64,000 bases of DNA from positions 1 through 64,000 of IMG/VR virus record IMGVR_UViG_3300027859_000890, one strand, 5' to 3'. Below are positions 1 through 64,000 of this stretch, piece by piece (position 1 is the first letter of the stretch; each line of letters starts with the position of its first letter). The DNA comes from a virus. The notes beneath the pieces were generated by a model. The model was not told the DNA's origin. It saw nothing but the letters and a program-made list of their open reading frames with translations, and made no database searches. Made by a program: the position numbers and the translations under genes.

Positions 1-85
1 TCCCTATGATTTCAAAGATTTGTAGCAGATTTTTAAACCTTTGGATGAGGGGCAGAGAGGCATAGTTAAAATACTTTCGCCTCCT

Positions 86-328
86 TTAGAACACTCCTTT
101 AGCGTTGCGTATTCTATATTCGTATACTGTATTCACATCAGCTGTATCTAGTATATACTCACTCAGTACAAGTTCTAACACAGTGGTATCACGTTGCCCA
201 CGGTATTCTATGATCCATTCCAATCCTTCCTCTCCGTAGTATCCGGTTACAGTATAGTCAGACTTCAACCATACATCTATGAGATTCTCAAGGTCATCAG
301 GATAATCTCTACAAACGATCACTCGCAT
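86..328 (-). CDS. Uncharacterised 80-residue protein
   Basis: Short soluble protein beginning MRVIVCRD, rich in Tyr, Glu and Asp, with no signal peptide, membrane segment or family I recognise. The ATG has no convincing Shine-Dalgarno sequence. The upstream 180 bases hold three copies of a 13-base repeat, which may be its control region. It runs leftward, as does the next gene to the right. A real small phage gene is likely, but a start further inside is possible. Confidence 0.5.
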   Translation of the reverse strand: MRVIVCRDYPDDLENLIDVWLKSDYTVTGYYGEEGLEWIIEYRGQRDTTVLELVLSEYILDTADVNTVYEYRIRNAKGVF

Positions 329-333
329 TTGCG

Positions 334-440
334 TTCAACAGTGAGCTTTTGTATATTCAACAGTGAGCATTGTGTGTTATAACATACATAAGAATAGGCT
401 AAACAGTTTATTGCGAGTTGTGCAGTATTCAACAGTGAGC
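334..440. repeat. Three direct copies of a 13-base repeat
   Basis: TTCAACAGTGAGC occurs exactly at 334-346, 356-368 and 428-440, all in the same orientation, inside the gene-free stretch 329-511 between two leftward genes. On the minus strand it reads GCTCACTGTTGAA. The copies are 22 and 72 bases apart, so this is not a CRISPR array. Binding sites for a regulator or remnants of a short mobile repeat are possible. Nothing else is visible in this gap. Confidence 0.75.
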
Positions 441-511
441 AACGCAGTGTATATGCTAGAGATCTCAACCGTACAGTTACACAAAAATTTTTTTGCGTAC
501 ACTTCGTGCTT

Positions 512-835
512 TTAGGCATCATCAACCTCTATGCCTTCAAATGATCTTGGGTCTACTCCTGTAATATCCAGTATAAGATCGCATAAGTTAGCTTTAACAG
601 GGATCTTGTTGTTCGTGCATATAGCAACTACTTCTACGAGCACACGTGCCATTCTAGGAGCATTTTCAATCAGTTTCCTATTAGCAAGTATGGTTTCAGG
701 TTGTAGTCCTTCACTGCGTATAGTTCCTATAGGGGTTTGTTCTGAGTCTTGCACTATGTATACAGCTTCTCCGTTGGGTTTGTGTGATCCTTGTGTTCTC
801 CAAGGTGCTGGGCTGGGTTGATGTTTTTTTGCCAC
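512..835 (-). CDS. Uncharacterised 107-residue protein
   Basis: I place the start at the GTG at 835, because a good AGGAG lies 7 bases upstream; the open frame continues to 976 but without a better site. The protein begins with a basic, Pro-rich tail (AKKHQPSPAPW) and has a helical C-terminal half ending in an acidic tail. No known domain is recognised. It runs divergently from the small gene at 888. Confidence 0.6.
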   Translation of the reverse strand: MAKKHQPSPAPWRTQGSHKPNGEAVYIVQDSEQTPIGTIRSEGLQPETILANRKLIENAPRMARVLVEVVAICTNNKIPVKANLCDLILDITGVDPRSFEGIEVDDA

Positions 836-848
836 TGTACTTCTCCTA

Positions 849-856
849 TATAAATA
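849..856 (+). promoter_or_regulatory. T4-type late promoter core
   Basis: Perfect TATAAATA octamer, the late promoter consensus of T4-like phages, 31 bases upstream of the ATG at 888. Confidence 0.75.
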
Positions 857-887
857 ACTGCGTGTTTTATATTTAGCGAGGACTGAG

Positions 888-1073
888 ATGGCAGATGTAA
901 AGACTTTCACACTACAACTAGAAGTAGGACAGAAGATATTGGTGGGCAAGGATAGACAGCCCGCAGAAATAACCAAAATAGAATGGTATGAGCGTAGTGG
1001 AGAACTTCATCTACGTACAACATCAGGTAAACGAAAGGCACTGACATTTGCATTACCAGCCTCAGAGCATTGA
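888..1073 (+). CDS. Small basic protein, 61 residues
   Basis: Alternating hydrophobic and charged residues suggest a small beta-barrel protein (VGQKILVGKDRQPAEITKIEW), but no family can be named. It has a GAGG ribosome site and a perfect late promoter core upstream. Its last 26 bases overlap the next reading frame, as expected for a translationally coupled pair. Confidence 0.65.
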   Translation: MADVKTFTLQLEVGQKILVGKDRQPAEITKIEWYERSGELHLRTTSGKRKALTFALPASEH

Positions 1074-1800
1074 AGACGGTGGCGGTAAAGCTTGGGAACG
1101 TCGATGGCGTAGTTTGAACAAGGATTCAAAAATACATCAAGTTCACAGAGATTATCGTCCTCAACGAGACCACAGTTATGAATTCAACAGTCTAGGTTTT
1201 AGAGCACCTCAGTTTGATGTCGTAGACTGGGGCAACGCAGTGGTGTGGGTAGGAGATTCATTCACATTTGGTATAGGTGTTAGAGCAGAACATACCCTGC
1301 CAGGATTGTGCAACAACAGACACGGAGTCACACACATTAATCTGGGTCGTGGTGGTGCCAGCAATGGTAGGATTTCGTCAACGGCACACAGCATATTGGA
1401 GTACAGCCCTAGAGGGTTGATATGCAATTGGAGCAACCCCAGTAGATTGTTCTCCAATGGTGTAGACTGCACATATTGGAATATGGGCTTGAGGAAGTCA
1501 ACGTTTCCTGTGCCTGAACTGTTCAAAGTGTGCAGGGCAGAATATCGCGAGTGGATGGCAGCGGGTGTGGAACACCACAATCAAACCACACTGGAGTTTG
1601 TACGCGAACTCACTGAACTCTGCGGAGATAGGGTATTGCACATCAGCACAGGATTCCGTGAAACAGCTGAACTACTAGGACAGACTTGGTTTGAAAAGCC
1701 CAATCACATAATGGATTACAGTTATGATGGCACACACCACAGTGAACGTATGAACCGGAGACACCTTAGACACGTAAAGCCCTGGCTAAATACATTATGA
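1048..1800 (+). CDS. SGNH/GDSL-hydrolase-like protein
   Basis: About 250 residues. The motif VWVGDSFTFGIGV near residue 68 matches block I of SGNH (GDSL) hydrolases, with the nucleophile Ser in GDS, and a C-terminal DGTHHSERMN resembles block V (D-x-x-H). Such proteins act as esterases or as carbohydrate O-acyl-modifying enzymes; the substrate here is unknown. The start is uncertain: the frame opens at a TTG at 1048 inside the previous gene. Three more SGNH-like proteins occur in this window, at 4740, 5366 and 50527. Confidence 0.65.
   Translation: MHYQPQSIEDGGGKAWERRWRSLNKDSKIHQVHRDYRPQRDHSYEFNSLGFRAPQFDVVDWGNAVVWVGDSFTFGIGVRAEHTLPGLCNNRHGVTHINLGRGGASNGRISSTAHSILEYSPRGLICNWSNPSRLFSNGVDCTYWNMGLRKSTFPVPELFKVCRAEYREWMAAGVEHHNQTTLEFVRELTELCGDRVLHISTGFRETAELLGQTWFEKPNHIMDYSYDGTHHSERMNRRHLRHVKPWLNTL
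1786..1792 (+). promoter_or_regulatory. Late promoter core, predicts leaderless mRNA
   Basis: CTAAATA ends four bases before the ATG at 1797. At T4 late spacing, transcription would begin at or within a base of the start codon. Confidence 0.6.
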
Positions 1801-2030
1801 ACCTAAGAGAACTGTTTACTGGAACCAAACCCAGCACTTGTAAAAAATACGCAGGAAGCCCAGCTCAATTGGGAAAGTCAGCATTGGATAGTTGCAAAAG
1901 TCAAGGGCTGATACGTAGAGACAGCAAGCGTAAACACAGGGTAGGTAAAAAGGTTATCAAAGTAGGCGGCACAAAACTCAAGGGTAAGAAGTACGGCGGC
2001 GAGTTGCCAGATTACAACAAAAAAGGTTAG
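1797..2030 (+). CDS. Small, very basic protein with MNLRELF N-terminus
   Basis: 77 residues, strongly Lys/Arg-rich, with two Cys in a CKKYAG...DSCKSQG region. The N-terminus MNLRELF resembles the capsid-targeting leader of T4 internal proteins (for instance Alt, MELITELF) and that of the basic protein at 15298. The ATGA overlap with the previous gene and the late promoter five bases upstream suggest late, coupled expression. A DNA-associated internal virion protein is a reasonable guess only. Confidence 0.6.
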   Translation: MNLRELFTGTKPSTCKKYAGSPAQLGKSALDSCKSQGLIRRDSKRKHRVGKKVIKVGGTKLKGKKYGGELPDYNKKG

Positions 2031-2032
2031 TT

Positions 2033-2776
2033 ATGCGTTTTAAAGAGATATCAGAAGATACACCATCAAGTGGCAGCTCAGGATTAGGCAGTTTGTTTGG
2101 CAAAGGCTCAGACATAGGTACATTTTACAATCCAGGTATGGATGATGAATTACAAGGCATTATAAGTGACATAGAAAAAGCAGCCAAGTCAGGTGTTCGT
2201 GTACCTGGTAGGCCGCCAATGGCAGGTCCACCACAGAGTCAATGGGATGAAAAGTTTGCAAAGTATTACAACAAAGATGGTACTCCAAAAGCTCCTGCAA
2301 CAGGTGGTGGCAAGGGTAACGTAAGTTATGTAAGCAACTTCAAAAATAGAACACGCAACAAAGCAATCAATCCTAAACTAATGGGTATACTGCAAAATGC
2401 AAGTGCAGCCACAGGACTTCGAGTTGTGATATTTTCAGGTGGGCAGGATCCAAAGGGCAGAGGCTCAAGACGCACAGGATCAACACGCCACGACAATGGT
2501 AATGCAGCAGATGTTTATTTGTATGACAAAGAAGGCAAACAGCTAAACACTAGAGGTGATGACCCTAGGGTTGTAAACTTTGTAGCAGCCTGTAAACGTG
2601 CAGGTGCAAGAGGACTAGGCGCACACCCAGGTTATATGGGCGGCACTGGACTACACGTAGATATCATTGGTAGTTCACAAGGTGGCGGTAATATGTGGGG
2701 AGCAGGTGGCACAGGATCGCCTCCACAGAGAATAGCACAAGCATTTGCCACTGGTAAAGGCACAGCTGTCACATAA
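2033..2776 (+). CDS. M15-type zinc peptidase-like protein, probable virion lysin
   Basis: 247 residues: a Ser/Gly/Pro-rich low-complexity first half, then a C-terminal domain with the M15 (VanY/D-Ala-D-Ala carboxypeptidase-like) signatures. STRHDNGNAADVYL supplies the His and Asp zinc ligands near residues 150-160, and GLHVDI near residue 205 supplies the second His. These enzymes cut peptidoglycan cross-bridges. There is no signal peptide; instead the protein starts MRFKEISED, like other possible packaged proteins here. It sits two bases after the preceding gene. A role in cell-wall penetration at infection is inferred. Confidence 0.7.
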   Translation: MRFKEISEDTPSSGSSGLGSLFGKGSDIGTFYNPGMDDELQGIISDIEKAAKSGVRVPGRPPMAGPPQSQWDEKFAKYYNKDGTPKAPATGGGKGNVSYVSNFKNRTRNKAINPKLMGILQNASAATGLRVVIFSGGQDPKGRGSRRTGSTRHDNGNAADVYLYDKEGKQLNTRGDDPRVVNFVAACKRAGARGLGAHPGYMGGTGLHVDIIGSSQGGGNMWGAGGTGSPPQRIAQAFATGKGTAVT

Positions 2777-3306
2777 TGGAAAATTACGTAGCAAAATGTT
2801 TGGTAGCCAGGCCAAGTGTGCAAGATCCTTTCTTTAAAAACTCTGTGGTGTTTGTGTTTGAACAAAATGACATACAAACCACAGGAGTAGTTGTAAATCG
2901 TAAAAGCAACTTCAATACACAGGATTTGTTAGCAAAAGTAGGTGCAGCCGTACCCAAGGGTGTAGAACCTGTGTATGCGGGTGGCCCTGTTAGTAAGAAT
3001 TCAATTATAATGTTGCACACCAAAGAATGGCACAGCACAAGCACTTTTAGAGTAGGCGGCAAGTATGCTGTAACATCAGATGATCTAATGCTAAAAAGAT
3101 TTGCTATGGGCGATGCACCTAAAGGATATAAGTTCTGTGCAGGTGTTGCTGTATGGCATAATCAACAGCTACAAAATGAAATCAAAGCTGCAAGTTGGTT
3201 GTGTGTAGAACTAAACAAACACACTGTATTTGACTACAATGGTATGACACAATGGGATCTAGCCATTGAACACGCTGCAAAACAGACCATAGATCAGTTC
3301 TTTTGA
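2776..3306 (+). CDS. YqgE/AlgH (UPF0301) family protein
   Basis: 176 residues matching the YqgE/AlgH family: N-terminal ...KCLVARPSVQDPFFKNSVVFV, then a GVVVNRK segment and the YAGGPV motif, with a late FCAGVAVWHNQQLQNEI segment. The family is nearly universal in proteobacteria, has no settled biochemical function and occurs in some marine phages. The start overlaps the previous stop (TAATG), so translation is probably coupled. Length and motifs look intact. Confidence 0.8.
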   Translation: MENYVAKCLVARPSVQDPFFKNSVVFVFEQNDIQTTGVVVNRKSNFNTQDLLAKVGAAVPKGVEPVYAGGPVSKNSIIMLHTKEWHSTSTFRVGGKYAVTSDDLMLKRFAMGDAPKGYKFCAGVAVWHNQQLQNEIKAASWLCVELNKHTVFDYNGMTQWDLAIEHAAKQTIDQFF

Positions 3307-3357
3307 CCTGCGCTGTTTTGTTACAAGCCAATATTTGACTAATCAACAAAAATATGC

Positions 3358-3365
3358 TATAAATA
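3358..3365 (+). promoter_or_regulatory. T4-type late promoter core
   Basis: Perfect TATAAATA 17 bases before the ATG at 3383, with a TAGGAG ribosome site in between. Confidence 0.75.
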
Positions 3366-3382
3366 TTATATAGGAGATATAA

Positions 3383-3778
3383 ATGACAAGGTTCGCAGTA
3401 ACACTTGTGTTGGGTCTCGCAATAATAATTTTACTATCAAGCAAGTTCCCAGCATACAGTCAAGATCAAAAACTAGATAAATTCTTTATCACGACACAGT
3501 TTTGTGGCCCGTGGAAAGAAGTGATTAAGACTCCAAAGAAATACAAAGAAGGAATGCTGTTCACAGGCACTGGACAACAATTTGGCTCGCAGAATGGTCG
3601 AATGTTCACAGGAGGTATGTTTTTCTTTGTTAATCAAGAAACTGGAAGTTACAGTATTATAAATGTGTACAGTGATGGTATGGCTTGTATGATGCAAGCA
3701 GGTAGAGACTTTCAACCATACACTGGATCACAACCTTGGGATGAAAAAGCACCTAAACAAGAAGGAGACAACGGATGA
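3383..3778 (+). CDS. Exported small protein, unknown function
   Basis: 131 residues with an N-terminal signal or anchor (hydrophobic 5-22, then PAYSQD). The mature part has two Cys (FCGPW and MACMM) and Gly/Phe-rich strands. It is first in a three-gene overlapping set (3383, 3775, 4029), all with exported N-termini. A late promoter and good ribosome site precede it. A periplasmic or envelope role late in infection is inferred; the family is not recognised. Confidence 0.65.
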   Translation: MTRFAVTLVLGLAIIILLSSKFPAYSQDQKLDKFFITTQFCGPWKEVIKTPKKYKEGMLFTGTGQQFGSQNGRMFTGGMFFFVNQETGSYSIINVYSDGMACMMQAGRDFQPYTGSQPWDEKAPKQEGDNG

Positions 3779-4032
3779 ACTGGTTAGTTGTAGTTGTCTT
3801 TGCTACATTGGCTGGAGATGTATACATTTTCAATGACCCTGCTTGGGAAACAAAAGAAGAATGTATGGCAAGCTTGACTGATCCTGAAATGCAACCAAAC
3901 TACATTGCAAAGTTAGTGCTAGAGTATGGTAAAGCAATGCCAATACAATTTGTAAATTGTTTGAGCGAAGAGCAGATAGACGAAATACTAATGGGCTATA
4001 CTGGTAACGTCAAAAAGGGAACAAACACGTGA
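3775..4032 (+). CDS. Small exported Cys-containing protein
   Basis: 85 residues: signal-like N-terminus NWLVVVVFATLAG, then a domain with WETKEECMAS and VNCLSEEQ, giving one likely disulfide. The same layout (hydrophobic start, K-E-E-C, a second Cys about 45 residues later) is seen at 38727 and loosely at 4029, so these are probably one family of secreted phage proteins. Starts in an ATGA overlap. Confidence 0.6.
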   Translation: MNWLVVVVFATLAGDVYIFNDPAWETKEECMASLTDPEMQPNYIAKLVLEYGKAMPIQFVNCLSEEQIDEILMGYTGNVKKGTNT

Positions 4033-4238
4033 ATGTAGTTTGGACATTAGTCTATATAATGATACAAGGTCAGGATGTTTTTGCAGTCAACGCATATGGT
4101 CCTGGCCATACGTTTCCGGATATGTATGACTGCTTTCACGCTAGAGATATACTTGCTATTGACTTAGGCGGTACAGAAGGACGCTTTCCACAAGGCTCAC
4201 AAGCCGTTTGTATTCCAATGGAGAAAACTGAAACATAA
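4029..4238 (+). CDS. Small exported Cys-containing protein
   Basis: 69 residues, GTG start in a GTGA overlap with the previous gene. A hydrophobic N-terminus (VVWTLVYIMIQGQDVFAV) is followed by YDCFHARD and AVCIPME, a two-Cys pattern similar to its neighbour at 3775. Probably the third member of an exported set; function unknown. Confidence 0.55.
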   Translation: MNVVWTLVYIMIQGQDVFAVNAYGPGHTFPDMYDCFHARDILAIDLGGTEGRFPQGSQAVCIPMEKTET

Positions 4239-4241
4239 ATA
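4234..4241 (+). promoter_or_regulatory. Late promoter core, predicts leaderless mRNA
   Basis: CATAAATA ends five bases before the ATG at 4247; no ribosome site lies between. Confidence 0.65.
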
Positions 4242-4246
4242 TTGCT

Positions 4247-4777
4247 ATGAGTGATACGCTAGTTCTCAATGCCGATGCGCAACCCGTCTCATTTTTACCT
4301 TTATCAATAGTGCAGTGGAAAGAAGCTGTAATGTATATGTTTCACGACAAGTGTAGTGTATTGGAATGGTATGACGATTGGCTGGTCCGGAGTCCCAGTT
4401 GGGAAACACGGGTGCCCGCCGTGATTATGTTGAAGCAATATATGCACAAGACCCGCAAACCACGTTTTAGTAAATCTAACTTGTATTTGCGGGATTTGTA
4501 TGAGTGCGGTTACTGTGGTGATAGATTTAAGAAAGTTGATTTAACAACAGATCACGTTAAGCCACTGAGCAGAGGTGGTAAAACTAATTGGGAGAATTGT
4601 ATTACAGCTTGCAAACCTTGCAACTGGCGTAAAGGCAGCAAAGAAGGACCTGAATGGCGTCCTAGGTACAAACCATATGCGCCTGGTTATTATGAACTTG
4701 TAAGAAAACGTAAACTACTGCCTATTGAACTTAGGCATCCTAGTTGGAATCAATGGCTTGACTTAGATGTGCAATGA
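4247..4777 (+). CDS. HNH endonuclease
   Basis: 176 residues. The C-terminal half has the full zinc-ribbon HNH signature: CGYCGDRF, then TTDHVKPLSRGG (catalytic His), W-x-N, and ACKPCNWRKG. Such free-standing HNH proteins are common in T4-like marine phages and act in homing or as nicking enzymes. The N-terminal half is the usual helical partner domain. Transcription should begin at the start codon because the late promoter core ends five bases upstream. Its 3' end overlaps the convergent gene by 38 bases. Confidence 0.85.
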   Translation: MSDTLVLNADAQPVSFLPLSIVQWKEAVMYMFHDKCSVLEWYDDWLVRSPSWETRVPAVIMLKQYMHKTRKPRFSKSNLYLRDLYECGYCGDRFKKVDLTTDHVKPLSRGGKTNWENCITACKPCNWRKGSKEGPEWRPRYKPYAPGYYELVRKRKLLPIELRHPSWNQWLDLDVQ

Positions 4778-5390
4778 TACGTGTGGCAGCTTTTGTATGC
4801 CCAGCTTGGTTCATATGTCCACTGTCCATTCTCAGTAACACATCATTCAATATGTCCTCTAAGTTTACACCTGTTATTCTATGATCAGCATCATATTGAC
4901 TGTTTACATTTATAACTGTGATACCATTTAGTTTACACAAAGCAGCGAATGCAGCGTGTTGAGTTTCAAATATTTCTTTATTGTATTCATAATTTGTAAA
5001 TCTGTTGTGCAAATTACTATATTGTTTTTCGTGTACGTTTGCACTGTATTCTTCGCTGTGGGCAGTTAATCTAAATAGTTTACCATTACGCCAATAGTCA
5101 TCAAGCTCTTCGTAAGGACTATAATATCTTGTGGTGTCAGGGCTCCATACTTCACGTCTATCTAATATTGTGTATTGTAAAAGTATTATGTCATTTTCTT
5201 TTAATTGCTTATCTATTATAGCTCTAGTCAATACACGCCATATTCTTTGATTACTGCCAGCACACGCTGCCGCGTGAATATAATTACAATCAAAATGATC
5301 CGCAACTTGTCTGCCGTAAGGATGTATGTCATATCTGTAATCACTAAAACTACATCCTCCTACTGCTATAGTAATTTTATTTGCTTCCAT
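4740..5390 (-). CDS. SGNH-hydrolase-like protein
   Basis: 216 residues. Block I appears as [10 protein letters not shown] near residue 12 and block V as DSGHMNQAGH near the C-terminus, giving the Ser and His of an SGNH fold; a canonical GDS is absent (GCS instead). The family occurs in marine phages near sugar-modifying genes. It overlaps the next leftward gene at 5366 and is probably in one transcript with it and hemA. Confidence 0.6.
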   Translation of the reverse strand: MEANKITIAVGGCSFSDYRYDIHPYGRQVADHFDCNYIHAAACAGSNQRIWRVLTRAIIDKQLKENDIILLQYTILDRREVWSPDTTRYYSPYEELDDYWRNGKLFRLTAHSEEYSANVHEKQYSNLHNRFTNYEYNKEIFETQHAAFAALCKLNGITVINVNSQYDADHRITGVNLEDILNDVLLRMDSGHMNQAGHTKAATRIIAHLSQAIDSN

Positions 5391-5989
5391 ACAAAATCCG
5401 ATACTAATTTATGAGCATTAGGTCCTGGATGTAATCCATCGTCTGCTCTATCATTTTTAACTAATAAATTTTCTACATTGTGTAATTTTGTGTAAAGATT
5501 TGTAGGTATCTTTTCAATTGTGTATTGATCATATGAATCATCACAATGTAAATTCACAACCTTTATATTTTGTTGCTGTAGGTGTAAGTTGGCTGTTTTG
5601 ATATATGTATATTCATCTATCATTGCATCTCTTTGACTACGTAACACATTCCATTTATACCAAGCTTCTGCTGCCTGTTTTGTTTGAGAATCTACTTCAT
5701 CATAATACATTTTGTGTTTGTGTATTAATAACTGATGTTTCTCAGTTTCAGTGTAAAGTAATGTTCTTGTCTTTGTATAGGTCCAAAGTATAACTACAAT
5801 GTCTTTAGGTTTGAAATTCTTTGATAAGATATAGTGCATTATTTGTTTATTGCTTGCACCACAAACTCCATAGTTGATAGCCCCAACCAATGCTGGCCAC
5901 GCACGTCTAGCAGGCGAGTCTGTTGTTATAGTACCATCTAAACCTAAACCAAATGTATTACTGCAACCAAATGCTATTAGCCTAGACAT
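5366..5989 (-). CDS. SGNH-hydrolase-like protein
   Basis: 207 residues with block [13 protein letters not shown] near residue 6, the conserved Asn-Gly segment [12 protein letters not shown], and block [12 protein letters not shown] near residue 190. It lies between hemA and another SGNH gene, overlapping both. It probably modifies a cell-surface or virion glycan by acyl transfer or removal; the substrate cannot be told. Confidence 0.6.
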
Positions 5990-7170
5990 TTTTTAACTGC
6001 CATTACGCACTCTTCTATCATAGCGTCAGTGTGAAGTGGAGTTGGAGCAAAACGGAGACGCTCCTCTCCCACAGCAACCGTTGGATAGTTGATTGGTTGA
6101 ACATAGATGCCGTGGTCATCTAATAAACAATCACTGATTGCTTTGCATACTTTGGCATCACGGATCATCACAGGAACGATATGAGTACAGGCTTTATCTA
6201 ATACTTCGACGCCAGCTTCAATCAATTTAGTTTTTAACTTCAATGCTTGAGCCTGATGCTGTTCGCGAAGTTCGTTGTGGTCTTTTAAATACTTTATACT
6301 GGCCAACGCTCCAGCACAAAGCACGGGCGACAGTGACGTAGTGAAAATAAATCCACTAGCCACGCTCCGGATAGCGTCTATGACGATGCTCTTGCCGGCG
6401 ATATAACCACCTGTAACGCCAAATGCCTTGCCGAGTGTTCCGTTAACAATATCAACTTTATCTTGAATACCTAGTTTTTCTAAGTACCCTGCTCCAGTGT
6501 CACCATACAATCCAACAGCGTGGACTTCATCAATATAAGTTATAGCACCGTAACGGTCAGCAAGATCGCAAATTGCTTCAATTGGGCTAACATCACCGTC
6601 CATACTATACACGGACTCGAATACAATGCAAGGGACTTGATTCCTAGTGGAAACTTCAACCAATTGTTGCTCTAATTGCTCCATATCATTGTGCTGCCAA
6701 ATTAACTTGTCAGCACCACTGTGTCGGATACCCTGTATGAGGCTTGCGTGATTCTTACTATCACTCAAAAACACAATGTTGGGAATGATTTTGCTTAAGG
6801 CAATTAGACTCCATTCATTTGCGACATAAGCACTCGAATACAAAAGAGCTTGTTCTTTGCAATGCAACTTACCAAGTTCCCATTCTAATGCTACGTGATA
6901 ATGCGATGTACCTCCGATGTTTCGTGTACCACCTGAACCAGCACCCGTTTGATCCAAAGCAGTATGCATCGCATCTATCACAACTTTTTGTTGCCCCATT
7001 CCAAGATAATCATTGCTACACCAATTTACAATATTTTTGATATTGTATTTGCCGTACCAAATTGCCTTAGGAAAGTCTCCTCGTTCTCGAACTATATCGT
7101 TGAAAACTCTATACTTGCCTTCTTGTTTTAGTTGGTTGATTACTTGTTCAAACGGGGTGTTATCTATCAT
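5977..7170 (-). CDS. hemA: 5-Aminolevulinate synthase (ALAS)
   Basis: 397 residues, full length for the PLP-dependent alpha-oxoamine synthase family. It condenses glycine and succinyl-CoA to 5-aminolevulinate, the first step of tetrapyrrole synthesis in alphaproteobacteria (Shemin pathway). Visible motifs are NDYLGMG, the Gly-rich [23 protein letters not shown] (PLP Asp), [13 protein letters not shown] (catalytic Lys) and the C-terminal INYPTV...[13 protein letters not shown] genes have been reported from marine phage sequences. Here it accompanies heme oxygenase and a bilin reductase at 50-52 kb and heme-requiring oxidase genes at 34-37 kb. A late promoter core precedes it. Confidence 0.93.
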
Positions 7171-7194
7171 AAAGTGTGTGCTTTTCTAAAAAAA

Positions 7195-7202
7195 TATTTA
7201 TC
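7195..7202 (-). promoter_or_regulatory. T4-type late promoter core for hemA
   Basis: GATAAATA on the minus strand, 24 bases upstream of the hemA ATG. The rest of the gap 7171-7315 holds leader sequence for the rightward gene. Confidence 0.65.
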
Positions 7203-7315
7203 TTTTTGTACATTAACAGATAGTATTACGGTTCTGTTGGGTTTTAATTGTGTACTGAAGAATATTTAAATACTTCTGTTACAAATTGTAGCACTAAAGA
7301 AGGAGGTATTTTCAA

Positions 7316-7546
7316 ATGGAAATGCTTAATAAAGTAAAAGAGTGGGCAGGCGCATTAGCTAACGTTGGTGTGAGCATTGCAGCTCTTGCAATCATCCTAG
7401 AGGTTCTAGGTCTGGGCAATATGCCATTTATGCCAGAAATGAGTGTAGTGGCAAATGTAACAGCAATGTTATCATCTCTAGGTTCTGAAGGAATTATGGG
7501 TTTGATTGCTGTGTGGGTACTATGGGCCATTTGGCAACATAAGTGA
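7316..7546 (+). CDS. Small two-helix membrane protein
   Basis: 76 residues with two hydrophobic helices (about 14-34 and 48-73, ending AVWVLWAIWQHK). A very strong AAGGAGG ribosome site and a strong terminator 12 bases after the stop suggest a single, highly expressed gene. Similar small membrane proteins occur in T4-like marine phages. A holin-like or envelope role is possible; no family is assigned. Confidence 0.7.
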   Translation: MEMLNKVKEWAGALANVGVSIAALAIILEVLGLGNMPFMPEMSVVANVTAMLSSLGSEGIMGLIAVWVLWAIWQHK

Positions 7547-7557
7547 TCTCACTAACT

Positions 7558-7590
7558 GGTAGAGGGAAAGCCCCCCTCTACCTTTTTTTT
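7558..7590 (+). terminator. Rho-independent terminator
   Basis: Perfect nine-base stem GGTAGAGGG / CCCTCTACC with a seven-base loop, followed by eight T residues. It ends the transcript of the small membrane protein. Confidence 0.92.
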
Positions 7591-7592
7591 CT

Positions 7593-8009
7593 TTATCTAA
7601 ACCAAGCTATCTTTTCACCAGCAGCTTTTCGTCTATCATATTCTTCTGTGGTACTTGGATATCTCCAACAGTAAATTGCAACAAGTATCATAAATCCACC
7701 TGTCCAAAGTGCTGCCTTTGTGTTTCCTGTTGCAAAGTATGTAAACGCTACAGTCGTTGCCATAGTTGCAATCATAAAGTATTTCAGCTTCAAAGGAAAT
7801 ACTTTCTTCTCACTCCAATTGGTGAGGAAAGGTCCAAACAATTTATGATTGTATAACCAGTTGTGCATTCTCGTTGAGCTTTTTGCAAAACAATATGCTG
7901 CCATTACAATAAAGATACTCCAAGGTAGTCCTGGAAGTATTACTCCTAAGTATGCGATGCCTAACAATATAAAGCCGCATCCAGCCCAAAATATTTTTTT
8001 AATGTTCAT
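7593..8009 (-). CDS. DUF454 (YbaN-like) inner-membrane protein
   Basis: 138 residues from the ATG at 8009, which has AAAGGAG upstream; the frame opens further out but without a site. Several membrane helices and the family signature ILPGLPWSIFIVMAAYCFAKSS followed by WLYNHKLFGPF match DUF454. This is a bacterial membrane family of unknown function, so probably host-derived. It converges on the terminator at 7558-7590. Confidence 0.75.
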   Translation of the reverse strand: MNIKKIFWAGCGFILLGIAYLGVILPGLPWSIFIVMAAYCFAKSSTRMHNWLYNHKLFGPFLTNWSEKKVFPLKLKYFMIATMATTVAFTYFATGNTKAALWTGGFMILVAIYCWRYPSTTEEYDRRKAAGEKIAWFR

Positions 8010-8036
8010 ATGCACTCCTTTCACCCTATACTTAGC

Positions 8037-8044
8037 GATAAATA
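8037..8044 (+). promoter_or_regulatory. T4-type late promoter core
   Basis: GATAAATA, 16 bases upstream of the ATG at 8061, with a GTGGAG ribosome site in between. Confidence 0.7.
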
Positions 8045-8060
8045 ATATGTGGAGAATAAA

Positions 8061-8318
8061 ATGCGAGCACAAGATATAATTAGAGCTTTATTGGATGTAC
8101 TTGATCAAGAATCAAAAGTAATGGATGCACCAGGCGAACCACCAAGTAGATTCAAACAGATATTATCACAGTTAAATAGACAGCACAGCAATTCACCAAA
8201 TGAAAAGTATCTTAGTTCAACAGATGCAGCATATCCAGATGGTGATGATCTACACAAATCAAAACAAACTTACAAACCTGTTGCCGGAGGAGATAATCCA
8301 ATGGCACGTAAAGATTAG
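8061..8318 (+). CDS. Small hydrophilic protein with MRAQDIIRALLD N-terminus
   Basis: 85 residues from the ATG at 8061, chosen because the ribosome site and late promoter fit it better than the in-frame ATG at 8049. An amphipathic helical start is followed by a Ser/Asn/Asp-rich tail with no fold signature. The N-terminal helix resembles those of other possible packaged proteins here. Function unknown. Confidence 0.6.
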   Translation: MRAQDIIRALLDVLDQESKVMDAPGEPPSRFKQILSQLNRQHSNSPNEKYLSSTDAAYPDGDDLHKSKQTYKPVAGGDNPMARKD

Positions 8319-8454
8319 CCCCTACTAACTTTTGGAACGTTGACAGCCAATGGCAATGAATCTCTGTTCCGGTTTCGCTAGTAAGGGCGTATTATAATGT
8401 ACTTTGCTAAAAAGGGCTATGCCCGCCTACTTGAAATTAGTTGTTGCTATAATA
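8319..8454. other. Gene-free stretch with small hairpins
   Basis: No frame is supported. On the minus strand GGGC-ATA-GCCC followed by TTTTT at about 8407-8425 could terminate the leftward gene ending at 8455, though its stem is only four strong pairs. A TTGACA and a GTATTATAAT lie on the plus strand but are not correctly spaced. A small RNA cannot be excluded. Confidence 0.35.
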
Positions 8455-8751
8455 CTATTTAGTTTTAGTACCGCTTACAAAGTCGTAGAACATATTAGCA
8501 GCCTCTAGCACTTTGTCAGCGCCTGGCACTTCTGGCATTGTAACTTCTGTTACAACTTCGTCACCATCTTTTTTCATAGTGGTTTCAAACTGACCCCACT
8601 TAGCGTGATAGTCTTGCCATACATTGTTCTGTGCGAACTCTAATACTTTTGTGCGGATTTCGTAACCGTTTTTATTTGTTTTAACAGTTGGCATTACGTT
8701 TTTCATCATATCTGCAAACTGCTCAAAGTTTCTGGTCATCTGTTCTGTCAT
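8455..8751 (-). CDS. Small helical protein, phasin-like at best
   Basis: 98 residues, almost entirely amphipathic helix (MTRNFEQFADMMKNVMP ... ADKVLEAANMFYDFVSG). The length and pattern recall phasin-type proteins of alphaproteobacteria, but no diagnostic motif is visible. It has its own strong sigma70-like promoter with an overlapping dyad, so it is probably an early, regulated gene. Confidence 0.55.
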   Translation of the reverse strand: MTEQMTRNFEQFADMMKNVMPTVKTNKNGYEIRTKVLEFAQNNVWQDYHAKWGQFETTMKKDGDEVVTEVTMPEVPGADKVLEAANMFYDFVSGTKTK

Positions 8752-8793
8752 TTTTTTGTCTCCCTGTGTGTGTGACTGTTGGCTAATACTTTC

Positions 8794-8822
8794 ATATTAG
8801 CCTAACAATCTATTTATGTCAA
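8794..8822 (-). promoter_or_regulatory. Sigma70-like promoter with dyad over the -10
   Basis: On the minus strand TTGACA (8817-8822), a 17-base spacer and TAATAT (8794-8799). A perfect seven-base dyad GGCTAAT / ATTAGCC spans 8781-8802 over the -10. A late core CATAAATA (8811-8818) overlaps the -35 and spacer. Possibly a promoter used both early and late. Confidence 0.75.
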
Positions 8823-8831
8823 GACTTTTTT

Positions 8832-9005
8832 TCAGTCACGAAGTTTGGTAAGCTCTATCATAGTGCGTTTCGCTTCCTCGTGATACCCCTGTCTTGATAG
8901 TTCCGCCGCCGCTCTGCTGTATCCTGCTATCATCATAGTACGTTCTATTGAAGACCACAAGCCCGACAATGGCGAAAAGACATAGTTTTTTACAATAGTT
9001 GTCAT
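8832..9005 (-). CDS. Small 57-residue partner of the DUF1127 protein
   Basis: 57 residues, start in a TAATG overlap with the DUF1127 gene just upstream. It contains SIERTMMIAGYSRAAAEL and RQGYHEEAKRTMIEL, resembling small alphaproteobacterial proteins that accompany DUF1127. The coupled start and plausible composition make it real. Probably a host-derived regulatory or RNA-binding small protein; function unproven. Confidence 0.7.
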   Translation of the reverse strand: MTTIVKNYVFSPLSGLWSSIERTMMIAGYSRAAAELSRQGYHEEAKRTMIELTKLRD

Positions 9006-9253
9006 TAAACCGATCCTTTAAGATTTGGATTAACCTCAAGACCTGGCCAAGCTGGACTTGGCAAAGACTTAAGATTCTCTCTTAGGATGTCTTCGGCATA
9101 TTGATTAGCTAGGTGACGTATTTCACCACGTGCAATGCCTATGTCATTTAGTTCGTGATTTGTAAGAGCAGATAGCTCTTTGATGGTTGATCTTGCAGCT
9201 TTTCTAGCTTGCATTCTTACTCGTAGAGTATGTAGCCAATTTAAAATTGTCAT
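9005..9253 (-). CDS. DUF1127 family protein
   Basis: 82 residues with the DUF1127 core near residues 25-45: STIKELSALTNHELNDIGI followed by ARGEIRH. DUF1127 proteins are small Arg-rich proteins abundant in alphaproteobacteria, some tied to RNA turnover and phosphate or carbon metabolism. Finding one in a phage suggests capture from the host. It is first in a two-gene leftward unit, opposite the PiT-like transporter at 9533. Confidence 0.85.
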   Translation of the reverse strand: MTILNWLHTLRVRMQARKAARSTIKELSALTNHELNDIGIARGEIRHLANQYAEDILRENLKSLPSPAWPGLEVNPNLKGSV

Positions 9254-9532
9254 TTTTGTTTTCCTATCTATATGTATATGTGTGATCCGAGTCTAACACT
9301 TAACTGCTAGTTTTACTCCTTCTACAACTATACTTAGCATTGATACCTGACAAAATCAATCAATTTTAGTGCAAAGACGTTATGCGTGTACTGCATACCT
9401 ATGCGTTATATTAGCGCATACCAAATTGTCATAAAACTGTTACAATTTTTTCGTTGACAAAATAATAAGTAGTCGTGTAACATTCAGTTACTTGTGAGCG
9501 ACGGGGTAAAGCCGTCAAGCAAAGGAGACAAA
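9254..9532. promoter_or_regulatory. Divergent control region with sigma70-like promoter and leader hairpin
   Basis: 279 bases between DUF1127 and the transporter. Rightward: TTGACA at 9454-9459 with a weak TGTAAC -10 at 9476-9481, then a leader hairpin GACGG / CCGTC (9500-9516) just before the AAAGGAG site. Leftward: a possible TTGTCA...TATAGT pair near 9327-9355 with a short spacer. Imperfect repeats of TATGCG and GCGCATA at 9380-9420 may be regulator sites. No gene seen. Confidence 0.55.
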
Positions 9533-10492
9533 ATGGAACTACTCACTATATGGATGCTCATTGGCTTTTTATTCGCAGCCTATGCAGTTATCGCAAACGA
9601 TTCAGTCCAGACGTTAGGAACGTGGATTGCATCAAACAACGATCGTTTTCACTGGAGAACAATGTGGGCAGCCGCTTCGGCTGTTTTATTATATACAATC
9701 TGGTATGGATGGTATATCAACGGAGGCGACATAAGTTATGGTCGTCTAAACAAAATCCCATTTCAAGAAATACAATGGTATCACGCAGCCGCACCTGGTG
9801 TGTTGTTAATCTTAACACGCATTGGTGTGCCAGTATCAACAAGTTTCTTGGTGCTATCAGCATTTGCAAGCACATTTATATTAGAAAAAATGCTGATGAA
9901 ATCTATGATGGGTTATGCTGTGGCAGCAGTGGCAGCTTATGCAATATGGATTGTGGTAAGCAAACTACTGGATGAAGCAAAGCCAGTCAAAGAAGAACAC
10001 AAACGCTATTGGCGTATAGGACAATGGGTAACAACAGGCTTCCTATGGTTCACTTGGTTGTCACACGATATGGCAAACATTGCAGTGTTCCTGCCTAGAC
10101 AACTACCTGTCGATCTTATGATACTGATTAGTGTTGTATTTGTAGGCGGACTATATTATATGTTCCGTGAAGGCGGCGGTAAGATACAGAACATCGTTAT
10201 TGAAAAGCACAACACAAGATATGTTCGTAGTGCTACAATAATTGATGCTGTCTACTGGTTGATACTTTGGTTCTTTAAAGAGCTCAACGACATTCCAATG
10301 TCAACAACTTGGGTATTCGTTGGTTTGCTATGTGGTAGAGAACTAGCAATGGCAACAGTAACAGGCAAGCACAAATTCAAAACAGTGTTTCCGCTTGTCA
10401 CTAGAGACTTTTTCAAAATGATGATAGGACTAGGAGCGTCAGTAGCTATTGTTCTTATGATCCATTATGTGATTGTGCCTAACGGACTATAA
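9533..10492 (+). CDS. PiT (Pho4)-like phosphate transporter-related membrane protein
   Basis: 319 residues from the ATG at 9533 (AAAGGAG site; the GTG at 9494 is inside the leader hairpin). About nine membrane helices. Two inverted-repeat-like signatures of PiT transporters are recognisable: ANDSVQTLGTW near residue 22 and SHDMANIAVF near residue 180, plus GVPVSTSFLVLSAFAS, which recalls the PiT G-x-P-V-S-T segment. Bacterial PiT proteins are 420-500 residues, so this is a shortened or divergent member. Uptake of phosphate during infection is inferred. A divergent DUF1127 pair lies next door. Confidence 0.6.
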   Translation: MELLTIWMLIGFLFAAYAVIANDSVQTLGTWIASNNDRFHWRTMWAAASAVLLYTIWYGWYINGGDISYGRLNKIPFQEIQWYHAAAPGVLLILTRIGVPVSTSFLVLSAFASTFILEKMLMKSMMGYAVAAVAAYAIWIVVSKLLDEAKPVKEEHKRYWRIGQWVTTGFLWFTWLSHDMANIAVFLPRQLPVDLMILISVVFVGGLYYMFREGGGKIQNIVIEKHNTRYVRSATIIDAVYWLILWFFKELNDIPMSTTWVFVGLLCGRELAMATVTGKHKFKTVFPLVTRDFFKMMIGLGASVAIVLMIHYVIVPNGL

Positions 10493-10495
10493 ATA
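10488..10495 (+). promoter_or_regulatory. T4-type late promoter core
   Basis: Perfect TATAAATA overlapping the transporter stop codon, 23 bases upstream of the peroxiredoxin ATG. Confidence 0.75.
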
Positions 10496-10518
10496 AATAT
10501 GTCACAGGAGACACACAT

Positions 10519-11052
10519 ATGATTGAAGGATTCAGACCACCAAACACGACATTTCAAACTCGTGTCAGAGACGAAAGCGTAGAAGGCAACAACCCTTATC
10601 GTTGGCAACAACTTACTAGCGATGAATTGTTTGCAAACAAGCGTGTGGTACTATTCAGTTTACCTGGAGCATTTACACCAACTTGTTCTGATTATCAATT
10701 ACCAGGCTTTGAAGAAAATTACGATAACATTCGTAATCAAGACATTGACGAAATATACTGTATAAGCGTCAATGATGCATTTGTTATGAATGCTTGGGCT
10801 AAAGTAATGGACATTCAAAATGTTAAAGTTATACCAGATGGTTCTGGTAACTTTACACGTTTTATGGGTATGCTAATTGGTAAGAACCATTTAGGCTTTG
10901 GTATGCGAAGTTGGAGGTATATGTGTGTCTTAAACAATGGTGTAGTTGAAAAATGGTGGCAGGAACCTGGCATCAACAACAACGGTGAGGATGAAGATCC
11001 TTACGAACAAACTACACCTGCAAATTGTATTGACTATTTAAGTAGAGACTGA
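10519..11052 (+). CDS. Peroxiredoxin (Prx5-like)
   Basis: 177 residues of thioredoxin-fold peroxiredoxin. The peroxidatic Cys lies in SLPGAFTPTCSDYQLPGF near residue 54, followed by DEIYCISVNDAFVMNAW typical of the Prx5/AhpE-like group. It reduces hydrogen peroxide and alkyl hydroperoxides using glutaredoxin or thioredoxin; a glutaredoxin is encoded at 25659. It has a late promoter and a CAGGAG site and is followed by its own terminator. Confidence 0.88.
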   Translation: MIEGFRPPNTTFQTRVRDESVEGNNPYRWQQLTSDELFANKRVVLFSLPGAFTPTCSDYQLPGFEENYDNIRNQDIDEIYCISVNDAFVMNAWAKVMDIQNVKVIPDGSGNFTRFMGMLIGKNHLGFGMRSWRYMCVLNNGVVEKWWQEPGINNNGEDEDPYEQTTPANCIDYLSRD

Positions 11053-11081
11053 TACAGTCGGGTTGTGCCGTAATACACACG

Positions 11082-11111
11082 TAGGGTGCCAAGGTTAGCA
11101 CCCTATTTTTA
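11082..11111 (+). terminator. Rho-independent terminator
   Basis: Eight-base stem TAGGGTGC / GCACCCTA with an eight-base loop, then TTTTTATATTTT. It follows the peroxiredoxin gene by 29 bases. Confidence 0.85.
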
Positions 11112-11147
11112 TATTTTAGATAATTAATAATGAGTAGGAAGGAAAAT

Positions 11148-11669
11148 ATGCATCAAGGACCTTTTTGGTATGAACTAGATCATTGTATTACTGAAGACTT
11201 TAGAAAGAAAATGCTAAAAGTTGCAAAGAAAGTAACATACACTAGATACGGCCAGTACGCAAAAAAAGACAAAGAAAGAACTATGCACGGCATTAGTAGA
11301 AATGTTGGTTACCTTGATATAAAACCTTTGTTAAAATGTGTTAACATACTTCCTCACAATGTTTATCTATTACACAATCCTCCACACGATCCTGTTCCAA
11401 GGCATATTGACTTTGTGCAATATACAAAGAAGACCAGCAGTATCAGTTGGTATCTATCTCCTTCACTGGATTTGTTTGCACCAGTTGACTTCTTTGATGC
11501 AGATGAAAATAAGCATACATACTATTATAAAGAGAACGCTGTGATATTAAATACAGGAGAGTGGATTCATAGTGTAACCAACAACGAACACGATAGGTAT
11601 ATGCTTCAGTTTGCTTACGAAGAACCTATTGATTGGGTAATTGAGAACGTGAGGTTCTCACCAATGTAA
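11148..11669 (+). CDS. 2OG-Fe(II) oxygenase-like protein
   Basis: 173 residues from the ATG at 11148, which has GGAAGG upstream; the ATG at 11130 has none. The double-stranded beta-helix iron ligands look present: PRHIDF (H-x-D) near residue 88 and GEWIHSVTNN (distal His) near residue 140, followed by an Arg at a plausible cosubstrate position. Small prolyl- or aspartyl-hydroxylase-like proteins of this kind are frequent in marine phages. The target is unknown. Confidence 0.6.
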   Translation: MHQGPFWYELDHCITEDFRKKMLKVAKKVTYTRYGQYAKKDKERTMHGISRNVGYLDIKPLLKCVNILPHNVYLLHNPPHDPVPRHIDFVQYTKKTSSISWYLSPSLDLFAPVDFFDADENKHTYYYKENAVILNTGEWIHSVTNNEHDRYMLQFAYEEPIDWVIENVRFSPM

Positions 11670-11688
11670 ATGTAATTAGGAGGGCAAA

Positions 11689-12447
11689 ATGATTACAGAA
11701 ATGAAATTTATGGAACGTAGTTTGTTATTTGCAAAGTTAGCAAGCATTGCTTACAATGACGATGTAAATCAAGTTAAGAAAGACGTAAAAAAATTAGGCT
11801 TTACAACTGTAGAGTTTTACAACAACGAAGGCGCACAGGCATATAGATTTATGAACAAAGAAGATTTGGTTATTGCTTGTAGAGGTACACAACCTAGCGA
11901 GTTCAATGATATCAAAGCAGATCTAAAAGCAACACCTGTAATAGCAGAAACTGTTAGCAGAGTACACAGAGGATTCAAAGCAGAAGTAGACGAACTTTGG
12001 CCTATGGTGCTAGAAGATATAAACCGCAAAGCAAATGAAAAAAAGAAACTGTGGTTTTGTGGACACAGTTTAGGTGCCGCTATGGCAACTATTATGTCAA
12101 GCCGTTGTCATCTGTATGCTGACATCAATCCTGTTGAAGAATTATATACATTTGGGTCGCCACGTGTAGGTTGGAGAGGATATTGCAACAGTTTAAGCGT
12201 ATCACATCACCGTTGGGTAAACAATAATGACATAGTTACAAGGGTACCACTAGCATTAATGGGCTACGTACATCACGGCACAGAGCATTATATGAATGCT
12301 TATGGCTTAGAGCGTAAACTTACAGCGTGGCAAAGAACAAAAGATCGCTGGAGAGGTATGTGGATGGGTATAAAACAAGGCGGTATTGACAGCTTCTCAG
12401 ATCACAGTATGGTCAACTACGTAGCCAACATAGAAAAAATGTTATAA
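11689..12447 (+). CDS. Class 3 lipase
   Basis: 252 residues with alpha/beta-hydrolase features: CRGTQPSEFND near residue 64, the nucleophile elbow CGHSLGAAMA near residue 125, YTFGSPRVG near residue 155, the catalytic Asp in NNDIVTRVP and a C-terminal SDHSMVNYV with the His. These match lipase family 3 (triacylglycerol or phospholipid ester hydrolysis). No signal peptide, so it would act in the cytoplasm or on the inner membrane face. Strong AGGAGGG site. Confidence 0.85.
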   Translation: MITEMKFMERSLLFAKLASIAYNDDVNQVKKDVKKLGFTTVEFYNNEGAQAYRFMNKEDLVIACRGTQPSEFNDIKADLKATPVIAETVSRVHRGFKAEVDELWPMVLEDINRKANEKKKLWFCGHSLGAAMATIMSSRCHLYADINPVEELYTFGSPRVGWRGYCNSLSVSHHRWVNNNDIVTRVPLALMGYVHHGTEHYMNAYGLERKLTAWQRTKDRWRGMWMGIKQGGIDSFSDHSMVNYVANIEKML

Positions 12448-12450
12448 ATA
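12443..12450 (+). promoter_or_regulatory. Late promoter core, predicts leaderless mRNA
   Basis: Perfect TATAAATA ending four bases before the ATG at 12455 and overlapping the lipase stop. Confidence 0.7.
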
Positions 12451-12454
12451 CTAT

Positions 12455-12709
12455 ATGAGAAAACGCACTAGAAGTATATTAGAAGAATTAAGCAATTTCC
12501 GTGTTGAAGAACGCGGCGATGACTTTATCCAGACAACTGGCACTAACATAATTGATAGTGCGGTAAACTTGCTTGAGCAAGTACATAAACTTTATGACGC
12601 TGACCAAGCAATTGATCTTGAAAGAAGATTAATTAACAGCATAAAAGCAGGCAGTAGTAAAAAGTTTAAAGTTGGTGTAGAAAAAATCAAAGAGAGCAAA
12701 CGTAAATGA
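12455..12709 (+). CDS. Small charged helical protein
   Basis: 84 residues, helical and charged, starting MRKRTRSILEELSNFRVEE. No known family. The late promoter core is so close that its mRNA should start at the ATG. It overlaps the next gene by ATGA, so the two are probably made together, possibly as internal virion proteins. Confidence 0.65.
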   Translation: MRKRTRSILEELSNFRVEERGDDFIQTTGTNIIDSAVNLLEQVHKLYDADQAIDLERRLINSIKAGSSKKFKVGVEKIKESKRK

Positions 12710-13575
12710 ATTTCATAAAAGAGTTACAAGAGTCAAGAATGACTCGAGACGCAAGAAATCAACGTTTGCTTACCTACACTGACTGCAAAGAAAAAGCATA
12801 CCTAACTATATTGTGTTTACAAGCAATGCGTTACTATCGTAAACACAAAACAGATGCAATGAAGTATGCATACAAAACTGTGATGTTTAGAGAGTACAAC
12901 CGTTTTAGAATAGACAGCACTGATTTGTATAACTTATATCATTTTATTACTGGTGACGAATCTGCACTAAAGAAATTAAGAAATCCAGGTGCTGCCGCAA
13001 AAGAACGTAGAACTACTGTAATCAGCATTGGTAAGTTGAATGGCTTTCTAAGACGTATGGCTAGTGGTGACAGCGTTACACCAGAAGATATAAAAGCATT
13101 GGCTTTAATTGAATCTGATTTAGATATATCAAACCCACACTATAGAGAAATACGTAGAAGGCTCAACACGTTTGATACTGATACACAAGCAGAAAGAAAA
13201 ACAACAATCACTAGGTTACTGTTTGCCGCTAGAAGCAAATTAAGTGATAGTGATGTTATGCCAATGTTCAGTAAGTTTGCTGGCGATAATAACTTAGAAG
13301 ATTTCAGTGCTACTGACCCAGAGCCAAAAATAAGCACACCAGATAAAATGGGTATGGCAGATGTGCAAATGTATAGATTGATACTGCCTGTAAACAGTTT
13401 ACCTTTTGTAAGCCGTTTTTTGAATATGATAAGCAAAGGTAAGACAATTCCAGCAAATATTGCGGCAAGTTACTATCCTTTGGTAATGATTGTACACGAT
13501 ATAGTCAAAGCAGGGCCTGCATACATAGATCAGCTGAAAATATTGCATAATCGTGCAAAAAAAGCCCGTAAGTAA
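12706..13575 (+). CDS. Phage protein, possibly virion-associated, 289 residues
   Basis: Basic, mostly helical protein starting MNFIKELQESR, a leader like other possible capsid-targeted proteins here. No enzyme motif is seen. The mid-region holds helical pairs rich in Arg/Lys and the C-terminus is a basic tail (HNRAKKARK). Its position between a leaderless late gene and a strongly expressed virion-type gene favours a structural or injected role. Confidence 0.6.
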   Translation: MNFIKELQESRMTRDARNQRLLTYTDCKEKAYLTILCLQAMRYYRKHKTDAMKYAYKTVMFREYNRFRIDSTDLYNLYHFITGDESALKKLRNPGAAAKERRTTVISIGKLNGFLRRMASGDSVTPEDIKALALIESDLDISNPHYREIRRRLNTFDTDTQAERKTTITRLLFAARSKLSDSDVMPMFSKFAGDNNLEDFSATDPEPKISTPDKMGMADVQMYRLILPVNSLPFVSRFLNMISKGKTIPANIAASYYPLVMIVHDIVKAGPAYIDQLKILHNRAKKARK

Positions 13576-13594
13576 CCATTTTTTACTTTTCCGA

Positions 13595-13601
13595 CTAAAT
13601 A
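13595..13601 (+). promoter_or_regulatory. Late promoter core
   Basis: CTAAATA, 57 bases upstream of the gene at 13659, in the gap 13576-13658. Confidence 0.55.
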
Positions 13602-13658
13602 CAATATACAAAAGTCCACAGAGAGTGGGCAGTCATTTAGAGAAATAAGGAGAAAAAA

Positions 13659-13997
13659 ATGGCAACACCAGTAGGAGAAACAAGAGGCGGCACCGGCCAC
13701 ACTCACGGTACACAGGAAAGCGTAGCTAACCTAAAGTGTATGGAACTAGACGCAGCAGCGAACATCTCAGCAAAAGGCGGAGTAGGTTCAACTATCGAAG
13801 CAATGGTACAAGAAGCACAGCCTTTGATGTATGTATCAACAGGTTCAGCAGGTAAAATTTTTACCATCGTTGACGGACACTCAACATCAGCAGCAGATCT
13901 ACAAGTTAGACTACGTGCATTAGGAACAGTTGATTCAATCGACTTATCAAACGCACTTGTTGTAGAGCGTGATCTAGACGCATTTGACGCATCATAA
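13659..13997 (+). CDS. Small virion-type protein, strongly expressed
   Basis: 112 residues, Gly/Ala/Ser/Thr-rich with alternating strands (AQPLMYVSTGSAGKIFTIVDG), as seen in small phage capsid-decoration or head proteins. The ribosome site AAGGAG is ideal, a late core lies upstream and a strong terminator follows 21 bases after the stop, so it is made alone in large amount. Identity as a head-decoration protein is a guess. Confidence 0.6.
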   Translation: MATPVGETRGGTGHTHGTQESVANLKCMELDAAANISAKGGVGSTIEAMVQEAQPLMYVSTGSAGKIFTIVDGHSTSAADLQVRLRALGTVDSIDLSNALVVERDLDAFDAS

Positions 13998-14018
13998 GAT
14001 AGCGTTATAACAAAAAAG

Positions 14019-14048
14019 AAGCGTCACTTTTACAGTGGCGCTTTTTTT
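14019..14048 (+). terminator. Rho-independent terminator
   Basis: Stem AAGCGTCAC / GTGGCGCTT (one G-T pair) with a seven-base loop, followed by TTTTT. It isolates the virion-type gene from the next. Confidence 0.88.
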
Positions 14049-14053
14049 GTGAC

Positions 14054-14061
14054 TGTAAATA
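14054..14061 (+). promoter_or_regulatory. Late promoter core, predicts leaderless mRNA
   Basis: TGTAAATA ending four bases before the ATG at 14066, directly after a terminator. Confidence 0.65.
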
Positions 14062-14065
14062 GAGT

Positions 14066-14620
14066 ATGCGACACTTACCTAAAGAGCAAGTCACATTCAT
14101 ACATAATCCTAAGACAGCTGGCACCAGTATATCAAATTGGCTAGATTCTAACTTTGTAACTATTGAAGGACGCAAGCACGGACATATTGTAGAAGTAAAT
14201 GAATACTTTCCACGTACACAGAAAACATTTGGTGTTGTACGTAATCCTTGGGCAAGGATGGCAAGTTGGTATATGTTCAGTGATGGCGGCAGAACAAACT
14301 TCAAGCAATGGTTGTTGAGTAGGGTGAGCAACTTTGAAACTAATTTAAGCTATCAGCCTTTTTTACTTTGGGCTCGTAATTGGTATAGATTGCATACTCC
14401 ACAGCACAGTTGGTTTGGAACACATACAATTATACTTAAATACGAAACACTTGAAGATGACTTTGTACAGATACAGGAACTATTAGGTTGCGATAAGCCT
14501 TTACCTATGTTAAACTTGTCTAGAGAATATGAATACAAAGATTTATATACACCAGAATTACGAGATTTGATTTGGGATATATTTCTAAAAGATATTATTG
14601 AGTACGGCTATGCATACTAA
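14066..14620 (+). CDS. Sulfotransferase-family protein
   Basis: 184 residues. The 5'-phosphosulfate-binding loop is seen as FIHNPKTAGTSISNWL near residues 10-25, and the 3'-phosphate site as GVVRNPWARMASWYMF near residues 58-73. This is the pattern of carbohydrate sulfotransferases using PAPS. Such genes are frequent in marine T4-like phages; a role in decorating glycans on the virion or cell is inferred. The late core predicts translation without a leader. Confidence 0.78.
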   Translation: MRHLPKEQVTFIHNPKTAGTSISNWLDSNFVTIEGRKHGHIVEVNEYFPRTQKTFGVVRNPWARMASWYMFSDGGRTNFKQWLLSRVSNFETNLSYQPFLLWARNWYRLHTPQHSWFGTHTIILKYETLEDDFVQIQELLGCDKPLPMLNLSREYEYKDLYTPELRDLIWDIFLKDIIEYGYAY

Positions 14621-14984
14621 GTTTGAATTATATACTTCGGTTGATATAACAAACCACGTAAGAGCCTCACGAGAAGATAAACTTGTATACGGACAAAAAC
14701 AAAACTTTCTTACAGTTATAAACACAATAGGGCTAAGAGCTAACCCAACTATAGAAGAGGACCCTATAGTTACCAAGCACAAGGCATTTGGCAACAATGA
14801 TGCTTGGAAGTTATATTTTATTATAGAAGCAGAAGGTGCAGTAAATACTGAAATGTTAGAGCAAGACTTTATGTTTGTTCCATTTATTGCTGGACTTAAC
14901 GAAACACAAACTTTTGAAGAAGCAGTTTTTATTACGTCAGGAGACAAAATAAATATTCTTTTTGATACTTTAGGTGATAAATAA
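14610..14984 (+). CDS. Phage protein, 124 residues, unknown
   Basis: Beta-rich protein starting MHTKFELYTSVDIT, overlapping the previous stop by 11 bases; the frame also opens at a TTG at 14598. No signature residues point to a function. It shares a transcript with the sulfotransferase. Confidence 0.65.
   Translation: MHTKFELYTSVDITNHVRASREDKLVYGQKQNFLTVINTIGLRANPTIEEDPIVTKHKAFGNNDAWKLYFIIEAEGAVNTEMLEQDFMFVPFIAGLNETQTFEEAVFITSGDKINILFDTLGDK
14976..14983 (+). promoter_or_regulatory. T4-type late promoter core
   Basis: GATAAATA overlapping the end of the preceding gene; the first gene downstream starts at 15064. Confidence 0.65.
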
Positions 14985-14986
14985 TA

Positions 14987-15005
14987 TTACAGATGTGATC
15001 TGTAA
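14987..15005. promoter_or_regulatory. Perfect 8-base dyad at the predicted transcription start
   Basis: TTACAGAT-GTG-ATCTGTAA, a perfect inverted repeat that begins three bases after the late promoter core, so it covers the predicted start site and would also form a 5' hairpin in the RNA. Operator or RNA-stability element. The rest of the gap to 15064 shows only the ribosome site TTGGAG. Confidence 0.65.
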
Positions 15006-15063
15006 GGCATTTATTTAGGTAACGAAAAGGCTATTTCCTGTCGTAGAGCAATTGGAGTAATAA

Positions 15064-15294
15064 ATGTCGACATCTCAAATTGAAAAAGAAAGTTTAGAAG
15101 CTCACGTGGACCTATGCGCTCTGCGTTACGAGCAGTTTGAGAAGCGACTAAGTACAGTTGAAGAAAAGCTTGACGGCATTGCAGATCAAATGGCAGCAGG
15201 ACAACAAAGTTTAGTTAAAGTTATTATAGGAGCAGCAGGAACGATTGTAGCAGGTTTGCTATCAACTATCGTAGTCATAATCTTGCAAATGTAA
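15064..15294 (+). CDS. Coiled-coil protein with C-terminal membrane anchor, holin-like
   Basis: 76 residues: an N-terminal charged coiled coil (EKRLSTVEEKLDGIADQM) and a single C-terminal helix (IIGAAGTIVAGLLSTIVVII). This layout is common among small phage membrane proteins, including holin-like proteins. It leads a chain of five overlapping or abutting genes. Function not established. Confidence 0.65.
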   Translation: MSTSQIEKESLEAHVDLCALRYEQFEKRLSTVEEKLDGIADQMAAGQQSLVKVIIGAAGTIVAGLLSTIVVIILQM

Positions 15295-15297
15295 AAA

Positions 15298-15558
15298 ATG
15301 TTATTGAGAGAACTTTTTGAAAGACAAGTTTATGCAAAAAGAGGAAATCGTGTTGTAAGGAAATACAGATGTACTTCCGGACCACGTAAAGGTAGAACAG
15401 TTACAAACGTAGCACAATGCTTCGCTCCACCAGATGTTAAAAAAAGGGTTAGGTTAGCTATAACCAAAGCAAGACTAGGAAGCAAGATGACTCGCAAAGC
15501 AAAACGTACTAAAAAGACAAATGCAGCGAGTATAAGAGTAAAGGCGATGAACAGATGA
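15298..15558 (+). CDS. Small, very basic protein with MLLRELF N-terminus
   Basis: 86 residues, extremely Lys/Arg-rich, with two Cys (YRCTSGPRKGR and VAQCFAPPD). The N-terminus MLLRELFERQ matches that of the basic protein at 1797 and recalls T4 Alt. Probably a DNA-binding internal head protein brought in by a targeting leader; this is inference. Confidence 0.6.
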   Translation: MLLRELFERQVYAKRGNRVVRKYRCTSGPRKGRTVTNVAQCFAPPDVKKRVRLAITKARLGSKMTRKAKRTKKTNAASIRVKAMNR

Positions 15559-15824
15559 AAATTTCTGATTTAGAAAAACTAAAAGAAGCACCAATGGGAG
15601 ATCCTATTATGCAAGCACAAGATGCATTGCAAAAGGCAAAAGATGGTGTGGTCGCTATACAAGATCAAATGCGTCAACTAGCATTGCAAAAGAAATCAGC
15701 AGATGAACAAGTGAGAGCAGCAACCCTAGCGGTAGCCGCAGCTCGCAAAACAAAAGCGCAACAAGCGCAACAACCAGGTACAATGGGTGCTACTAACACC
15801 GTTGGCGGCACAACAGCAGTCTAA
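15555..15824 (+). CDS. Coiled-coil small protein
   Basis: 89 residues starting MKISDLEKLKEAP, then a long Gln/Ala/Lys helix (about 20-70) and a Gly/Thr tail. The ATGA overlap couples it to the gene before and TAATG to the gene after. Prohead core proteins of T4-like phages are small helical proteins of this kind; that identity is not proven. Confidence 0.6.
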   Translation: MKISDLEKLKEAPMGDPIMQAQDALQKAKDGVVAIQDQMRQLALQKKSADEQVRAATLAVAAARKTKAQQAQQPGTMGATNTVGGTTAV

Positions 15825-16033
15825 TGAATTTCAAAGAAATCACACAAGGTATAAACGTACAAATTTCTTTAGAGGAAAAGAAGTTATTGGAAAAAATGAA
15901 TACTCTATGTGATTACGCAGAATTTACAGAAAGACAACAATATGTTCTTGACAATTTAATAAGAAAAGATATAATAAAAAAAGTATTGTATCAAGGAAAG
16001 ACATACCTGGTTAATAATGCAGCACCTAGTTAA
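15824..16033 (+). CDS. Small protein with MNFKEI N-terminus
   Basis: 69 residues, start in a TAATG overlap. The N-terminus MNFKEITQG fits the leader pattern shared by several proteins here. The C-terminal half (RQQYVLDNLIRKDIIKKVLY) resembles a small winged-helix or helical hairpin. Function unknown. Confidence 0.55.
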   Translation: MNFKEITQGINVQISLEEKKLLEKMNTLCDYAEFTERQQYVLDNLIRKDIIKKVLYQGKTYLVNNAAPS

Positions 16034-16430
16034 TGAATTAAAAACGCTTATTTCGCACGGAGTAAAGCAACATCCATTGCCTGTCAAGGTAGGTAATTCT
16101 ATACGTATTGGCCCTGTGGTTATACGTCAACTAAAGGATAAGAGTTTTATTTTATTTGACAGTAAAGAACAAATACAAATAGGTTCTGTATACAGCAAGC
16201 ACAGTGCTTTGGCACTTGCTAAACTATATACTGAACACAAAGATATAGATTTTGTTATAAGCTTAGATAAAAAATTACAGAAACACGATTTAGATGCTAG
16301 ATATTACCAACACAGTATGGATAAAACTGAAGATATTACAAAAAAAGACATACTTGATACCAGGTTGAGCGTTGCACACGACGAGTTGCGTATAATTACA
16401 AGTAAATTAGAACAAATTATCTTTAACTAG
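16017..16430 (+). CDS. Phage protein, 137 residues, unknown
   Basis: Starts 17 bases inside the preceding gene. An N-terminal beta-rich half (SIRIGPVVIRQLKDKSFILF) is followed by a helical, charged C-terminus. No family recognised. It sits directly upstream of the scaffold-like gene, so a virion-assembly role is possible. Confidence 0.55.
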   Translation: MQHLVNELKTLISHGVKQHPLPVKVGNSIRIGPVVIRQLKDKSFILFDSKEQIQIGSVYSKHSALALAKLYTEHKDIDFVISLDKKLQKHDLDARYYQHSMDKTEDITKKDILDTRLSVAHDELRIITSKLEQIIFN

Positions 16431-16431
16431 A

Positions 16432-16439
16432 GATAAATA
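16432..16439 (+). promoter_or_regulatory. T4-type late promoter core
   Basis: GATAAATA, 25 bases before the ATG at 16465. Confidence 0.65.
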
Positions 16440-16464
16440 CTTTTAATAAAATAGGATATTACCA

Positions 16465-17349
16465 ATGAATATTTCAGAGTTCGCAAAACCAGTAACTGCA
16501 AAAACATTAAACGAAAGCCTTGCAAGACGTTTCGGAAAACGCATTGCATTAGAATCATTTACACTAGCACAATTACATAATGCTCGTAACAAACTAAGAA
16601 CAAGACTCAGCCAAATCGAAGTCAGTGAAAGTTTTAGTGCTGTTGTTGAAAGCGATGAATATCAAAAATCAAAATTATTTTTAGATGTATTGAATGCTGA
16701 AATTTCTGAGCGTGGTGATATCGAAGAAGAAGCAATTGAAGAAAAAGCAAAGCCAGACTATATTGATCTTGATGGCGACGGCAACAAAAAAGAGCCAATG
16801 AAAAAGGCTGCAAAAGATGCTAAGAAAAAAGATGACAAAACAGACGAAGGCTCATACGGCAAGAAAAAGAAAAAGCCTATGAAAGAGGGTGCTGAAGATC
16901 AAGCAGAGATTGTTATGGCAGCTAAGGATATGGTTGACAGAGTAACAGGTTGGATGGAAGACACAGCAGAAATGAAAACAGAATCAATGTTGGATCTTGC
17001 TGATGCTATCCGTGACGAAATGGGTGTAGACTCAAGTAATCAATATGTTGAAACAATCAAAGCAAGTTTAGACGAACTATATGCTAGTTTAGAATCAACT
17101 AGAAGTGCATTGAGCAGTGGTGTTATGATGTTGACAGGCGAAGGTGAGCCTATGGACGCTATGGGTGCTGAAGACCCAGGTATGGAGCCAACTATTGATA
17201 TGGACGATGCTGAAGGTGTCGTACCACCAGCTGATGATGATTTTGCAGCAGCTCCTCCGGCAGCAGGCGGCGAAGAGCCAGCAGGTAGAGAAACACGTGA
17301 AAGTGTTGATCCACGCAAACTAGCACAAAAGCTTTCAAAAAAAAAGTAG
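16465..17349 (+). CDS. Prohead-scaffold-like protein (0-frame product)
   Basis: 294 residues starting MNISEFAKPVTAKTLNES. A helical N-terminal region is followed by a central Lys/Asp block with DYIDLDGDGNKKEPM and runs of Lys, a helical stretch, and an acidic Pro/Ala-rich region (about 225-280). This charge pattern fits scaffold or core proteins of T4-like heads that are cut by a prohead protease. The frame ends in a run of nine A then TAG. The continuing frame at 17346 makes a sensible extension, so a longer -1 frameshift product is likely. Confidence 0.65.
   Translation: MNISEFAKPVTAKTLNESLARRFGKRIALESFTLAQLHNARNKLRTRLSQIEVSESFSAVVESDEYQKSKLFLDVLNAEISERGDIEEEAIEEKAKPDYIDLDGDGNKKEPMKKAAKDAKKKDDKTDEGSYGKKKKKPMKEGAEDQAEIVMAAKDMVDRVTGWMEDTAEMKTESMLDLADAIRDEMGVDSSNQYVETIKASLDELYASLESTRSALSSGVMMLTGEGEPMDAMGAEDPGMEPTIDMDDAEGVVPPADDDFAAAPPAAGGEEPAGRETRESVDPRKLAQKLSKKK
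17337..17349 (+). promoter_or_regulatory. Probable programmed -1 frameshift site
   Basis: The zero-frame codons read TCA AAA AAA AAG TAG. The heptamer A-AAA-AAG is the slippery sequence of E. coli dnaX, and here the stop codon follows at once. A small hairpin GCTG-TAAA-CAGC (17355-17366) lies nine bases after the heptamer. Slipping back one base opens a 98-codon frame to 17642. A sequencing or assembly indel in the nine-A run is the alternative. Confidence 0.65.
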
Positions 17350-17642
17350 ATGAAGCTGTAAACAGCGACAACTTGTACAGATTACTAAGACTTCTTAAGT
17401 CAGAAGGTGTGCAAAGTATTTCATTTGAAGATTTAGATAAAATGATGGACAACAACGAAGTCCCACAGTTTAATTATGAAACATTTGATGCTGCCTTTCA
17501 AGCAGACGAAAGAATCAAAGGCTTGGTATCTAATTACACACAAGATGAAGTAAGTTTTGTTGACAAAGCACCAAAAGGCGGTGCTGATGGAGACAGCGTA
17601 GGAAAAATGGCAAAACGAGCCGTTGACTTATCTGACCTTTAA
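17346..17642 (+). CDS. -1 frame extension of the scaffold-like protein
   Basis: 98 codons starting at GTA in the -1 frame: VDEAVNSDNLYRLLRLLKSEG and on to ...AKRAVDLSDL. The sequence is helical and protein-like from the first codon, with no ATG near its beginning and no ribosome site before the TTG at 17373. That is why I read it as an extension rather than a separate gene. If made alone from the TTG it would be 89 residues. Confidence 0.6.
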   Translation, partial: VDEAVNSDNLYRLLRLLKSEGVQSISFEDLDKMMDNNEVPQFNYETFDAAFQADERIKGLVSNYTQDEVSFVDKAPKGGADGDSVGKMAKRAVDLSDL

Positions 17643-17656
17643 TGTTATCATAACGT

Positions 17657-18337
17657 ATGACATTAATCAAACCTAAGTATACATACGAAAAATTAAAACG
17701 TGTAGAAGTAAATGGCAAACGCCGTTACGCCGCACCAGGTGGAGCACCAGTAGCAAGTGTTACAACTATCCTTGGAGATACAAAAGATAAGACTCATTTA
17801 ATTGCGTGGAAGAAACGTGTAGGTGAGCAAAAAGCACAAGAGATTGTAACAGAAGCAAGCGGTGTAGGCACCAGGATGCACAAGTATCTTGAGGACTATA
17901 TTGATTATGCTGAATGGCCCACCGCTGGCAGCAATCCATATGCTCAACAAGCACATATGATGGCAACTACTATAAAAGTAAATGCTATGGATGATGTTGA
18001 AGAAATATGGGGCAGCGAAGTGCCATTGTATGTGCCTAATATATATGCAGGCACAACTGACTTAGTAGGAATATACAAAGGGCAACCTTGTATAATGGAT
18101 TTTAAACAAACTAATAAACCGAAAAAGTTAGAGTGGGTTGAAGACTATTTCCTACAACTAACAGCCTATGCTATTGCACACAATGAAGTACACGGCACAG
18201 ACATCAAAGAAGGACATATTTTTATGTGTAGCCGAGCTGGTGAATATCAGCAGTTTGATTTATGGCCAGATGAGTTTGACGAATGGGAGCAAGAATGGTG
18301 GCGTAGAGTTTATCAGTATTATGAAAAGATAGGATAA
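17657..18337 (+). CDS. PD-(D/E)XK exonuclease
   Basis: 226 residues of Cas4/RecB-like nuclease fold: SVTTILGDTKDK near residue 35, GVGTRMHKYLEDYI (RecB-type G-x-x-x-H) near residue 73, GTTDLVGIYKGQPCIMDFKQTNK near residues 132-155 with the D...D-x-K catalytic core, and a Q-L-T-A-Y motif near residue 170. This exonuclease type is conserved in T4-like marine phages and probably degrades host DNA or processes phage ends. The next gene starts one base after its stop. Confidence 0.85.
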   Translation: MTLIKPKYTYEKLKRVEVNGKRRYAAPGGAPVASVTTILGDTKDKTHLIAWKKRVGEQKAQEIVTEASGVGTRMHKYLEDYIDYAEWPTAGSNPYAQQAHMMATTIKVNAMDDVEEIWGSEVPLYVPNIYAGTTDLVGIYKGQPCIMDFKQTNKPKKLEWVEDYFLQLTAYAIAHNEVHGTDIKEGHIFMCSRAGEYQQFDLWPDEFDEWEQEWWRRVYQYYEKIG

Positions 18338-19300
18338 ATGGTACGAATAGGAATAAATGGATTTGGTAGGATAGGCAGATGTGTTGCACGGCATATCCTA
18401 GACGAAAGAAACGATTTAGAAATAGTTAAAATAAATGCTACAGGTGATTATGATTCAAACAGTCACCTTTTACATTATGATAGTATACACGGTAGATGGA
18501 AAGGCACACTCAACGGCAAGGTTGAATGGAGTCACACAAGAGATATAAATGAATGTGATTGGAGCAGTGTAGATGTAGTTCTAGAATGTACAGGAGCATT
18601 TAATGATGGCGATATAGCAAAAACACATTTAGATAACGGAGCAGGTAAAGTTGTAATAAGTGCGCCTGCAAAGAATGTAGATAGAACTGTTGTATACGGA
18701 GTTAATCATACAGATATACTACCAGAAGAAAGTATGATCAGCAATGCAAGTTGCACTACAAATTGTCTTGCACCAATGGTAAAAGTATTGCATCAAGAGT
18801 TTGGTATTAAACGTGGCGTTATGACAACAGTGCATAGTTACACAGGAGATCAAAGCACAGTGGATCGTAGACACAAAGATCCTTATCGTGCTAGAACAGC
18901 AGGTATGAGTATGATACCTACAAGCACAGGTGCAACAAAAAACATAGGTAAAATTATTCCTGACTTAGATGGCAAGTTAACCGGTAGTGCAATTAGAGTA
19001 CCTACTGCCAATGTAAGTTGTGTTGACTTTACATTTCAATCCGAAACTGAATTGAGTGTAGAAGATATTAATTTAGCATTTGCAAAGTATTCACATCATT
19101 ATATGAATGGTGTATTAGGATATGAAACACAACCACTCGTTAGTATTGATTACAATCACACATCTGAAAGTTGCATAGTTGCTACAGATCAAACACAGGT
19201 AATTGACAAACATATGGGTCGTGTACTAGGTTGGTATGACAACGAATGGGCATTTAGTTGTAGAATGGCTGACACAGCATCTTATATAGGATACCTATGA
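18338..19300 (+). CDS. gap: Glyceraldehyde-3-phosphate dehydrogenase, NADP-type predicted
   Basis: 320 residues, close to full family length. It shows the Rossmann start INGFGRIGRC, the catalytic ASCTTNCLAP (Cys near residue 148), the His-containing TTVHSYTGDQ, the IPTSTGATKNIGKIIP and SAIRVPT phosphate-site motifs, and the C-terminal WYDNEWAFS. It interconverts glyceraldehyde-3-phosphate and 1,3-bisphosphoglycerate. The usual NAD-selecting Asp (I-N-D) is replaced in VKINATGDY by Ala, as in NADP-preferring GapB enzymes (I-N-A-S). It directly follows the exonuclease stop. A phage-borne gap is unusual; NADPH supply for the ribonucleotide reductase pathway is a possible purpose. Confidence 0.9.
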   Translation: MVRIGINGFGRIGRCVARHILDERNDLEIVKINATGDYDSNSHLLHYDSIHGRWKGTLNGKVEWSHTRDINECDWSSVDVVLECTGAFNDGDIAKTHLDNGAGKVVISAPAKNVDRTVVYGVNHTDILPEESMISNASCTTNCLAPMVKVLHQEFGIKRGVMTTVHSYTGDQSTVDRRHKDPYRARTAGMSMIPTSTGATKNIGKIIPDLDGKLTGSAIRVPTANVSCVDFTFQSETELSVEDINLAFAKYSHHYMNGVLGYETQPLVSIDYNHTSESCIVATDQTQVIDKHMGRVLGWYDNEWAFSCRMADTASYIGYL

Positions 19301-19312
19301 TACACATTATGC

Positions 19313-19320
19313 AATAAATA
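19313..19320 (+). promoter_or_regulatory. T4-type late promoter core
   Basis: AATAAATA 21 bases before the ATG at 19342, with a GAGGAG ribosome site between. Confidence 0.65.
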
Positions 19321-19341
19321 TATATATGTGAGGAGAATAGA

Positions 19342-19821
19342 ATGGCAACTTTAAGATGTAAAGGATTAACTGGCGTAGAATTTGACTTGACAGTTACAAT
19401 GGGATCAACTACAATGAATGGTTTGACTGCATTAGCACAGGCTGTAGAAGGCCAAGAGATAATAACTGCTATGTATGCAGAAATAATAGCACAAAAAGAT
19501 AAAACTATAAATCAAACAGATCACGGCGGTGATAATTTAACTGCCGCAGGTTTAGTTGACGGTGATAGAGTTTATTGCATTCCTAGATATTCGGGTGCAA
19601 CAGGATTCAAAAGGCAAAGGCAAGAAGAAAAACTTAGAATTGCTGTGAGCAAACGTAAAGGACTTGCGGCCGCAGATACCAATGCAACATACTATAGAGC
19701 ATTGAATACAAAAACTAAAAACAATTTGCCAACACTTTACACAGCAAGTAACAACGATACAAACACGCTTGTTGATAATACTAATAGTGGTGGCTTAGTA
19801 GAAGGAAGACCTTGGACATAA
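19342..19821 (+). CDS. Virion-type protein, 159 residues
   Basis: Thr/Asn/Gly-rich with an N-terminal beta segment (LTGVEFDLTVTMGSTTMNGL) and a ubiquitin-like or tail-protein look; a basic loop (GFKRQRQEEKLR) precedes a disordered Asn/Thr tail. Late promoter and strong ribosome site. It lies just upstream of the tail protein, so a tail or neck component is plausible. Confidence 0.55.
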   Translation: MATLRCKGLTGVEFDLTVTMGSTTMNGLTALAQAVEGQEIITAMYAEIIAQKDKTINQTDHGGDNLTAAGLVDGDRVYCIPRYSGATGFKRQRQEEKLRIAVSKRKGLAAADTNATYYRALNTKTKNNLPTLYTASNNDTNTLVDNTNSGGLVEGRPWT

Positions 19822-19879
19822 AAGAGTTACAAAAACGTGATCCTTTTATCTACAAGTAGAAAGGTAGGGAAAACAATTG

Positions 19880-20167
19880 ATGACTGAAATAGCAAAAGGT
19901 ATGGTAAATGCTGTAAAGGACAAAATGGATGAAAGTTTATTACTTGCCATTATATTCTTTATAGGACACATTATAATTGCAATGGTAGTTGTAAGTGCTA
20001 TTACAGGTGCAAGTATCTGGGAAGCAGGAGCAGTTGCAATAGTAGAGCCAGCAGTAAACTCTGTATGGTTTTACGTATTACATAAACTATGGCTAAATAC
20101 TAACAACAATTCAGGAGTTAAGAATGGCCGTTGTACAGATTTCAAGGATACAAAATCGCAGAGGTAA
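19880..20167 (+). CDS. DUF2061-like membrane protein
   Basis: 95 residues with two membrane helices (about 21-42 and 48-75). The C-terminal helix with AIVEPAVNSVWFYVLHKLW matches the DUF2061 pattern of a conserved E-P/N segment and LHxLW end. It overlaps the tail gene by 44 bases. Start set at the ATG at 19880; a TTG three bases earlier is in frame. Function unknown. Confidence 0.6.
   Translation: MTEIAKGMVNAVKDKMDESLLLAIIFFIGHIIIAMVVVSAITGASIWEAGAVAIVEPAVNSVWFYVLHKLWLNTNNNSGVKNGRCTDFKDTKSQR
20092..20099 (+). promoter_or_regulatory. Late promoter core inside the preceding gene
   Basis: GCTAAATA 24 bases upstream of the tail-protein ATG, with CAGGAG as ribosome site. Confidence 0.6.
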
Positions 20168-21737
20168 AGCAAGGGTAACCGGCGTACCGCAATTATCAAG
20201 TGGTGAATTAGGATGGGCAGTTGACCTACAAAAACTTTACATAGGTAATGGTTCAGTAAGTGAAGGTGCACCTGCTACAGGTAATACAGAAATACTTACA
20301 ACTAAAAGCAACATTCTTGATCTAGTAGGACAATACACTTATAGAACTAATGATAACGTGCAAACAGGTCTTACAGGCTCAACACCTGTACAAAGATCTA
20401 TAGCAGAGAAGCTAGACGATACAGTCAGTCTCAAAGATTTTTATAAAACTGCAGGGGATGGCTCTGATCAAACGGCAGCCATACAAAGAGCAGTTGATCA
20501 ATTGTTTTTAGGTCCTATAGGTGGTCAGTATAAAAATATTACATTGCGTATACCGGCAGGCGAATATCTAGTGACAAGTGCTATTTTCATTCCACCATTT
20601 GCAAATATTGTAGGCGATGGTATGGATAAAACATTAATTACCTGCACAGGTTCTAGTGCATTTTATACAAAGAATGGCGATAGTGTTGGCAGTGGCAACT
20701 ATGCAGATGATAGTACAAACAGCCAATCAAACCAACCAAGATACATCACTTTACGTGATATGACAATCACTCATAGCAGTTACGGCGGAACTATTATTTT
20801 ACAAAACTGTAGAGACAGTTTGTTTTCAAACATAAGAATTAAGGGACAATGGCTTTTTGGTAGTGGTACTGGTGTAGATTACGGAGCATTTAAGTTACGA
20901 AGTGGTAGCATAGGTAGTTTAGATTGCACACAAAACATATTTAAAAACATCCACGTAGAGAATATGGCCTATGCCTATTTTACAGATGACGATGCAAGCT
21001 TTAATCAGTTTGATGGCGGTAAGATTGATACCTGTGGTTTTGGTTATAAATTTGGTATTGACACAGTGATTGGCGCAGCAGGTCAACTTACTGGTCCACA
21101 ATTTAACACAATTGAAAACACAACATTTAATAATATCAACAACCAAGCAATTATTATAGACAATGGCTTTAACAATACAAGTAGAAACAATAAGTTTTTG
21201 TTTGTTGGTAATGATGCAGCCAACAGTCAAAATGCAACTGTAAGCGTCATAAGATTTGGCAAAGAAACTAATTTCAGCACTGATGATTTCTTTCAACGTA
21301 CAGCAGACCTTACAGTTAATCCATTATTCAATGCAGCAAGTTATCCACCTGAAGTAGAAGGACCAAACAATGTCCATATGTCGTTTCCAGTAAAAACAGA
21401 AATTGGTGGCAACCTAGTTTACACATACTTTATGGGATTACCAGCTCCTGTAATTAAAGGTAGAATCATAGTTGACTACAGATACACTGCAAACAATACG
21501 CCAGGACCTGTGAGTAGAAGAGGACAGTGGATATTAGATTGGAACAAAGATGTAAGCGGTACCGATCTTGACTTTGGAGATGACTTTACTTTTATTGGAA
21601 ACAGTTCACTACTAAATTCTTTAGATTTTAGAGGCACGCTATCTGGTAACAAGATTAGCATAGAAGTTAAAAACCTAACACTTGACGAAGGTGTTGGCAC
21701 AGACGAGTTTACTTTCAATATAACGTATCAATTCTAA
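20124..21737 (+). CDS. Tail fibre/spike protein with pectate-lyase-like beta-helix
   Basis: 537 residues. The N-terminus VQISRIQNRRGKARVTGVPQ followed by SSGELGWAVDLQKLYIGNGS is the particle-binding module seen on many tail proteins of T4-like marine phages. From about residue 110 a pectate-lyase-superfamily beta-helix follows (SLKDFYKTAGDGSDQTAAIQ, then IPAGEYLVTSAIFIP), with Asn/Gly-rich coils to about 400 and a C-terminal beta domain. Such proteins bind or cut host surface polysaccharide, so it probably helps define host range. Confidence 0.85.
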   Translation: MAVVQISRIQNRRGKARVTGVPQLSSGELGWAVDLQKLYIGNGSVSEGAPATGNTEILTTKSNILDLVGQYTYRTNDNVQTGLTGSTPVQRSIAEKLDDTVSLKDFYKTAGDGSDQTAAIQRAVDQLFLGPIGGQYKNITLRIPAGEYLVTSAIFIPPFANIVGDGMDKTLITCTGSSAFYTKNGDSVGSGNYADDSTNSQSNQPRYITLRDMTITHSSYGGTIILQNCRDSLFSNIRIKGQWLFGSGTGVDYGAFKLRSGSIGSLDCTQNIFKNIHVENMAYAYFTDDDASFNQFDGGKIDTCGFGYKFGIDTVIGAAGQLTGPQFNTIENTTFNNINNQAIIIDNGFNNTSRNNKFLFVGNDAANSQNATVSVIRFGKETNFSTDDFFQRTADLTVNPLFNAASYPPEVEGPNNVHMSFPVKTEIGGNLVYTYFMGLPAPVIKGRIIVDYRYTANNTPGPVSRRGQWILDWNKDVSGTDLDFGDDFTFIGNSSLLNSLDFRGTLSGNKISIEVKNLTLDEGVGTDEFTFNITYQF

Positions 21738-21738
21738 T

Positions 21739-22164
21739 ATGTTTCCACAGGATTTTTATAAACGCATAAGCGTTTGGCAAGACTTACGAAACGATTTAGA
21801 AACTAGCAAAGATCCATATAATTTGCTGTTCGATTTCTGGAACGCTGTACCTACCAGTGCGATAAGTACTGATCCATATGATGATAAAACTTGGCCTGAT
21901 CCTTGGGAGATGATACAGCAAAATGACTACTGTGAATTCAAAAAAATTCTTGCAATTTTTTACACTTTACAGTTAACAGACCGTTTTTCTGAGGCCGATT
22001 TTGAGATACATATTACACTAGACAGAGATAAAAGTAGATACGTGTATCTTCTTTCAGTTGACAATTTAACAATTGGAATTTATAATAATGGTAACGTTGG
22101 ATTTTACAAGCACAATAAATTGGTTTCACAAGTTCAATATTCTAAACTGCCTCAGTATAATTAA
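21739..22164 (+). CDS. Phage protein, 141 residues, unknown
   Basis: Mixed alpha/beta protein starting MFPQDFYKRISVWQDLR, with a Trp/Pro/Asp segment (DPYDDKTWPDPWEM) and a beta-rich C-terminus. One base separates it from the tail gene, so it may assist tail assembly. No family is named. Confidence 0.65.
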   Translation: MFPQDFYKRISVWQDLRNDLETSKDPYNLLFDFWNAVPTSAISTDPYDDKTWPDPWEMIQQNDYCEFKKILAIFYTLQLTDRFSEADFEIHITLDRDKSRYVYLLSVDNLTIGIYNNGNVGFYKHNKLVSQVQYSKLPQYN

Positions 22165-22185
22165 AATAAAGTAACAGGAGATAAT

Positions 22186-24486
22186 ATGAGTGACAATACC
22201 ATGATCGTCAAGCGTAGTGGCGAACAAGAACAACTAAACATAGAAAAAATACACAAAGTAGTAGAACACGCTTGTGAAGGTCTGGCAGGAGTTAGCAGTA
22301 GTTTGATTGAAATGAATGCTAACATTCAATTTTATAATGGTATGAGCTCAAAAGAAATTCAAGAAATTTTAGTCAGAAGTGCAAATGATTTGATCAGCTT
22401 GGAACATCCTAACTATCAATATGCGGCGGCAAGGTTACTTTCATACGGAACAAACAAAGAAGTATTTGGTGGATACGTTTGCTGTTCGCTACAAGAACTA
22501 ATAGATCTAAATATAGAACGTGGCGTTTATGATCCTGATATATTAAATTTATACACACCTGAGGAAATAGAAAGACTAGACAGTTACATTAATCACAAGC
22601 GTGATGAAAACTTTACATATGCTGGACTGAGACAAGTGGTAGACAAATACTTGTGTCAAGATCGTAGCAATGGGCAGTTATTTGAAACGCCACAATTTAT
22701 GTATATGATGATTGCCGCAACATTGTTTGCACAATATCCAAAAGAAACACGTATGCATTATGTAAGGAGATATTATGACGCAACATCACTCTTCAGAATC
22801 AACATCCCGACTCCAGTTATGGCAGGGGTTAGGACGCCTGTCCGGCAGTTCGCAAGTTGTGTGCTTGTTGACAGCGATGATACTCTTGATAGTATTTTTG
22901 CCAGTGATATGTCTATTGGTCGCTATACTGCTCAAAGAGCAGGCATTGGAATCAACGCAGGAAGAATCCGCGGAGTAAACAGCAAGATACGTGGCGGTGA
23001 AGTTGCACACACAGGTATTATTCCTTTCCTTAAGAAGTTTGAAAGCACAGTAAGATGTTGTACACAAAATGGTGTACGTGGCGGATCAGCAACAACACAC
23101 TTTCCTTTTTGGCATCAAGAGATTGAAGACATCCTTGTGCTAAAAAACAACAAAGGCACAGAAGATAATCGTGTGCGTAAGTTAGACTATTCAATCCAAC
23201 TGAACAAAACAATGTATGAAAGATTACTTTCGGGTGGTGAAATTACTTTATTCTCTCCACACGATGTACCTGGACTATATGAATCTTATTTTGGCGATCC
23301 AGATGCGTTCAAAGAAATGTATGAAATGTACGAACGCAAAACTAGCATTAAGAAAAAGAAAATTGATGCTATGGAATTGTTTTCAGCACTTATCAAAGAA
23401 CGTGCAGAAACAGGACGCATTTATATTATGAATGTTGATCATTCAAATACACACAGCTCATTCAAAGATCCTGTATATATGAGCAACCTATGTCAAGAAA
23501 TTACATTACCAACAAAACCATTACAACACATCGATGATGAGAATGGGGAAATAGCATTGTGTATTCTAAGTGCAATTAATGTTGGTGTAATTAAAGAACT
23601 TGACGACTTAGAAGAACTATGTGATCTAGCAGTTAGAGCACTAGAAGAAATTATAGATTATCAACGCTACCCAATTAAGGCAGCAGAAGTAAGCACAAAA
23701 GCAAGACGTAGTTTAGGTGTTGGTTATATAGGACTAGCACATTATCTTGCAAAAAATCACGTAAGCTATGAAGAAGATAGAGCTTGGAAACTTGTACACG
23801 ATTTGTCAGAAGCATTTCAATATTACTTGTTAAAAGCCAGCAACAAACTTGCACAAGAGCGTGGCGCCTGTGAATACTTTGACCGTACAAAATACAGTGA
23901 TGGAGTATTGCCTATTGATACATACAAAGCAGATGTTGATACAATAGTGGAGAATAAATTAAACTATGATTGGGATACTTTACGCACAGACATTCAACAA
24001 CACGGTCTTAGGCACAGCACATTGTCCGCACAAATGCCTTCAGAGAGCAGTTCCGTTGTGTCGAACGCCACCAATGGAATCGAGCCACCTAGAGGATACT
24101 TGTCCGTTAAGAAAAGCAAAAAAGGGCCTCTTAAGCAGATTGTTCCACAGTACCAAAGTCTAAAAAGTTATTATACTTTGTTGTGGGAAATGAGTGGCAA
24201 CCAAGGATATATTAATGTAGTTGCAGTAATGCAAAAATTCTTTGACCAAGCTATTTCAGGTAATTGGTCATACAATCCTACACAGTATGAAAACAATGAA
24301 GTGCCAATGAGTGTTATGATACAAGACTTGTTGCAAACATACAAGCTAGGATGGAAAACAAGTTATTATCAAAACACTTATGATTATAAAACAGATCCAA
24401 GTGAAATAGAAGATGAAAAGCCAGTAGAGCTTGCACAAGAAGAGTTGCCTGAGGATGACGAAATGTGCGATGCTTGCGCCATATAA
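22186..24486 (+). CDS. nrdA: Ribonucleoside-diphosphate reductase large subunit
   Basis: 766 residues, full length class Ia R1: N-terminal ATP cone (IVKRSGEQEQLNIEKI), active-site Cys in RQFASCVLVDS near residue 224, TAQRAGIGINAGRIRG, the NLCQEITLPT Cys near residue 434, MPSESSSVVSNATNGIEP, and a C-terminal redox tail DEMCDACAI with C-x-x-C. It reduces ribonucleotides to deoxyribonucleotides with NrdB and the glutaredoxin at 25659. Two short segments around conserved catalytic motifs (about 22795-22865 and 24025-24125) use codons richer in G+C than the rest. Confidence 0.97.
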   Translation: MSDNTMIVKRSGEQEQLNIEKIHKVVEHACEGLAGVSSSLIEMNANIQFYNGMSSKEIQEILVRSANDLISLEHPNYQYAAARLLSYGTNKEVFGGYVCCSLQELIDLNIERGVYDPDILNLYTPEEIERLDSYINHKRDENFTYAGLRQVVDKYLCQDRSNGQLFETPQFMYMMIAATLFAQYPKETRMHYVRRYYDATSLFRINIPTPVMAGVRTPVRQFASCVLVDSDDTLDSIFASDMSIGRYTAQRAGIGINAGRIRGVNSKIRGGEVAHTGIIPFLKKFESTVRCCTQNGVRGGSATTHFPFWHQEIEDILVLKNNKGTEDNRVRKLDYSIQLNKTMYERLLSGGEITLFSPHDVPGLYESYFGDPDAFKEMYEMYERKTSIKKKKIDAMELFSALIKERAETGRIYIMNVDHSNTHSSFKDPVYMSNLCQEITLPTKPLQHIDDENGEIALCILSAINVGVIKELDDLEELCDLAVRALEEIIDYQRYPIKAAEVSTKARRSLGVGYIGLAHYLAKNHVSYEEDRAWKLVHDLSEAFQYYLLKASNKLAQERGACEYFDRTKYSDGVLPIDTYKADVDTIVENKLNYDWDTLRTDIQQHGLRHSTLSAQMPSESSSVVSNATNGIEPPRGYLSVKKSKKGPLKQIVPQYQSLKSYYTLLWEMSGNQGYINVVAVMQKFFDQAISGNWSYNPTQYENNEVPMSVMIQDLLQTYKLGWKTSYYQNTYDYKTDPSEIEDEKPVELAQEELPEDDEMCDACAI

Positions 24487-24489
24487 ATA
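24482..24489 (+). promoter_or_regulatory. T4-type late promoter core
   Basis: Perfect TATAAATA overlapping the nrdA stop, 10 bases before the nrdB sigma70-like promoter. Confidence 0.65.
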
Positions 24490-24498
24490 ATAAACTAG

Positions 24499-24535
24499 TT
24501 GACATACAGCCTAAATGGCTGTATAGTCGTCTATA
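24499..24535 (+). promoter_or_regulatory. Sigma70-like promoter of nrdB with two dyads
   Basis: TTGACA (24499-24504), a 17-base spacer and TATAGT (24522-24527). The spacer is filled by a perfect seven-base dyad TACAGCC-TAAAT-GGCTGTA (24505-24523). A second dyad TATAG-TCGT-CTATA (24522-24535) spans the -10. Both look like operators, possibly for a host or phage RNR regulator. Confidence 0.8.
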
Positions 24536-24558
24536 CAGACACAGAAAGAGGAAGAACG

Positions 24559-25662
24559 ATGTCGAAAACAGTTTTTAATAAAGAAAAAGTAGATTTTACA
24601 AAACAAAATATGTTTTTTGGCGAAGATCAGAATACACAACGTTACGATGTGTTTAAGTTTCCGGTCTTTGACAAACTCAACCAAACTATGCTAGGTTACT
24701 TTTGGCGACCAGAAGAAGTTAGTTTGCAAAAAGATAGAGCAGACTTTGCTGTATTTCGACCAGAACAAAAGCATATCTTTACTGCAAACTTAAAATATCA
24801 AACACTGTTAGACAGTGTTCAAGGACGTGGTCCTTGCTTGGCATTCTTGCCACACGTAAGTTTACCTGAGTTAGAGGGTTGTATTGTAACTTGGGATTTC
24901 TTTGAAACTATTCACTCACGTTCTTATACTCACATAATGAAAAATGTATATCCAGATCCAGCAGAAGTATTTGATACAATCTTAGATGATGAAAAAATTA
25001 TTGCTAGAGCTACAAGTGTTACAAAACATTACGATGCATTTAACGAAGCGGCAGATGCATACTTTCACAGAGGTGAAGGTTCAATGTATGATGTGAAGAA
25101 GAAAATGTATCTTGCTATGATGACAGTTAATATTTTAGAAGGCTTGCGTTTCTATGTAAGTTTTGCTTGTACATTTGGTTTTGGAGAACTAAAACTAATG
25201 GAAGGTAGTGCAAAGATTATCAGTCTTATTGCACGTGACGAAGCACAACACCTAGCATTGTCAACACACGTATTGAAACTATGGGCACAAGGCAAAGACG
25301 ATCCAGAAATGGCCAAAGTTGCAAAGGAATGCAAAGAAGAAGTGTATGACTTGTGGCGTGAATGTGTTGCAGAAGAAAAAGATTGGGCAGAGTATTTGTT
25401 CAAAGATGGTTCAATGATTGGTTTGAATACAACATTGCTAAATCAATACGTAGAATATATTGCAAACAGACGTTTGAAAGCATTGCAATTTGATGCTATC
25501 TTTGATGCACCAGTAAACACAAACCCACTACCTTGGACACAACATTGGTTATCAAGTTCAGGCTTGCAAGTTGCTCCACAAGAAACAGAAGTTGAAAGCT
25601 ATGTGATTGGTGGCATCAAGCAAGACGTGGATAAAGAAAGCTTAAAAGGATTTAGTTTATGA
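24559..25662 (+). CDS. nrdB: Ribonucleoside-diphosphate reductase small subunit
   Basis: 367 residues from the ATG at 24559, preceded by AGAGGAAG; the open frame starts earlier at a TTG. It is a ferritin-like R2 with ligands in TWDFFETIHSRSYTHI (Glu, His) and IARDEAQHLALSTH (Glu, His), and the radical Tyr expected within the first. The C-terminus ends SLKGFSL. With nrdA and the overlapping glutaredoxin it makes a complete deoxynucleotide supply unit. Confidence 0.95.
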   Translation: MSKTVFNKEKVDFTKQNMFFGEDQNTQRYDVFKFPVFDKLNQTMLGYFWRPEEVSLQKDRADFAVFRPEQKHIFTANLKYQTLLDSVQGRGPCLAFLPHVSLPELEGCIVTWDFFETIHSRSYTHIMKNVYPDPAEVFDTILDDEKIIARATSVTKHYDAFNEAADAYFHRGEGSMYDVKKKMYLAMMTVNILEGLRFYVSFACTFGFGELKLMEGSAKIISLIARDEAQHLALSTHVLKLWAQGKDDPEMAKVAKECKEEVYDLWRECVAEEKDWAEYLFKDGSMIGLNTTLLNQYVEYIANRRLKALQFDAIFDAPVNTNPLPWTQHWLSSSGLQVAPQETEVESYVIGGIKQDVDKESLKGFSL

Positions 25663-25910
25663 TTTACATTTGGGGTAAACCAGCTTGTCCAAGTTGCACC
25701 AAAGCAAAAATGTTTTGCGAAAATAACAACCTTCCATTTGAATACTTGGAAATGGGCAAAGACTTCTCAAGAGAAGCAATCCTTGCAGAGTTTCCTAATG
25801 CACGTACATTTCCACAGATTGTTATAAATGGAAATAAAATAGGTGGATACGAACAGATGCTCACCTATGTAGAAAGCACAAACTATAACGGAACAGGACA
25901 CACATTATAA
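25659..25910 (+). CDS. Glutaredoxin
   Basis: 83 residues with the redox site KPACPSCTKAK (C-x-x-C) at residues 8-12 and the glutathione-site motif TFPQIVINGNKIGGYE. It starts in an ATGA overlap with nrdB, so it is surely the electron donor for this reductase (NrdC role) and may also serve the peroxiredoxin. Confidence 0.92.
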   Translation: MIYIWGKPACPSCTKAKMFCENNNLPFEYLEMGKDFSREAILAEFPNARTFPQIVINGNKIGGYEQMLTYVESTNYNGTGHTL

Positions 25911-26203
25911 TGTTAATAGACGTACCATATAATAAAAACGATACTATCACAATCAAAACAGCAGCCGGTGGCGATGAAATTGTTTGTAGATTTGTAGATG
26001 AAGATAATCACGCAATTACAGTTACGAAGCCTATGGCACTTGTTGCAACAGAAAATGGTATTGGATTAGGACCATACACATTTACTGTAGATCCTAAGAG
26101 TAATATAAAAATAAATAAAAGTAGTATAGTATTTGTGCATAAAACTGAAGACAGTATGGCAAAGCAATATGTACAAAGTACTACAGGAGTAGCGTTAGCT
26201 TAG
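25910..26203 (+). CDS. Small conserved phage protein, 97 residues
   Basis: Beta-rich, Sm-like pattern: DTITIKTAAGGDEIVCRFVD then HAITVTKPMALV and GPYTFTVDPKSNIKI. It begins in a TAATG overlap with the glutaredoxin and is followed by the PAAR gene. A similar small protein is found near late genes of T4-like marine phages. Function unknown. Confidence 0.65.
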   Translation: MLIDVPYNKNDTITIKTAAGGDEIVCRFVDEDNHAITVTKPMALVATENGIGLGPYTFTVDPKSNIKINKSSIVFVHKTEDSMAKQYVQSTTGVALA

Positions 26204-26211
26204 GAGTAGCA

Positions 26212-26559
26212 ATGCCATTAGTTGCAAGAAAAGACGGAGTAGATGTAGTCAATACTATCCACGTAAGTGTAGGAGATGCAGATCCTGATGACGGTATTGC
26301 TTGTGATGCAAACCCTCAAAATATTGCAACAGATGCCGGTAGTGGTAATGTATTTGTAGAAAATGTAGGAGTTGTACGCAAAGGTGATAATGAAGCAGTG
26401 CATACAATACCAGGATGTTCAACACATCAAACAGGATTAGCCACGCATAGCGATAATGTATTTGCAAATAACTTAAACATAGGACGCAAAGACGATACCT
26501 ATGGATGTGGCGCACAGATTACCGTAGTAAATCAATCATCAGTACACGCAAATAGTTAA
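26212..26559 (+). CDS. PAAR-domain tail-spike tip protein
   Basis: 115 residues starting MPLVARKDG, with the repeated strand-turn pattern of PAAR proteins and clusters of His/Cys/Asp (TIPGCSTHQTG, YGCGAQITV) that could bind the tip metal. In T4-like phages the PAAR protein (gp5.4) sharpens the central spike for membrane puncture. It lacks any fused effector. Good candidate virion protein. Confidence 0.8.
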   Translation: MPLVARKDGVDVVNTIHVSVGDADPDDGIACDANPQNIATDAGSGNVFVENVGVVRKGDNEAVHTIPGCSTHQTGLATHSDNVFANNLNIGRKDDTYGCGAQITVVNQSSVHANS

Positions 26560-26562
26560 CAC

Positions 26563-26591
26563 TTGACAATTCAGTTATAATTTATTATACT
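26563..26591 (+). promoter_or_regulatory. Sigma70-like promoter
   Basis: TTGACA (26563-26568), 17-base spacer, TATACT (26586-26591), 21 bases before the ATG at 26612. No late core nearby. Confidence 0.85.
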
Positions 26592-26611
26592 AATATAGAA
26601 GAGAGAGTCCT

Positions 26612-27184
26612 ATGAAAAAAATAATTACAGATGTTGATGGCGTGTTGTTAGATTGGAATACAAAGTTTAACGAGTGGATGCAAGACGAAGGCTTTGCTAT
26701 CCAAAGTCCAGATAACTATGCAGTAAATTTACGTTACGATATCAATAGAGAACAAGCCGAAGGACTTATAAAAGACTTCAACGAAAGTACTTGGATATCA
26801 CATTTAGATTATCTACGTGATGCAAAAGAAGGTGTACAAAAACTTGTGGACAATGGTTTTAAGATTGATATTTGCACAGCAGTAGGCACAAATGAATACA
26901 CACAGGAAACACGCAATAGGCATTTAGGATATTGCTTTGGTAAAAAGACTTTTGACAAAATGCATTATGTAACTGGCAATGGTCCTAAAGATCATATACT
27001 AGAACAATATGATGGCACAGGATTGTATTGGTTAGAAGACAAACCAGAAAATGCAGTGACAGGATTGAAATTTGGTTTGAAACCTATATTAATATCACAT
27101 CCTTGGAACACCTGGTTCCATCACCCTGAAGTTGCAAGAGCAGATAATTGGAAAAAGGTTTGCGAGATAATATTGGATGAGTGA
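26612..27184 (+). CDS. HAD-superfamily phosphatase, 5'-nucleotidase-like
   Basis: 190 residues. Motif I is IITDVDGVLLDWN (nucleophile Asp 7), motif II is KIDICTAVGT, and motif IV is YWLEDKPENA. The size and cap resemble 5'(3')-deoxyribonucleotidases and related phage HAD proteins, which hydrolyse nucleotides or sugar phosphates. It is driven by a strong sigma70-like promoter, so likely early. Confidence 0.75.
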   Translation: MKKIITDVDGVLLDWNTKFNEWMQDEGFAIQSPDNYAVNLRYDINREQAEGLIKDFNESTWISHLDYLRDAKEGVQKLVDNGFKIDICTAVGTNEYTQETRNRHLGYCFGKKTFDKMHYVTGNGPKDHILEQYDGTGLYWLEDKPENAVTGLKFGLKPILISHPWNTWFHHPEVARADNWKKVCEIILDE

Positions 27185-27356
27185 TACACACGAACAACTT
27201 AAATTAGCATTTGCAACATACCTCAAAGAAATAGAAAACTTTGAAGAGAATGGTGTGAAAGTTAGTGCAGTTCGTGCTAGACAAGCTCTAAATGATTTAA
27301 AAAAACTTATTACAGAGCGCAGACAAGAAATACAGCAAATGAAGAATGACATATGA
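27177..27356 (+). CDS. Histone H1-like small basic protein
   Basis: 59 residues starting MSDTHEQLKLAF, with KVSAVRARQALNDLKKLITERR, which resembles Hc1/histone-H1-like proteins of T4-like marine phages (helical, R-A-R-x-A-L...K-L). It overlaps genes on both sides by ATGA-type joints. Probably binds DNA. Confidence 0.65.
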   Translation: MSDTHEQLKLAFATYLKEIENFEENGVKVSAVRARQALNDLKKLITERRQEIQQMKNDI

Positions 27357-27616
27357 TTACAGAATCCTTTGATTTAGATTACAACTTTGTAGAAACAACT
27401 GTAAAGATCTGTGAAGATACAGCAAGATGTGTTGTACAGTTTCCTCGATGGAACAACAAAGATAGAATTATAGAATTTATTGACAAAAATAATTATATCT
27501 GTGCAGGTGTTTATAGTACTGATGAAGAGCTACTTAAAGAAATGAATATATATTTAGGTGGCGAAATGATTACCACCTTAGAAGAATATAATCTCATAGA
27601 AAGACAGTTCACATAA
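27353..27616 (+). CDS. Small acidic protein, 87 residues
   Basis: Acidic alpha/beta protein starting MITESFDLDYNFVETT, no recognised domain. ATGA overlap with the previous gene; the stop lies inside the next late promoter core. Probably in the early transcript from 26563. Confidence 0.55.
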   Translation: MITESFDLDYNFVETTVKICEDTARCVVQFPRWNNKDRIIEFIDKNNYICAGVYSTDEELLKEMNIYLGGEMITTLEEYNLIERQFT

Positions 27617-27619
27617 ATA
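27612..27619 (+). promoter_or_regulatory. Late promoter core, predicts leaderless mRNA
   Basis: CATAAATA ending four bases before the desaturase ATG at 27624. Confidence 0.65.
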
Positions 27620-27623
27620 CGCT

Positions 27624-28349
27624 ATGAGCAAATCTATACACCTGTGGATTTTGCACGTGCCGGTTTGTGTCACAGTGTTATATTCATTTTTTATTTTACC
27701 AATATGGTCAATACCGTTATTGATTATTTTTGGTGCAATTATGACAGGAATATTTGTTGAAGGTGGTTTGCACAAATACTTCACACATCAAACTGGAAGA
27801 TTAAAACATAAATTTTGGCATTATTTTTTTGTTATTGGTTGTTCATTAATGGCACAAGGACCAATTCCAATATGGGTTACATCACATAGAGTGCATCACA
27901 AATTCAGCGATACGCCAAGAGATACACATAGTCCTAAACAGCACGGCATCAGAGATACTTTTTTTGCTCATTGGTTCATTTGGAAAATGGATGACACTAC
28001 CCAAATTACTAGGACACTTGGATTATTATATCAAAAAGATAAATTAGTAAGATTTTTGACGAATCATTATATAAAAACTAATGTTGCATTTGCTGTAATT
28101 TTGTATCTTATATCTCCTTATTTTTTTATTTTTTGGTGTTATGCTGTTATAATGGGTTTACTAGGAGGCGCCATAACAAATACAATAGGACATATTTACG
28201 GAGAGTATAAAGATTTTCGTAGCTTAAATGCTGTGATGTGTTGGACTTCAACCGCATACCACGGCACACATCATAAACAACCTACTCGTGTTCACTACAA
28301 TGAATTTTTAGATCCAGTTGGTTGGGTTTTGAAAAAAATATTTGTATAA
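27624..28349 (+). CDS. Membrane fatty-acid (acyl) desaturase
   Basis: 241 residues with three His boxes of the stearoyl-CoA desaturase type: GGLHKYFTHQ near residue 48, SHRVHHKFSD near residue 88 and YHGTHHKQ near residue 213. Membrane helices occupy 10-45, 60-80 and 145-190. These di-iron enzymes insert a double bond in acyl chains using a cytochrome b5 or ferredoxin donor. The phage may adjust host membrane fluidity. The late core four bases upstream predicts a leaderless message. Confidence 0.85.
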   Translation: MSKSIHLWILHVPVCVTVLYSFFILPIWSIPLLIIFGAIMTGIFVEGGLHKYFTHQTGRLKHKFWHYFFVIGCSLMAQGPIPIWVTSHRVHHKFSDTPRDTHSPKQHGIRDTFFAHWFIWKMDDTTQITRTLGLLYQKDKLVRFLTNHYIKTNVAFAVILYLISPYFFIFWCYAVIMGLLGGAITNTIGHIYGEYKDFRSLNAVMCWTSTAYHGTHHKQPTRVHYNEFLDPVGWVLKKIFV

Positions 28350-28384
28350 AAACCACTAATGTTAGCGCCTTAATAGTTTTTTTC

Positions 28385-28392
28385 TGTAAATA
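28385..28392 (+). promoter_or_regulatory. Late promoter core
   Basis: TGTAAATA, 31 bases before the ATG at 28424. Confidence 0.55.
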
Positions 28393-28423
28393 CAATTGTT
28401 ATCACAGCAATGAAAGATAAACA

Positions 28424-28639
28424 ATGTTAAAACAGATCACCAAAAACGATCTCAAGGAAGAATACAGAGTATTTTTTATGGTCACGGGTCATCTAAACAC
28501 AACACCTCAAACAGTAATAGACGCCTATGACGAGTTTTTTACACGTCTATGGATTGACGGTAGCAATGGTGCACCGCTGTCTGATTATGAAGAACAGTTT
28601 GAAATAGCCTGGAAAGCAGAACACAATGATATCACGTAA
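28424..28639 (+). CDS. Small acidic protein, 71 residues
   Basis: Helical protein starting MLKQITKNDLKEEYRVFF with a Trp/Asp/Glu-rich second half. No known family. It overlaps the next gene by 14 bases, indicating coupled translation. Confidence 0.55.
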   Translation: MLKQITKNDLKEEYRVFFMVTGHLNTTPQTVIDAYDEFFTRLWIDGSNGAPLSDYEEQFEIAWKAEHNDIT

Positions 28640-28838
28640 GATAGGCGATTTGAGTTGGGAAGACCTAACTTATCTCGAAATGCTACTGAAGAATCAATAC
28701 AGTGCAGAATTAGAAAAAGATAAGACTTGGGAAAGTAAGAACCGGTATGACCGTATCGGTTCTCACAAGAATAAGATTAGACGTATAATGGAAGCTATTT
28801 CTAGCCAAAAAACTCTTTCTAAACTAGATAAGTGGTAG
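28626..28838 (+). CDS. Small helical protein, 70 residues
   Basis: Charged helical hairpin (WEDLTYLEMLLKNQYSAELE ... KNKIRRIMEAI). No signature residues. It ends one base before the end of the convergent NifU-like gene. Confidence 0.55.
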   Translation: MISRKIGDLSWEDLTYLEMLLKNQYSAELEKDKTWESKNRYDRIGSHKNKIRRIMEAISSQKTLSKLDKW

Positions 28839-29153
28839 CTAGAAATAATCCCCATACCCACTTCCATCATTAGAAGGGTAATAAGGATTATTAAAGTTTG
28901 GATCGTCCATTCCGTCTACAGCGGTAACTTCTGGAACAAAATGTTGAAGCATATTTTCAACACCCATTTTCAGTGTCATACTACTACTGGCACATCCACT
29001 GCAACCTCCTTGCAATAATACAAGCACACGACCTGATTCCATATCAAAGTCTTGTAGTTCAATCATACCACCGTGTCCTGCAACTGCTGGATTAATTTGT
29101 TCTTCGATTATACTGCTTATTTGTTTTACAATTTCTTCTTTAGTACGTTCCAT
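28839..29153 (-). CDS. NifU-C-terminal (Nfu-type) iron-sulfur carrier-like protein
   Basis: 104 residues from the ATG at 29153; the upstream extension of the frame runs back into the tRNA and is not used. It has the NifU C-terminal signature: INPAVAGHGGMIELQDF followed by LQGGCSGCASSSMTLKMGVE, with the C-x-x-C that carries a 4Fe-4S cluster. Nfu proteins deliver clusters to apo-enzymes. It may serve the phage radical-SAM protein. Third in a leftward unit after the synthetase core and the tRNA. Confidence 0.88.
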   Translation of the reverse strand: MERTKEEIVKQISSIIEEQINPAVAGHGGMIELQDFDMESGRVLVLLQGGCSGCASSSMTLKMGVENMLQHFVPEVTAVDGMDDPNFNNPYYPSNDGSGYGDYF

Positions 29154-29158
29154 ACTAA

Positions 29159-29166
29159 TATTTATT
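29159..29166 (-). promoter_or_regulatory. Late promoter core for the Nfu-like gene
   Basis: AATAAATA on the minus strand, five bases upstream of the ATG at 29153 and nine bases after the tRNA CCA end. Confidence 0.65.
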
Positions 29167-29174
29167 ATTAAATT

Positions 29175-29275
29175 TGGCTCCGGGGGGAGGATTCGAACCT
29201 CCACGGTAAATATATTGCAGTACATCTACCACACGATAAACAGTCGTGCGTGTCTACCATTTCCACCACCCCGGA
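29175..29275 (-). tRNA. Long-variable-arm tRNA with anticodon GUU (Asn codons)
   Basis: 101 bases including an encoded CCA. Acceptor TCCGGGG / CCCCGGA with discriminator G; D stem GTG / CAC with a Leu-like loop GAAATGGTAGA; anticodon stem CACGA / TCGTG with loop CTGTTTA, so anticodon GTT and a T at position 37. A 29-base variable region contains a seven-pair arm (GGTAGAT / ATTTACC, one G-T). T arm GGAGG-TTCGAAT-CCTCC. Normal tRNA-Asn is a short-arm tRNA; long arms belong to Leu, Ser and bacterial Tyr tRNAs. U1-A72 and G73 fit Asn. It lies five bases after the synthetase-like gene on the same strand. Confidence 0.9.
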
Positions 29276-29279
29276 TCAT

Positions 29280-30122
29280 TTATGCTGCCTGGGCTAAATC
29301 CTTTTGTTTGTCCAATGCAGCAATCATTCTTGTCATACCAATACCACCGCCTACTCTTTCAAAAAAATCAAACTTTAGAAACTCTTCTAGCTCTGCTTCT
29401 ACACGTTCTTTGCCAAATAATTCAAATAGTAAGTTACTGTATCCTCCATCTGTAATTGTATGGAATGTATGACGCATCATATCTATATCACAACTACGTT
29501 CTGCTGAGCCAATAGTTTCCATACCTCCTAGAATAACATCCATTTTCTTTGCAGTTAAGCCGTCATTGTTTCTACTCATATTCCAAAATGGTGATGTAAT
29601 TTCAGGAAAGTTAGTTATTAGAGTGCTGCCAAATTGAGATTCCATATCTAATTCGTGTTGGGCATCAAGTTCTTGACTATACTTTACACCAAAGTGCTCC
29701 TGCCATTCAGTGTAAGTCTTTTCTGTAAGTGCATCAAAACCCAAGTATTCACATAGTTCATACTCCATTGCTTTTAGGTCATCAACGGTGCCAGGAAATT
29801 CAAATTCAAACATAGGAAATATTATATCGTGTCTACCTGGTATTGCATTTGGTTCTTGTCTATAGGAAGTGCTGACACAAAAAAACCCCTTACTATCGGG
29901 GCTACTTAGTAATTCGTGTTCTAGCCACATCTGGCCTGTTTGCGGCAGTGGCCATACTTGGCCTGCATAATTATACGTTGCTACATTGAATGGATCTTCA
30001 CAAGCGGCAAGTATGCTTAATCTATTTTGAGTATGTACTTCTTGGAAACCTTTGTCCAAAAAAAATGACCTTAAAAGGCCAACTGTTTTCGTAAATTTTT
30101 CGGGTGATATTAGTTGCGTCAT
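29280..30122 (-). CDS. Class II aminoacyl-tRNA-synthetase catalytic core (Asn/Asp-type)
   Basis: 280 residues from the ATG at 30122 (AAGGAGA site). It has class II motif 2 in CVSTSYRQEPNAIPGRHD then FPMFEFEF near residues 90-115 and motif 3 in ERVGGGIGMTRMIAAL near the C-terminus, as in AsnRS, AspRS and asparagine synthetase A. The N-terminal OB-fold anticodon-binding domain of AsnRS/AspRS is missing, so it resembles synthetase-core paralogs (such as AsnA or AS-related proteins). The tRNA with anticodon GUU follows its stop by four bases. Either it charges that tRNA or it makes asparagine; sequence alone does not decide. Confidence 0.8.
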   Translation of the reverse strand: MTQLISPEKFTKTVGLLRSFFLDKGFQEVHTQNRLSILAACEDPFNVATYNYAGQVWPLPQTGQMWLEHELLSSPDSKGFFCVSTSYRQEPNAIPGRHDIIFPMFEFEFPGTVDDLKAMEYELCEYLGFDALTEKTYTEWQEHFGVKYSQELDAQHELDMESQFGSTLITNFPEITSPFWNMSRNNDGLTAKKMDVILGGMETIGSAERSCDIDMMRHTFHTITDGGYSNLLFELFGKERVEAELEEFLKFDFFERVGGGIGMTRMIAALDKQKDLAQAA

Positions 30123-30203
30123 CTTTTTCTCCTTTTTTGACCTAAAAAAAATATGTCCAGAAATTGCTGGATTCAATCTTAAACCAAGTTATTTATCAAA
30201 AGG

Positions 30204-30234
30204 TTGACAAAGTTTTATTTCAATGTTATAAATA
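30204..30234 (+). promoter_or_regulatory. tmRNA promoter, sigma70-like overlapping a late core
   Basis: TTGACA (30204-30209), 17-base spacer, TATAAA (30227-30232). The -10 lies within TATAAATA (30227-30234), so the same site could serve early and late. Gap 30123-30203 is otherwise the leader of the leftward synthetase gene. Confidence 0.85.
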
Positions 30235-30238
30235 GACT

Positions 30239-30556
30239 TGTTAGCGTTGAAGCAACGTGGACACATACTGGACCTCGGGGCGGTACCGAGCAGCTCCACC
30301 ATAAACATATGAGAGTAGATGCACCTACTTTCCTGTGCATAGGACAAGAGCTCGAAAGGCTACAAGTCGTATGTTTATGATGGGGCTGAACAAGGATCGA
30401 CAGGTGTGAAAGTGAAGTGGAGTTAGCCGGATGACTGCGTTATTGGTCAAATTACACAATTGCAAACGACAATCGTGCGCCAGCAATGGCACTTGCAGCC
30501 TAATTAGGTATGCGGGGTATTGAGTTCCACCTAGCAACAGAACGGGCTCACCATAA
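30239..30556 (+). ncRNA. ssrA: Two-piece (circularly permuted) tmRNA
   Basis: Acceptor piece about 30239-30301, ending AGCTCC-ACCA, comes first. An intervening segment follows, flanked by complementary TAAACATA and TATGTTTA. The coding piece then starts GGGGCTGAAC at 30382. The tag frame at 30462-30503 encodes A-NDNRAPAMALAA and stop, a typical alphaproteobacterial tag ending in ALAA. GGGGCT pairs with AGCTCC to rebuild the tRNA-like end. A pseudoknot-like region follows the tag; the exact 3' end is estimated. It rescues stalled ribosomes with SmpB and marks proteins for proteolysis; ClpS and Hsp20 genes lie at 49 kb. Confidence 0.92.
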
Positions 30557-30611
30557 AATATTGGTTGAAACATTTTTTAGTTAAAGAACAACCATTTTAG
30601 AAAGGAATCAA

Positions 30612-31712
30612 ATGAAACTATTTAAATTAATAGCCGCATCACTAGCAGTGGTGGGGTGCTTCGGTTTGAGCGCATTTGCAGGAGAACCTAAAGATAAAGT
30701 ATCTGTGGGATTTGTCTATGTAGGACCAACAGGTGACCACGGATGGACATACAGACACGATATTGGTCGTAAGCAAGTTGAAGAAGCTTTCGGCGACAGA
30801 GTGGAAACAAGATTTGTAGAGTCAGTTGCTTATGGAGCAGACGCTACTAGAGTTTTTACACAAATGGCTATGCAAGGTGTAGACATTATTTTCGGAACTA
30901 GCTTTGGATATATGGATCCAATGCTGGAAGTCGCGGCAAAGTTTCCAAACACAAAATTTGAACACGCTACAGGTTACAAAACCAATGGCACAAATATGGC
31001 TAACTATGGATTGCGCCTCTACCAAGCAAGACACGTTCAAGGTGTTATTGCTGGATTGATGACAAAAACTAATAAAATTTGTTATGTGGCTGCATACCCA
31101 ATTCCAGAAGTTGTGCGTGAAATCAACACATATTACTTGGGTGCAAAAAGTGTAAATCCAGATGTAGATATTGACATCGTTTGGGTATACACTTGGTATG
31201 ATCCAGGCAAAGAAAAAGATGCCGCTGATGCATTGTTTAATAATGGTTGTGATGTGATTGCACAACACACAGACTCACCTGCTCCATTACAAGCCGCTGA
31301 ACAAAGAGGACTTGTAGGTTTTGGACAGGCAAGTGACCAAATCAAGAATGCACCTAAATCACAGTTGACAGCGACTATTGATAACTGGGGACCATATTAC
31401 ATTGCAAAAGTTGGTGCAGTGTTAGACGGAACTTGGACTACAACTTGTGACGGACCAGATGGTTGTTACTTTGGACATATGAACGATGGATCAGTTGAAA
31501 TGGCTCCGTTTACAAATATGCCAGACGATGTAGCCGCAAAAGCACAAGCAGTCAAGGATGCTATCCGTGACGGTGAATACTTTGCATTTACAGGTCCAAT
31601 CTACGACAACAAAGGTAATCTACAGATTGCTGACGGTGAAATTGCAACCAGAGACCATCTAGATAGTATGATGTACTATGTTGAAGGTATTGACGCAGAG
31701 TTGCCTAACTAA
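30612..31712 (+). CDS. BMP-family ABC transporter substrate-binding protein
   Basis: 366 residues with a signal peptide (cleavage near SAFAGE, residue 24). The mature protein has the basic-membrane-protein/PnrA features: GFVYVGPTGDHGWTYRHD, IFGTSFGYMD and CDVIAQHTDSPAPLQAAE. Such proteins bind purine nucleosides, nucleobases or related compounds in the periplasm and pass them to an ABC importer. No permease is seen in this window. The next gene starts on its stop (TAATG), and four genes run together, suggesting a nucleobase-use cassette. AGAAAGGA ribosome site. Confidence 0.88.
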   Translation: MKLFKLIAASLAVVGCFGLSAFAGEPKDKVSVGFVYVGPTGDHGWTYRHDIGRKQVEEAFGDRVETRFVESVAYGADATRVFTQMAMQGVDIIFGTSFGYMDPMLEVAAKFPNTKFEHATGYKTNGTNMANYGLRLYQARHVQGVIAGLMTKTNKICYVAAYPIPEVVREINTYYLGAKSVNPDVDIDIVWVYTWYDPGKEKDAADALFNNGCDVIAQHTDSPAPLQAAEQRGLVGFGQASDQIKNAPKSQLTATIDNWGPYYIAKVGAVLDGTWTTTCDGPDGCYFGHMNDGSVEMAPFTNMPDDVAAKAQAVKDAIRDGEYFAFTGPIYDNKGNLQIADGEIATRDHLDSMMYYVEGIDAELPN

Positions 31713-32575
31713 TGATACCGGTAATAGATTTACAAGCACAAGACGCTTTAGATCGCATTGACGAAGCCTACACCACTGTGGGCTTCGCTGTGTTTACTAA
31801 TGCATTACCTGGCGTAGATAAAGCTGATATGAGTGCTTGGCAACATCAAATGAGAACATTTTTTGAGTTGCCTATGGAAGTAAAACAAAAGTATCCTTAC
31901 GAAGGAGACACTAATTTAGGTTACAGTATGGTAGGTGATGAAAACGTTGACCCTACTGCACCAAAAGATATAAAGGAATCATTTAATTATAATGACACAA
32001 GGATGCCAGAACACTTGTGGCCAACAGAACTTAAAGGCTTTAAAGGCAGTGCATTAGCAAGCATAAATATTGCTGATAGATTAACATTACGCATTTTGGA
32101 GAAGTTTGATACTATCTTAGATACAGGCACTACATTAGTAGATGCACATAAAGTTCCATTCAACACAACAAGAGTGATACATTATCCAGCATATGATGGA
32201 CCTATGTTAGACAAACAAATGCGTATAGGAGAACATAGTGACTACGGTACTATTACTTTACTTTGGCAAATTAATGATGTCCCCGGACTTCAAGTTCAAG
32301 ACCTTGCTGGCGACTGGCATCCAGTACCCTATGCGGACGACGGCGTTGTTGTTAACATTGGTGACTTACTACAGCGTTGGACTAATGATTATTTTAAAAG
32401 TACTAAACATAGAGTGGTGAACACTCACATACATCAACAGAGATATTCAATGCCACACTTTGTTGATCCTACACCTGGAACAATAGTGAAAAACTTGCGT
32501 AAAGGCGAAGAGGATAAGTATGACCCAATTGAATCCAAAGAATATTTGATGTGGCGACTAGCACAGAGTTATTGA
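31712..32575 (+). CDS. Isopenicillin-N-synthase-like 2OG-Fe(II) dioxygenase
   Basis: 287 residues: N-terminal DIOX_N-type region (VIDLQAQDALDRIDEAYTTV), then the beta-helix core with GEHSDYGTITLLWQ (H-x-D) near residue 172, a distal His in STKHRVVNTH near residue 230 and the cosubstrate RYSMPHFV (R-x-S). All ligands are present. Members oxidise small molecules, including nucleobase-like rings. It overlaps the BMP gene (TAATG) and lies one base before the phosphoribosyltransferase. Confidence 0.85.
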   Translation: MIPVIDLQAQDALDRIDEAYTTVGFAVFTNALPGVDKADMSAWQHQMRTFFELPMEVKQKYPYEGDTNLGYSMVGDENVDPTAPKDIKESFNYNDTRMPEHLWPTELKGFKGSALASINIADRLTLRILEKFDTILDTGTTLVDAHKVPFNTTRVIHYPAYDGPMLDKQMRIGEHSDYGTITLLWQINDVPGLQVQDLAGDWHPVPYADDGVVVNIGDLLQRWTNDYFKSTKHRVVNTHIHQQRYSMPHFVDPTPGTIVKNLRKGEEDKYDPIESKEYLMWRLAQSY

Positions 32576-32576
32576 T

Positions 32577-33002
32577 ATGACATATAGAACTAATGCAGAT
32601 TTATTTGAAGTAGGAGATTTTATAAGCCACGCAGGGTTACCATTGCCTTGGAAGATTGAGTGTGATGCTATACGACCTGAATGGTGGGATGGACTTGCCC
32701 GTATGGTTATGGATTACCAAACAAGACCATTTTACAAAGCAGTAGGCATTCCACGAGGCGGTATTCCGTTTGCACAAGCAATGAACAAATATGCAAGTGG
32801 TGATCCTAATGATCAAGTTATGATTTGTGACGATGTGTTTACTACAGGTACAAGTATGAAAGAATTCATTGAACAAGAATATCCAGATTGGACAATGGGT
32901 CAAGGATATCGTTGGGTTGTGTTTGCAAGGCAACCTAGCAATGTACATCCATATCACGTAAGAGCATTATTCACTATGCCAACAAAGCCAAGGGAAGAAT
33001 AA
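32577..33002 (+). CDS. Phosphoribosyltransferase-like protein
   Basis: 141 residues with the PRPP-binding signature VMICDDVFTTGTSM near residues 80-93 and an upstream GIPRGGIPFAQAM segment, as in type I PRTases (orotate, adenine or hypoxanthine type). It would join a nucleobase to PRPP to make a nucleotide. Its position between two 2OG dioxygenases and after a BMP-type binding protein suggests salvage of an oxidised base. Confidence 0.8.
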   Translation: MTYRTNADLFEVGDFISHAGLPLPWKIECDAIRPEWWDGLARMVMDYQTRPFYKAVGIPRGGIPFAQAMNKYASGDPNDQVMICDDVFTTGTSMKEFIEQEYPDWTMGQGYRWVVFARQPSNVHPYHVRALFTMPTKPREE

Positions 33003-33910
33003 TGCAAGTAGAAAGTTTGAACGGTGTAGCAACACAAATTAACAATGTTGATATTACAAATCTAAGTGATAGTGATGCAGATAAAATCAAAAACATTTTA
33101 CGCAAAGATCTTATTGTAGTTTTAAAACATCAAGAAAGATTGCCTTTTTGGTTTGTTAATTTTGTTGAACGTATAGGCACCGTTGCTAACTACAGGCAAA
33201 TGATTTACACAAAAGAAGGGGAGTTTTATATTGGTAAGACTCCTCCAAATACAAATAGCTGGGATAAAGATAAAGAATTATATCCTATACAAAGAACAAC
33301 TGCAAAAAAGAATAAAAAGGGTATATCAACTGGTATATTCAGTTCGGGTATATTAGATTGGCACGCCAACTTAAATGGTTTAGATCGTGCTGATGGTGTA
33401 GCACTACAAGGTTATGAAGGCTGCGAAAACACAAGCACAAGTTATTTGAATACAAATTTAGCCTACAATGACTTAGATGGTGACTTTAAAAAAGAATTAG
33501 AAGGCGTGTATTGTGAATATGAATACACACCAGAAGTATGGGCAAAGGGCTTGCCCGAAACACAATATAAAATGATGAAAAAGGACGGACAAGAAGGTCC
33601 TTATAAAATGTGGCTGCTCCAACAAAATATTGCAGGTGTAAAGGGCATTTATTTTTACACTAATAATAAATGTAAGATTATCACAGAAGATGAAAAACTG
33701 TTCCAACGTTTGTACGATCATATGTTCCAAGACAAATATGTATATCAACATTGGTATGAACCAGGAGATATTGTGTTAATGGATCAACTTTTAACTTTAC
33801 ACAAGCGTGATCAAAATGATCCGGAAATACTTGCACAAAGAGTGCTCCATAGAATTACATTTCGGATAAGTAATTATAATAATTTCATAGCAGACAAAAA
33901 TAAGGTATAG
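33002..33910 (+). CDS. TauD/TfdA-like dioxygenase with an altered iron motif
   Basis: 302 residues, TAATG overlap with the PRTase. It has the TauD/TfdA layout: DLIVVLKHQERLPFWFVNFV, then GILDWHANLNGLDRADGVAL near residue 118, and the distal TLHKRDQ plus RVLHRITFRIS Arg near residues 264-288. The usual H-x-D is H-A-N here, so one iron ligand is changed. Either a halogenase-like or altered-ligand enzyme or a non-catalytic paralog. Last gene before the oxidase promoter. Confidence 0.7.
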   Translation: MQVESLNGVATQINNVDITNLSDSDADKIKNILRKDLIVVLKHQERLPFWFVNFVERIGTVANYRQMIYTKEGEFYIGKTPPNTNSWDKDKELYPIQRTTAKKNKKGISTGIFSSGILDWHANLNGLDRADGVALQGYEGCENTSTSYLNTNLAYNDLDGDFKKELEGVYCEYEYTPEVWAKGLPETQYKMMKKDGQEGPYKMWLLQQNIAGVKGIYFYTNNKCKIITEDEKLFQRLYDHMFQDKYVYQHWYEPGDIVLMDQLLTLHKRDQNDPEILAQRVLHRITFRISNYNNFIADKNKV

Positions 33911-33937
33911 TGCTACACTTTAGCGCATCTACAAAAC

Positions 33938-33965
33938 TTGACATACCTACAAAAAAACATATAAT
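33938..33965 (+). promoter_or_regulatory. Sigma70-like promoter of the oxidase genes
   Basis: Consensus TTGACA (33938-33943), a 16-base spacer and consensus TATAAT (33960-33965), 23 bases before the coxB ATG. No late core is present, so the oxidase genes look early. Confidence 0.9.
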
Positions 33966-33988
33966 TACTTAATAAGATAAGGAAAACA

Positions 33989-34729
33989 ATGCAAGAACTT
34001 GAAATAGTCGGTGCTCCAAGAAGCGGAGCAATGGGCTTCCAGCCAGCAGCCACTAGCCTAGCGGAAGGCATCTTTGCACTTGATGCAATGCTACTGGTTA
34101 TAATTACAGCAATTAGTATATTTGTTACAGCGTTAATGATATACACATTTATACGCTACAACCGCAAGCGTAATCCAACACCAGCAACGTTTACACATAA
34201 TAGTCCAATAGAAGTAGCGTGGACAATTGTACCTGTGTTTATATTGTTGTTCATAGGTATGCTTACATTACCTGAACTATTTAGGCAACAGATTATACCA
34301 GAAGCAGATGTAAGAATAAAAGTTACAGGCTATAGTTGGTATTGGGGATATGAATACACAGACCACGATTTTGGCTTTGACAGTTATATGCTTGAAAAAG
34401 AACAACTTGCAGAATATGGTTATGACGATGAATACTATTTGTTAGCAACAGATACAGCAGTGGTTGTACCTGTAAACAAAACTGTGGTAATGAATATCAC
34501 AGGAGGCGATGTTATACATAGTTGGAAGATACCTGCGTTTGGAGTAATGCAAGATGCAGTGCCCGGCAGACTAGCACAGTTATGGTTCAAGCCTGAACGT
34601 GAAGGCATTTACTTTGGACAGTGTTCAGAACTATGTGGTAAGAATCACGCATATATGCCTATCACTGTTAAAGTTGTAAGTGAAGTAGAATATAATAAAT
34701 GGCTTGAATGGGCTGCCAATGAATATTAA
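33989..34729 (+). CDS. coxB: Cytochrome c oxidase subunit II
   Basis: 246 residues: two membrane helices (about 33-57 and 73-95) and a periplasmic CuA domain. The CuA site is intact: His in GGDVIHSWKIPAFG near residue 173, then FGQCSELCGKNHAYMPI with both Cys, Glu, His and Met near residues 208-220. The aromatic patch TGYSWYWGYEY for cytochrome c docking is present. It accepts electrons from cytochrome c or a blue-copper protein and passes them to subunit I. Unlike most alphaproteobacterial forms it has no obvious cleavable signal. It overlaps ctaG. Confidence 0.97.
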   Translation: MQELEIVGAPRSGAMGFQPAATSLAEGIFALDAMLLVIITAISIFVTALMIYTFIRYNRKRNPTPATFTHNSPIEVAWTIVPVFILLFIGMLTLPELFRQQIIPEADVRIKVTGYSWYWGYEYTDHDFGFDSYMLEKEQLAEYGYDDEYYLLATDTAVVVPVNKTVVMNITGGDVIHSWKIPAFGVMQDAVPGRLAQLWFKPEREGIYFGQCSELCGKNHAYMPITVKVVSEVEYNKWLEWAANEY

Positions 34730-35237
34730 ATTAGCATTGAAACTTGTTTTTATTGGAGTAGCAATGGGAGCATTGGCTTTTGCCAGTGTGCCATTTTATG
34801 ATTGGTTTTGTAGAACAACAGGATTTGGCGGAACACCACTTACAGCAGAAAGTGTAGAAGTAGAAGCATTGGATAAAACTATTACAGTTAGATTTGATGC
34901 AAACGTAGATTCAGACTTTCCTTGGTTGTTTTCACCAATGCAAAAGAAAATGGAAGTGCGTATAGGCGAATCAGAAATGGCTTTTTACCAAGTGCATAAT
35001 CCAACAGATGAAACAATGGCAGGCACTGCTACATTTAATGTAGTGCCTATGAGTGCAGGAGCATACTTTGTTAAGACAGAATGTTTTTGCTTTCAGCACC
35101 AAGAACTAGCACCTGGGCAGACAGAAGAAATGCCTGTTAGTTTTTATATAGATCCGGAGATATTAGAAGACAGAGAAACAGATTATCTTCAAACAATTAC
35201 ACTCAGTTACACATTTTATGAAAAGGATACACAATGA
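34719..35237 (+). CDS. ctaG: Cytochrome c oxidase assembly protein Cox11
   Basis: 172 residues from the ATG at 34719, overlapping coxB by 11 bases. One N-terminal anchor, then [31 protein letters not shown], and the copper-binding [16 protein letters not shown] with C-x-C-F. Cox11 delivers copper to the CuB site of subunit I. Its position between coxB and coxA is unusual; in alphaproteobacteria it normally lies between ctaB and coxC. Confidence 0.95.
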
Positions 35238-36892
35238 CAGACGCAACACACGATGAATATCAGTCAGGATGGTTCACTAGATGGTTTATGAGTACAAACC
35301 ATAAAGATATTGGAATATTGTATTTGATTACTGCTGCCGTTATAGGTTTTATCAGTGTGGCATTGACAGTTTATATGCGTATGGAACTTATGCAACCTGG
35401 TGTACAATTTATGTGCGATGAAGGCGCTAGACTTATTATAGACAGCAGTGAATGTACACCAAACGGACACTTGTGGAATGTTGTAATTACATCACACGGT
35501 ATCCTTATGATGTTTTTTGTGTTGATACCTGCACTGTTTGGAGGCTTTGGTAACTATTTTATGCCGTTGCAAATTGGTGCACCTGATATGGCTTTTCCTA
35601 GAATGAATAATTTAAGTTATTGGTTGTATGTTGCAGGTGTTACACTTGCTATTTGTAGTTTGTTTGTGCCAGGAGGCAGTGGACAAAACGGTGCTGGTGT
35701 AGGTTGGGTAATGTATCCACCGCTAAGTAGCACTGAAGGTGGTATGAGTATGGACCTAGCTATCTTTGCGTTGCACGTATCGGGCGTCAGCAGTATACTT
35801 GGTGCAATCAATATTATTACTACATTTTTGAATATGCGAGCACCTGGAATGACACTACACAAAGTTCCTTTGTTTGCTTGGAGTATATTTGTAACAGGTT
35901 GGTTAATACTGTTGAGTCTACCTGTGCTGGCAGGTGCAATTACAATGTTGCTTACAGATAGAAACTTTGGTACAACATTCTTTGATCCTGCAGGTGGCGG
36001 TGATCCTATATTGTATCAACACATATTTTGGTTCTTTGGACACCCAGAAGTTTACATTATTATTTTACCAGGCTTTGGATTGATATCACATATTGTTGCA
36101 ACGTTTTCACGTAAGCCTATTTTTGGTTACTTGCCAATGGTATATGCAATGGTTGCAATTGGTGCATTAGGTTTTGTTGTATGGGCTCACCATATGTATA
36201 CAGTTGGTTTGTCAGTTACACAACAATCATATTTTATGTTGGCAACAATGGTAATTGCTATACCAACAGGTATAAAAATCTTCAGCTGGGTAGCAACACT
36301 TTGGGGTGGTAGTATAGAATTTAAAACACCAATGCTATGGGCTTTAGGATTTATATTTTTGTTTACAGTAGGAGGCGTAACAGGTATTGTGCTTTCACAA
36401 TCACCAGTTGATAGAGCATATCACGACACTTATTATGTTGTGGCACACTTTCATTACGTTATGTCGCTAGGTGCTGCCTTCTCAGTGTTTGCTGGAATAT
36501 ATTATTATTGGGGTAAAATGACTGGTAGGATGTACAGTGAATGGATGGGCAAGTTACATTTTTGGATGATGTTTATTGGTTCAAACGTAACATTCTTTCC
36601 ACAGCATTTTTTAGGACGCCAAGGTATGCCAAGACGTTATATTGATTATCCAGAAGCATTTGCATTGTGGAACTATGTAAGCAGTTTGGGTGCGTTCTTA
36701 GCATTTGCAAGTTTCATATTGTTCTTTTGGATAATGGCACATAGTTTCTTTTTTGGCAGACGTATTACAGAAACTAATTATTGGAACGAGTATGCAGATA
36801 CATTAGAATGGACACTACCTTGCCCACCACCAGAACACACTTTTGAAATATTGCCAAAAAGAGAGGATTGGGACAAAAGTGCTACACATTAA
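35234..36892 (+). CDS. coxA: Cytochrome c oxidase subunit I (aa3-type)
   Basis: 552 residues, twelve membrane helices, starting in an ATGA overlap with ctaG. All key residues are visible: heme a His in [20 protein letters not shown]; CuB/active-site [15 protein letters not shown] with His, proton-gate Glu and the cross-linking Tyr; the His pair in AHHMYTVG; the K-channel Lys in [10 protein letters not shown]; heme ligands in [11 protein letters not shown]; and [11 protein letters not shown] with the D-channel Asp. It should reduce oxygen to water and pump protons. Length and motifs are complete. No subunit III, ctaA or ctaB is in the window. Confidence 0.97.
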
Positions 36893-36906
36893 CGCAGGCA
36901 ATAAGG

Positions 36907-36935
36907 TTGACTTTTACTTAAAAATTTGCTATATA
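36907..36935 (+). promoter_or_regulatory. Sigma70-like promoter
   Basis: TTGACT (36907-36912), 17-base spacer, TATATA (36930-36935), 32 bases before the ATG at 36968. It starts a second transcript right after coxA. Confidence 0.7.
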
Positions 36936-36967
36936 TAATATAAGAATAACACACACACGGAGTTAGT

Positions 36968-37396
36968 ATGAATCAAAAACCAAACCCAATTGGTTGGGCA
37001 AACACCATCTCTTCAATACAAAACGAATTTAAATCTATGTGGTCAATAATAATGACCATCGAAAACTCGCCACTGAAGAAACTTGATCCTAGAGTAGCTC
37101 ATATGTTGTTTCTAATTTTGGCTTTTATGTGGAGCGGAATCTTTGCAGTAATGATTGGCAGTGTAACTGCTTTTGGTATTAGTGCAATAGCACACATTAT
37201 CTTAGTTTCAGGAACAGCAATTACTATTATGGTATTTAATGAAGCAGACAAAAGACCAGACAGTCTAAATAAAACTGTTGAATCTTTTAAACTAGTAAGT
37301 GGCTATCATAGCTTTCCGCGAGCCAGGCAGAATTTGTGGGTAAACGGACAAAAAGTACAATTAGATGATAAAGATCCAGGAGGCGAACACGAATGA
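36968..37396 (+). CDS. Two-helix membrane protein, unknown
   Basis: 142 residues with soluble N-terminus (IENSPLKKLDPRVAH) and two helices (about 46-62 and 66-88), then a charged tail. No cofactor motif. It begins the transcript after coxA. It may be an accessory subunit of the oxidase or an unrelated phage membrane protein. Confidence 0.6.
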   Translation: MNQKPNPIGWANTISSIQNEFKSMWSIIMTIENSPLKKLDPRVAHMLFLILAFMWSGIFAVMIGSVTAFGISAIAHIILVSGTAITIMVFNEADKRPDSLNKTVESFKLVSGYHSFPRARQNLWVNGQKVQLDDKDPGGEHE

Positions 37397-37584
37397 CTTA
37401 TAATTTTTTTAACAAGAACAATGGTGACGCTTTTTCTATGCAGTTTGATAATGAGCATAAGAAAGATGTGTACGTAAGTAGTAACCCCAATTTGGTTTGT
37501 TTAGGCGAGCAAGAATTTACCTTGCCTACTCGTCACGTAAGAATGCAAAACAAAGAAGAGGAGTTTGCCGGATGGGGAAGCTAA
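37393..37584 (+). CDS. Small soluble protein, 63 residues
   Basis: Starts MTYNFFNKNNGD in an ATGA overlap; acidic, with one Cys and a C-terminal EEFAGWGS. No family recognised. It overlaps the 24-residue frame that follows. Confidence 0.5.
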   Translation: MTYNFFNKNNGDAFSMQFDNEHKKDVYVSSNPNLVCLGEQEFTLPTRHVRMQNKEEEFAGWGS

Positions 37585-37646
37585 TTAGAAAAATTAAAGT
37601 TGAATTTCCTTGGACAAAAAATTTACCTGAGGTTACTGGTAGGTGA
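37572..37646 (+). CDS. Possible 24-residue mini-protein
   Basis: MGKLIRKIKVEFPWTKNLPE and four more residues, overlapping the gene before by 13 bases and sharing GTGA with the gene after. This is the same joint style as its neighbours, so it may be a real mini-gene or only a translational bridge. Confidence 0.4.
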   Translation: MGKLIRKIKVEFPWTKNLPEVTGR

Positions 37647-37858
37647 CTGATCCAAGAGTAGAAGCCCAAGCAGAAGCTGAACGTACATTTGATCAGTTTA
37701 TGGTTTGGACAAAAAGGGTTGTAATATATAGTATAATATTTTTAATGATTGTGCTATTTGGTTGCAACAATGGTGTAGAAGTAGGCCCTAATGCTACAGG
37801 GTCAAAATATAATGGAGAACAATATGCTCCGTCTAATATTAATGTTAAGGATTATTAA
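37643..37858 (+). CDS. Single-helix protein, possibly oxidase subunit IV-like
   Basis: 71 residues, GTG start in a GTGA overlap. A short charged N-terminus AEAERTFDQFMVWTKR leads into one membrane helix (VVIYSIIFLMIVLFG) and a polar tail. The -TF-x-x-F- motif before the helix recalls the small subunit IV of bacterial aa3 oxidases (COX4_pro_2), and the locus fits. The periplasmic tail after Cys is longer than usual, so identity is tentative. Confidence 0.45.
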   Translation: MTDPRVEAQAEAERTFDQFMVWTKRVVIYSIIFLMIVLFGCNNGVEVGPNATGSKYNGEQYAPSNINVKDY

Positions 37859-38271
37859 TGAGTAGACTAAAAAATATTGTAAATCGTATACCAGAATTTT
37901 GTATGAGTCACTGGTTAATAAGAATACCTCTTGCTATTGTATTCTTACAACAAGGTTTTAGTAAACTTCCTGTTACTATAGAAGGAGCAGAGTCTTTTGA
38001 CTTGCCTTATATTGTTTGGTGGTTTGCGGCATATGGTGAAATTGGTGCAGGTATAGGTTTACTAGTTGGTGGTTTAGTTTTTTATAAAGCAATAGCTGAA
38101 CTGCAAGATATTATCACAAGATTTTCAGGTATTACTATTTGTAGTATTATGACAGGAGTAATATGGATAGGAGAGCCAGAAAGTCTTTGGGACGTTATTT
38201 GGTACGATAACTTACACGTATTTTTATGGGTAGGAGGTTTGTTCTTTGCTTTGCGAGGCAATAGAACTTGA
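37858..38271 (+). CDS. DoxX-like membrane protein
   Basis: 137 residues, about four helices, TAATG overlap with the previous gene. LIRIPLAIVFLQQGFSKLP at the start, then YGEIGAGIGLLVGGL and a C-terminal WVGGLFFALRG, match the DoxX/DoxD-like pattern. Family members include a quinol-oxidase subunit in archaea and redox-linked membrane proteins in bacteria, so a link with the oxidase is possible. Confidence 0.6.
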   Translation: MSRLKNIVNRIPEFCMSHWLIRIPLAIVFLQQGFSKLPVTIEGAESFDLPYIVWWFAAYGEIGAGIGLLVGGLVFYKAIAELQDIITRFSGITICSIMTGVIWIGEPESLWDVIWYDNLHVFLWVGGLFFALRGNRT

Positions 38272-38477
38272 GCGGACAAAGACGTATGCTCAAATGGTGG
38301 GCAAGAACAGTTGGTATGCCTATTGGTATCACCGACGATGATAAACCAGAGTTCTTGCCTATATCACAAACAGATGTCAAACGTGCTTTATGGGCAAGGA
38401 CATTTTGGATTGTGTTACATATATTAACTTGTTGCTTCATTATAGCAGGCAACGGAAAAACACTAGGAGTTTGGTAG
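38268..38477 (+). CDS. Small membrane protein, 69 residues
   Basis: Starts at a TTG in a TTGA overlap, or at the ATG at 38286. Soluble basic N-terminus and one C-terminal helix (ARTFWIVLHILTCCFIIAG). Unknown function; part of the chain of overlapping micro-genes. Confidence 0.5.
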   Translation: MSGQRRMLKWWARTVGMPIGITDDDKPEFLPISQTDVKRALWARTFWIVLHILTCCFIIAGNGKTLGVW

Positions 38478-38605
38478 TGATTAAAATAATTGGATATTTC
38501 AAAGACAGTGTTGTTTCACGTGTGTTTGACAATGAATGGGACGCAATGGATTATAGAGATACATTAGATGCACATTATGCAAAAGTAGAATGGGTGTATC
38601 TATAA
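38477..38605 (+). CDS. Mini-protein, 42 residues
   Basis: GTG start overlapping the TAG stop of the previous gene, and TAATG overlap with the next. Sequence MIKIIGYFKDSVVSRVF then acidic, aromatic helix. The tight joints on both sides support translation. Function unknown. Confidence 0.55.
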   Translation: MIKIIGYFKDSVVSRVFDNEWDAMDYRDTLDAHYAKVEWVYL

Positions 38606-38730
38606 TGTGGGACGCAATAATATTTTTTGGTGTAGTTTATGGTTATACATTTGGTATGATTGCATTTGCATATATAAGCCACAATATACATACAAGAGAT
38701 CCTTTTGGTAATAGTGGAATGAGATTATGA
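38605..38730 (+). CDS. Mini membrane protein, 41 residues
   Basis: One helix (AIIFFGVVYGYTFGMIAFAY) with a short polar tail. TAATG and ATGA overlaps on its two sides. Possibly a small accessory subunit or a membrane regulator; unknown. Confidence 0.55.
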   Translation: MWDAIIFFGVVYGYTFGMIAFAYISHNIHTRDPFGNSGMRL

Positions 38731-38951
38731 AGTTTTTAATTATAGTTATGTTAACAATAGGTGATCCTTTTATTATAAAAACACTGAAGTTTGATAGTAA
38801 AGAAGAATGTGTAAAATATGTAATGAATCCAGCGAATGCAGATGTACTTGCAATCGAAACAATAGCAGTGGCAGGTTTCAATGATCCTATGACAGCTATA
38901 CTGTGTTTACCAGAAAATCAAAATGTAGTGGAGGTGCCTAATGAAGCCTAA
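38727..38951 (+). CDS. Small exported Cys-containing protein
   Basis: 74 residues: a hydrophobic start MKFLIIVMLTIGDPFII, then DSKEECVKYVM and TAILCLPENQ. The same layout is seen at 3775, so a phage family of small secreted proteins is likely. Overlaps both neighbours. Confidence 0.55.
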   Translation: MKFLIIVMLTIGDPFIIKTLKFDSKEECVKYVMNPANADVLAIETIAVAGFNDPMTAILCLPENQNVVEVPNEA

Positions 38952-39162
38952 TAATAAATTTGAATTATCAGTTGAGGATATTGATATTATAGAGACTGCT
39001 CTTAGAGCAAAAGCCGGACGTAGAGGTATGAAAATACTTACAGGTGAAGGCGATGTGAATAAGTATAAGAAAGAAGCAGAAGAAATTACCAACCTTCTAG
39101 GACGTATACACGATCAAAAAGTATGGTTTCGTTCTAGAGATAAAGTCTATGTAGGAGGATAA
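38941..39162 (+). CDS. Small helical protein, 73 residues
   Basis: Basic helical protein (VEDIDIIETALRAKAGRRGM, then KKEAEEITNLLGRIHDQKVW). It overlaps the gene before by 11 bases and ends one base before the pseudoazurin ATG. Probably a small DNA- or protein-binding helical hairpin; unknown. Confidence 0.55.
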   Translation: MKPNNKFELSVEDIDIIETALRAKAGRRGMKILTGEGDVNKYKKEAEEITNLLGRIHDQKVWFRSRDKVYVGG

Positions 39163-39163
39163 T

Positions 39164-39601
39164 ATGATTAGACTATTGACTACTCTAGCAATGCTAGTAG
39201 CAATGGCAATTCCTGCCGTTGCAGAAGATGTTACACTTGAAATGTGGAACAAAGACCCAGAAGATAAGAAACGCAAAATGGTTTTCTCAGAAGAGATTGT
39301 AACTATTGAACCAGGACAATCTATTACTTGGTTAGCATCAGATAAAGGACACAATGTTCAAATGATTGCAGGACCAAAAGGCGTAGACTTACCAGGTAAA
39401 TCAAAAATATCAAAAGATGTTACTTTGTCATTTGATGACCCAGGTGTGTACGTTTATGTTTGTACACCACACGCAACAATGGGTATGATTGGCGTAGTTG
39501 TTGTAGGTGAAGCAACTGAAGAAGCTATTAAAGCAGTTGAAAAAGCAAAAGTACGTGGCAAGTCAAAGAAGAAGCTACAGAAACTATTAAAAGAACTTTG
39601 A
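39164..39601 (+). CDS. Pseudoazurin-like blue-copper protein
   Basis: 145 residues with a signal peptide (cleavage after IPAVA, residue 20). The type 1 copper ligands are all visible: His in SDKGHNVQMI near residue 66, and YVCTPHATMGMIGV with Cys, His and Met near residues 105-115. A Lys-rich C-terminal helix follows. Pseudoazurins are periplasmic electron carriers that can replace cytochrome c. Five kilobases from the oxidase genes, it is a natural electron donor for the CuA domain; this link is inference. Confidence 0.9.
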   Translation: MIRLLTTLAMLVAMAIPAVAEDVTLEMWNKDPEDKKRKMVFSEEIVTIEPGQSITWLASDKGHNVQMIAGPKGVDLPGKSKISKDVTLSFDDPGVYVYVCTPHATMGMIGVVVVGEATEEAIKAVEKAKVRGKSKKKLQKLLKEL

Positions 39602-39675
39602 TACTAAAATTGTTGTTTTTAAGCAACACCTATTGCAAATCTGTTACAAAATAGCGCACCTAGTTTCACAAAGTG

Positions 39676-39683
39676 CATAAATA
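39676..39683 (+). promoter_or_regulatory. T4-type late promoter core
   Basis: CATAAATA, nine bases before a strong leader hairpin and 73 bases before the ATG at 39757. Confidence 0.65.
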
Positions 39684-39691
39684 ATACTGCG

Positions 39692-39721
39692 AAAGGGCAA
39701 GCGTTGAAAAACTTGCCCTTT
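39692..39721 (+). promoter_or_regulatory. Leader hairpin (or terminator) before the outer-membrane gene
   Basis: Ten-base perfect stem AAAGGGCAAG / CTTGCCCTTT with a ten-base loop. Lying just after a late promoter and lacking a long T run, it is more likely a 5' mRNA stabiliser than a terminator. The rest of the gap 39602-39756 shows only the AAGAAGGA ribosome site. Confidence 0.6.
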
Positions 39722-39756
39722 GCCATATCCACATAATAAAAAGAAGGAAATATATT

Positions 39757-40548
39757 ATGCGCAAGGTATTTACCACAATGGCAGCAATGATGGTCGCGGG
39801 TGCGGCATTTGCTGAAGCACCAGCAGTATCAGGTCCGATGCTGTCAGGTGAAGTGGAACTAAAGTTCACACAAGATGCAACCACTGACAAATGGGGTGGT
39901 GCAATGGGTCTAGACTTAGGTATAGATGCAAACGGAGTAGCAAGTGTTGATCTTGATCTATCTGCACAAGACGGCGGATCAGTTACATTAGACAACTGGA
40001 CAGTTGGCACAAATGTAGCAGGTGTAGGCGTTGCAGTTGGTGACGACAATGGTGTGTTTGTTGGAGCAGAAGGCGAGCAAACAATCGCAGCCCCAGCAAT
40101 GACTGAGTCAGTAAAAGTAACTGTAGGCGATGCAGCCGTAGCAGTTGGTTTGACAGACTGGACAACTGATGCATTTGATATCAGCAACATTCAAGGTTCG
40201 TATGCAATTGGTGACGTAGCTGGTTTATCAGTTACGGCATCAGGTGACTATAACTTGGACAGTGAAAACATTGTACTAGGTGGTGCAGTAGGCGGACTAG
40301 AAGCAGGACCAGCAGGCATTAGCAGTACTGTAACATATGATGTTGATGCAGAACTATGGGGATTCGAAGGCGTTGCAACAATGGGTGCTATTACAGCATA
40401 TGCAAACGGTGACGATACAGATCTACTACAAAACGTAGGTGGTGACTATGAATACAATTTAGGTGGAGCAACATTGAACACCGGAATGGTATACAACTTA
40501 GATTCAGAAGAATTTACACCATCAGCAAGTGTTAGTTTTAACTTCTAA
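39757..40548 (+). CDS. Outer-membrane beta-barrel (porin-like) protein
   Basis: 263 residues: signal peptide (cleavage after GAAFA, residue 19), then acidic, Gly/Val-rich beta strands through to a terminal Phe (SVSFNF), the usual BAM-recognition end. Low in Lys/Arg after the signal. The pattern resembles alphaproteobacterial porins of the Gram-negative barrel type. Strong late promoter, leader hairpin and terminator make a single highly expressed gene. It could alter permeability or block superinfection. Confidence 0.75.
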   Translation: MRKVFTTMAAMMVAGAAFAEAPAVSGPMLSGEVELKFTQDATTDKWGGAMGLDLGIDANGVASVDLDLSAQDGGSVTLDNWTVGTNVAGVGVAVGDDNGVFVGAEGEQTIAAPAMTESVKVTVGDAAVAVGLTDWTTDAFDISNIQGSYAIGDVAGLSVTASGDYNLDSENIVLGGAVGGLEAGPAGISSTVTYDVDAELWGFEGVATMGAITAYANGDDTDLLQNVGGDYEYNLGGATLNTGMVYNLDSEEFTPSASVSFNF

Positions 40549-40567
40549 TCACTGCAAACACAAGATT

Positions 40568-40592
40568 AAAAAGAGCCTCCGGGCTCTTTTTT
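40568..40592 (+). terminator. Rho-independent terminator
   Basis: Ten-base stem AAAAAGAGCC / GGCTCTTTTT with loop TCCG, running into T residues, 20 bases after the porin-like stop. Confidence 0.92.
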
Positions 40593-40596
40593 CATT

Positions 40597-40604
40597 TATA
40601 AATA
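40597..40604 (+). promoter_or_regulatory. T4-type late promoter core
   Basis: Perfect TATAAATA immediately after the terminator, 53 bases before the radical-SAM ATG. Confidence 0.65.
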
Positions 40605-40605
40605 C

Positions 40606-40634
40606 TTGCACAAAATAATATGTTGTGTTATTAT
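40606..40634 (+). promoter_or_regulatory. Sigma70-like promoter
   Basis: TTGCAC (40606-40611), 17-base spacer, TATTAT (40629-40634), 23 bases before the ATG at 40658. Confidence 0.65.
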
Positions 40635-40657
40635 AAAGTATTAGCTAAAAGGTTACT

Positions 40658-42346
40658 ATGAGAAAGAACAGAATTATTCTACTCAATGATATCTTTGATA
40701 ATGATATTAGTGGGCAGACGCAGGACTCTTTGCAAGATTTAGATGACGATACGTTCAATAATTTACATATTGAGCAACAAGAAAAGTCAAATAAAAAGTA
40801 TGAAGTCAAAATGATTTCTACTAATAACAAGTATACCTTTTGGAGTAGGTATATGGGTCCTTATGCAGTGGCCAGTGCTGTACATCAAAACTGTCCTGAT
40901 TGGGAAGTTGTTGTTATTGATTGGTTTACAAAAATTGATCATTTTCACGACTACATAGCAAACTTTATAAATGAGGACACTTACTATATTGGACTAAGCA
41001 CAACATTTTTATTGAATACATTTAATCCAAGAGCACAGGATTTTAATTTATGGTTTACTAGACAACGTCAAGTTGATGACTGGTTCAATAAGATTAAAGA
41101 AATAAATCCTGATATTGAATTTATATTAGGTGGTGCTATTACTGATTTATTTTACAAAATACATTTTAAAACAAGACCAGAAGCAAAGTTTCCTGTTGCG
41201 TTTCAAAATCATATTAACTATGTTTTCAATGGTTACGCAGAAGATACAATGGTAGAGTTTCTTAATGGAGAACTAGAACCTCAAAAAGTACACGAAAAGA
41301 ATGGTATCTTTTTTATCAACGAAACAAAAATGGCATCCACTGGTGCAAAAGTATTACAAAGCAATTATCAACACTCAATGGCTATTAAGAATGGCGAGTG
41401 GTTGCCGCTTGAAGTTAGCAAAGGTTGTAGGTTTGGTTGTAAGTTTTGTTTCTATGATATTAGAGGCACACTAATCAAAGACGCAGATTGTTTACGTGAA
41501 GAACTTATGTACAACTATGAAAACTTTGGCGTAACAGGATATATGCTAACAGATGATACAGTTAACGATAGTCCTGCAAAAATAGATATGTTACACAAAG
41601 TCATTAAGAGTTTGCCATTTAAAATGGAATGGATTAGTTATTGTAGGCCAGATATGTTTAGTAAGTATCCTGAAATGTGGCGTAAAATGATTGATATGGG
41701 TTGTAAAGGTGTTTTCTTAGGTGTTGAAACATTAGATCATACAGCAGGTAAACTTGCAGGCAAAGGACTTGATCCAGAACGTATGAAAGAAATATTAACT
41801 TGGATGCGTGAAGTTGCACAAGACGATGTTTTTATTCTTGCTAGTATGATTATTGGACTGCCTGGAGAAACAAAAGAAAGTTTATACAAAACAGCAGAGT
41901 GGTTCAAAGAGCAAACAGTATTAGACAAGATACAATATGAACTATTCTTTGTAAGTGATGGCAACGATAGTAAGTCTCCTGCATTTACAGGTAAGCCAGA
42001 CAATCCATACGGAATACATTTAGAATATTATCCAAACTATTATTGGAAACACAACAGTATGGATTTACACGATGCACAATTTATGGCGTTGGAATGGGAA
42101 AAGATGCTGATTGATCATCCTAAGACAGCATTTGAAAGACACTTTAGTTACAACACAAATTTTTGGGCTTATCCAAGACTGCGTAGTTTAGGATATGATC
42201 ATTTAGAGTCTGTTGGTATATTGACAGCAAAAGTTGTACCACAAGAAGTTTACGAAAAGAATAGACGTTGGATTGATAATTATCACACAGAATTAAAATT
42301 AATTAACCACGTCAAATCATTACAACAAGAAGAAATGTTAGCGTGA
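40658..42346 (+). CDS. Radical-SAM protein with B12-binding-like N-terminus
   Basis: 562 residues. The N-terminal third (about 60-230) resembles a cobalamin-binding Rossmann domain (AVASAVHQNCPDWEVVVIDW ... IEFILGGAITD). The radical-SAM core begins with SKGCRFGCKFCFYDIRG near residue 262, giving C-x3-C-x2-C for the 4Fe-4S cluster; later VFLGVETLDH and SMIIGLPGETKES are typical. Such proteins modify small molecules or nucleic acids and are frequent in marine phages. The Nfu-like protein could supply its cluster. Product unknown. Confidence 0.88.
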   Translation: MRKNRIILLNDIFDNDISGQTQDSLQDLDDDTFNNLHIEQQEKSNKKYEVKMISTNNKYTFWSRYMGPYAVASAVHQNCPDWEVVVIDWFTKIDHFHDYIANFINEDTYYIGLSTTFLLNTFNPRAQDFNLWFTRQRQVDDWFNKIKEINPDIEFILGGAITDLFYKIHFKTRPEAKFPVAFQNHINYVFNGYAEDTMVEFLNGELEPQKVHEKNGIFFINETKMASTGAKVLQSNYQHSMAIKNGEWLPLEVSKGCRFGCKFCFYDIRGTLIKDADCLREELMYNYENFGVTGYMLTDDTVNDSPAKIDMLHKVIKSLPFKMEWISYCRPDMFSKYPEMWRKMIDMGCKGVFLGVETLDHTAGKLAGKGLDPERMKEILTWMREVAQDDVFILASMIIGLPGETKESLYKTAEWFKEQTVLDKIQYELFFVSDGNDSKSPAFTGKPDNPYGIHLEYYPNYYWKHNSMDLHDAQFMALEWEKMLIDHPKTAFERHFSYNTNFWAYPRLRSLGYDHLESVGILTAKVVPQEVYEKNRRWIDNYHTELKLINHVKSLQQEEMLA

Positions 42347-42903
42347 AGATTGCATTGACAGGCCATACTAGAGGTATTGGCAATGCGTGTAAACAATTGC
42401 TAGAACCTGAACACGAAATTATTGGCTTTAGTAGAACAAATGGTTACAATATAAACGAACCTAAAGTAATATATGAACTTGCAAAAGATGCAGATGTTTT
42501 TATAAACAATGCACAGTTTCAAGATTATCAAACAAAATTATTTGATTTGTTTTGGGATGATTGGAAATACAAACACAAGACTATTATTAATATTCAAAGT
42601 TCAAGTAAATATCCAGAAACACAAGCACGTTTCGGTAACTATGTAAAATATAAACAAGAGTTAGACGCAAATGTAAAAGCAAAAACATTACGTATGAGAG
42701 CTGGTGTTAGTACATTCAATTGCAGAGTAACAAATTTAATTGTTGGCTGGACTGATACAGATATGATAAAATTTTTAAGACACGTTAAAAAGATGCCGCC
42801 TAGTAAAGTTGCAGAAACACTTAAATGGGTGCTGGATCAACCACAAGATTTACAAATTTTTGAATTAGCAGTTTGGCATCAGAATACCAAGCCTGATAAA
42901 TAA
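42343..42903 (+). CDS. Short-chain dehydrogenase-like protein
   Basis: 186 residues, GTG start overlapping the radical-SAM stop. Rossmann start IALTGHTRGIGNAC, DVFINNAQF in place of N-N-A-G, a Ser in INIQSSSKYP and the Y-x-x-x-K in YVKYKQELD, so an SDR catalytic set. Shorter than most SDRs (250). Probably acts with the radical-SAM protein on the same product. Confidence 0.75.
   Translation: MKIALTGHTRGIGNACKQLLEPEHEIIGFSRTNGYNINEPKVIYELAKDADVFINNAQFQDYQTKLFDLFWDDWKYKHKTIINIQSSSKYPETQARFGNYVKYKQELDANVKAKTLRMRAGVSTFNCRVTNLIVGWTDTDMIKFLRHVKKMPPSKVAETLKWVLDQPQDLQIFELAVWHQNTKPDK
42895..42902 (+). promoter_or_regulatory. T4-type late promoter core
   Basis: GATAAATA overlapping the SDR stop, 31 bases before the nuclease ATG. 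Confidence 0.65.
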
Positions 42904-42933
42904 TATGGGCATATTATTTAGAGAGGGCGAACA

Positions 42934-43407
42934 ATGCAAAATAATGAATACGATGTTAAGGTTGTCAAAGTTGTAGACGGAGACACAGTAGACGTAGATA
43001 TCAACTTAGGCTTTGGTGTTTGGTTATCAGACGAGCGTGTGAGGATAATGGGTATAGACACTCCTGAATCACGCACAAGCGATAAAGTAGAAAAAGTTTT
43101 TGGCTTGGCTGCAAAAGACAGATTGTATCAACTTATGGAGAAAGATGCAAAACTAATTACTACAGAAAACAAAAAAGGCGAAGATATGAAAGGCAAGTTT
43201 GGACGTATCTTAGGTGATTTTCTTACAGCAGATGGACGCAAAGTAACAGACATAATGATTGAAGAAGGACATTGTGTAGCATACTTTGGTGGATCAAAAG
43301 AAGAAATACAAATGAAGCATATGGCCAATAGAGAGAAACTATTGCGTGAAGGTGTGGTAAGTAAAGAAGCAGTAGACGAAGCAAAGAAACTTATGGAAGG
43401 AAAGTAA
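42934..43407 (+). CDS. Thermonuclease-like (SNase) nuclease
   Basis: 157 residues with the staphylococcal-nuclease fold: KVVDGDTVDVDINLG (metal Asp), VRIMGIDTPESR (Asp/Glu/Arg of the catalytic site) and FGRILGDFL (second Arg). No signal peptide, so it acts inside the infected cell, probably on host DNA or RNA. Family found in T4-like marine phages. Confidence 0.88.
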   Translation: MQNNEYDVKVVKVVDGDTVDVDINLGFGVWLSDERVRIMGIDTPESRTSDKVEKVFGLAAKDRLYQLMEKDAKLITTENKKGEDMKGKFGRILGDFLTADGRKVTDIMIEEGHCVAYFGGSKEEIQMKHMANREKLLREGVVSKEAVDEAKKLMEGK

Positions 43408-43646
43408 TGAACACAAATTACTCTACCATTGCTGAAATACAGAGTTGGATTAATCGTGCAGTTTCTAATGTTGAAGATCAACTTAGACGCATTGACGAAA
43501 CTGATCCAAATTATCAGTGGCTTGTGGATAGAAGAGCATATCTCAAGGAGTACAGTGCAAAATACGGAAGTATGATTGGCAAAGAATTGCCAAAAAAGCG
43601 TGATAGAAGTAATATGCGCCATTACAATAGGCCAAGAACGTTTTAG
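43407..43646 (+). CDS. Small charged protein, 79 residues
   Basis: TAATG overlap with the nuclease. Helical (IAEIQSWINRAVSNVEDQLR) with a basic tail (KKRDRSNMRHYNRPRTF). Possibly nucleic-acid binding; no family. Confidence 0.6.
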   Translation: MNTNYSTIAEIQSWINRAVSNVEDQLRRIDETDPNYQWLVDRRAYLKEYSAKYGSMIGKELPKKRDRSNMRHYNRPRTF

Positions 43647-43647
43647 G

Positions 43648-43675
43648 TTGACAGCATAATAACTCCTGCTATACT
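43648..43675 (+). promoter_or_regulatory. Sigma70-like promoter
   Basis: TTGACA (43648-43653), 16-base spacer, TATACT (43670-43675), 30 bases before the ATG at 43706. Confidence 0.82.
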
Positions 43676-43705
43676 AAGTGTGTAGTAACAAAACAGGAGT
43701 TTATT

Positions 43706-44068
43706 ATGAGTATGCATCTTGTAGGTCCTTATATGACCACAACTAATTACAAGAAACGCAAACAAAAAGGTCTTACAAAGAAAGATCGACAAGCACAAGT
43801 AGAACACGAAAAGTTCCTTGCTAAGATGGGTGTCAAGAAACCCACAACAGATTATCGTGCGCCAATGCCAGATTATAGGTCACACAGTGGTAACACTGTT
43901 CCTACTAGCGACCGCATTGATGGACACGCACCACAGATAGAACGCAATGTGTATTCAGGCGAAAGACAACTATTAGGTATCGCTACAATGCACAAAAGCA
44001 ATATGGTTCCTGTGTTTGCAGACAAGAAAGAAGATGCAAAAGACATTGCCAATATGAGGAGAGGATGA
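43706..44068 (+). CDS. Conserved phage protein, 120 residues
   Basis: Basic, Pro/Tyr-rich, largely disordered protein starting MSMHLVGPYMTTTNYKKRK. Proteins with this start are recurrent in T4-like marine phages, but none has a known function. Driven by a strong sigma70-like promoter, so likely early. Confidence 0.65.
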   Translation: MSMHLVGPYMTTTNYKKRKQKGLTKKDRQAQVEHEKFLAKMGVKKPTTDYRAPMPDYRSHSGNTVPTSDRIDGHAPQIERNVYSGERQLLGIATMHKSNMVPVFADKKEDAKDIANMRRG

Positions 44069-44301
44069 AAAAACTTATTTTAGTTGTAGCCAGTGTATTA
44101 CTATCTAATGTTGCACAAGCAAATGAAACAATAGACGAGTATATCACAGACAACTATATTAAGATGCCTGTACATATTCAAAAAGAAATAGACAAACTTA
44201 TGGAGTATGGAGATAGATACAAAGAAGCAATATTTGCAATAATCCATACTCAGTTAGTATATGATGGCAACCCAAGTTGTCACGATTCAGAAGATGTCTA
44301 A
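44065..44301 (+). CDS. Small exported protein, 78 residues
   Basis: Signal peptide with cleavage near AQANE (residue 19), then an acidic helical domain ending in a Cys (NPSCHDSEDV). ATGA overlap with the gene before. Just upstream of the lysin, so it may help control lysis. Confidence 0.55.
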   Translation: MKKLILVVASVLLSNVAQANETIDEYITDNYIKMPVHIQKEIDKLMEYGDRYKEAIFAIIHTQLVYDGNPSCHDSEDV

Positions 44302-44306
44302 ACGAA

Positions 44307-44314
44307 AGTAAATA
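44307..44314 (+). promoter_or_regulatory. Late promoter core for the lysin
   Basis: AGTAAATA, 19 bases before the ATG at 44334, with GAGGAG between. Confidence 0.55.
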
Positions 44315-44333
44315 CTGTAACAGAGGAGCAGTT

Positions 44334-44813
44334 ATGAAACACTTTATTATGGCGGCTATTCTATTAGTCGCGGCTAAGGCCGCTGATGCGTCAGAGAGCC
44401 TTTTTAATCCTGAAAGTTATCCACAAATACATTGCTTGGCTTTGAATGTTTATTTTGAAGCAAGAGGCAGCAACCTAGCAGATAAGGCAGCAGTAGCAGA
44501 TGTAGTTTTGAACAGGAAAAATGATACACGTTATCCACAAACTATTTGCGAAGTTGTACACGATGGTTACAAGAAAGGTCGCAGAGATTGTCAATTCAGT
44601 TGGTTCTGTGATGGTAAAGCAGATGTACCTAAGGAATATGATCGATGGGCCGAAGCACAAATGATTGCTTGGGGTATGGTCAAGTTTGACAAGTACCGCG
44701 GTATCACAGAAGGTGCAACACATTATCACGCAACTTATGTCAGTCCAAGATGGGCAAAATCGTTGCAAATGGTGGGTAGAATAGGTGCGCATATATTCTA
44801 CCGTTGGGAGTGA
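44334..44813 (+). CDS. SleB-type cell-wall hydrolase, probable endolysin
   Basis: 159 residues from the ATG at 44334, which has GAGGAG at proper spacing. A signal peptide (cleavage near ADASE) leads to the Hydrolase_2/SleB domain: CLALNVYFEARG with the catalytic Glu, AAVADVVLNRKND, CQFSWFCDGK, and the C-terminal GATHYHATYVSPRW. These are lytic transglycosylase-type muramidases. With a signal for Sec export it is a good endolysin candidate. Late promoter upstream. Confidence 0.88.
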   Translation: MKHFIMAAILLVAAKAADASESLFNPESYPQIHCLALNVYFEARGSNLADKAAVADVVLNRKNDTRYPQTICEVVHDGYKKGRRDCQFSWFCDGKADVPKEYDRWAEAQMIAWGMVKFDKYRGITEGATHYHATYVSPRWAKSLQMVGRIGAHIFYRWE

Positions 44814-44820
44814 TTAAATA
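44813..44820 (+). promoter_or_regulatory. Late promoter core, predicts leaderless mRNA
   Basis: ATTAAATA ending five bases before the ATG at 44826. Confidence 0.55.
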
Positions 44821-44825
44821 ATATA

Positions 44826-47072
44826 ATGATATTTGGTATTTTTGTTATGATAACGGCGCTAACAATAAGCGCCGTTGCTATCTATTACTCGGTAAGCGGG
44901 CTTGTGGCTATTTTTGCCGCCGCCGCTATACCTATAATCATAATGGGTACTGCTCTTGAAGTAGGCAAGTTAGTTACAGCAGTTTGGTTACACTGGTATT
45001 GGGATAAAGCCAAATGGTGGCTTAAAACATATTTGAGTATTAGTGTCCTTGTGTTGATGTTTATTACGTCAATGGGTATATTTGGCTTTTTAAGTAAAGC
45101 ACATATTGAACAAACTAGTGCCGCTGAAGAAGGCATTGCACAAATTGAACGTATAGAACAAGAAGTGCTAAGAGTACAAGATTTAATTGTAAGAGCTGAA
45201 TCACGCATAGCAGATGCAGAAGCAAGTGTAGGCGAAGGCAATGAAGATACACAAGCACAAATAGACAAAGAACAAACACGTATTGATACAGCGTATGATA
45301 GAGCTCAACCTGCTATTGATGAACAAAACGCTATAATTTCAGGACAACTCGATAGTTTAGAAGATAGAGTTGCAGTCTATGTAGAAGAAATAAAAAGTTT
45401 AGATCAAGAACTTAGTAGACTGAAATCTCTCATAGAAGAATATAGAAGTGAAATAGCAAATACAAGTGTAGCAAGTATTGAAGCACAAGTGCAACCCTAT
45501 AACGACCAAATTGCACAACTAGATGCAGATTTACAACGTATAAACACACAAGCAAATGAATACGAAAAACGTATTAGTGAATTACAAATAGACAACAGTG
45601 CAATTGAAGCACTCAAAACTAGAGTTGCTGCTGTTGAAGAAAAAATTGTTTTAGTAACAAACAAGTTACAAAGCAACGAACGTGCTAAAGTTAAAGAAGG
45701 TCAAGCAGTAATAGGTGTAACCAGTGATGGACTTTTTGGTGGTAACACTACTAGAGCATATAATGCTTGGCTAGAAGCACAGAGAGCTCGTATAAGCGAG
45801 CTACAAGCACAGGAAACAGATTTACGTATACAAGCACAAGCAACACTTGATGCTGAAAGAACACGATTGACAGATCTTGTAAAAGATTTGCGTGGGGCAC
45901 AGACCGAGACAATACTACAACGCAAACAAAGTTTATTAGATGCTATAGATAAAGTAAGAACAAACAGCATTGACGAAGCTAAAATTGCAAAAGCTGACAT
46001 ACAGTTAAAGATTGATACAGTCTTGAACACAGACATTCCTGCTAATAGGAGCGCAAGGCAAACTGCTCAAGAGCAAATCACTGCCTTGCGTCAAGCAGAC
46101 GATCCACGTATCAATGCAGCCAGACAGACAATAAAAGATTTAAGATCAAGTGCAGATGCACAAATTGCGGCAAGCAATGATCTTATACAGAGATTGCGTA
46201 ACAGCCTTACAGTAGGCAAAGACGCAGACGTTGAAGCACTAGTAGATGCTCAACAAAAAAAGATTGTAGAGTTTAATAATACTATTGACAAATTAACTGA
46301 AAACAAGTATGCTCTACAAGCTGATTATAGAAAACTAGAAGCAGAAGTAGGACCAATAAAGTACCTAGCAGAATTTATATATGGTGAAACAAACGAAGAT
46401 ATACTCGAAGAAGCAGTAAGATGGGTAATAATAGTAATCATATTTGTATTCGATCCTTTAGCAGTTCTCCTGCTCATTGCGAGCCAAGCCACATTCGAGA
46501 TGCGCAGACAGGAGCGACATCGGCTAGCCGCGGAGGGAAAAGACAATGACAATACAAGCAATGATCATCAGTATGATGAATATGCACAATCCGGAAGCGA
46601 AGACACACCACCTAGTGGAACCACAAGTACCGATACCAGAGGAAGCGACAGTGAAAGTAGCGCAGAAGAAAAAAATATCGCCTATGCCAGCTTGTATGCA
46701 GAAACTGGAACCAGATCTGATAGAGGAAGCACTGCCCCAGTCGTTTTGGAACAACACCAACAACAAGGTATAATGTTCGGAGAAGATAATCTCAAATCAA
46801 AAGAGATTAAAGAAAGAGTTACTGAAGTTGCAAAACACGCAGACGATCCAGTATGGATAGAAGCAAGACGTAAATGGAAAGATGAAAATCCAGATCAGAA
46901 TGTAAAGGATTATCAACAGGCATATATATCTGGTAGAATACACGAACTACCGTGGGACGTATCTTATATTGCCAAAGACGAAAAAGGCAAACAGTTTACA
47001 GGTTACGTTCAAAACAACGAACAAGATGAAAACAGTATATGGCAAAAAATAGGTAAAAATGACAAAAATTAA
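44826..47072 (+). CDS. Large coiled-coil membrane protein
   Basis: 748 residues: three membrane helices in the first 100 residues (ending LMFITSMGIFGFLSKAH), a long coiled coil (about 95-500) rich in Glu/Gln/Ala repeats, another helix near 525-545 (VIIVIFVFDPLAVLLLIAS), then a disordered Ser/Thr/Asp tail and a small C-terminal domain. This architecture is conserved in T4-like cyanophages and relatives and is of unknown role; a peptidoglycan-binding-like segment (DGLFGGNTTRAYNAWL) sits near residue 300. The stretch 46440-46560 is richer in G+C than its surroundings. Confidence 0.75.
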   Translation: MIFGIFVMITALTISAVAIYYSVSGLVAIFAAAAIPIIIMGTALEVGKLVTAVWLHWYWDKAKWWLKTYLSISVLVLMFITSMGIFGFLSKAHIEQTSAAEEGIAQIERIEQEVLRVQDLIVRAESRIADAEASVGEGNEDTQAQIDKEQTRIDTAYDRAQPAIDEQNAIISGQLDSLEDRVAVYVEEIKSLDQELSRLKSLIEEYRSEIANTSVASIEAQVQPYNDQIAQLDADLQRINTQANEYEKRISELQIDNSAIEALKTRVAAVEEKIVLVTNKLQSNERAKVKEGQAVIGVTSDGLFGGNTTRAYNAWLEAQRARISELQAQETDLRIQAQATLDAERTRLTDLVKDLRGAQTETILQRKQSLLDAIDKVRTNSIDEAKIAKADIQLKIDTVLNTDIPANRSARQTAQEQITALRQADDPRINAARQTIKDLRSSADAQIAASNDLIQRLRNSLTVGKDADVEALVDAQQKKIVEFNNTIDKLTENKYALQADYRKLEAEVGPIKYLAEFIYGETNEDILEEAVRWVIIVIIFVFDPLAVLLLIASQATFEMRRQERHRLAAEGKDNDNTSNDHQYDEYAQSGSEDTPPSGTTSTDTRGSDSESSAEEKNIAYASLYAETGTRSDRGSTAPVVLEQHQQQGIMFGEDNLKSKEIKERVTEVAKHADDPVWIEARRKWKDENPDQNVKDYQQAYISGRIHELPWDVSYIAKDEKGKQFTGYVQNNEQDENSIWQKIGKNDKN

Positions 47073-47454
47073 TGTAATTACTCCACCGGATATTTTACAT
47101 AATCAAAACCAAAGCATCTTATTAATATATCCAAGCACTGAGTTGCGACAAGAATTTCAAACGTATTTAGAAGTTGTTGGCAAATCAATCAATGTATATT
47201 TATACGATCCAACTGATGAAGATGTAGATGTTGCTTGGTTGTTGGCTTTGGCCAAAGTATGTGAAACTGTAATATTAGATTTAGATCAAATGCAACCGCT
47301 AGAAAAAAAGTTTGCAAGTTATTTAATTAGTTTGCCAAATACTTTTTACTTGACAAAAGACGATGTTACACCTTATAATAAACTTAGCCTTAATAGAGTT
47401 TATGACTTGAAATGGCTCATTGAAACTGATGAAGGACAAAATGAAAAACAATAG
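47059..47454 (+). CDS. Phage protein, 131 residues, unknown
   Basis: Alpha/beta protein starting MTKINVITPPDILHNQNQS, with Rossmann-like strand patterns (SILLIYPSTELRQEF; ETVILDLDQM). It overlaps the genes on both sides by about 14 bases. No catalytic motif; a P-loop is absent. Confidence 0.6.
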   Translation: MTKINVITPPDILHNQNQSILLIYPSTELRQEFQTYLEVVGKSINVYLYDPTDEDVDVAWLLALAKVCETVILDLDQMQPLEKKFASYLISLPNTFYLTKDDVTPYNKLSLNRVYDLKWLIETDEGQNEKQ

Positions 47455-47692
47455 AAGAAAACATAACGACGATTGGAATAGAACAGGCTTGCAAGTAAAT
47501 GTTGTTAACAACGATGTTACTAAGGCAATGCGTAAACTTAAAAAGAAAATTTCAGAAGATGGTTTGATGCAAGAACTAAGAAAGCGTGAATACTTTGAAA
47601 GCAAAGGCACACGCAAAAGACTTGCTAAAAAAGCAGCCATTAGACGTTACAAAAGAAATCAAGCAAAACTAAAAGAACAGTTAGGTTATTAA
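47441..47692 (+). CDS. rpsU: Ribosomal protein bS21
   Basis: 83 residues from the ATG at 47441 (AAGGAC site). The core VNVVNNDVTKAMRKLKKKI followed by EDGLMQELRKREYFE and an Arg/Lys-rich tail matches bS21, which sits beside the anti-Shine-Dalgarno end of 16S rRNA. Phage-encoded bS21 is known in T4-like marine phages and may bias ribosomes toward phage messages. Relevant here because several late mRNAs look leaderless. Confidence 0.85.
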   Translation: MKNNRRKHNDDWNRTGLQVNVVNNDVTKAMRKLKKKISEDGLMQELRKREYFESKGTRKRLAKKAAIRRYKRNQAKLKEQLGY

Positions 47693-48841
47693 ATGCGTTT
47701 AGAAGAAGATTTAAAACTTGATTACAAAGATGTGCTAATACGTCCTAAGCGTAGCACATTACAAAGTCGTAAGCAAGTTAGATTAAATCGTAAATTTCAA
47801 TTTCGTAATTACGATCACGACATTGCAGAACCTTTGCCAGACGAATATCATTATATTGGTATTCCTATTATGGCAAGTAATATGGATGGTGTTGGTACTA
47901 TGCGAATGGCTGATAAGTTAGCAGAAGGTGAAATGTTTACCTGTCTTGTAAAAACTTATACAGCAGAAGAACTTATAGATTTTTACAATTATGATGTTGG
48001 ATTAGAACGCACAGAAAATGTTGCTATGAGCATAGGTACTGGCGACAGTGATTACAATAAATTATACAAAGTAAAAAAAGAATGTGAACACAGACTAAAA
48101 TATGTTTGTATGGATATTGCAAATGGTTACAGTGACCATTTTGCCGCTCACGTTCGCAAAGTTAGAGCAGAATTTCCAGACTTGGTTATCATTGCTGGAA
48201 ATGTTGTTACTAGAGAAATGACAGAGGAGTTGATACTTGCAGGAGCAGACATCGTCAAAGTCGGAATCGGACCAGGGTCGGTTTGCACGACTCGCATACA
48301 AACTGGGGTGGGCTATCCCCAACTTAGTGCGGTTATTGAGTGTGCCGATGCGGCGCACGGGTTGGGCGGACATATTATTGCTGACGGGGGCTGTACTACT
48401 CCTGGTGATGTGGCAAAAGCTTTTGCTGCCGGTGCTGACTTCGTAATGCTTGGCGGTATGCTTGCTGGACACAATGAAGGTGGTGGTGATATTGTTACTG
48501 AACATATTGCTACAGGAGGAGCATATAAAACACCTGAAGGAACATATGTTCCTTATTTCAAAGAAAAAAAGTTTGTGCAGTTCTACGGTATGAGTAGTGA
48601 AAGCGCAAATGATAAGCATTTTGGTGGATTGAAAAACTATCGTTCATCAGAAGGACGCACAGTGCTTGTGCCTTATAAAGGTCCTGTGGCTATGTCAGTA
48701 CAGGAAATTTTAGGAGGTGTGCGTAGTGCTTGTACTTACACAGGCGCATTAAAACTCAAGCAACTAAGTAAGTGTGCAACGTTTATTCGTTGTTCACAAA
48801 CCCATAATCCGGTGTATGAATCATCGACAATTGGTAAATAA
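47693..48841 (+). CDS. guaC: GMP reductase
   Basis: 382 residues, IMPDH/GMPR barrel without CBS domains: [12 protein letters not shown], then [18 protein letters not shown] with the catalytic Cys near residue 200, [17 protein letters not shown], and FYGMSSESA near residue 302, a GMPR-specific segment. It converts GMP to IMP with NADPH, rebalancing purine pools for DNA synthesis. It starts directly after the bS21 stop. The catalytic stretch 48235-48420 is visibly richer in G+C than the flanks. Confidence 0.9.
48833..48840 (+). promoter_or_regulatory. Late promoter core
   Basis: GGTAAATA at the guaC stop, 55 bases before the hsp20 ATG. A weak hairpin GAGCGCC-GAAA-GGGCTC follows at 48845-48861. 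Confidence 0.5.
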
Positions 48842-48895
48842 CTATGAGCGCCGAAAGGGCTCTTTAACATATCTTGCTTAATAAGGAGAAATGAA

Positions 48896-49342
48896 ATGAC
48901 AAGATTTACAACACTAAACCTACCTGACTTCCACAGAGCAACTATTGGCTTTGATAGAATGTTTAATCAACTAAACCAAGAGTTTGCAAATAGTAAGTCA
49001 CAAGGGTATCCACCATACAATGTAGTACAAGAGAATGACGATGAGTATACAATCTCATTGGCTATTGCAGGTTTTGCAATGGATGATCTAGACATTACAT
49101 TGGAGAAAAATGTCCTAACAATTGAAGGCACTTCGCCAGACGTTCCCGAAGATAGAAACTTTCTACACAAGGGTATTGGCAACCGTAACTTCCGTAGAGA
49201 CTTTACATTAGCTGAACATATTGAAGTTGATTCAGCTGAACTAGAAAACGGTATGCTCCATATCAATTTGGTTAGAAATGTGCCAGAAGCACAAAAACCA
49301 AAGAAGATTGAGATCCGTGAAGTTGGAACTATCGACGGCTAA
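48896..49342 (+). CDS. Small heat-shock protein Hsp20
   Basis: 148 residues: N-terminal LPDFHRATIGFDRMFNQLN, the alpha-crystallin domain (about 40-135: PPYNVVQENDDEYTISLAIA; VLTIEGTS; GIGNRNFRRDFTLAEHIEV), and a C-terminal K-K-I-E-I anchor (I-x-I). This is the IbpA-like class; Hsp20 is a signature gene of T4-like marine phages and probably acts in virion assembly. Strong AAGGAG and its own terminator. Confidence 0.95.
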   Translation: MTRFTTLNLPDFHRATIGFDRMFNQLNQEFANSKSQGYPPYNVVQENDDEYTISLAIAGFAMDDLDITLEKNVLTIEGTSPDVPEDRNFLHKGIGNRNFRRDFTLAEHIEVDSAELENGMLHINLVRNVPEAQKPKKIEIREVGTIDG

Positions 49343-49348
49343 TAGTTA

Positions 49349-49376
49349 GGGGGAGTGAAATATCTCCCCCATTTTT
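49349..49376 (+). terminator. Rho-independent terminator
   Basis: Perfect seven-base stem GGGGGAG / CTCCCCC with an eight-base loop followed by ATTTTTA. Confidence 0.88.
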
Positions 49377-49387
49377 AGGGAAAAGAA

Positions 49388-49690
49388 ATGAGTAAGACAG
49401 ACGTTGTAATTGACGAAAAAATTGAAATAGAAATCAGAGAGCCAAAAGATTGTAAAGTTATTTTCTTAAATGACGATACAACTCCTATGGATTTTGTAGT
49501 AAACATTCTACAAACAATATTCAAACATTCATTGGACAATGCAACAGCATTGACTGTCCAGATCCACGAAGAAGGCAGCGGAATAGCAGGTATATATAGT
49601 TACGAAATAGCTGAACAGAAAGCCACCGAAACAGTAAATTTATCTAGACAAAACGGCTTTCAGCTTAAAGTAAAAATAGAGGAAGAATGA
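49388..49690 (+). CDS. clpS: ClpS adaptor
   Basis: 100 residues with the ClpS core: CKVIFLNDDTTPMDFVVNIL (N-degron pocket Asn-Asp-Asp) followed by HSLDNATALTVQIHEEGSG and YSYEIAEQKA. ClpS hands N-end-rule substrates to ClpAP. An N-terminal extension (about 20 residues) is charged. It overlaps the next gene by four bases. Confidence 0.9.
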   Translation: MSKTDVVIDEKIEIEIREPKDCKVIFLNDDTTPMDFVVNILQTIFKHSLDNATALTVQIHEEGSGIAGIYSYEIAEQKATETVNLSRQNGFQLKVKIEEE

Positions 49691-50004
49691 TAGTTTTTAT
49701 AATTGGTTACCTAATAATGTTTTTTAATGAAGGATTCGTGATTATGCGTCACGTTAGTCCTTGGTTTGCAAAAAAACGCAGCCTGTTGCATCTAAAATTT
49801 GGTAGAGAAAGAGTAAAACGTATCCACGGACTTACAGATTGGACTTGGATAATTTTACTTGTGATAGGAGTATATTTAGATTTTGAGAATTGGAAAGTGT
49901 ACGCAGTGCTTGTGTTTGCTTTCTGGATAGTAGTAGCAGTAGGAGTGTATCTTCCTATGCTATATAGAAAAATAAGAAAACAGCCAACGGGATATGTAAA
50001 ATGA
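49687..50004 (+). CDS. Three-helix membrane protein, unknown
   Basis: 105 residues; helices near 2-20, 55-70 and 76-93, with a basic loop between (RHVSPWFAKKR; FGRERVKRIHGL). It links clpS and heme oxygenase by ATGA joints. The paired His/Arg loop residues might bind a cofactor, but no family is recognised. Confidence 0.6.
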   Translation: MIVFIIGYLIMFFNEGFVIMRHVSPWFAKKRSLLHLKFGRERVKRIHGLTDWTWIILLVIGVYLDFENWKVYAVLVFAFWIVVAVGVYLPMLYRKIRKQPTGYVK

Positions 50005-50534
50005 GTAAATTAAAAGAGCTTACCTGGGAAAATCACCAAAATGCAGAACGTACTGCATTCGCTAGAAGATTAATGGGAGGTATTACACCAGAAGAATATC
50101 ACACATATCTTTATAATCAGTTTTTGATTTATGGTTCACTTGAATCATTAACTAATCTTGAAGGCATAGAAGATATACGTAGAACAAAGCGTATTGGTAT
50201 TGACTTAAAAGAGTTAGAAAAAACACAAGGACTTAAACGTACCAAAGAACAGTTACAACCTAGTGCATTAGATTATATAAATTATTTGCCAACACTTGAT
50301 AACGATGAATTAATGGCACACATATATGTAAGACACTTTGGCGATATGTATGGCGGGCAAATGATTAAAAAACGTTTAGACTTTACCAGCGGCACAATGT
50401 ATGACTTTGACAATGTTGAAGATCTTAAAACGAAAGTCCGTTCAATGGTAGGTGAAGATATGGCAGACGAAGCAAACATTTGTTTTAAGTATGCCGCAAA
50501 GTTATTCGAAGAGCTCAATAACGTGTATGCCTAA
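50001..50534 (+). CDS. Heme oxygenase
   Basis: 177 residues, all-helical HO fold. The proximal heme His is in LTWENHQNAERTAF near residue 12, and the distal Gly-rich helix in VRHFGDMYGGQMIKKRL near residue 115. It splits heme to biliverdin, CO and iron using ferredoxin. The gene for a ferredoxin-dependent bilin reductase lies one gene downstream, so the product is probably a bilin rather than only iron. Confidence 0.88.
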   Translation: MSKLKELTWENHQNAERTAFARRLMGGITPEEYHTYLYNQFLIYGSLESLTNLEGIEDIRRTKRIGIDLKELEKTQGLKRTKEQLQPSALDYINYLPTLDNDELMAHIYVRHFGDMYGGQMIKKRLDFTSGTMYDFDNVEDLKTKVRSMVGEDMADEANICFKYAAKLFEELNNVYA

Positions 50535-51222
50535 GACTGTTGTTGCAATTGGTTGTAGTCACACAGCTGGATCCGAAATAGACGGAGAATTTACCAGTGA
50601 TTACAATCGCCAAAACAGTTATGCAGGACAAATAGCAAAACATTTAGATTGTGATATTATAAACTTAGGTTTCAATGGCGGCAGTAATCAATATATTTGC
50701 AGAGCCGCAACACAATTTGTTACAGAAAATCATTACAAAATAAACGAATATTTTTTTGTTATAGGCTGGACCAGTCCATCTAGGATGGAACTACGTTATG
50801 ATGGCAGAAGCACACAAGAGTTTGATCCTACACCTCCGGGTATGGATCCAAAATATGTGCCATTTAGTTTAGGACAAAAAGACAATATAAAGTTACCTCT
50901 TGGCAAGGTTACACCTTATGCAGTTGATATATTCGAAACGTCAATGATGTTTGATCATTGGGCAATGTATATTATGAGTTTACAAAATTTATTTTTACAC
51001 TACAAAGTTCCATATATAATGTGTAATACTTGTGTGCCATTAGAATATACAAAAAACAGCAAAGCAACATCTGCACATATAGATAGGCGATATTATTATT
51101 TAGGTGATAATTTTTACGACTATAGCACTAGCAAGGCACATACATCATCCCAACATAATCATTTTGGGGAGCAGGCTCATATTGATTGGGCAAACAAATT
51201 AACAAAGGAGTTAAAACTATGA
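50527..51222 (+). CDS. SGNH-hydrolase-like protein
   Basis: 231 residues from the ATG at 50527, eight bases inside heme oxygenase. Block I is AIGCSHTAGSEIDG, the Gly/Asn segment is NLGFNGGSNQYI, and the C-terminal SQHNHFGEQAHIDWA carries the block V His. A typical GDS is replaced by GCS, as in the proteins at 4740 and 5366. Its place between the two bilin genes may be chance. Confidence 0.6.
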   Translation: MPKTVVAIGCSHTAGSEIDGEFTSDYNRQNSYAGQIAKHLDCDIINLGFNGGSNQYICRAATQFVTENHYKINEYFFVIGWTSPSRMELRYDGRSTQEFDPTPPGMDPKYVPFSLGQKDNIKLPLGKVTPYAVDIFETSMMFDHWAMYIMSLQNLFLHYKVPYIMCNTCVPLEYTKNSKATSAHIDRRYYYLGDNFYDYSTSKAHTSSQHNHFGEQAHIDWANKLTKELKL

Positions 51223-51905
51223 GCGAAGTTTGGGAAACATTAATCGAAATACAGGATAGACTAATTGATGCATTTGAAGAAACAGGAGTAGAAATACAAG
51301 AACCTGGAATGGATAGATTCAATCAGCCTGGTTGGATAAACAGAGTATGGCAAAGTGATAGTTATCGTAGAGCACACATTGATGTTGTAGACGCACGTGA
51401 GTCAAAAGGCTTATGGATGATGCATTGTTGTGTTTTTCCAAGACTTGATAACAATGGACCTATATTTGGATTAGATGTTATTGCTGGCAAAAGAAAGATT
51501 ACAGGATTTTTCCACGACTATAGTAGAACAATTGAACCTAACCACGCAATGATAAGTGCATTTGGAGAAGAAGTAGGCAAACTTGAATGGCGGAAAGAAC
51601 GTGAACTTCCTGAGTGGGCGCAAGCAATTTTTTCACCACATATGGTAGCGGCTGGTAATGTTAGCAAACGTGAAGAACTAGATCAGTTATTAGAGCTAAG
51701 TTTAGATAGTGTAGATGCATACCTTACTGATATTGGAAATTACAATAACGAAGCAGATTCAGATGAAGTTAAGGCAGCACAAAATCGCTATGCACATTAT
51801 CAAAAACAAAATCCACATACACCTAAAACAATGACCAGTTTAGGATTAGATGAAGAAGATGTGCGTGTGTTCGTACAAGAATGTTTATTCCCTGATATCG
51901 ACTAA
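51219..51905 (+). CDS. pcyX: Ferredoxin-dependent bilin reductase (PcyX-like)
   Basis: 228 residues from the ATG at 51219 (AAAGGAG; ATGA overlap). The FDBR fold is clear: YRRAHIDVVDARESKGLWM, then HCCVFPRLDNNGPIFGLDVI near residues 76-96, LPEWAQAIFSPHMV near residue 130 and a C-terminal RYAHYQKQNPHTPKT. FDBRs reduce biliverdin to phycobilins. With heme oxygenase next door and the non-cyanobacterial setting, it fits PcyX, the bilin reductase described from uncultured marine phages. Confidence 0.82.
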   Translation: MSEVWETLIEIQDRLIDAFEETGVEIQEPGMDRFNQPGWINRVWQSDSYRRAHIDVVDARESKGLWMMHCCVFPRLDNNGPIFGLDVIAGKRKITGFFHDYSRTIEPNHAMISAFGEEVGKLEWRKERELPEWAQAIFSPHMVAAGNVSKREELDQLLELSLDSVDAYLTDIGNYNNEADSDEVKAAQNRYAHYQKQNPHTPKTMTSLGLDEEDVRVFVQECLFPDID

Positions 51906-51908
51906 ATA
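51901..51908 (+). promoter_or_regulatory. Late promoter core
   Basis: ACTAAATA overlapping the pcyX stop, 18 bases before the ATG at 51927, with CAGGAG between. Confidence 0.6.
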
Positions 51909-51926
51909 CTATATCAGGAGTTCAAA

Positions 51927-52997
51927 ATGCGTTATAAAGATATATTAGAGTATACAGATCTAAGTAAAGAAAAAGAACAAATTATATCAACTATATCTGG
52001 CTTATCTGCAGATAATCAAGACGAAGCAAATTTGCTAGATAGGATTTGGAAAATACTTAACAGTGGAACTATTTCACAGAATATTGACACAGCATTTGGT
52101 ATTCCGTTACAAGACGAAAATATGGGTGATAAAGAAAAACTTATTATTCGTCAAGATATGACTAAAATTTTCAGTACCATTGACAGTGACTACAAAACAA
52201 TGGATGCCTTGTTAAAAAGATTAGAAGCAGGAGGCATTGTAGATATTGCAGCTCTTTCTAAGCCAATGAATACTTTCAATGCAGTATTTGGTGACGAAGC
52301 TTCAGGTGCAGCATTTAGAAAATTAGCAGCATATGGCGTGGGTAAAAAACAAAAAGGTCCAGGAGAATACGGACTAGCCTGTTTGTCAAACAAAATTAGA
52401 CTAGCAGCAGGTGAAGGCGACTTAGAAATAGATGGTATTGGTAAAGTAGAACTCAAAGCAGCAATGAGTTCAAGTGGCGGACGTATTGGCTACGGTGGTG
52501 GCAGTCAAAAAGCTAAACGTGCAGTGCTACAAAAGTATGAACAAAAAATACCTTCAGTAATAGGTGCTATAGGAGCAAAAGGTGGTAGCCTTGGGCTAGG
52601 ACCTTTTATGGCAAACTTAAATCAGGATCTTCCTACAAACGTTCCAGAAAATCAACAAGTAAGAAAAGCACTAATGATTGATTTACTAGAAATGGATATG
52701 GAAGGTTATGCAGGACCTGTTGCAGATAAAATTGCAACTACTGAAGATACAATGCAAGTTGAACTTGCATACTTACAAGCAAACTTTGAATGGTATAAAA
52801 ACAGAGATGACTTTGATGCATTGTTGTTAATGAGTATACCTAATCAAAAAACCGCAATGTTAAAAAATGCAGCAGATTTACAAGCATTTAGACAGGGCGG
52901 ACACGCAGGCGGACTATCAATAAGTATTATACCAACGCAAGCTGGTGCCGGCAGAGAACAATGGGCACAACTAACATTGAATAAGGCGAAGATATAA
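51927..52997 (+). CDS. Probable packaged PD-(D/E)XK nuclease
   Basis: 356 residues. The leader MRYKDILEYTDLSKEKE is followed by a helical region. A restriction-fold core then reads GEGDLEIDGIGKVELKAAMS near residues 165-185, in which D...E-x-K gives a PD-(D/E)XK metal site, with an upstream Glu in GPGEYGLACL. The C-terminal half is helical and Gly-rich. Late promoter and leader suggest it enters the head and is injected, perhaps to cut host DNA. Family not named with certainty. Confidence 0.6.
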   Translation: MRYKDILEYTDLSKEKEQIISTISGLSADNQDEANLLDRIWKILNSGTISQNIDTAFGIPLQDENMGDKEKLIIRQDMTKIFSTIDSDYKTMDALLKRLEAGGIVDIAALSKPMNTFNAVFGDEASGAAFRKLAAYGVGKKQKGPGEYGLACLSNKIRLAAGEGDLEIDGIGKVELKAAMSSSGGRIGYGGGSQKAKRAVLQKYEQKIPSVIGAIGAKGGSLGLGPFMANLNQDLPTNVPENQQVRKALMIDLLEMDMEGYAGPVADKIATTEDTMQVELAYLQANFEWYKNRDDFDALLLMSIPNQKTAMLKNAADLQAFRQGGHAGGLSISIIPTQAGAGREQWAQLTLNKAKI

Positions 52998-53012
52998 TAC
53001 TACGGAGAATGG

Positions 53013-53480
53013 ATGAAACATTTATTACTAGTAGGGTTAATATTATTACCAACAATCGCAAACGCTGATCTTGTACACAAGTTCAGAAATCCAGCCTTTA
53101 ATGGCGGCGGTGGTTATAGTGCTCACGTTTTAGCATTAGAGCAACTACAAAAACAACGTAAAGAAGAAATGGAAAAAGAAGCAGAACGTCTTGCAGATGA
53201 ACTTGAACGTGAAGCAGATAACACAGTGCTTGCAAAATTTACCAGAAACTTAGAGTCACGTATCTATGCGACACTAAGTAAACAGCTAGTGGACAGTATG
53301 TTTGCAACTTGCGGTGACGGCACTGATCTTGAATGTGCAACAAGTGGCACAACTGAAATAGAAGGTGCAGAGATTGCTTGGACAAAAGATACAACCACAG
53401 GCAGCATAACACTTGTAGTTGACGGGCCAGATGGCTATACAGAAGTAACAATACCAGGACCAGGAGAATTTAACTTTTGA
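53013..53480 (+). CDS. csgF: CsgF-like curli assembly protein
   Basis: 155 residues with a signal peptide (cleavage after ANA). The mature N-terminus DLVHKFRNPAFNGGGGYSAH matches CsgF, whose F-x-N-P-x-F-G-G segment plugs into the CsgG pore. A helical neck (about 45-85) and a beta C-terminus follow. CsgF couples secretion through CsgG to nucleation of curli at the cell surface. TTGA overlap with csgG. Confidence 0.85.
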   Translation: MKHLLLVGLILLPTIANADLVHKFRNPAFNGGGGYSAHVLALEQLQKQRKEEMEKEAERLADELEREADNTVLAKFTRNLESRIYATLSKQLVDSMFATCGDGTDLECATSGTTEIEGAEIAWTKDTTTGSITLVVDGPDGYTEVTIPGPGEFNF

Positions 53481-54283
53481 AACATTTAGTAGCGATATTA
53501 TTAGCAGCCACTTTAGCAGGATGCAGTTGGATACCAAAAAACGTTCCAGATTCTATAAAAGCGCCTCCTAGAGTACAAGAGAATCCAGAAGTAAGAAGTT
53601 TGCATAAATTGCCAGCACTAAACGGTCCTAAGATGACCATAGGCGTTTATGGTTTTACAGATAAAACAGGACAACGTAAACCAGCAGACAATATGGCAAG
53701 CTTGAGCAGTGCAGTTACACAAGGCGCAGAAGTATGGGTAATTGATGCACTATTAGAAGCAGGTGGTGGTGAATGGTTTGAAGTTGTTGAACGCACAGGA
53801 ATGGACAACGTAATCAAAGAACGCCAACTAATTCGCAGCACTAGAGAAAACTATGAAAATGGTGTAGATAGAAATCTAGCACCTATGAAGTTTGCAGGAA
53901 TATTATTAGAAGGTGGTATTGTAGGATATGACAGCAATATTACCACAGGTGGTGCTGGAGCAAGATATATGAACATTGGTACAAGTACAGAGTACCGTGT
54001 AGACACAGTCACAGTCGCAATGCGTCTCGTAAGCGTTAGCACAGGTCGTGTGCTTATGAGCGTAGCAACACAAAAAACCATAGCTAGTTTTAGGCAAAGT
54101 GCAGATGCATTTCAATTCCTAGATATGGGCACCAAGGCATTGGAACTTGAAGCCGGTTACAGTGCAAATGAGCCAACTAATTACGCTGTAAGGGCAGTTA
54201 TTGACGCAGCAATCGTAGAATTAGTGTATGAAGGTGTAAGAAAAGGGCTTTGGAACTTCAAAGACGGTGAATTACAACCATAA
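53477..54283 (+). CDS. csgG: CsgG-like outer-membrane secretion channel
   Basis: 268 residues, TTG start in the csgF stop. Lipoprotein signal LLAATLAGCSW, then the CsgG core: MTIGVYGFTDKTGQRKP, SSAVTQGAEVWVIDAL, EWFEVVERTGMDNVIKERQ, and the channel hairpins VTVAMRLVSVSTGRVLMSV. CsgG forms a nonameric pore exporting curlin. csgF/csgG pairs have been reported in pelagimyophages. Here they are followed by curlin-like substrates. All domains look complete. Confidence 0.92.
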   Translation: MKHLVAILLAATLAGCSWIPKNVPDSIKAPPRVQENPEVRSLHKLPALNGPKMTIGVYGFTDKTGQRKPADNMASLSSAVTQGAEVWVIDALLEAGGGEWFEVVERTGMDNVIKERQLIRSTRENYENGVDRNLAPMKFAGILLEGGIVGYDSNITTGGAGARYMNIGTSTEYRVDTVTVAMRLVSVSTGRVLMSVATQKTIASFRQSADAFQFLDMGTKALELEAGYSANEPTNYAVRAVIDAAIVELVYEGVRKGLWNFKDGELQP

Positions 54284-54298
54284 AGAAGAAAACTAAAA

Positions 54299-54330
54299 GG
54301 TAAATACCTGGACGACCGACGGGTTGTCAT
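54299..54330 (+). promoter_or_regulatory. Late promoter core plus leader hairpin
   Basis: GGTAAATA (54299-54306), then a hairpin GACGACC-GACG-GGTTGTC at about 54311-54328 (one G-T pair) before the GAGGG ribosome site of the gene at 54352. Same layout as at 39676-39721. Confidence 0.6.
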
Positions 54331-54351
54331 AAAATGAAATGAGGGCAAATA

Positions 54352-55107
54352 ATGAAAAGATCGATCATAACATTGGTCGCTTTCCTTTGGGCAACCGCGA
54401 GCGTTGCTAACGAAATCTATATAGATCAAGTTGGTGACAATTTAGACTTGACCATTTCTCAAACAGGAAGCGGCAACGAAGTAGGTGACTCAACAACCGA
54501 CCTAACTTTGGACGGTGCAAATATGACCTTCAGCATAACGCAAACAGGTGACAACAACAAAATTGACGCAGTCATTAAAGGCGCAACGTACACAGGTACT
54601 TGGGCATTTACTGGTGACGACAATACTGTTGATTTGAAATGTAGTAGCGCAAGCACAGGCAACTGTGATACTGTAACAGTTAACATTACAGTAGGTGCTA
54701 ATACCACTGGCGGCGCAGACGATAACGTATTCCAAATCTATATGGGAGAAGCATCTGGACAAGATGTAGACAATATGGTGGCAGCTTTCACAGTCGACGG
54801 TGATGGCAACGTTGTTGATGTAGCAAGCGGCAGTGGAGCAAGTGATATCACTGTTACAGTTGATAACACTGCAACTAATAGTACTGAGCAGTATACAGAT
54901 TCAAACACAAGTTTAGCAACAACAGCTGGTGGTAACTATGTTGACATCGACCAAACAGAAGGCGGTGTTGCAGGACACAGCATAGTATTAGACATTACCG
55001 GAGGTGGTGGACACTTTGACATTGATCAAGCCGGATTAAATGACAGCAAAATAAATGCTACATTTGACGGTGACGATGCAGATGTATCCATATCACAGAA
55101 CGACTAA
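54352..55107 (+). CDS. Curlin-repeat protein (CsgA/CsgB-like)
   Basis: 251 residues: signal peptide (cleavage after ASVAN), then IYIDQVGDNLDLTISQTGSGNE and repeats of the curlin type (S/D-I-x-Q-x-G-x-x-N) at about 20-45, 60-80 and 190-250, with degenerate, Asp/Thr-rich strands between. Low in Lys/Arg, as in amyloid curlins. It lies between csgG and a FecR-domain protein, so it is the likely export substrate. Confidence 0.78.
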   Translation: MKRSIITLVAFLWATASVANEIYIDQVGDNLDLTISQTGSGNEVGDSTTDLTLDGANMTFSITQTGDNNKIDAVIKGATYTGTWAFTGDDNTVDLKCSSASTGNCDTVTVNITVGANTTGGADDNVFQIYMGEASGQDVDNMVAAFTVDGDGNVVDVASGSGASDITVTVDNTATNSTEQYTDSNTSLATTAGGNYVDIDQTEGGVAGHSIVLDITGGGGHFDIDQAGLNDSKINATFDGDDADVSISQND

Positions 55108-56210
55108 TGTTTAGGATATTGTTAGTTGCCTTGTTGGCAGCGAATACAGCTTGGGGCAGTGTAGGCGAAATTACTGCAAGCACTGGCCCAGGCCAAATCA
55201 AAAGACAATCAGAGAAATTTGATGGTAATGTAGGTACTGACCTCCAAATGCAGGACACCATTACTACTCAAAACGGTGCGTGGCAACTTGAGTTTATAGA
55301 TGAAACTCGTGTAGATGTAACCGAACATAGCCGTATGGTTATAGATGAATTTATATATGATCCTGAAACAAAAACAGGAGCATTGAGTATGAAAGCTACA
55401 CTAGGTGCTGTGCGTTACGCTAGTGGGCAAATAGCAAAGAATAGTAGACAACGTGTAAACATAAGAACTCCAAGTGCAACAATCAGTGTTCGTGGTACAG
55501 ACTTTATGATGATTGTAGACGAAGTAGGCGGTTCTATGATTACATTATTACCAAGTTGTGACAACACTGGTGCTTGTGTAGTAGGAGAGATTGCAGTTGA
55601 AAGCGAAGTGGGACAGGTTATTATGAATCAAGCATTTCAAACAACTGTTGTAGCAAATCCTTACAGCAAGCCTGCAAATCCGCTTGTTATAGACTTACCA
55701 GGTCACTTGCTTCGTGCAATGTTAATTGTACGTAAAAAGCAACCTTATGACGAAATATTAGAAACTGTACGACCACGTACAGACATATTAGAAGTTGACT
55801 TCTTAGCGTTTGACGAGTTAGATGATGATCCGCTTGTTGAAAGCATTAAACGTATATGGCTAACAGATTTGGATAATATGACATACTTGAAAGAAGTATG
55901 GACAGATGAAATGGAAGAACAGTTACGTGAAATCTTAGCAAAATGGATTAATGAACTGAATAGACAAGATACTGAAATATTTGTAAGTAAAACTATGGGT
56001 TTGGATCCAGACACTGGTATTGTTTATGAAGAATTTCCTCCAAAATTTATTATTGAAAGACGAGAACAAGACTTACACTTTTTTAGATTAACGCTAGATG
56101 ACGGGGAGGGTTACACTATTGATATGCACCAAGACTACTTCAGTGAGTTTGGCTATCGTGTTGGTATGGGCGGCTACAGCACTATTACCATCAATCAGCA
56201 AAGCCAATGA
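55107..56210 (+). CDS. FecR-domain exported protein
   Basis: 367 residues, TAATG overlap with the curlin gene. Signal peptide (cleavage near AWGS), then a FecR domain (about 20-165): GEITASTGPGQIKRQSEK, DTITTQNGAWQLEFIDETRV, and RVNIRTPSATISVRGTDFMM, which is the FecR core. A long C-terminal region (about 190-367) is helical and acidic and not recognised. FecR proteins are often encoded next to CHASE2 cyclases, and one lies 1.7 kb downstream. Its last 90 bases overlap the start of the next gene in another frame. Confidence 0.85.
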   Translation: MFRILLVALLAANTAWGSVGEITASTGPGQIKRQSEKFDGNVGTDLQMQDTITTQNGAWQLEFIDETRVDVTEHSRMVIDEFIYDPETKTGALSMKATLGAVRYASGQIAKNSRQRVNIRTPSATISVRGTDFMMIVDEVGGSMITLLPSCDNTGACVVGEIAVESEVGQVIMNQAFQTTVVANPYSKPANPLVIDLPGHLLRAMLIVRKKQPYDEILETVRPRTDILEVDFLAFDELDDDPLVESIKRIWLTDLDNMTYLKEVWTDEMEEQLREILAKWINELNRQDTEIFVSKTMGLDPDTGIVYEEFPPKFIIERREQDLHFFRLTLDDGEGYTIDMHQDYFSEFGYRVGMGGYSTITINQQSQ

Positions 56211-56964
56211 AATATACTTAGAGCAAGTTGGTAACGATGCAACTGTGACTATTATCCAAGAAGGAGCAGATAATTATGTTGGTCCTAAGGATGCTAATAG
56301 TACCTTTCACGGTGATGGAAATACTGTAATTGTAAAACAATGGGGAGAAGATCATTCTGCAAAAGCAAATGTAGATGGAGATAACAATTATTTAAAAGCA
56401 CTACAAGGTAATGGTTCTACTACAAACAATGAGTGTATTGGAGATATTGTAGGCGATGACAATAGAGCAGTTTGCACACAAGATAGAACAGATAATGGTA
56501 ATTCAGATACTCACGCATACGGTCATCATTATTCAAGTATTACTTTACTTGGCGATGATAATATTGTTAATACAATTCAACGTAACAACGTAAATGCTAC
56601 AGATGGACATAACGTAACAGTAGACATAGCTGGTGACAACGCAGATATAGATGTAAAACAAACAGCAGACTATGATAAGACTGCAAATGTAGATATAGAC
56701 GCAGACAATGTAACAGTAGACATATACCAGAATGGACACGGAGATCATAACGTAGATTTAACAGTAAGCAACGACAACAGTACGTTTGATATAGATCAAG
56801 GATACAATCCAGGAACTACAGGACACGATATAGACATTACAACATCAGGATCATACGCAAGCGATGTTACAGTGTCACAACAAAGCAACACTCCTAAATC
56901 TTATTCATTAACGCAAATCTGCACTAACCCTGCAGGTTGTTCAGTTTCTATATTACAACAATAA
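56119..56964 (+). CDS. Second curlin-repeat protein (CsgA/CsgB-like)
   Basis: About 281 residues. I choose the TTG at 56119, nine bases after GGGGAGGG; the ATG at 56098 and GTG at 56143 are alternatives, all giving a signal peptide that ends SISKAN. The mature part starts EIYLEQVGNDATVTIIQEGADN and has repeated curlin units (V-D-I-x-Q-N-G-x-x-D) to the end. The signal region overlaps the FecR gene out of frame, so one stretch codes two proteins. Possibly the nucleator/major subunit pair with the protein at 54352. Confidence 0.75.
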   Translation: MICTKTTSVSLAIVLVWAATALLPSISKANEIYLEQVGNDATVTIIQEGADNYVGPKDANSTFHGDGNTVIVKQWGEDHSAKANVDGDNNYLKALQGNGSTTNNECIGDIVGDDNRAVCTQDRTDNGNSDTHAYGHHYSSITLLGDDNIVNTIQRNNVNATDGHNVTVDIAGDNADIDVKQTADYDKTANVDIDADNVTVDIYQNGHGDHNVDLTVSNDNSTFDIDQGYNPGTTGHDIDITTSGSYASDVTVSQQSNTPKSYSLTQICTNPAGCSVSILQQ

Positions 56965-56967
56965 ATA
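56960..56967 (+). promoter_or_regulatory. T4-type late promoter core
   Basis: AATAAATA overlapping the curlin stop, 16 bases before the ATG at 56984, with GGAGGG between. Confidence 0.65.
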
Positions 56968-56983
56968 CCGTTGGAGGGCAACA

Positions 56984-57334
56984 ATGGATTTTATTTGGGC
57001 TTTAGCACTTAGCAGCCATTTAGGTATGGCAGGTGACTATAATGAAATTCATCCGCACGTTAGATTTATAGAGGATGAATATATAGCAGGAGCATATCAC
57101 AACAGCGTTGATAACATTAGTTTATACGCTGGTAAACGTTTCGAAATGGGTAGTAGCATAGGTATTGAACTAGCTGCTGTAACAGGATACGAATTGGAAT
57201 ATCCTGTAACACCATATGTAAGAGGAACATATGATTTAGGTGATTTTCGCTTGTTTGTAGCACCATCTGGTGAACAAATTGACGGTGAAACGAATATTGG
57301 TGTAGTATTAGGCATAGAATTACGATTTAACTAG
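56984..57334 (+). CDS. Small beta-barrel-like phage protein
   Basis: 116 residues of short alternating strands with aromatic ends (SLYAGKRFEMGSSIGIELAA ... GTYDLGDFRLFVAPS) and a terminal LRFN. It could be a small outer-membrane barrel, though a clear signal peptide is missing (MDFIWALALSSHLGMAGD is only weakly signal-like). Similar proteins occur in T4-like marine phages. Unknown. Confidence 0.6.
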   Translation: MDFIWALALSSHLGMAGDYNEIHPHVRFIEDEYIAGAYHNSVDNISLYAGKRFEMGSSIGIELAAVTGYELEYPVTPYVRGTYDLGDFRLFVAPSGEQIDGETNIGVVLGIELRFN

Positions 57335-57352
57335 TAGTTTTATAATCTCAAT

Positions 57353-57360
57353 GATAAATA
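57353..57360 (+). promoter_or_regulatory. T4-type late promoter core
   Basis: GATAAATA, 18 bases before the ATG at 57379, with GAGGG between. Confidence 0.65.
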
Positions 57361-57378
57361 CCATTGAGGGCTATTATT

Positions 57379-57777
57379 ATGAAATATTTTTTACTATTTG
57401 TCGTGCTGGCATTCCCAGCGATGGCAGACGTTAACGAGGGCTCAAAGTTATGTCTTGCAAAATATGGTTACACACAAGAAAATTTTGATACCTTTGACTG
57501 GGGCAAAGCGGCGGCTTGTGCCAGTAAACTAAGACTACAAAAATCAGCAGTGGATCTTGCAGAAATGCGTGACTTCCTGAAACACAATCCAAGATACAGA
57601 GTACCTGGGCAAAGCAACAATAAATGTTGGGGCAAGCCAAGAGAAATGCCTTTTGAAAGTGTAACAGCAAGTGCGAGTTCAGATGGCAGTTGGTATGTCG
57701 GTGTAAATTATAAAGACAAATTACCAGCAGGATGCTACGAAAACGGTCCGTGGGATAACCGCGATGCTAAAAAATAG
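57379..57777 (+). CDS. Exported Cys-rich protein, 132 residues
   Basis: From the ATG at 57379 (GAGGG). Signal peptide (cleavage after PAMA), then about four Cys (KLCLAKYG, AAACASKL, NKCWGKP, AGCYENGP), suggesting two disulfides. No recognised domain. It overlaps the mini-gene at 57764. Confidence 0.6.
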   Translation: MKYFLLFVVLAFPAMADVNEGSKLCLAKYGYTQENFDTFDWGKAAACASKLRLQKSAVDLAEMRDFLKHNPRYRVPGQSNNKCWGKPREMPFESVTASASSDGSWYVGVNYKDKLPAGCYENGPWDNRDAKK

Positions 57778-57916
57778 TTTAGCAGTGCTATTTGTAATAT
57801 TTCTTGTGGTTTGTATTGTAATGTGGTACAAACCAAGTAGCGAGGAATATTGGCAAAGCATAGGACCTAGTTGGGACAAGATGTTGAATCCAAATAAATA
57901 CTCACAACAGGAGTAG
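57764..57916 (+). CDS. Mini membrane protein, 50 residues
   Basis: One N-terminal helix (SLAVLFVIFLVVCIVMWY) and a polar tail with WQSIGPSWDKMLNP. It overlaps the preceding gene by 14 bases. The late promoter of the cyclase lies within its 3' end. Function unknown. Confidence 0.6.
   Translation: MLKNSLAVLFVIFLVVCIVMWYKPSSEEYWQSIGPSWDKMLNPNKYSQQE
57893..57900 (+). promoter_or_regulatory. T4-type late promoter core
   Basis: AATAAATA, 19 bases before the cyclase ATG at 57920, with CAGGAG between. Confidence 0.65.
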
Positions 57917-57919
57917 TTT

Positions 57920-59965
57920 ATGAGGAAAATATTGTTTTCGCCGTTATGGAGCCTTTTGGTGTTAGGTGTCCTATCGTATTTGTTTTATCTAAATCCAGCA
58001 TTTATTGAAAGCATTAGATTAAGATACTTTGACCAGCTAATTGTAAACCAAGAACCAGTAGAAAATAATATATATGCAGTAAACATTGACGAAGCTACTA
58101 TAGACAAATACGGACAATGGCCTTTTCCAAGAGCCGACTACGGAGACTTAATTATAGACCTGTACAATCGTGGTGCAGGTTTAGTTGTTTTTAATGTCCT
58201 AATGAGCGAAACAGATCGCAGTGGAGAAGATGAAATACTTGCATTGACAATGCAGCAACTACCAGTTATAATTACAATGTTAGGTGCAGAGGAGAATAAA
58301 AATGAACCAATTAATCCAGGTGCTACTATCGTTAACAGCGATTACATTTATCTTATACCTAGTGTTCCGGGTATTATTGCAAACGTTCCGGATATCGAAA
58401 ATAACGCCGTTGGATCAGGCATCACGAACAGCTGGCCGGAAATCGACGGAGTTACTAGACGCATACCGTTGGTGGTAGAAAGTGGAGGCACATTATATCC
58501 AAATGTTACTATGGAAGTTCTGCGTGTCATAGCAGGAGACCCTAGTTTTCAAATAAAACTATCACCACTAGGCGTTGATAAATTACGAATACCACAATTT
58601 GGCACAATACAAACATCACCCACAGGCGAAGTATGGGTTGATTGGAGTCAAAAATTTAAGAATGTAAGTGCAGTAGATTTGCCAGATGACTTTGCTGGCG
58701 GCATAGTTTTTGTAGGACCTACAGCCGCTGGTGTAACACAACCGCTTGCAACAGCAACAGGCAGTGTGTTTCCTCATCAAATACAGGCAGCAATGCTTGG
58801 TACAGTTTTTAATGAATCAAATATAAGCAGACATCCTGATGCAGAACAGTGGGCTGAATTAGCAGCTCTTATCACAGCAGGTATATTGTTAATCGTACTC
58901 GCCCGTTGGACTTATGTAGGCATAGCCTTTTTTGTATTGTCCGTGGGCGGGTTTACAGGAGTTAGCATTTATGTTTTCAATACACAAAATATTCTTATTG
59001 ATGGTGCTACTATAAGTGCTTTTCTATTACTTGTTGGCTTACAAAGATACGTCCTTAAATTCATAGATGAGTTTTTACAAAAGCAAGCAATCAAAAAACA
59101 ATTTGAAGGATATGCATCACCAACTGTCGTTAAACTATTACAAGAGTCTCCAGAGCTTGTTAAACAAGGTATAAAGAAAGATGTAAGTATTGTTTTTTCA
59201 GACTTGCGTGGCTTTACACCATTAGGTGAATCATTTGGCGATGATGTGCAAGGGCTAACAAGAATAATGAATGGCTATATGGATGCAATAACAAAACCTG
59301 TGCTAGATGCAGATGGTATGATTATAAAGTATATAGGCGATGCTAGTATGCACATACACAATGCGCCAATAGATGATGTTAAACACGCACATACTGCCGT
59401 AGAAACAGGGCTAAATATGTTGCGAGCAGTAGAGGACTTCAATAAAAATGTTATTATACCAGAGGGACGGCCGGCAGTTGGTATGGGCGCTGGGATCAAT
59501 ACTGGTCTTGGCTACATTGGTGAAATGGGTAGCACTAAGCGTCATAGTTATGACGTCCTTGGAGATGCTGTCAGCACAGCGGCAAGAGTCGAAAGTAAAT
59601 GTAAAGAATATGGATGCCTCTTACTTGTTGGAGAAAACACATATGAAGCAACCAAAGATGATTTCTTCTACCTTAAAGTAGACGACTTACAAGTTAAAGG
59701 TAAATCAGTAGGATTAGGCATTTACACAGTTTTAGATCGTACTGTGCCTGCTTGGAAAGTACCGCAACGCAAACATCAACAAATGCACATAGCATACCAA
59801 GCACAAGATTTTGACGAAGCTATACGTTTGTGTAAAACAGTTTACACAAGTTTTGATCATAGAATGGAAAAATACTATGATATGTGGATTGAACGCTGTG
59901 AGTATATGAAAACACAAGATTTGCCTCAAGATTGGAATGGTGTATTCATAGCAACAAGTAAGTAA
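57920..59965 (+). CDS. CHASE2-domain adenylate cyclase
   Basis: 681 residues: one N-terminal membrane helix, a periplasmic CHASE2 domain (about 35-300: RYFDQLIVNQEP, NIYAVNIDEATIDKYGQWP, VVFNVLMSE), three helices (about 310-375), then a class III cyclase domain (about 410-600). Cyclase residues: SIVFSDLRGFTPLGE (metal Asp), IIKYIGDASMHIHN (Lys and second Asp), and HSYDVLGDAVSTAAR, whose Lys/Asp pair favours ATP. It should make cAMP in response to an envelope signal. CHASE2 cyclases are often encoded beside FecR proteins, as here. Confidence 0.92.
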   Translation: MRKILFSPLWSLLVLGVLSYLFYLNPAFIESIRLRYFDQLIVNQEPVENNIYAVNIDEATIDKYGQWPFPRADYGDLIIDLYNRGAGLVVFNVLMSETDRSGEDEILALTMQQLPVIITMLGAEENKNEPINPGATIVNSDYIYLIPSVPGIIANVPDIENNAVGSGITNSWPEIDGVTRRIPLVVESGGTLYPNVTMEVLRVIAGDPSFQIKLSPLGVDKLRIPQFGTIQTSPTGEVWVDWSQKFKNVSAVDLPDDFAGGIVFVGPTAAGVTQPLATATGSVFPHQIQAAMLGTVFNESNISRHPDAEQWAELAALITAGILLIVLARWTYVGIAFFVLSVGGFTGVSIYVFNTQNILIDGATISAFLLLVGLQRYVLKFIDEFLQKQAIKKQFEGYASPTVVKLLQESPELVKQGIKKDVSIVFSDLRGFTPLGESFGDDVQGLTRIMNGYMDAITKPVLDADGMIIKYIGDASMHIHNAPIDDVKHAHTAVETGLNMLRAVEDFNKNVIIPEGRPAVGMGAGINTGLGYIGEMGSTKRHSYDVLGDAVSTAARVESKCKEYGCLLLVGENTYEATKDDFFYLKVDDLQVKGKSVGLGIYTVLDRTVPAWKVPQRKHQQMHIAYQAQDFDEAIRLCKTVYTSFDHRMEKYYDMWIERCEYMKTQDLPQDWNGVFIATSK

Positions 59966-59969
59966 TGTT

Positions 59970-60632
59970 ATGCAACCATTAAAAGAATATTTTGCAAATT
60001 GGTTTGGCATACAACAAACTGAAGAAATCCGTACAACGGAGGATGATCTCAATGTTATTTGGATACACGGAGCAAATCAAACTAGTTTAAGTTTTAATTA
60101 TTTACGTGAACATACAAACTTCAAAAATGAAATACTTGTAAATTACAGCAGTGCAGATAAATTTGATTATAATTTAGATAAAATAAGCGAACAAATACAA
60201 AATAAAGGACCACACTTTATAATAGGACACAGTATGGGCGGCTTATATGCACTACACCTAACGCAGTTACATAGGATTGTTGCAGGTGTAAGTATAAGCA
60301 CTCCTTATGCAGGAAGCTGGACAGCAGATTGGGCAAAGTATATTGTGCCTAGTTATCCACTTTTCAAAGACATAGGACGTAGGAGTGTACCTGTTAAAAC
60401 TGGTTTAAATATTGATTTAAGTATTCCTTGGACACAGATTGTTACTACAAGTGGGATGGTTCCATATCACGGAGGTCCGAATGATGGTGTTGTTACAATA
60501 GAAAGTATGAAAGCAAGAACTGATATGTTGCAAATAGAACTGCCGCATACACATTATGAAACTATGGTATCAGACAGAGTTGCCGATGTTATTCAGACTT
60601 GTTACTCTCGTGCTTTAGCAATAGAGCATTAA
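59970..60632 (+). CDS. Alpha/beta-hydrolase (lipase/esterase-like)
   Basis: 220 residues. IWIHGANQTSLSF (oxyanion region), then HFIIGHSMGGLYALHL with the nucleophile Ser near residue 90, NDGVVTIESM (Asp) and a C-terminal LPHTHYETM His. This is a PGAP1/lipase-type esterase. No signal peptide. Last rightward gene before a block of leftward genes, overlapping the first of them by 44 bases. Confidence 0.8.
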   Translation: MQPLKEYFANWFGIQQTEEIRTTEDDLNVIWIHGANQTSLSFNYLREHTNFKNEILVNYSSADKFDYNLDKISEQIQNKGPHFIIGHSMGGLYALHLTQLHRIVAGVSISTPYAGSWTADWAKYIVPSYPLFKDIGRRSVPVKTGLNIDLSIPWTQIVTTSGMVPYHGGPNDGVVTIESMKARTDMLQIELPHTHYETMVSDRVADVIQTCYSRALAIEH

Positions 60633-60810
60633 CTTCATCAGTTTTACGTAGCCAGCCTGAATCATCTACTATGAACACATCACCAGGTTTGTATAGGAAA
60701 TTGTCTTTCCTAGTTCCATCTTCTGCAACGCCCATTACTTCACCAGGCCAATCACCTTCTACTTTAAAATGAGGACCTGCTTGGTGTATACTATAGTCCA
60801 TCCAAATCAT
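60589..60810 (-). CDS. Small protein, 73 residues
   Basis: From the ATG at 60810 (GGAGA). Beta-rich with two Trp/Gly segments (VEGDWPGEVMGVAEDG; KPGDVFIVDDSGWLR), SH3-like. No family named. ATGA overlap with the gene upstream at 61079. Confidence 0.6.
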   Translation of the reverse strand: MIWMDYSIHQAGPHFKVEGDWPGEVMGVAEDGTRKDNFLYKPGDVFIVDDSGWLRKTDEVNALLLKHESNKSE

Positions 60811-61079
60811 AATGCTTTCTCCACTAGTTGTGCTTGCGGATACTTTAACATAAACCAAGTACCCTTTGTGCTATTAGGTATTTCTACGTAGATGTCACAA
60901 CGGCAATATGTATCGCCAGGTAGAGTTTGACTATTTGAATGTATCCAAACCCAATGCCAGTCATTTTCTTCTACAGTTTTGAAAATATCATCGCCAATTG
61001 CTCGTCTTATCCATAACACTTCCATTGGCTTGTTGACGTGCGACCATTTATATTCGCATTGTCCAATATAATATCTCAT
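60807..61079 (-). CDS. Small Trp-rich protein, 90 residues
   Basis: Six Trp residues and a two-Cys motif DTYCRCDIYV; alternating strands, one small beta domain. No known family. It lies between the Cys-rich mini-protein and the SH3-like gene in a leftward chain. Confidence 0.55.
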   Translation of the reverse strand: MRYYIGQCEYKWSHVNKPMEVLWIRRAIGDDIFKTVEENDWHWVWIHSNSQTLPGDTYCRCDIYVEIPNSTKGTWFMLKYPQAQLVEKAL

Positions 61080-61087
61080 ACTATTAC

Positions 61088-61213
61088 TTATTGTTCGATT
61101 TTGTCTTCACAATCACATCTGAAACATACATCATTTACACATTCAGGACAATCAGGTTTCTCACAATGGCAGTCGTGTCCGCACGTTTTACACTTGCGAA
61201 CAGGACCACTCAT
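61088..61213 (-). CDS. Cys-rich 41-residue zinc-ribbon-like mini-protein
   Basis: Ten Cys and two His in 41 residues: KCKTCGHDCHCEKPDC-P-E-C, then DVCFRCDCED. The C-x2-C, C-x-C and C-x2-C pairs would bind one or two zinc ions. It overlaps the holin-like gene by ATGA, which supports translation. Possibly a nucleic-acid- or protein-binding knuckle. Confidence 0.7.
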   Translation of the reverse strand: MSGPVRKCKTCGHDCHCEKPDCPECVNDVCFRCDCEDKIEQ

Positions 61214-61581
61214 CTAGCCGTCCTTTTCTTTAATGGCTGCTTTTCAGGCTTGTTACCCGTACTATCAAATTGTTCATTACTGCTTTGATACTTGCCTACA
61301 ATTTCTTTCAACTCTTCTTTTTGCTCATCGTCTAAATTTTTATCGATTTTTGCACGGTTTTCTAGCACCATACTGAGTTTACTGTTTAATCGTATCATAT
61401 CATTATCTAGCATACGCACACGATCAACAAGTTTGATCAGTGTCCCCATAGTTTCACCTAGCACTGGATCTATTACTGTGGTTACCCATTTCCATATAAA
61501 ATATATAAAGTAGCCCATACCCATAGCGGCAATGATAGGGAATCCATATTCGCTTACTGCCTTTGCTAGATCAAACTCCAT
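61210..61581 (-). CDS. Membrane-anchored coiled-coil protein, holin-like
   Basis: 123 residues: one N-terminal helix (YGFPIIAAMGMGYFIYFIWKW), a coiled coil (about 45-100) and a basic tail. Related in layout and wording to the protein at 61760 (SEYGFPI / GDVGFPI; VRMLDNDMIRLNSKL / VQTMNNDLVKIDALL), so these two look like diverged duplicates. This family is common in T4-like marine phages and may form membrane lesions. Confidence 0.7.
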   Translation of the reverse strand: MEFDLAKAVSEYGFPIIAAMGMGYFIYFIWKWVTTVIDPVLGETMGTLIKLVDRVRMLDNDMIRLNSKLSMVLENRAKIDKNLDDEQKEELKEIVGKYQSSNEQFDSTGNKPEKQPLKKRTAR

Positions 61582-61776
61582 TTATTCTCCGAACATATTA
61601 ATAAGTTCTGGTCCAAAATTACCAGCAGCCCAACCTAGTGCTACAATGGCTACAACTCCCATTACTAACCATTTCATTTTGAAATCGTCTACGTCCATTC
61701 TTAGTGCTACTAGTTCATTGCCTAGTATTCTTACACTTACTTCTAGTTTACCTTTATCATCAGTCGCGTCTGGCAT
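61582..61776 (-). CDS. Small protein with C-terminal membrane helix
   Basis: 64 residues from the ATG at 61776 (AAGGAA). A soluble acidic/coil N-terminal part precedes one helix (LVMGVVAIVALGWAAGNFG). It sits between the two holin-like genes, so the three may work as one membrane unit. Confidence 0.6.
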   Translation of the reverse strand: MPDATDDKGKLEVSVRILGNELVALRMDVDDFKMKWLVMGVVAIVALGWAAGNFGPELINMFGE

Positions 61777-62038
61777 CTTCTTTTCCTTCATTTGCTGCTA
61801 TACGATCTATGTTTGGTCTTACATTAAGTGCATAACTTAGTAATGCATCTATTTTAACAAGATCGTTATTCATAGTTTGAACCCTATTATCTAGTGAACC
61901 AATTATGTTCTTTAATGTAGTTACATTTCCTGTAACACCAGCGAGAATGAATTTGAGTGTTAAAAAAACAAATCCACCTGCTGCTAGTGCTCCAGCTATT
62001 GGAAATCCTACATCACCTACTAACGTCAAAAAATCCAT
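61760..62038 (-). CDS. Membrane-anchored coiled-coil protein, holin-like paralog
   Basis: 92 residues: N-terminal helix (VGFPIAGALAAGGFVFLTLKFIL) and a coiled coil with NNDLVKIDALLSYALN. Paralog of the protein at 61210. Late promoter core 32 bases upstream, so the three-gene set is late. Confidence 0.7.
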   Translation of the reverse strand: MDFLTLVGDVGFPIAGALAAGGFVFLTLKFILAGVTGNVTTLKNIIGSLDNRVQTMNNDLVKIDALLSYALNVRPNIDRIAANEGKEDARRD

Positions 62039-62069
62039 ATTTGTGCGCCCTCACGCTCTGCTATACTTC

Positions 62070-62077
62070 TATTTAGC
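62070..62077 (-). promoter_or_regulatory. Late promoter core for the holin-like genes
   Basis: GCTAAATA on the minus strand, 31 bases upstream of the ATG at 62038. The GAGGG ribosome site lies between. Confidence 0.6.
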
Positions 62078-62078
62078 A

Positions 62079-63005
62079 TTACAAAACCTTTTTGAAGGGG
62101 CAGCCACGCTCAGGCCAACAGTCGTCCATATTAAAATAAGATAAGAATGATTTTACATCATCTGGACTTAACATTTTTCTTGTATGCGTGTGTAATCCTG
62201 CTACAAAATATTTGTAGCCCATACATTCAGCGGCGTGTTGTAAACTTTTGACGTAAAAGTCAAGTCCTTTTAGTGTTCGTGGATCTTTAAAACAATGTTC
62301 CCAAATAGTAAGTGTGTTTCCTGGTACTTCTCCTGGATCTTGTATATCTTTTGCAATACAAAATATTTCGTATAGATAAAATTCTGCCATATTAGAATAT
62401 TCACCGCACCAACTTAACATCCATTTGTGCAGTTCTTTCTTACCTTTGAAATGTTTTATAAGTTTTTGCACTGATTTTTTCTTCATTATAAACGGTGTAA
62501 TATTTGTACTAAGTTGTAAATGTTGTACACCTCTAAATCTTACATCAAGTTTTGCACAACAAACCATACACCAAGTTCTTAAATAATGATCAGCATAAGA
62601 TATATCTTCTGGGTGTGTTTGTTTTATATCATTAATTCTGCAAGGTTCAACAAAGAAATTTTTACAATCAAACACTGTATAATTTTCTGTAACCACAACA
62701 TCTGCAACAAATAGTTTTAGCATTTGTTGATTATAAATTGGCTCAGTATGTAACCTATGTTCCATATCGTTCAAATCATAATCGTTAAAAAACAATTCCT
62801 TGTGATAAAGTTTTACATCAAACTTTTGCAACAATGGCTCACAGGTATCTTTATACCATTTTCTAAAATGCGGGTATCTTTCTGCATCTTCGTTGTAAAT
62901 GAATATTAATCTACAAGGTTGCAAAAACTTATGTATTGATCTTACAAGTAATTCAAAGTTCCATAAATCTCTGTCACAAACTACACAAACTAATGTTGTA
63001 TTCAT
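62079..63005 (-). CDS. Glycosyltransferase-like protein (DUF6492 type)
   Basis: 308 residues: nucleotide-sugar-type start TTLVCVVCDRDLWNFELLVRS, then IFIYNEDAERYPHF, a Q-Q-M-L-K-L-F-V-A-D segment and VFDCKNFFVEP, in which D-x-K-N replaces the D-x-D of GT-A enzymes. Overall it resembles DUF6492-type glycosyltransferases. The donor and acceptor are unknown. GGAGG site and late core upstream. Confidence 0.65.
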   Translation of the reverse strand: MNTTLVCVVCDRDLWNFELLVRSIHKFLQPCRLIFIYNEDAERYPHFRKWYKDTCEPLLQKFDVKLYHKELFFNDYDLNDMEHRLHTEPIYNQQMLKLFVADVVVTENYTVFDCKNFFVEPCRINDIKQTHPEDISYADHYLRTWCMVCCAKLDVRFRGVQHLQLSTNITPFIMKKKSVQKLIKHFKGKKELHKWMLSWCGEYSNMAEFYLYEIFCIAKDIQDPGEVPGNTLTIWEHCFKDPRTLKGLDFYVKSLQHAAECMGYKYFVAGLHTHTRKMLSPDDVKSFLSYFNMDDCWPERGCPFKKVL

Positions 63006-63012
63006 AAAAAGG

Positions 63013-63041
63013 TTGACCTCCGTGAATATTTATGTTACACT
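63013..63041 (+). promoter_or_regulatory. Sigma70-like promoter (plus strand)
   Basis: TTGACC (63013-63018), 17-base spacer, TACACT (63036-63041), 30 bases before the ATG at 63072. Confidence 0.72.
63027..63034 (-). promoter_or_regulatory. Late promoter core (minus strand) for the glycosyltransferase-like gene
   Basis: CATAAATA on the minus strand, 21 bases upstream of the ATG at 63005, lying in the spacer of the plus-strand promoter. Early rightward and late leftward transcription thus share one site. Confidence 0.6.
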
Positions 63042-63071
63042 ATGCGTGACTGAATATAGAATGGAAAGACA

Positions 63072-63791
63072 ATGGCAACCAGTGAAGAAAAACAAGAATT
63101 AGTTGAAGAACTAAAAGGTCCGCGATTCTACCACGTTACAATTAGTGGGTATGGCGGTGAGTCAGCTTATATGAGTATTAACAAAGAAGCATTTGAATTT
63201 TGGAATCCTATTACAGAAGAAAATGGCGATAGTGATTTAACAAACTATATGGTTAATGCTGAAGATGGCGATTTTGAGTTTGAAGATATCGAACAAGTAC
63301 CTGACAGCGCAGACTTTTTGAAAAGCGCAGATGCTGATGGAGAAGTATGGCGTAGTCCTTGGTACGAAGCACCTACAGAGTTTGAACACAGTTGGGGTGT
63401 TGAATACAACAGTGCAAATATAACTGTTGATGAAGTAGCATCAGATGACTACAGTGCAAAATGGGTTGCAGATGTTATAGAAAATGTAAACATATGCGAT
63501 AGTATCGATAATGAAGAACTTGATATTGAAGTTGAAATGGATGTATGTAGTGAAGCACCAGACGGCACTGAATATATTGCACAAATGTACAGCAGTGAAA
63601 AAGGTCAATTCTTTGATGGCGTTATAGAAACTGTTGGTGACTTTGACATAAACAAACTGAAAATATATACAATGGAATATATGAACGGCGAAGATACTAT
63701 CACTAGTGTAGAATACAACGGTGTTGAAATTGACAACCAAGGCGGTGATACTAATGGCAAGGGCTACTATGGTGCAGTTTGGAAAGCATAA
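63072..63791 (+). CDS. Acidic phage protein, 239 residues
   Basis: Strongly acidic (many Asp/Glu), beta-rich, with repeated Y/W-containing strands (YHVTISGYGGESAYMSINKE; SYNGV-type end VEYNGVEIDNQGG). No known domain. A DNA-mimic-like charge pattern is possible, but no such family is recognised. Driven by a sigma70-like promoter, so early. Confidence 0.6.
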   Translation: MATSEEKQELVEELKGPRFYHVTISGYGGESAYMSINKEAFEFWNPITEENGDSDLTNYMVNAEDGDFEFEDIEQVPDSADFLKSADADGEVWRSPWYEAPTEFEHSWGVEYNSANITVDEVASDDYSAKWVADVIENVNICDSIDNEELDIEVEMDVCSEAPDGTEYIAQMYSSEKGQFFDGVIETVGDFDINKLKIYTMEYMNGEDTITSVEYNGVEIDNQGGDTNGKGYYGAVWKA

Positions 63792-63794
63792 ATA
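63787..63794 (+). promoter_or_regulatory. Late promoter core, predicts leaderless mRNA
   Basis: CATAAATA ending four bases before the ATG at 63799. Confidence 0.65.
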
Positions 63795-63798
63795 GCAT

Positions 63799-63975
63799 AT
63801 GATAGAATATAAAGTAGAAGAAATATTTGAAGACGATCCAAATAATCCTGATAATGTTCTAATGAAAATTCCAGACGAAATTAGTGAAAAAATGGGCTGG
63901 AAGCCTGGAGATGTGTTGAAGATTACACAAGATAAGGAAGGAAACATCTCCATTACAAAATCCAAAGATGGCTAA
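63799..63975 (+). CDS. AbrB/MazE-like small DNA-binding protein
   Basis: 58 residues with an AbrB (SpoVT) swapped-hairpin signature: MKIPDEISEKMGWKPGDVLKI then NISITKS. Such proteins bind DNA as dimers. No toxin gene is visible beside it. The late core ends four bases before the ATG, so it is another predicted leaderless gene. Confidence 0.72.
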   Translation: MIEYKVEEIFEDDPNNPDNVLMKIPDEISEKMGWKPGDVLKITQDKEGNISITKSKDG

Positions 63976-64000
63976 AAATAGTGATATAATAGAAGTAGAA
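63968..64000 (+). CDS. Partial gene at the window edge
   Basis: Starts MAKNSDIIEVE and runs off the window, overlapping the AbrB-like gene by eight bases. Too short to identify. Confidence 0.45.
   Translation, partial: MAKNSDIIEVE

Follow-up and report, generated by a model that had tools for sequence, protein, structure and literature searches.

A minimal AsnRS-like protein and an adjoining GUU tRNA form a candidate dedicated pair in marine phages

In marine T4-like phages, a gene for a minimal class II protein resembling AsnRS and a gene for an unusual asparagine-type tRNA form an obligate unit, a pairing supported by searches started from either gene. We favour, at somewhat better than even confidence, the reading that the two act as one functional unit in which the phage-borne synthetase would charge its dedicated tRNA with asparagine, the charged tRNA presumably being used in decoding. 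The pair was found in a window of 64,000 nucleotides (the whole stretch of DNA analysed here), which covers positions 1 to 64,000 of the IMG/VR record IMGVR_UViG_3300027859_000890. An earlier first-pass annotation, made from the letters of the window, had spoken of a phage, correctly so because the record is a 134-kb virus; the record also carries NrdA (PHROG) and a tmRNA. Coordinates are collected in the table.

Table. Positions in the window of the synthetase gene, its partner tRNA and neighbouring features.
Feature	Position	Strand	Evidence or remark
Mini class II synthetase core	29280..30122	-	AsnRS-like catalytic domain of 280 aa (coordinates include the stop codon); no anticodon-binding domain
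Start codon ATG of the synthetase ORF	30120-30122	-	
AAGGAG, likely ribosome binding site (synthetase gene)	30129..30134	-	Sequence inspection
Partner tRNA	29175..29275	-	GUU anticodon, 98 nt plus encoded CCA, Leu-like body, 10-bp variable arm; RF00005, 48.1 bits
Anticodon GUU	29239..29241	-	Loop CUGUUUA, U37 in place of a purine
Variable arm	29205..29230	-	10-bp stem, predicted fold; loop GCAA invariant among long-arm relatives
5' half of acceptor stem UCCGGGG (U1)	29269..29275	-	Pairs with 29179-29185
G73	29178	-	
CCA	29175-29177	-	
Small PyrE-like phosphoribosyltransferase	32577..33002	+	Weak PF00156 and NF002620 matches; tblastn relatives
NifU-like domain protein	28842-29153	-	6.5e-24
Permuted alphaproteobacterial-type tmRNA	30189-30594	+	Tag ANDNRAPAMALAA
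cox2, ctaG/cox11, cox1 (consecutive)	33989-36892	+	PF00116 1e-45, PF04442 2e-56, PF00115 9e-159
Aminotransferase-fold protein resembling ALA synthase	5977-7170	-	
Heme oxygenase	50001-50534	+	
CHASE2 plus adenylate/guanylate cyclase protein	57920-59965	+	

The first-pass annotation had described a class II Asn/Asp-type core lacking the anticodon-binding domain, and the protein bears this out. It matches PF00152 (tRNA synthetases class II D, K, N; 2.6e-15) and PHROG_29758 (function unknown; 4e-127), begins at the catalytic core and ends just past motif 3. The N-terminal OB-fold is absent, as is the C-terminal strand that follows motif 3 (NIRDxxPFPR in AsnRS), and the OB-fold anticodon-binding domain is missing from the AlphaFold2 model too (pLDDT 89, pTM 0.87). 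Class II motifs 1-3 are present, and the motif 2 and motif 3 arginines R88 and R265 are conserved with their neighbours in phages and cells. When the model was searched with Foldseek, AsnRS structures came nearest, the top match being T. thermophilus AsnRS with Asn-AMS (an Asn-adenylate analogue).

In the AspRS and AsnRS families, a few pocket positions set the specificity for Asn versus Asp. The mini-synthetase motif QTGQMWLE fits the SGQLxxE of AsnRS and not the SPQLxKQ of AspRS: G63, Q64, L67 and E68 stand where AspRS has P, Q, K and Q, with L67 and E68 invariant across the mini-synthetase family, in which the AspRS pocket Lys/Gln was not found and the E202/R209 pair (the E/R pair for Asn) is retained. 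The data support a predicted pocket that fits Asn. The same positions bear on a non-discriminating, AspRS-like step, in which the tRNA would be charged with Asp and subsequently amidated by host GatCAB. The Lys that serves the Asp side chain in AspRS is here an invariant Leu and the Gln a Glu, and phages of the cyanobacterial as well as the alphaproteobacterial type carry the pairs; we therefore rate such a step as quite improbable, even though U1-A72, the bacterial tRNA-Asn signal for GatCAB, is nearly invariant in the partner tRNA.

Despite the AsnRS-like motifs, pocket, E/R pair and predicted fold, the protein is no ordinary AsnRS. It falls under every curated AsnRS/AspRS cut-off (at best 26.1 bits for a cut-off of 353), and its cellular relatives also score below. 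In a class IIb tree the mini-synthetases form a single clade on the AspRS/AsnRS side, with a very long branch of 4.2 changes per column leading to it, and their sister grouping with AsnRS is weak (support 88/62).

Truncation and size also recall archaeal AS-AR, an AsnRS paralogue that lacks the anticodon-binding domain and makes Asn from Asp (about 290 aa, compared with 280 aa here). The first-pass annotation had offered an asparagine synthetase-like protein as its alternative; a tRNA-Asn companion would then raise Asn use. The likeness in architecture stands, the predicted fold is similar (3rex, TM 0.68/0.66, at rank 50), and asnA was found in 0 of 20 carrier genomes. The alternative is nevertheless weakened by the AsnRS-type pocket, by asnB in 9 of the 20 carrier genomes, and by a score of 17.6 bits against the NCBIfam asparagine synthetase A model NF005055 (cut-off 389); it also leaves the strict adjacency to a single unusual tRNA in phages unexplained. 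We consider it improbable.

The other half of the arrangement, a GUU long-arm tRNA beginning four bases past the synthetase stop on the same strand, was likewise described correctly in the first pass: the 10-bp stem and the RF00005 match are both there. ARAGORN labels this gene 'tRNA-Asp (atc)', an artefact of the long arm; the anticodon is GUU because the covariation-supported cloverleaf places CUGUUUA in the anticodon loop. Covariation extends to all five helices (27 long-arm relatives), with 15 pairs altered on both sides compared to 8.2 in shuffles, 3 of the 15 lying in the variable arm.

Conservation was assessed on 171 distinct predicted downstream tRNAs, including deeper marine lineages from two further searches; a few of these are misparsed and one member is an ordinary tRNA-Leu. 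Of the 171, 169 have U1-A72, 170 have G73 and 165 have the anticodon GUU, a single one carrying GUC. Variable regions are 4 to 39 nt long. Genes of the pelagi type encode CCA, which those of the cyano type do not have. In four loci of one subclade, the partner tRNA has a long variable region and the anticodon GUC (Asp) in place of GUU, which counts against a dedicated Asn pair. The acceptor end (U1-A72, G73) is the only constant feature of the body, while the remaining body, variable arm and loop flanks vary. The first pass had proposed recognition through the long arm or the acceptor. A long arm that is not universal cannot be a general recognition element and was ruled out as such, whereas the conservation of the acceptor end agrees with the second suggestion.

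The anticodon loop behaves in an unusual manner. Almost all tRNAs have U33 and a purine at 37, and a purine stands at 37 in 118 of 120 other tRNAs of the same loci. In the partner tRNAs, A33, C33 or G33 occurs in some lineages, and the minimum numbers of changes on the synthetase tree (a quick search, mainly viral) are 18 and 17 for positions 33 and 37, compared to 0, 0 and 1 for positions 34, 35 and 36. Because the anticodon is nearly unchanged while its flanks change often, the anticodon is read or recognised, and U33 and R37 are not maintained.

A fixed G34-U35 together with the loss of the anticodon-binding domain might suggest a GluQRS-like activity, which would attach an amino acid to one base of the GUN anticodon in the adjacent tRNA rather than to its 3' end. 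We find this very improbable: the acceptor end is conserved as much as the anticodon, and U33, the loss of which would block queuosine insertion, has been lost in several lineages.

To examine the pairing, we searched IMG/VR with the window protein (561 relatives confirmed) and with the P-SSM7 protein (at least 600), and inspected the best 80 loci from each search plus phage records. Among viral loci that offered 110 nt or more of downstream sequence, the first 160 were scored, and in 154 of them a GUU tRNA adjoins the synthetase gene: 147 have a parsed GUU tRNA, and in seven it was recognised by eye in the aligned sequences. The remaining loci are two short fragments and four of huge-phage type. 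Most partner tRNAs start 4-12 nt past the synthetase stop, in different genomic contexts, and in one clade the distance is mostly 57-226 nt. Conversely, among the listed matches to DNA patterns built from the tRNA alone, 205 tRNAs are preceded by 250 nt or more of sequence, and in every one of these 205 cases the synthetase gene lies directly upstream. As many contigs recur across searches, these counts are samples and not censuses. In P-SSM7 and P-SSM5 the gene adjoins an annotated tRNA-Asn. The first-pass annotation had allowed for pairing by chance. Phage tRNAs do cluster, and hitch-hiking in a tRNA array could place the two genes together, but the reciprocal scans, far above chance, with their tight spacing in varied contexts, refute this explanation and leave it a negligible probability.

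Co-occurrence of the two genes, which the first pass had suggested checking, is the rule in the main viral clade. Outside it, widespread homologs without the tRNA, which the first pass had named as evidence against a pair, do occur in cells, huge phages and a minority of viral lineages, some of them deeper. A tree of 150 cellular and viral rows (a quick search) gathers the proteins with a linked tRNA in a single clade that is itself surrounded by cellular branches; L172-L174 belong to this clade and have no tRNA. A larger, mainly viral tree implies several tRNA losses, some of which are parsing failures. At locus L173 (about 5858-5890), only an acceptor-stem remnant follows the synthetase stop (TCCGGGG-TCCCCCGGAGCCA), which could reflect a deletion, an assembly error or a minihelix substrate. 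In a viral copy without the tRNA (L676), the position usually held by the tRNA, right behind the synthetase gene, is taken by the PyrE-like gene. Of two huge-phage proteins used as queries, one yielded no further pairs and the other two loci, both without the tRNA; a GUU long-arm tRNA elsewhere in huge phages was not found, LR756508 carrying an ordinary tRNA-Asn. Within the main phage clade, a functional coupling of enzyme and tRNA is about as certain as sequence can make it.

Aminoacylation would be the natural reading of this coupling, and the conserved acceptor end supports it. More specifically, the mini-synthetase would bind asparagine and ATP to form asparaginyl-adenylate and would then transfer Asn to the partner tRNA, which in turn would read AAC/AAU codons during infection. 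Recognition would lie mainly at the acceptor end (U1-A72, G73), because the enzyme has no anticodon-binding domain and neither the body nor the variable arm is conserved. Since such an enzyme need not inspect the anticodon loop, positions 33 and 37 and the tRNA body would be free to change, and may even be selected to do so in order to escape host tRNases or host synthetases. Aminoacylation, the choice of Asn, a role in translation and evasion as its reason are what the gene pair suggests to us. Decoding is less certain because of U37 and the repeated loss of U33: U37 and, in some lineages, A33, C33 or G33 should impair decoding, which counts against a decoding pair. As for host enzymes, G73 would argue against charging of the partner tRNA by LeuRS, and host SerRS may charge it. 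Asn accounts for 5.0% of codons, with an AAC share of 0.40, in the window ORFs alone and without host comparison, which is unremarkable. Because the synthetase almost always lies directly beside the odd asparagine-type tRNA, these phages probably run a private channel for one amino acid.

A natural orthogonal pair of comparable layout is PylRS/tRNA-Pyl, in which a synthetase without anticodon recognition is encoded beside an unusual tRNA. The present pair shares the missing anticodon recognition domain and the adjoining odd tRNA; it differs in that it would read a sense codon family, probably with a standard amino acid. Synthetases and tRNAs of huge phages have been reported as related to host enzymes (PMC7162821); they are likewise phage-encoded translation genes, whereas the mini core has no anticodon-binding domain, and no tRNA adjoins the genes of its huge-phage relatives. 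Loop mutations in phage tRNAs have also been proposed as a means of escaping anticodon nucleases (PMC10264068). As in that proposal, the partner tRNA keeps its anticodon and alters the flanking loop bases, and these changes may be linked to nuclease escape, but it is accompanied by a synthetase of its own and deviates at both U33 and R37. In the open-licence PMC literature, we found no description of the synthetase-tRNA pair, only 'tRNA ligase' annotations of cyanophages. One of these, T4-GC 194 of P-SSM2/P-SSM7, is listed as a sporadic host-like gene (PMC3037559); it belongs to the mini-synthetase family, and no pairing with a tRNA is described in the passages found.

A challenge to a dedicated pair comes from relatives that have no such tRNA. 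A GTDB scan gave 105 relatives, of which the best 80 were inspected. With a few apparently viral contigs in MAGs set apart, no partner tRNA accompanies the relatives, 48-61% identical, in Patescibacteria, Midichloriaceae, Pasteurella atlantica, Dependentiae, Chlamydiota and DPANN archaea. Taken over bacteria, archaea and huge phages, the relatives without the tRNA are 45-61% identical. The catalytic residues are common to the phage proteins and to the relatives without the tRNA, and such essentially identical conserved residues in cells and huge phages would argue against a dedicated pair.

Several of the cellular genes lie in pyrimidine operons. The gene order is mini-pyrF-PRT-pyrD in Midichloriaceae and a Rhodospirillaceae MAG; in P. 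atlantica, mini-pyrF-PRT lies beside pyrD; and Parcubacteria have either pyrD-pyrE-pyrF-lyase-mini-amidohydrolase or pyrE-amidohydrolase-argH-mini. These neighbourhoods were taken from fragments, and MAG contigs may be misbinned. Seven cellular loci in our set place the mini-synthetase in pyrimidine operons, most of the carriers being without ATCase, and the Parcubacteria operons combine it with argH and a cytosine-deaminase-like amidohydrolase. Scores over cut-off were absent for ATCase from 22 of 24 carrier genomes tested, for CarB from 18 of 20 and for pyrC_multi from 20 of 20; such absences are weak evidence because most carriers are incomplete reduced-genome MAGs. In some phages, as in pyr operons of cells, relatives of the PyrE-like protein of the window are encoded beside the mini-synthetase, and some phages carry PyrE-like or PyrD-like genes.

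Because the relatives without the tRNA have the same catalytic residues and several lie in pyrimidine operons, metabolic use is a live rival: the enzyme may be primarily an Asn- (or Asp-like) activating ligase for pyrimidine synthesis, with the phage tRNA serving as substrate, carrier or regulator and not in decoding. The operons, the missing pathway genes, the shared catalytic residues, the pyr-type genes of some phages and the loss of U33 and R37 in the partner tRNA all agree with it. We still think it unlikely. The pathway may in any case be missing from most carriers, which are reduced-genome MAGs, and P. atlantica has a second, canonical OMP decarboxylase. Furthermore, the tRNA is near-universal in the phages whereas pyr genes are sporadic (a PyrE-like gene flanks 23 of 270 phage loci), and a non-decoding tRNA should not hold its anticodon while positions 33 and 37 drift. 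The absence of pyr genes near the cyanophage pairs counts for a dedicated pair.

If the enzyme is metabolic, a speculative route would lead from arginine and fumarate to argininosuccinate, followed by ring closure on the activated beta-carboxylate and release of ornithine to give dihydroorotate. A wider scenario, to which we give little credence for now, would join both lines of evidence: a new Asn-activating class II family might serve cells in an alternative dihydroorotate route (without CarAB, ATCase or standard dihydroorotase), and marine phages might have captured it and coupled it to a tRNA that breaks the U33/purine-37 rule, which would give them either a decoding channel of their own for Asn or a metabolic step that depends on a tRNA.

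The surroundings of the pair in the window include further genes. Immediately past the 3' end of the tRNA, on its strand, lies the gene for a NifU-like domain protein. The tmRNA and the synthetase gene are divergently oriented; according to ARAGORN, eight further viral loci carry a tmRNA, in most cases just upstream of the synthetase gene. The consecutive cox genes are a possible phage-borne cytochrome c oxidase module. The window also encodes a heme oxygenase, a CHASE2 cyclase protein and a protein resembling ALA synthase; phage AlaS genes have been described (PMC11480375).

A partner tRNA in which position 33 may be A, C or G and position 37 may be U challenges the requirements for a decoding tRNA. 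The cellular relatives, for their part, suggest that an enzyme not yet described is encoded next to pyrimidine genes, in genomes most of which have no ATCase. If the pair charges, hundreds of IMG/VR contigs would hold a natural compact (280-aa) synthetase-tRNA unit that could be a scaffold for engineering. It would likewise be a test case for why phages carry tRNAs, as the phage would supply the enzyme too.
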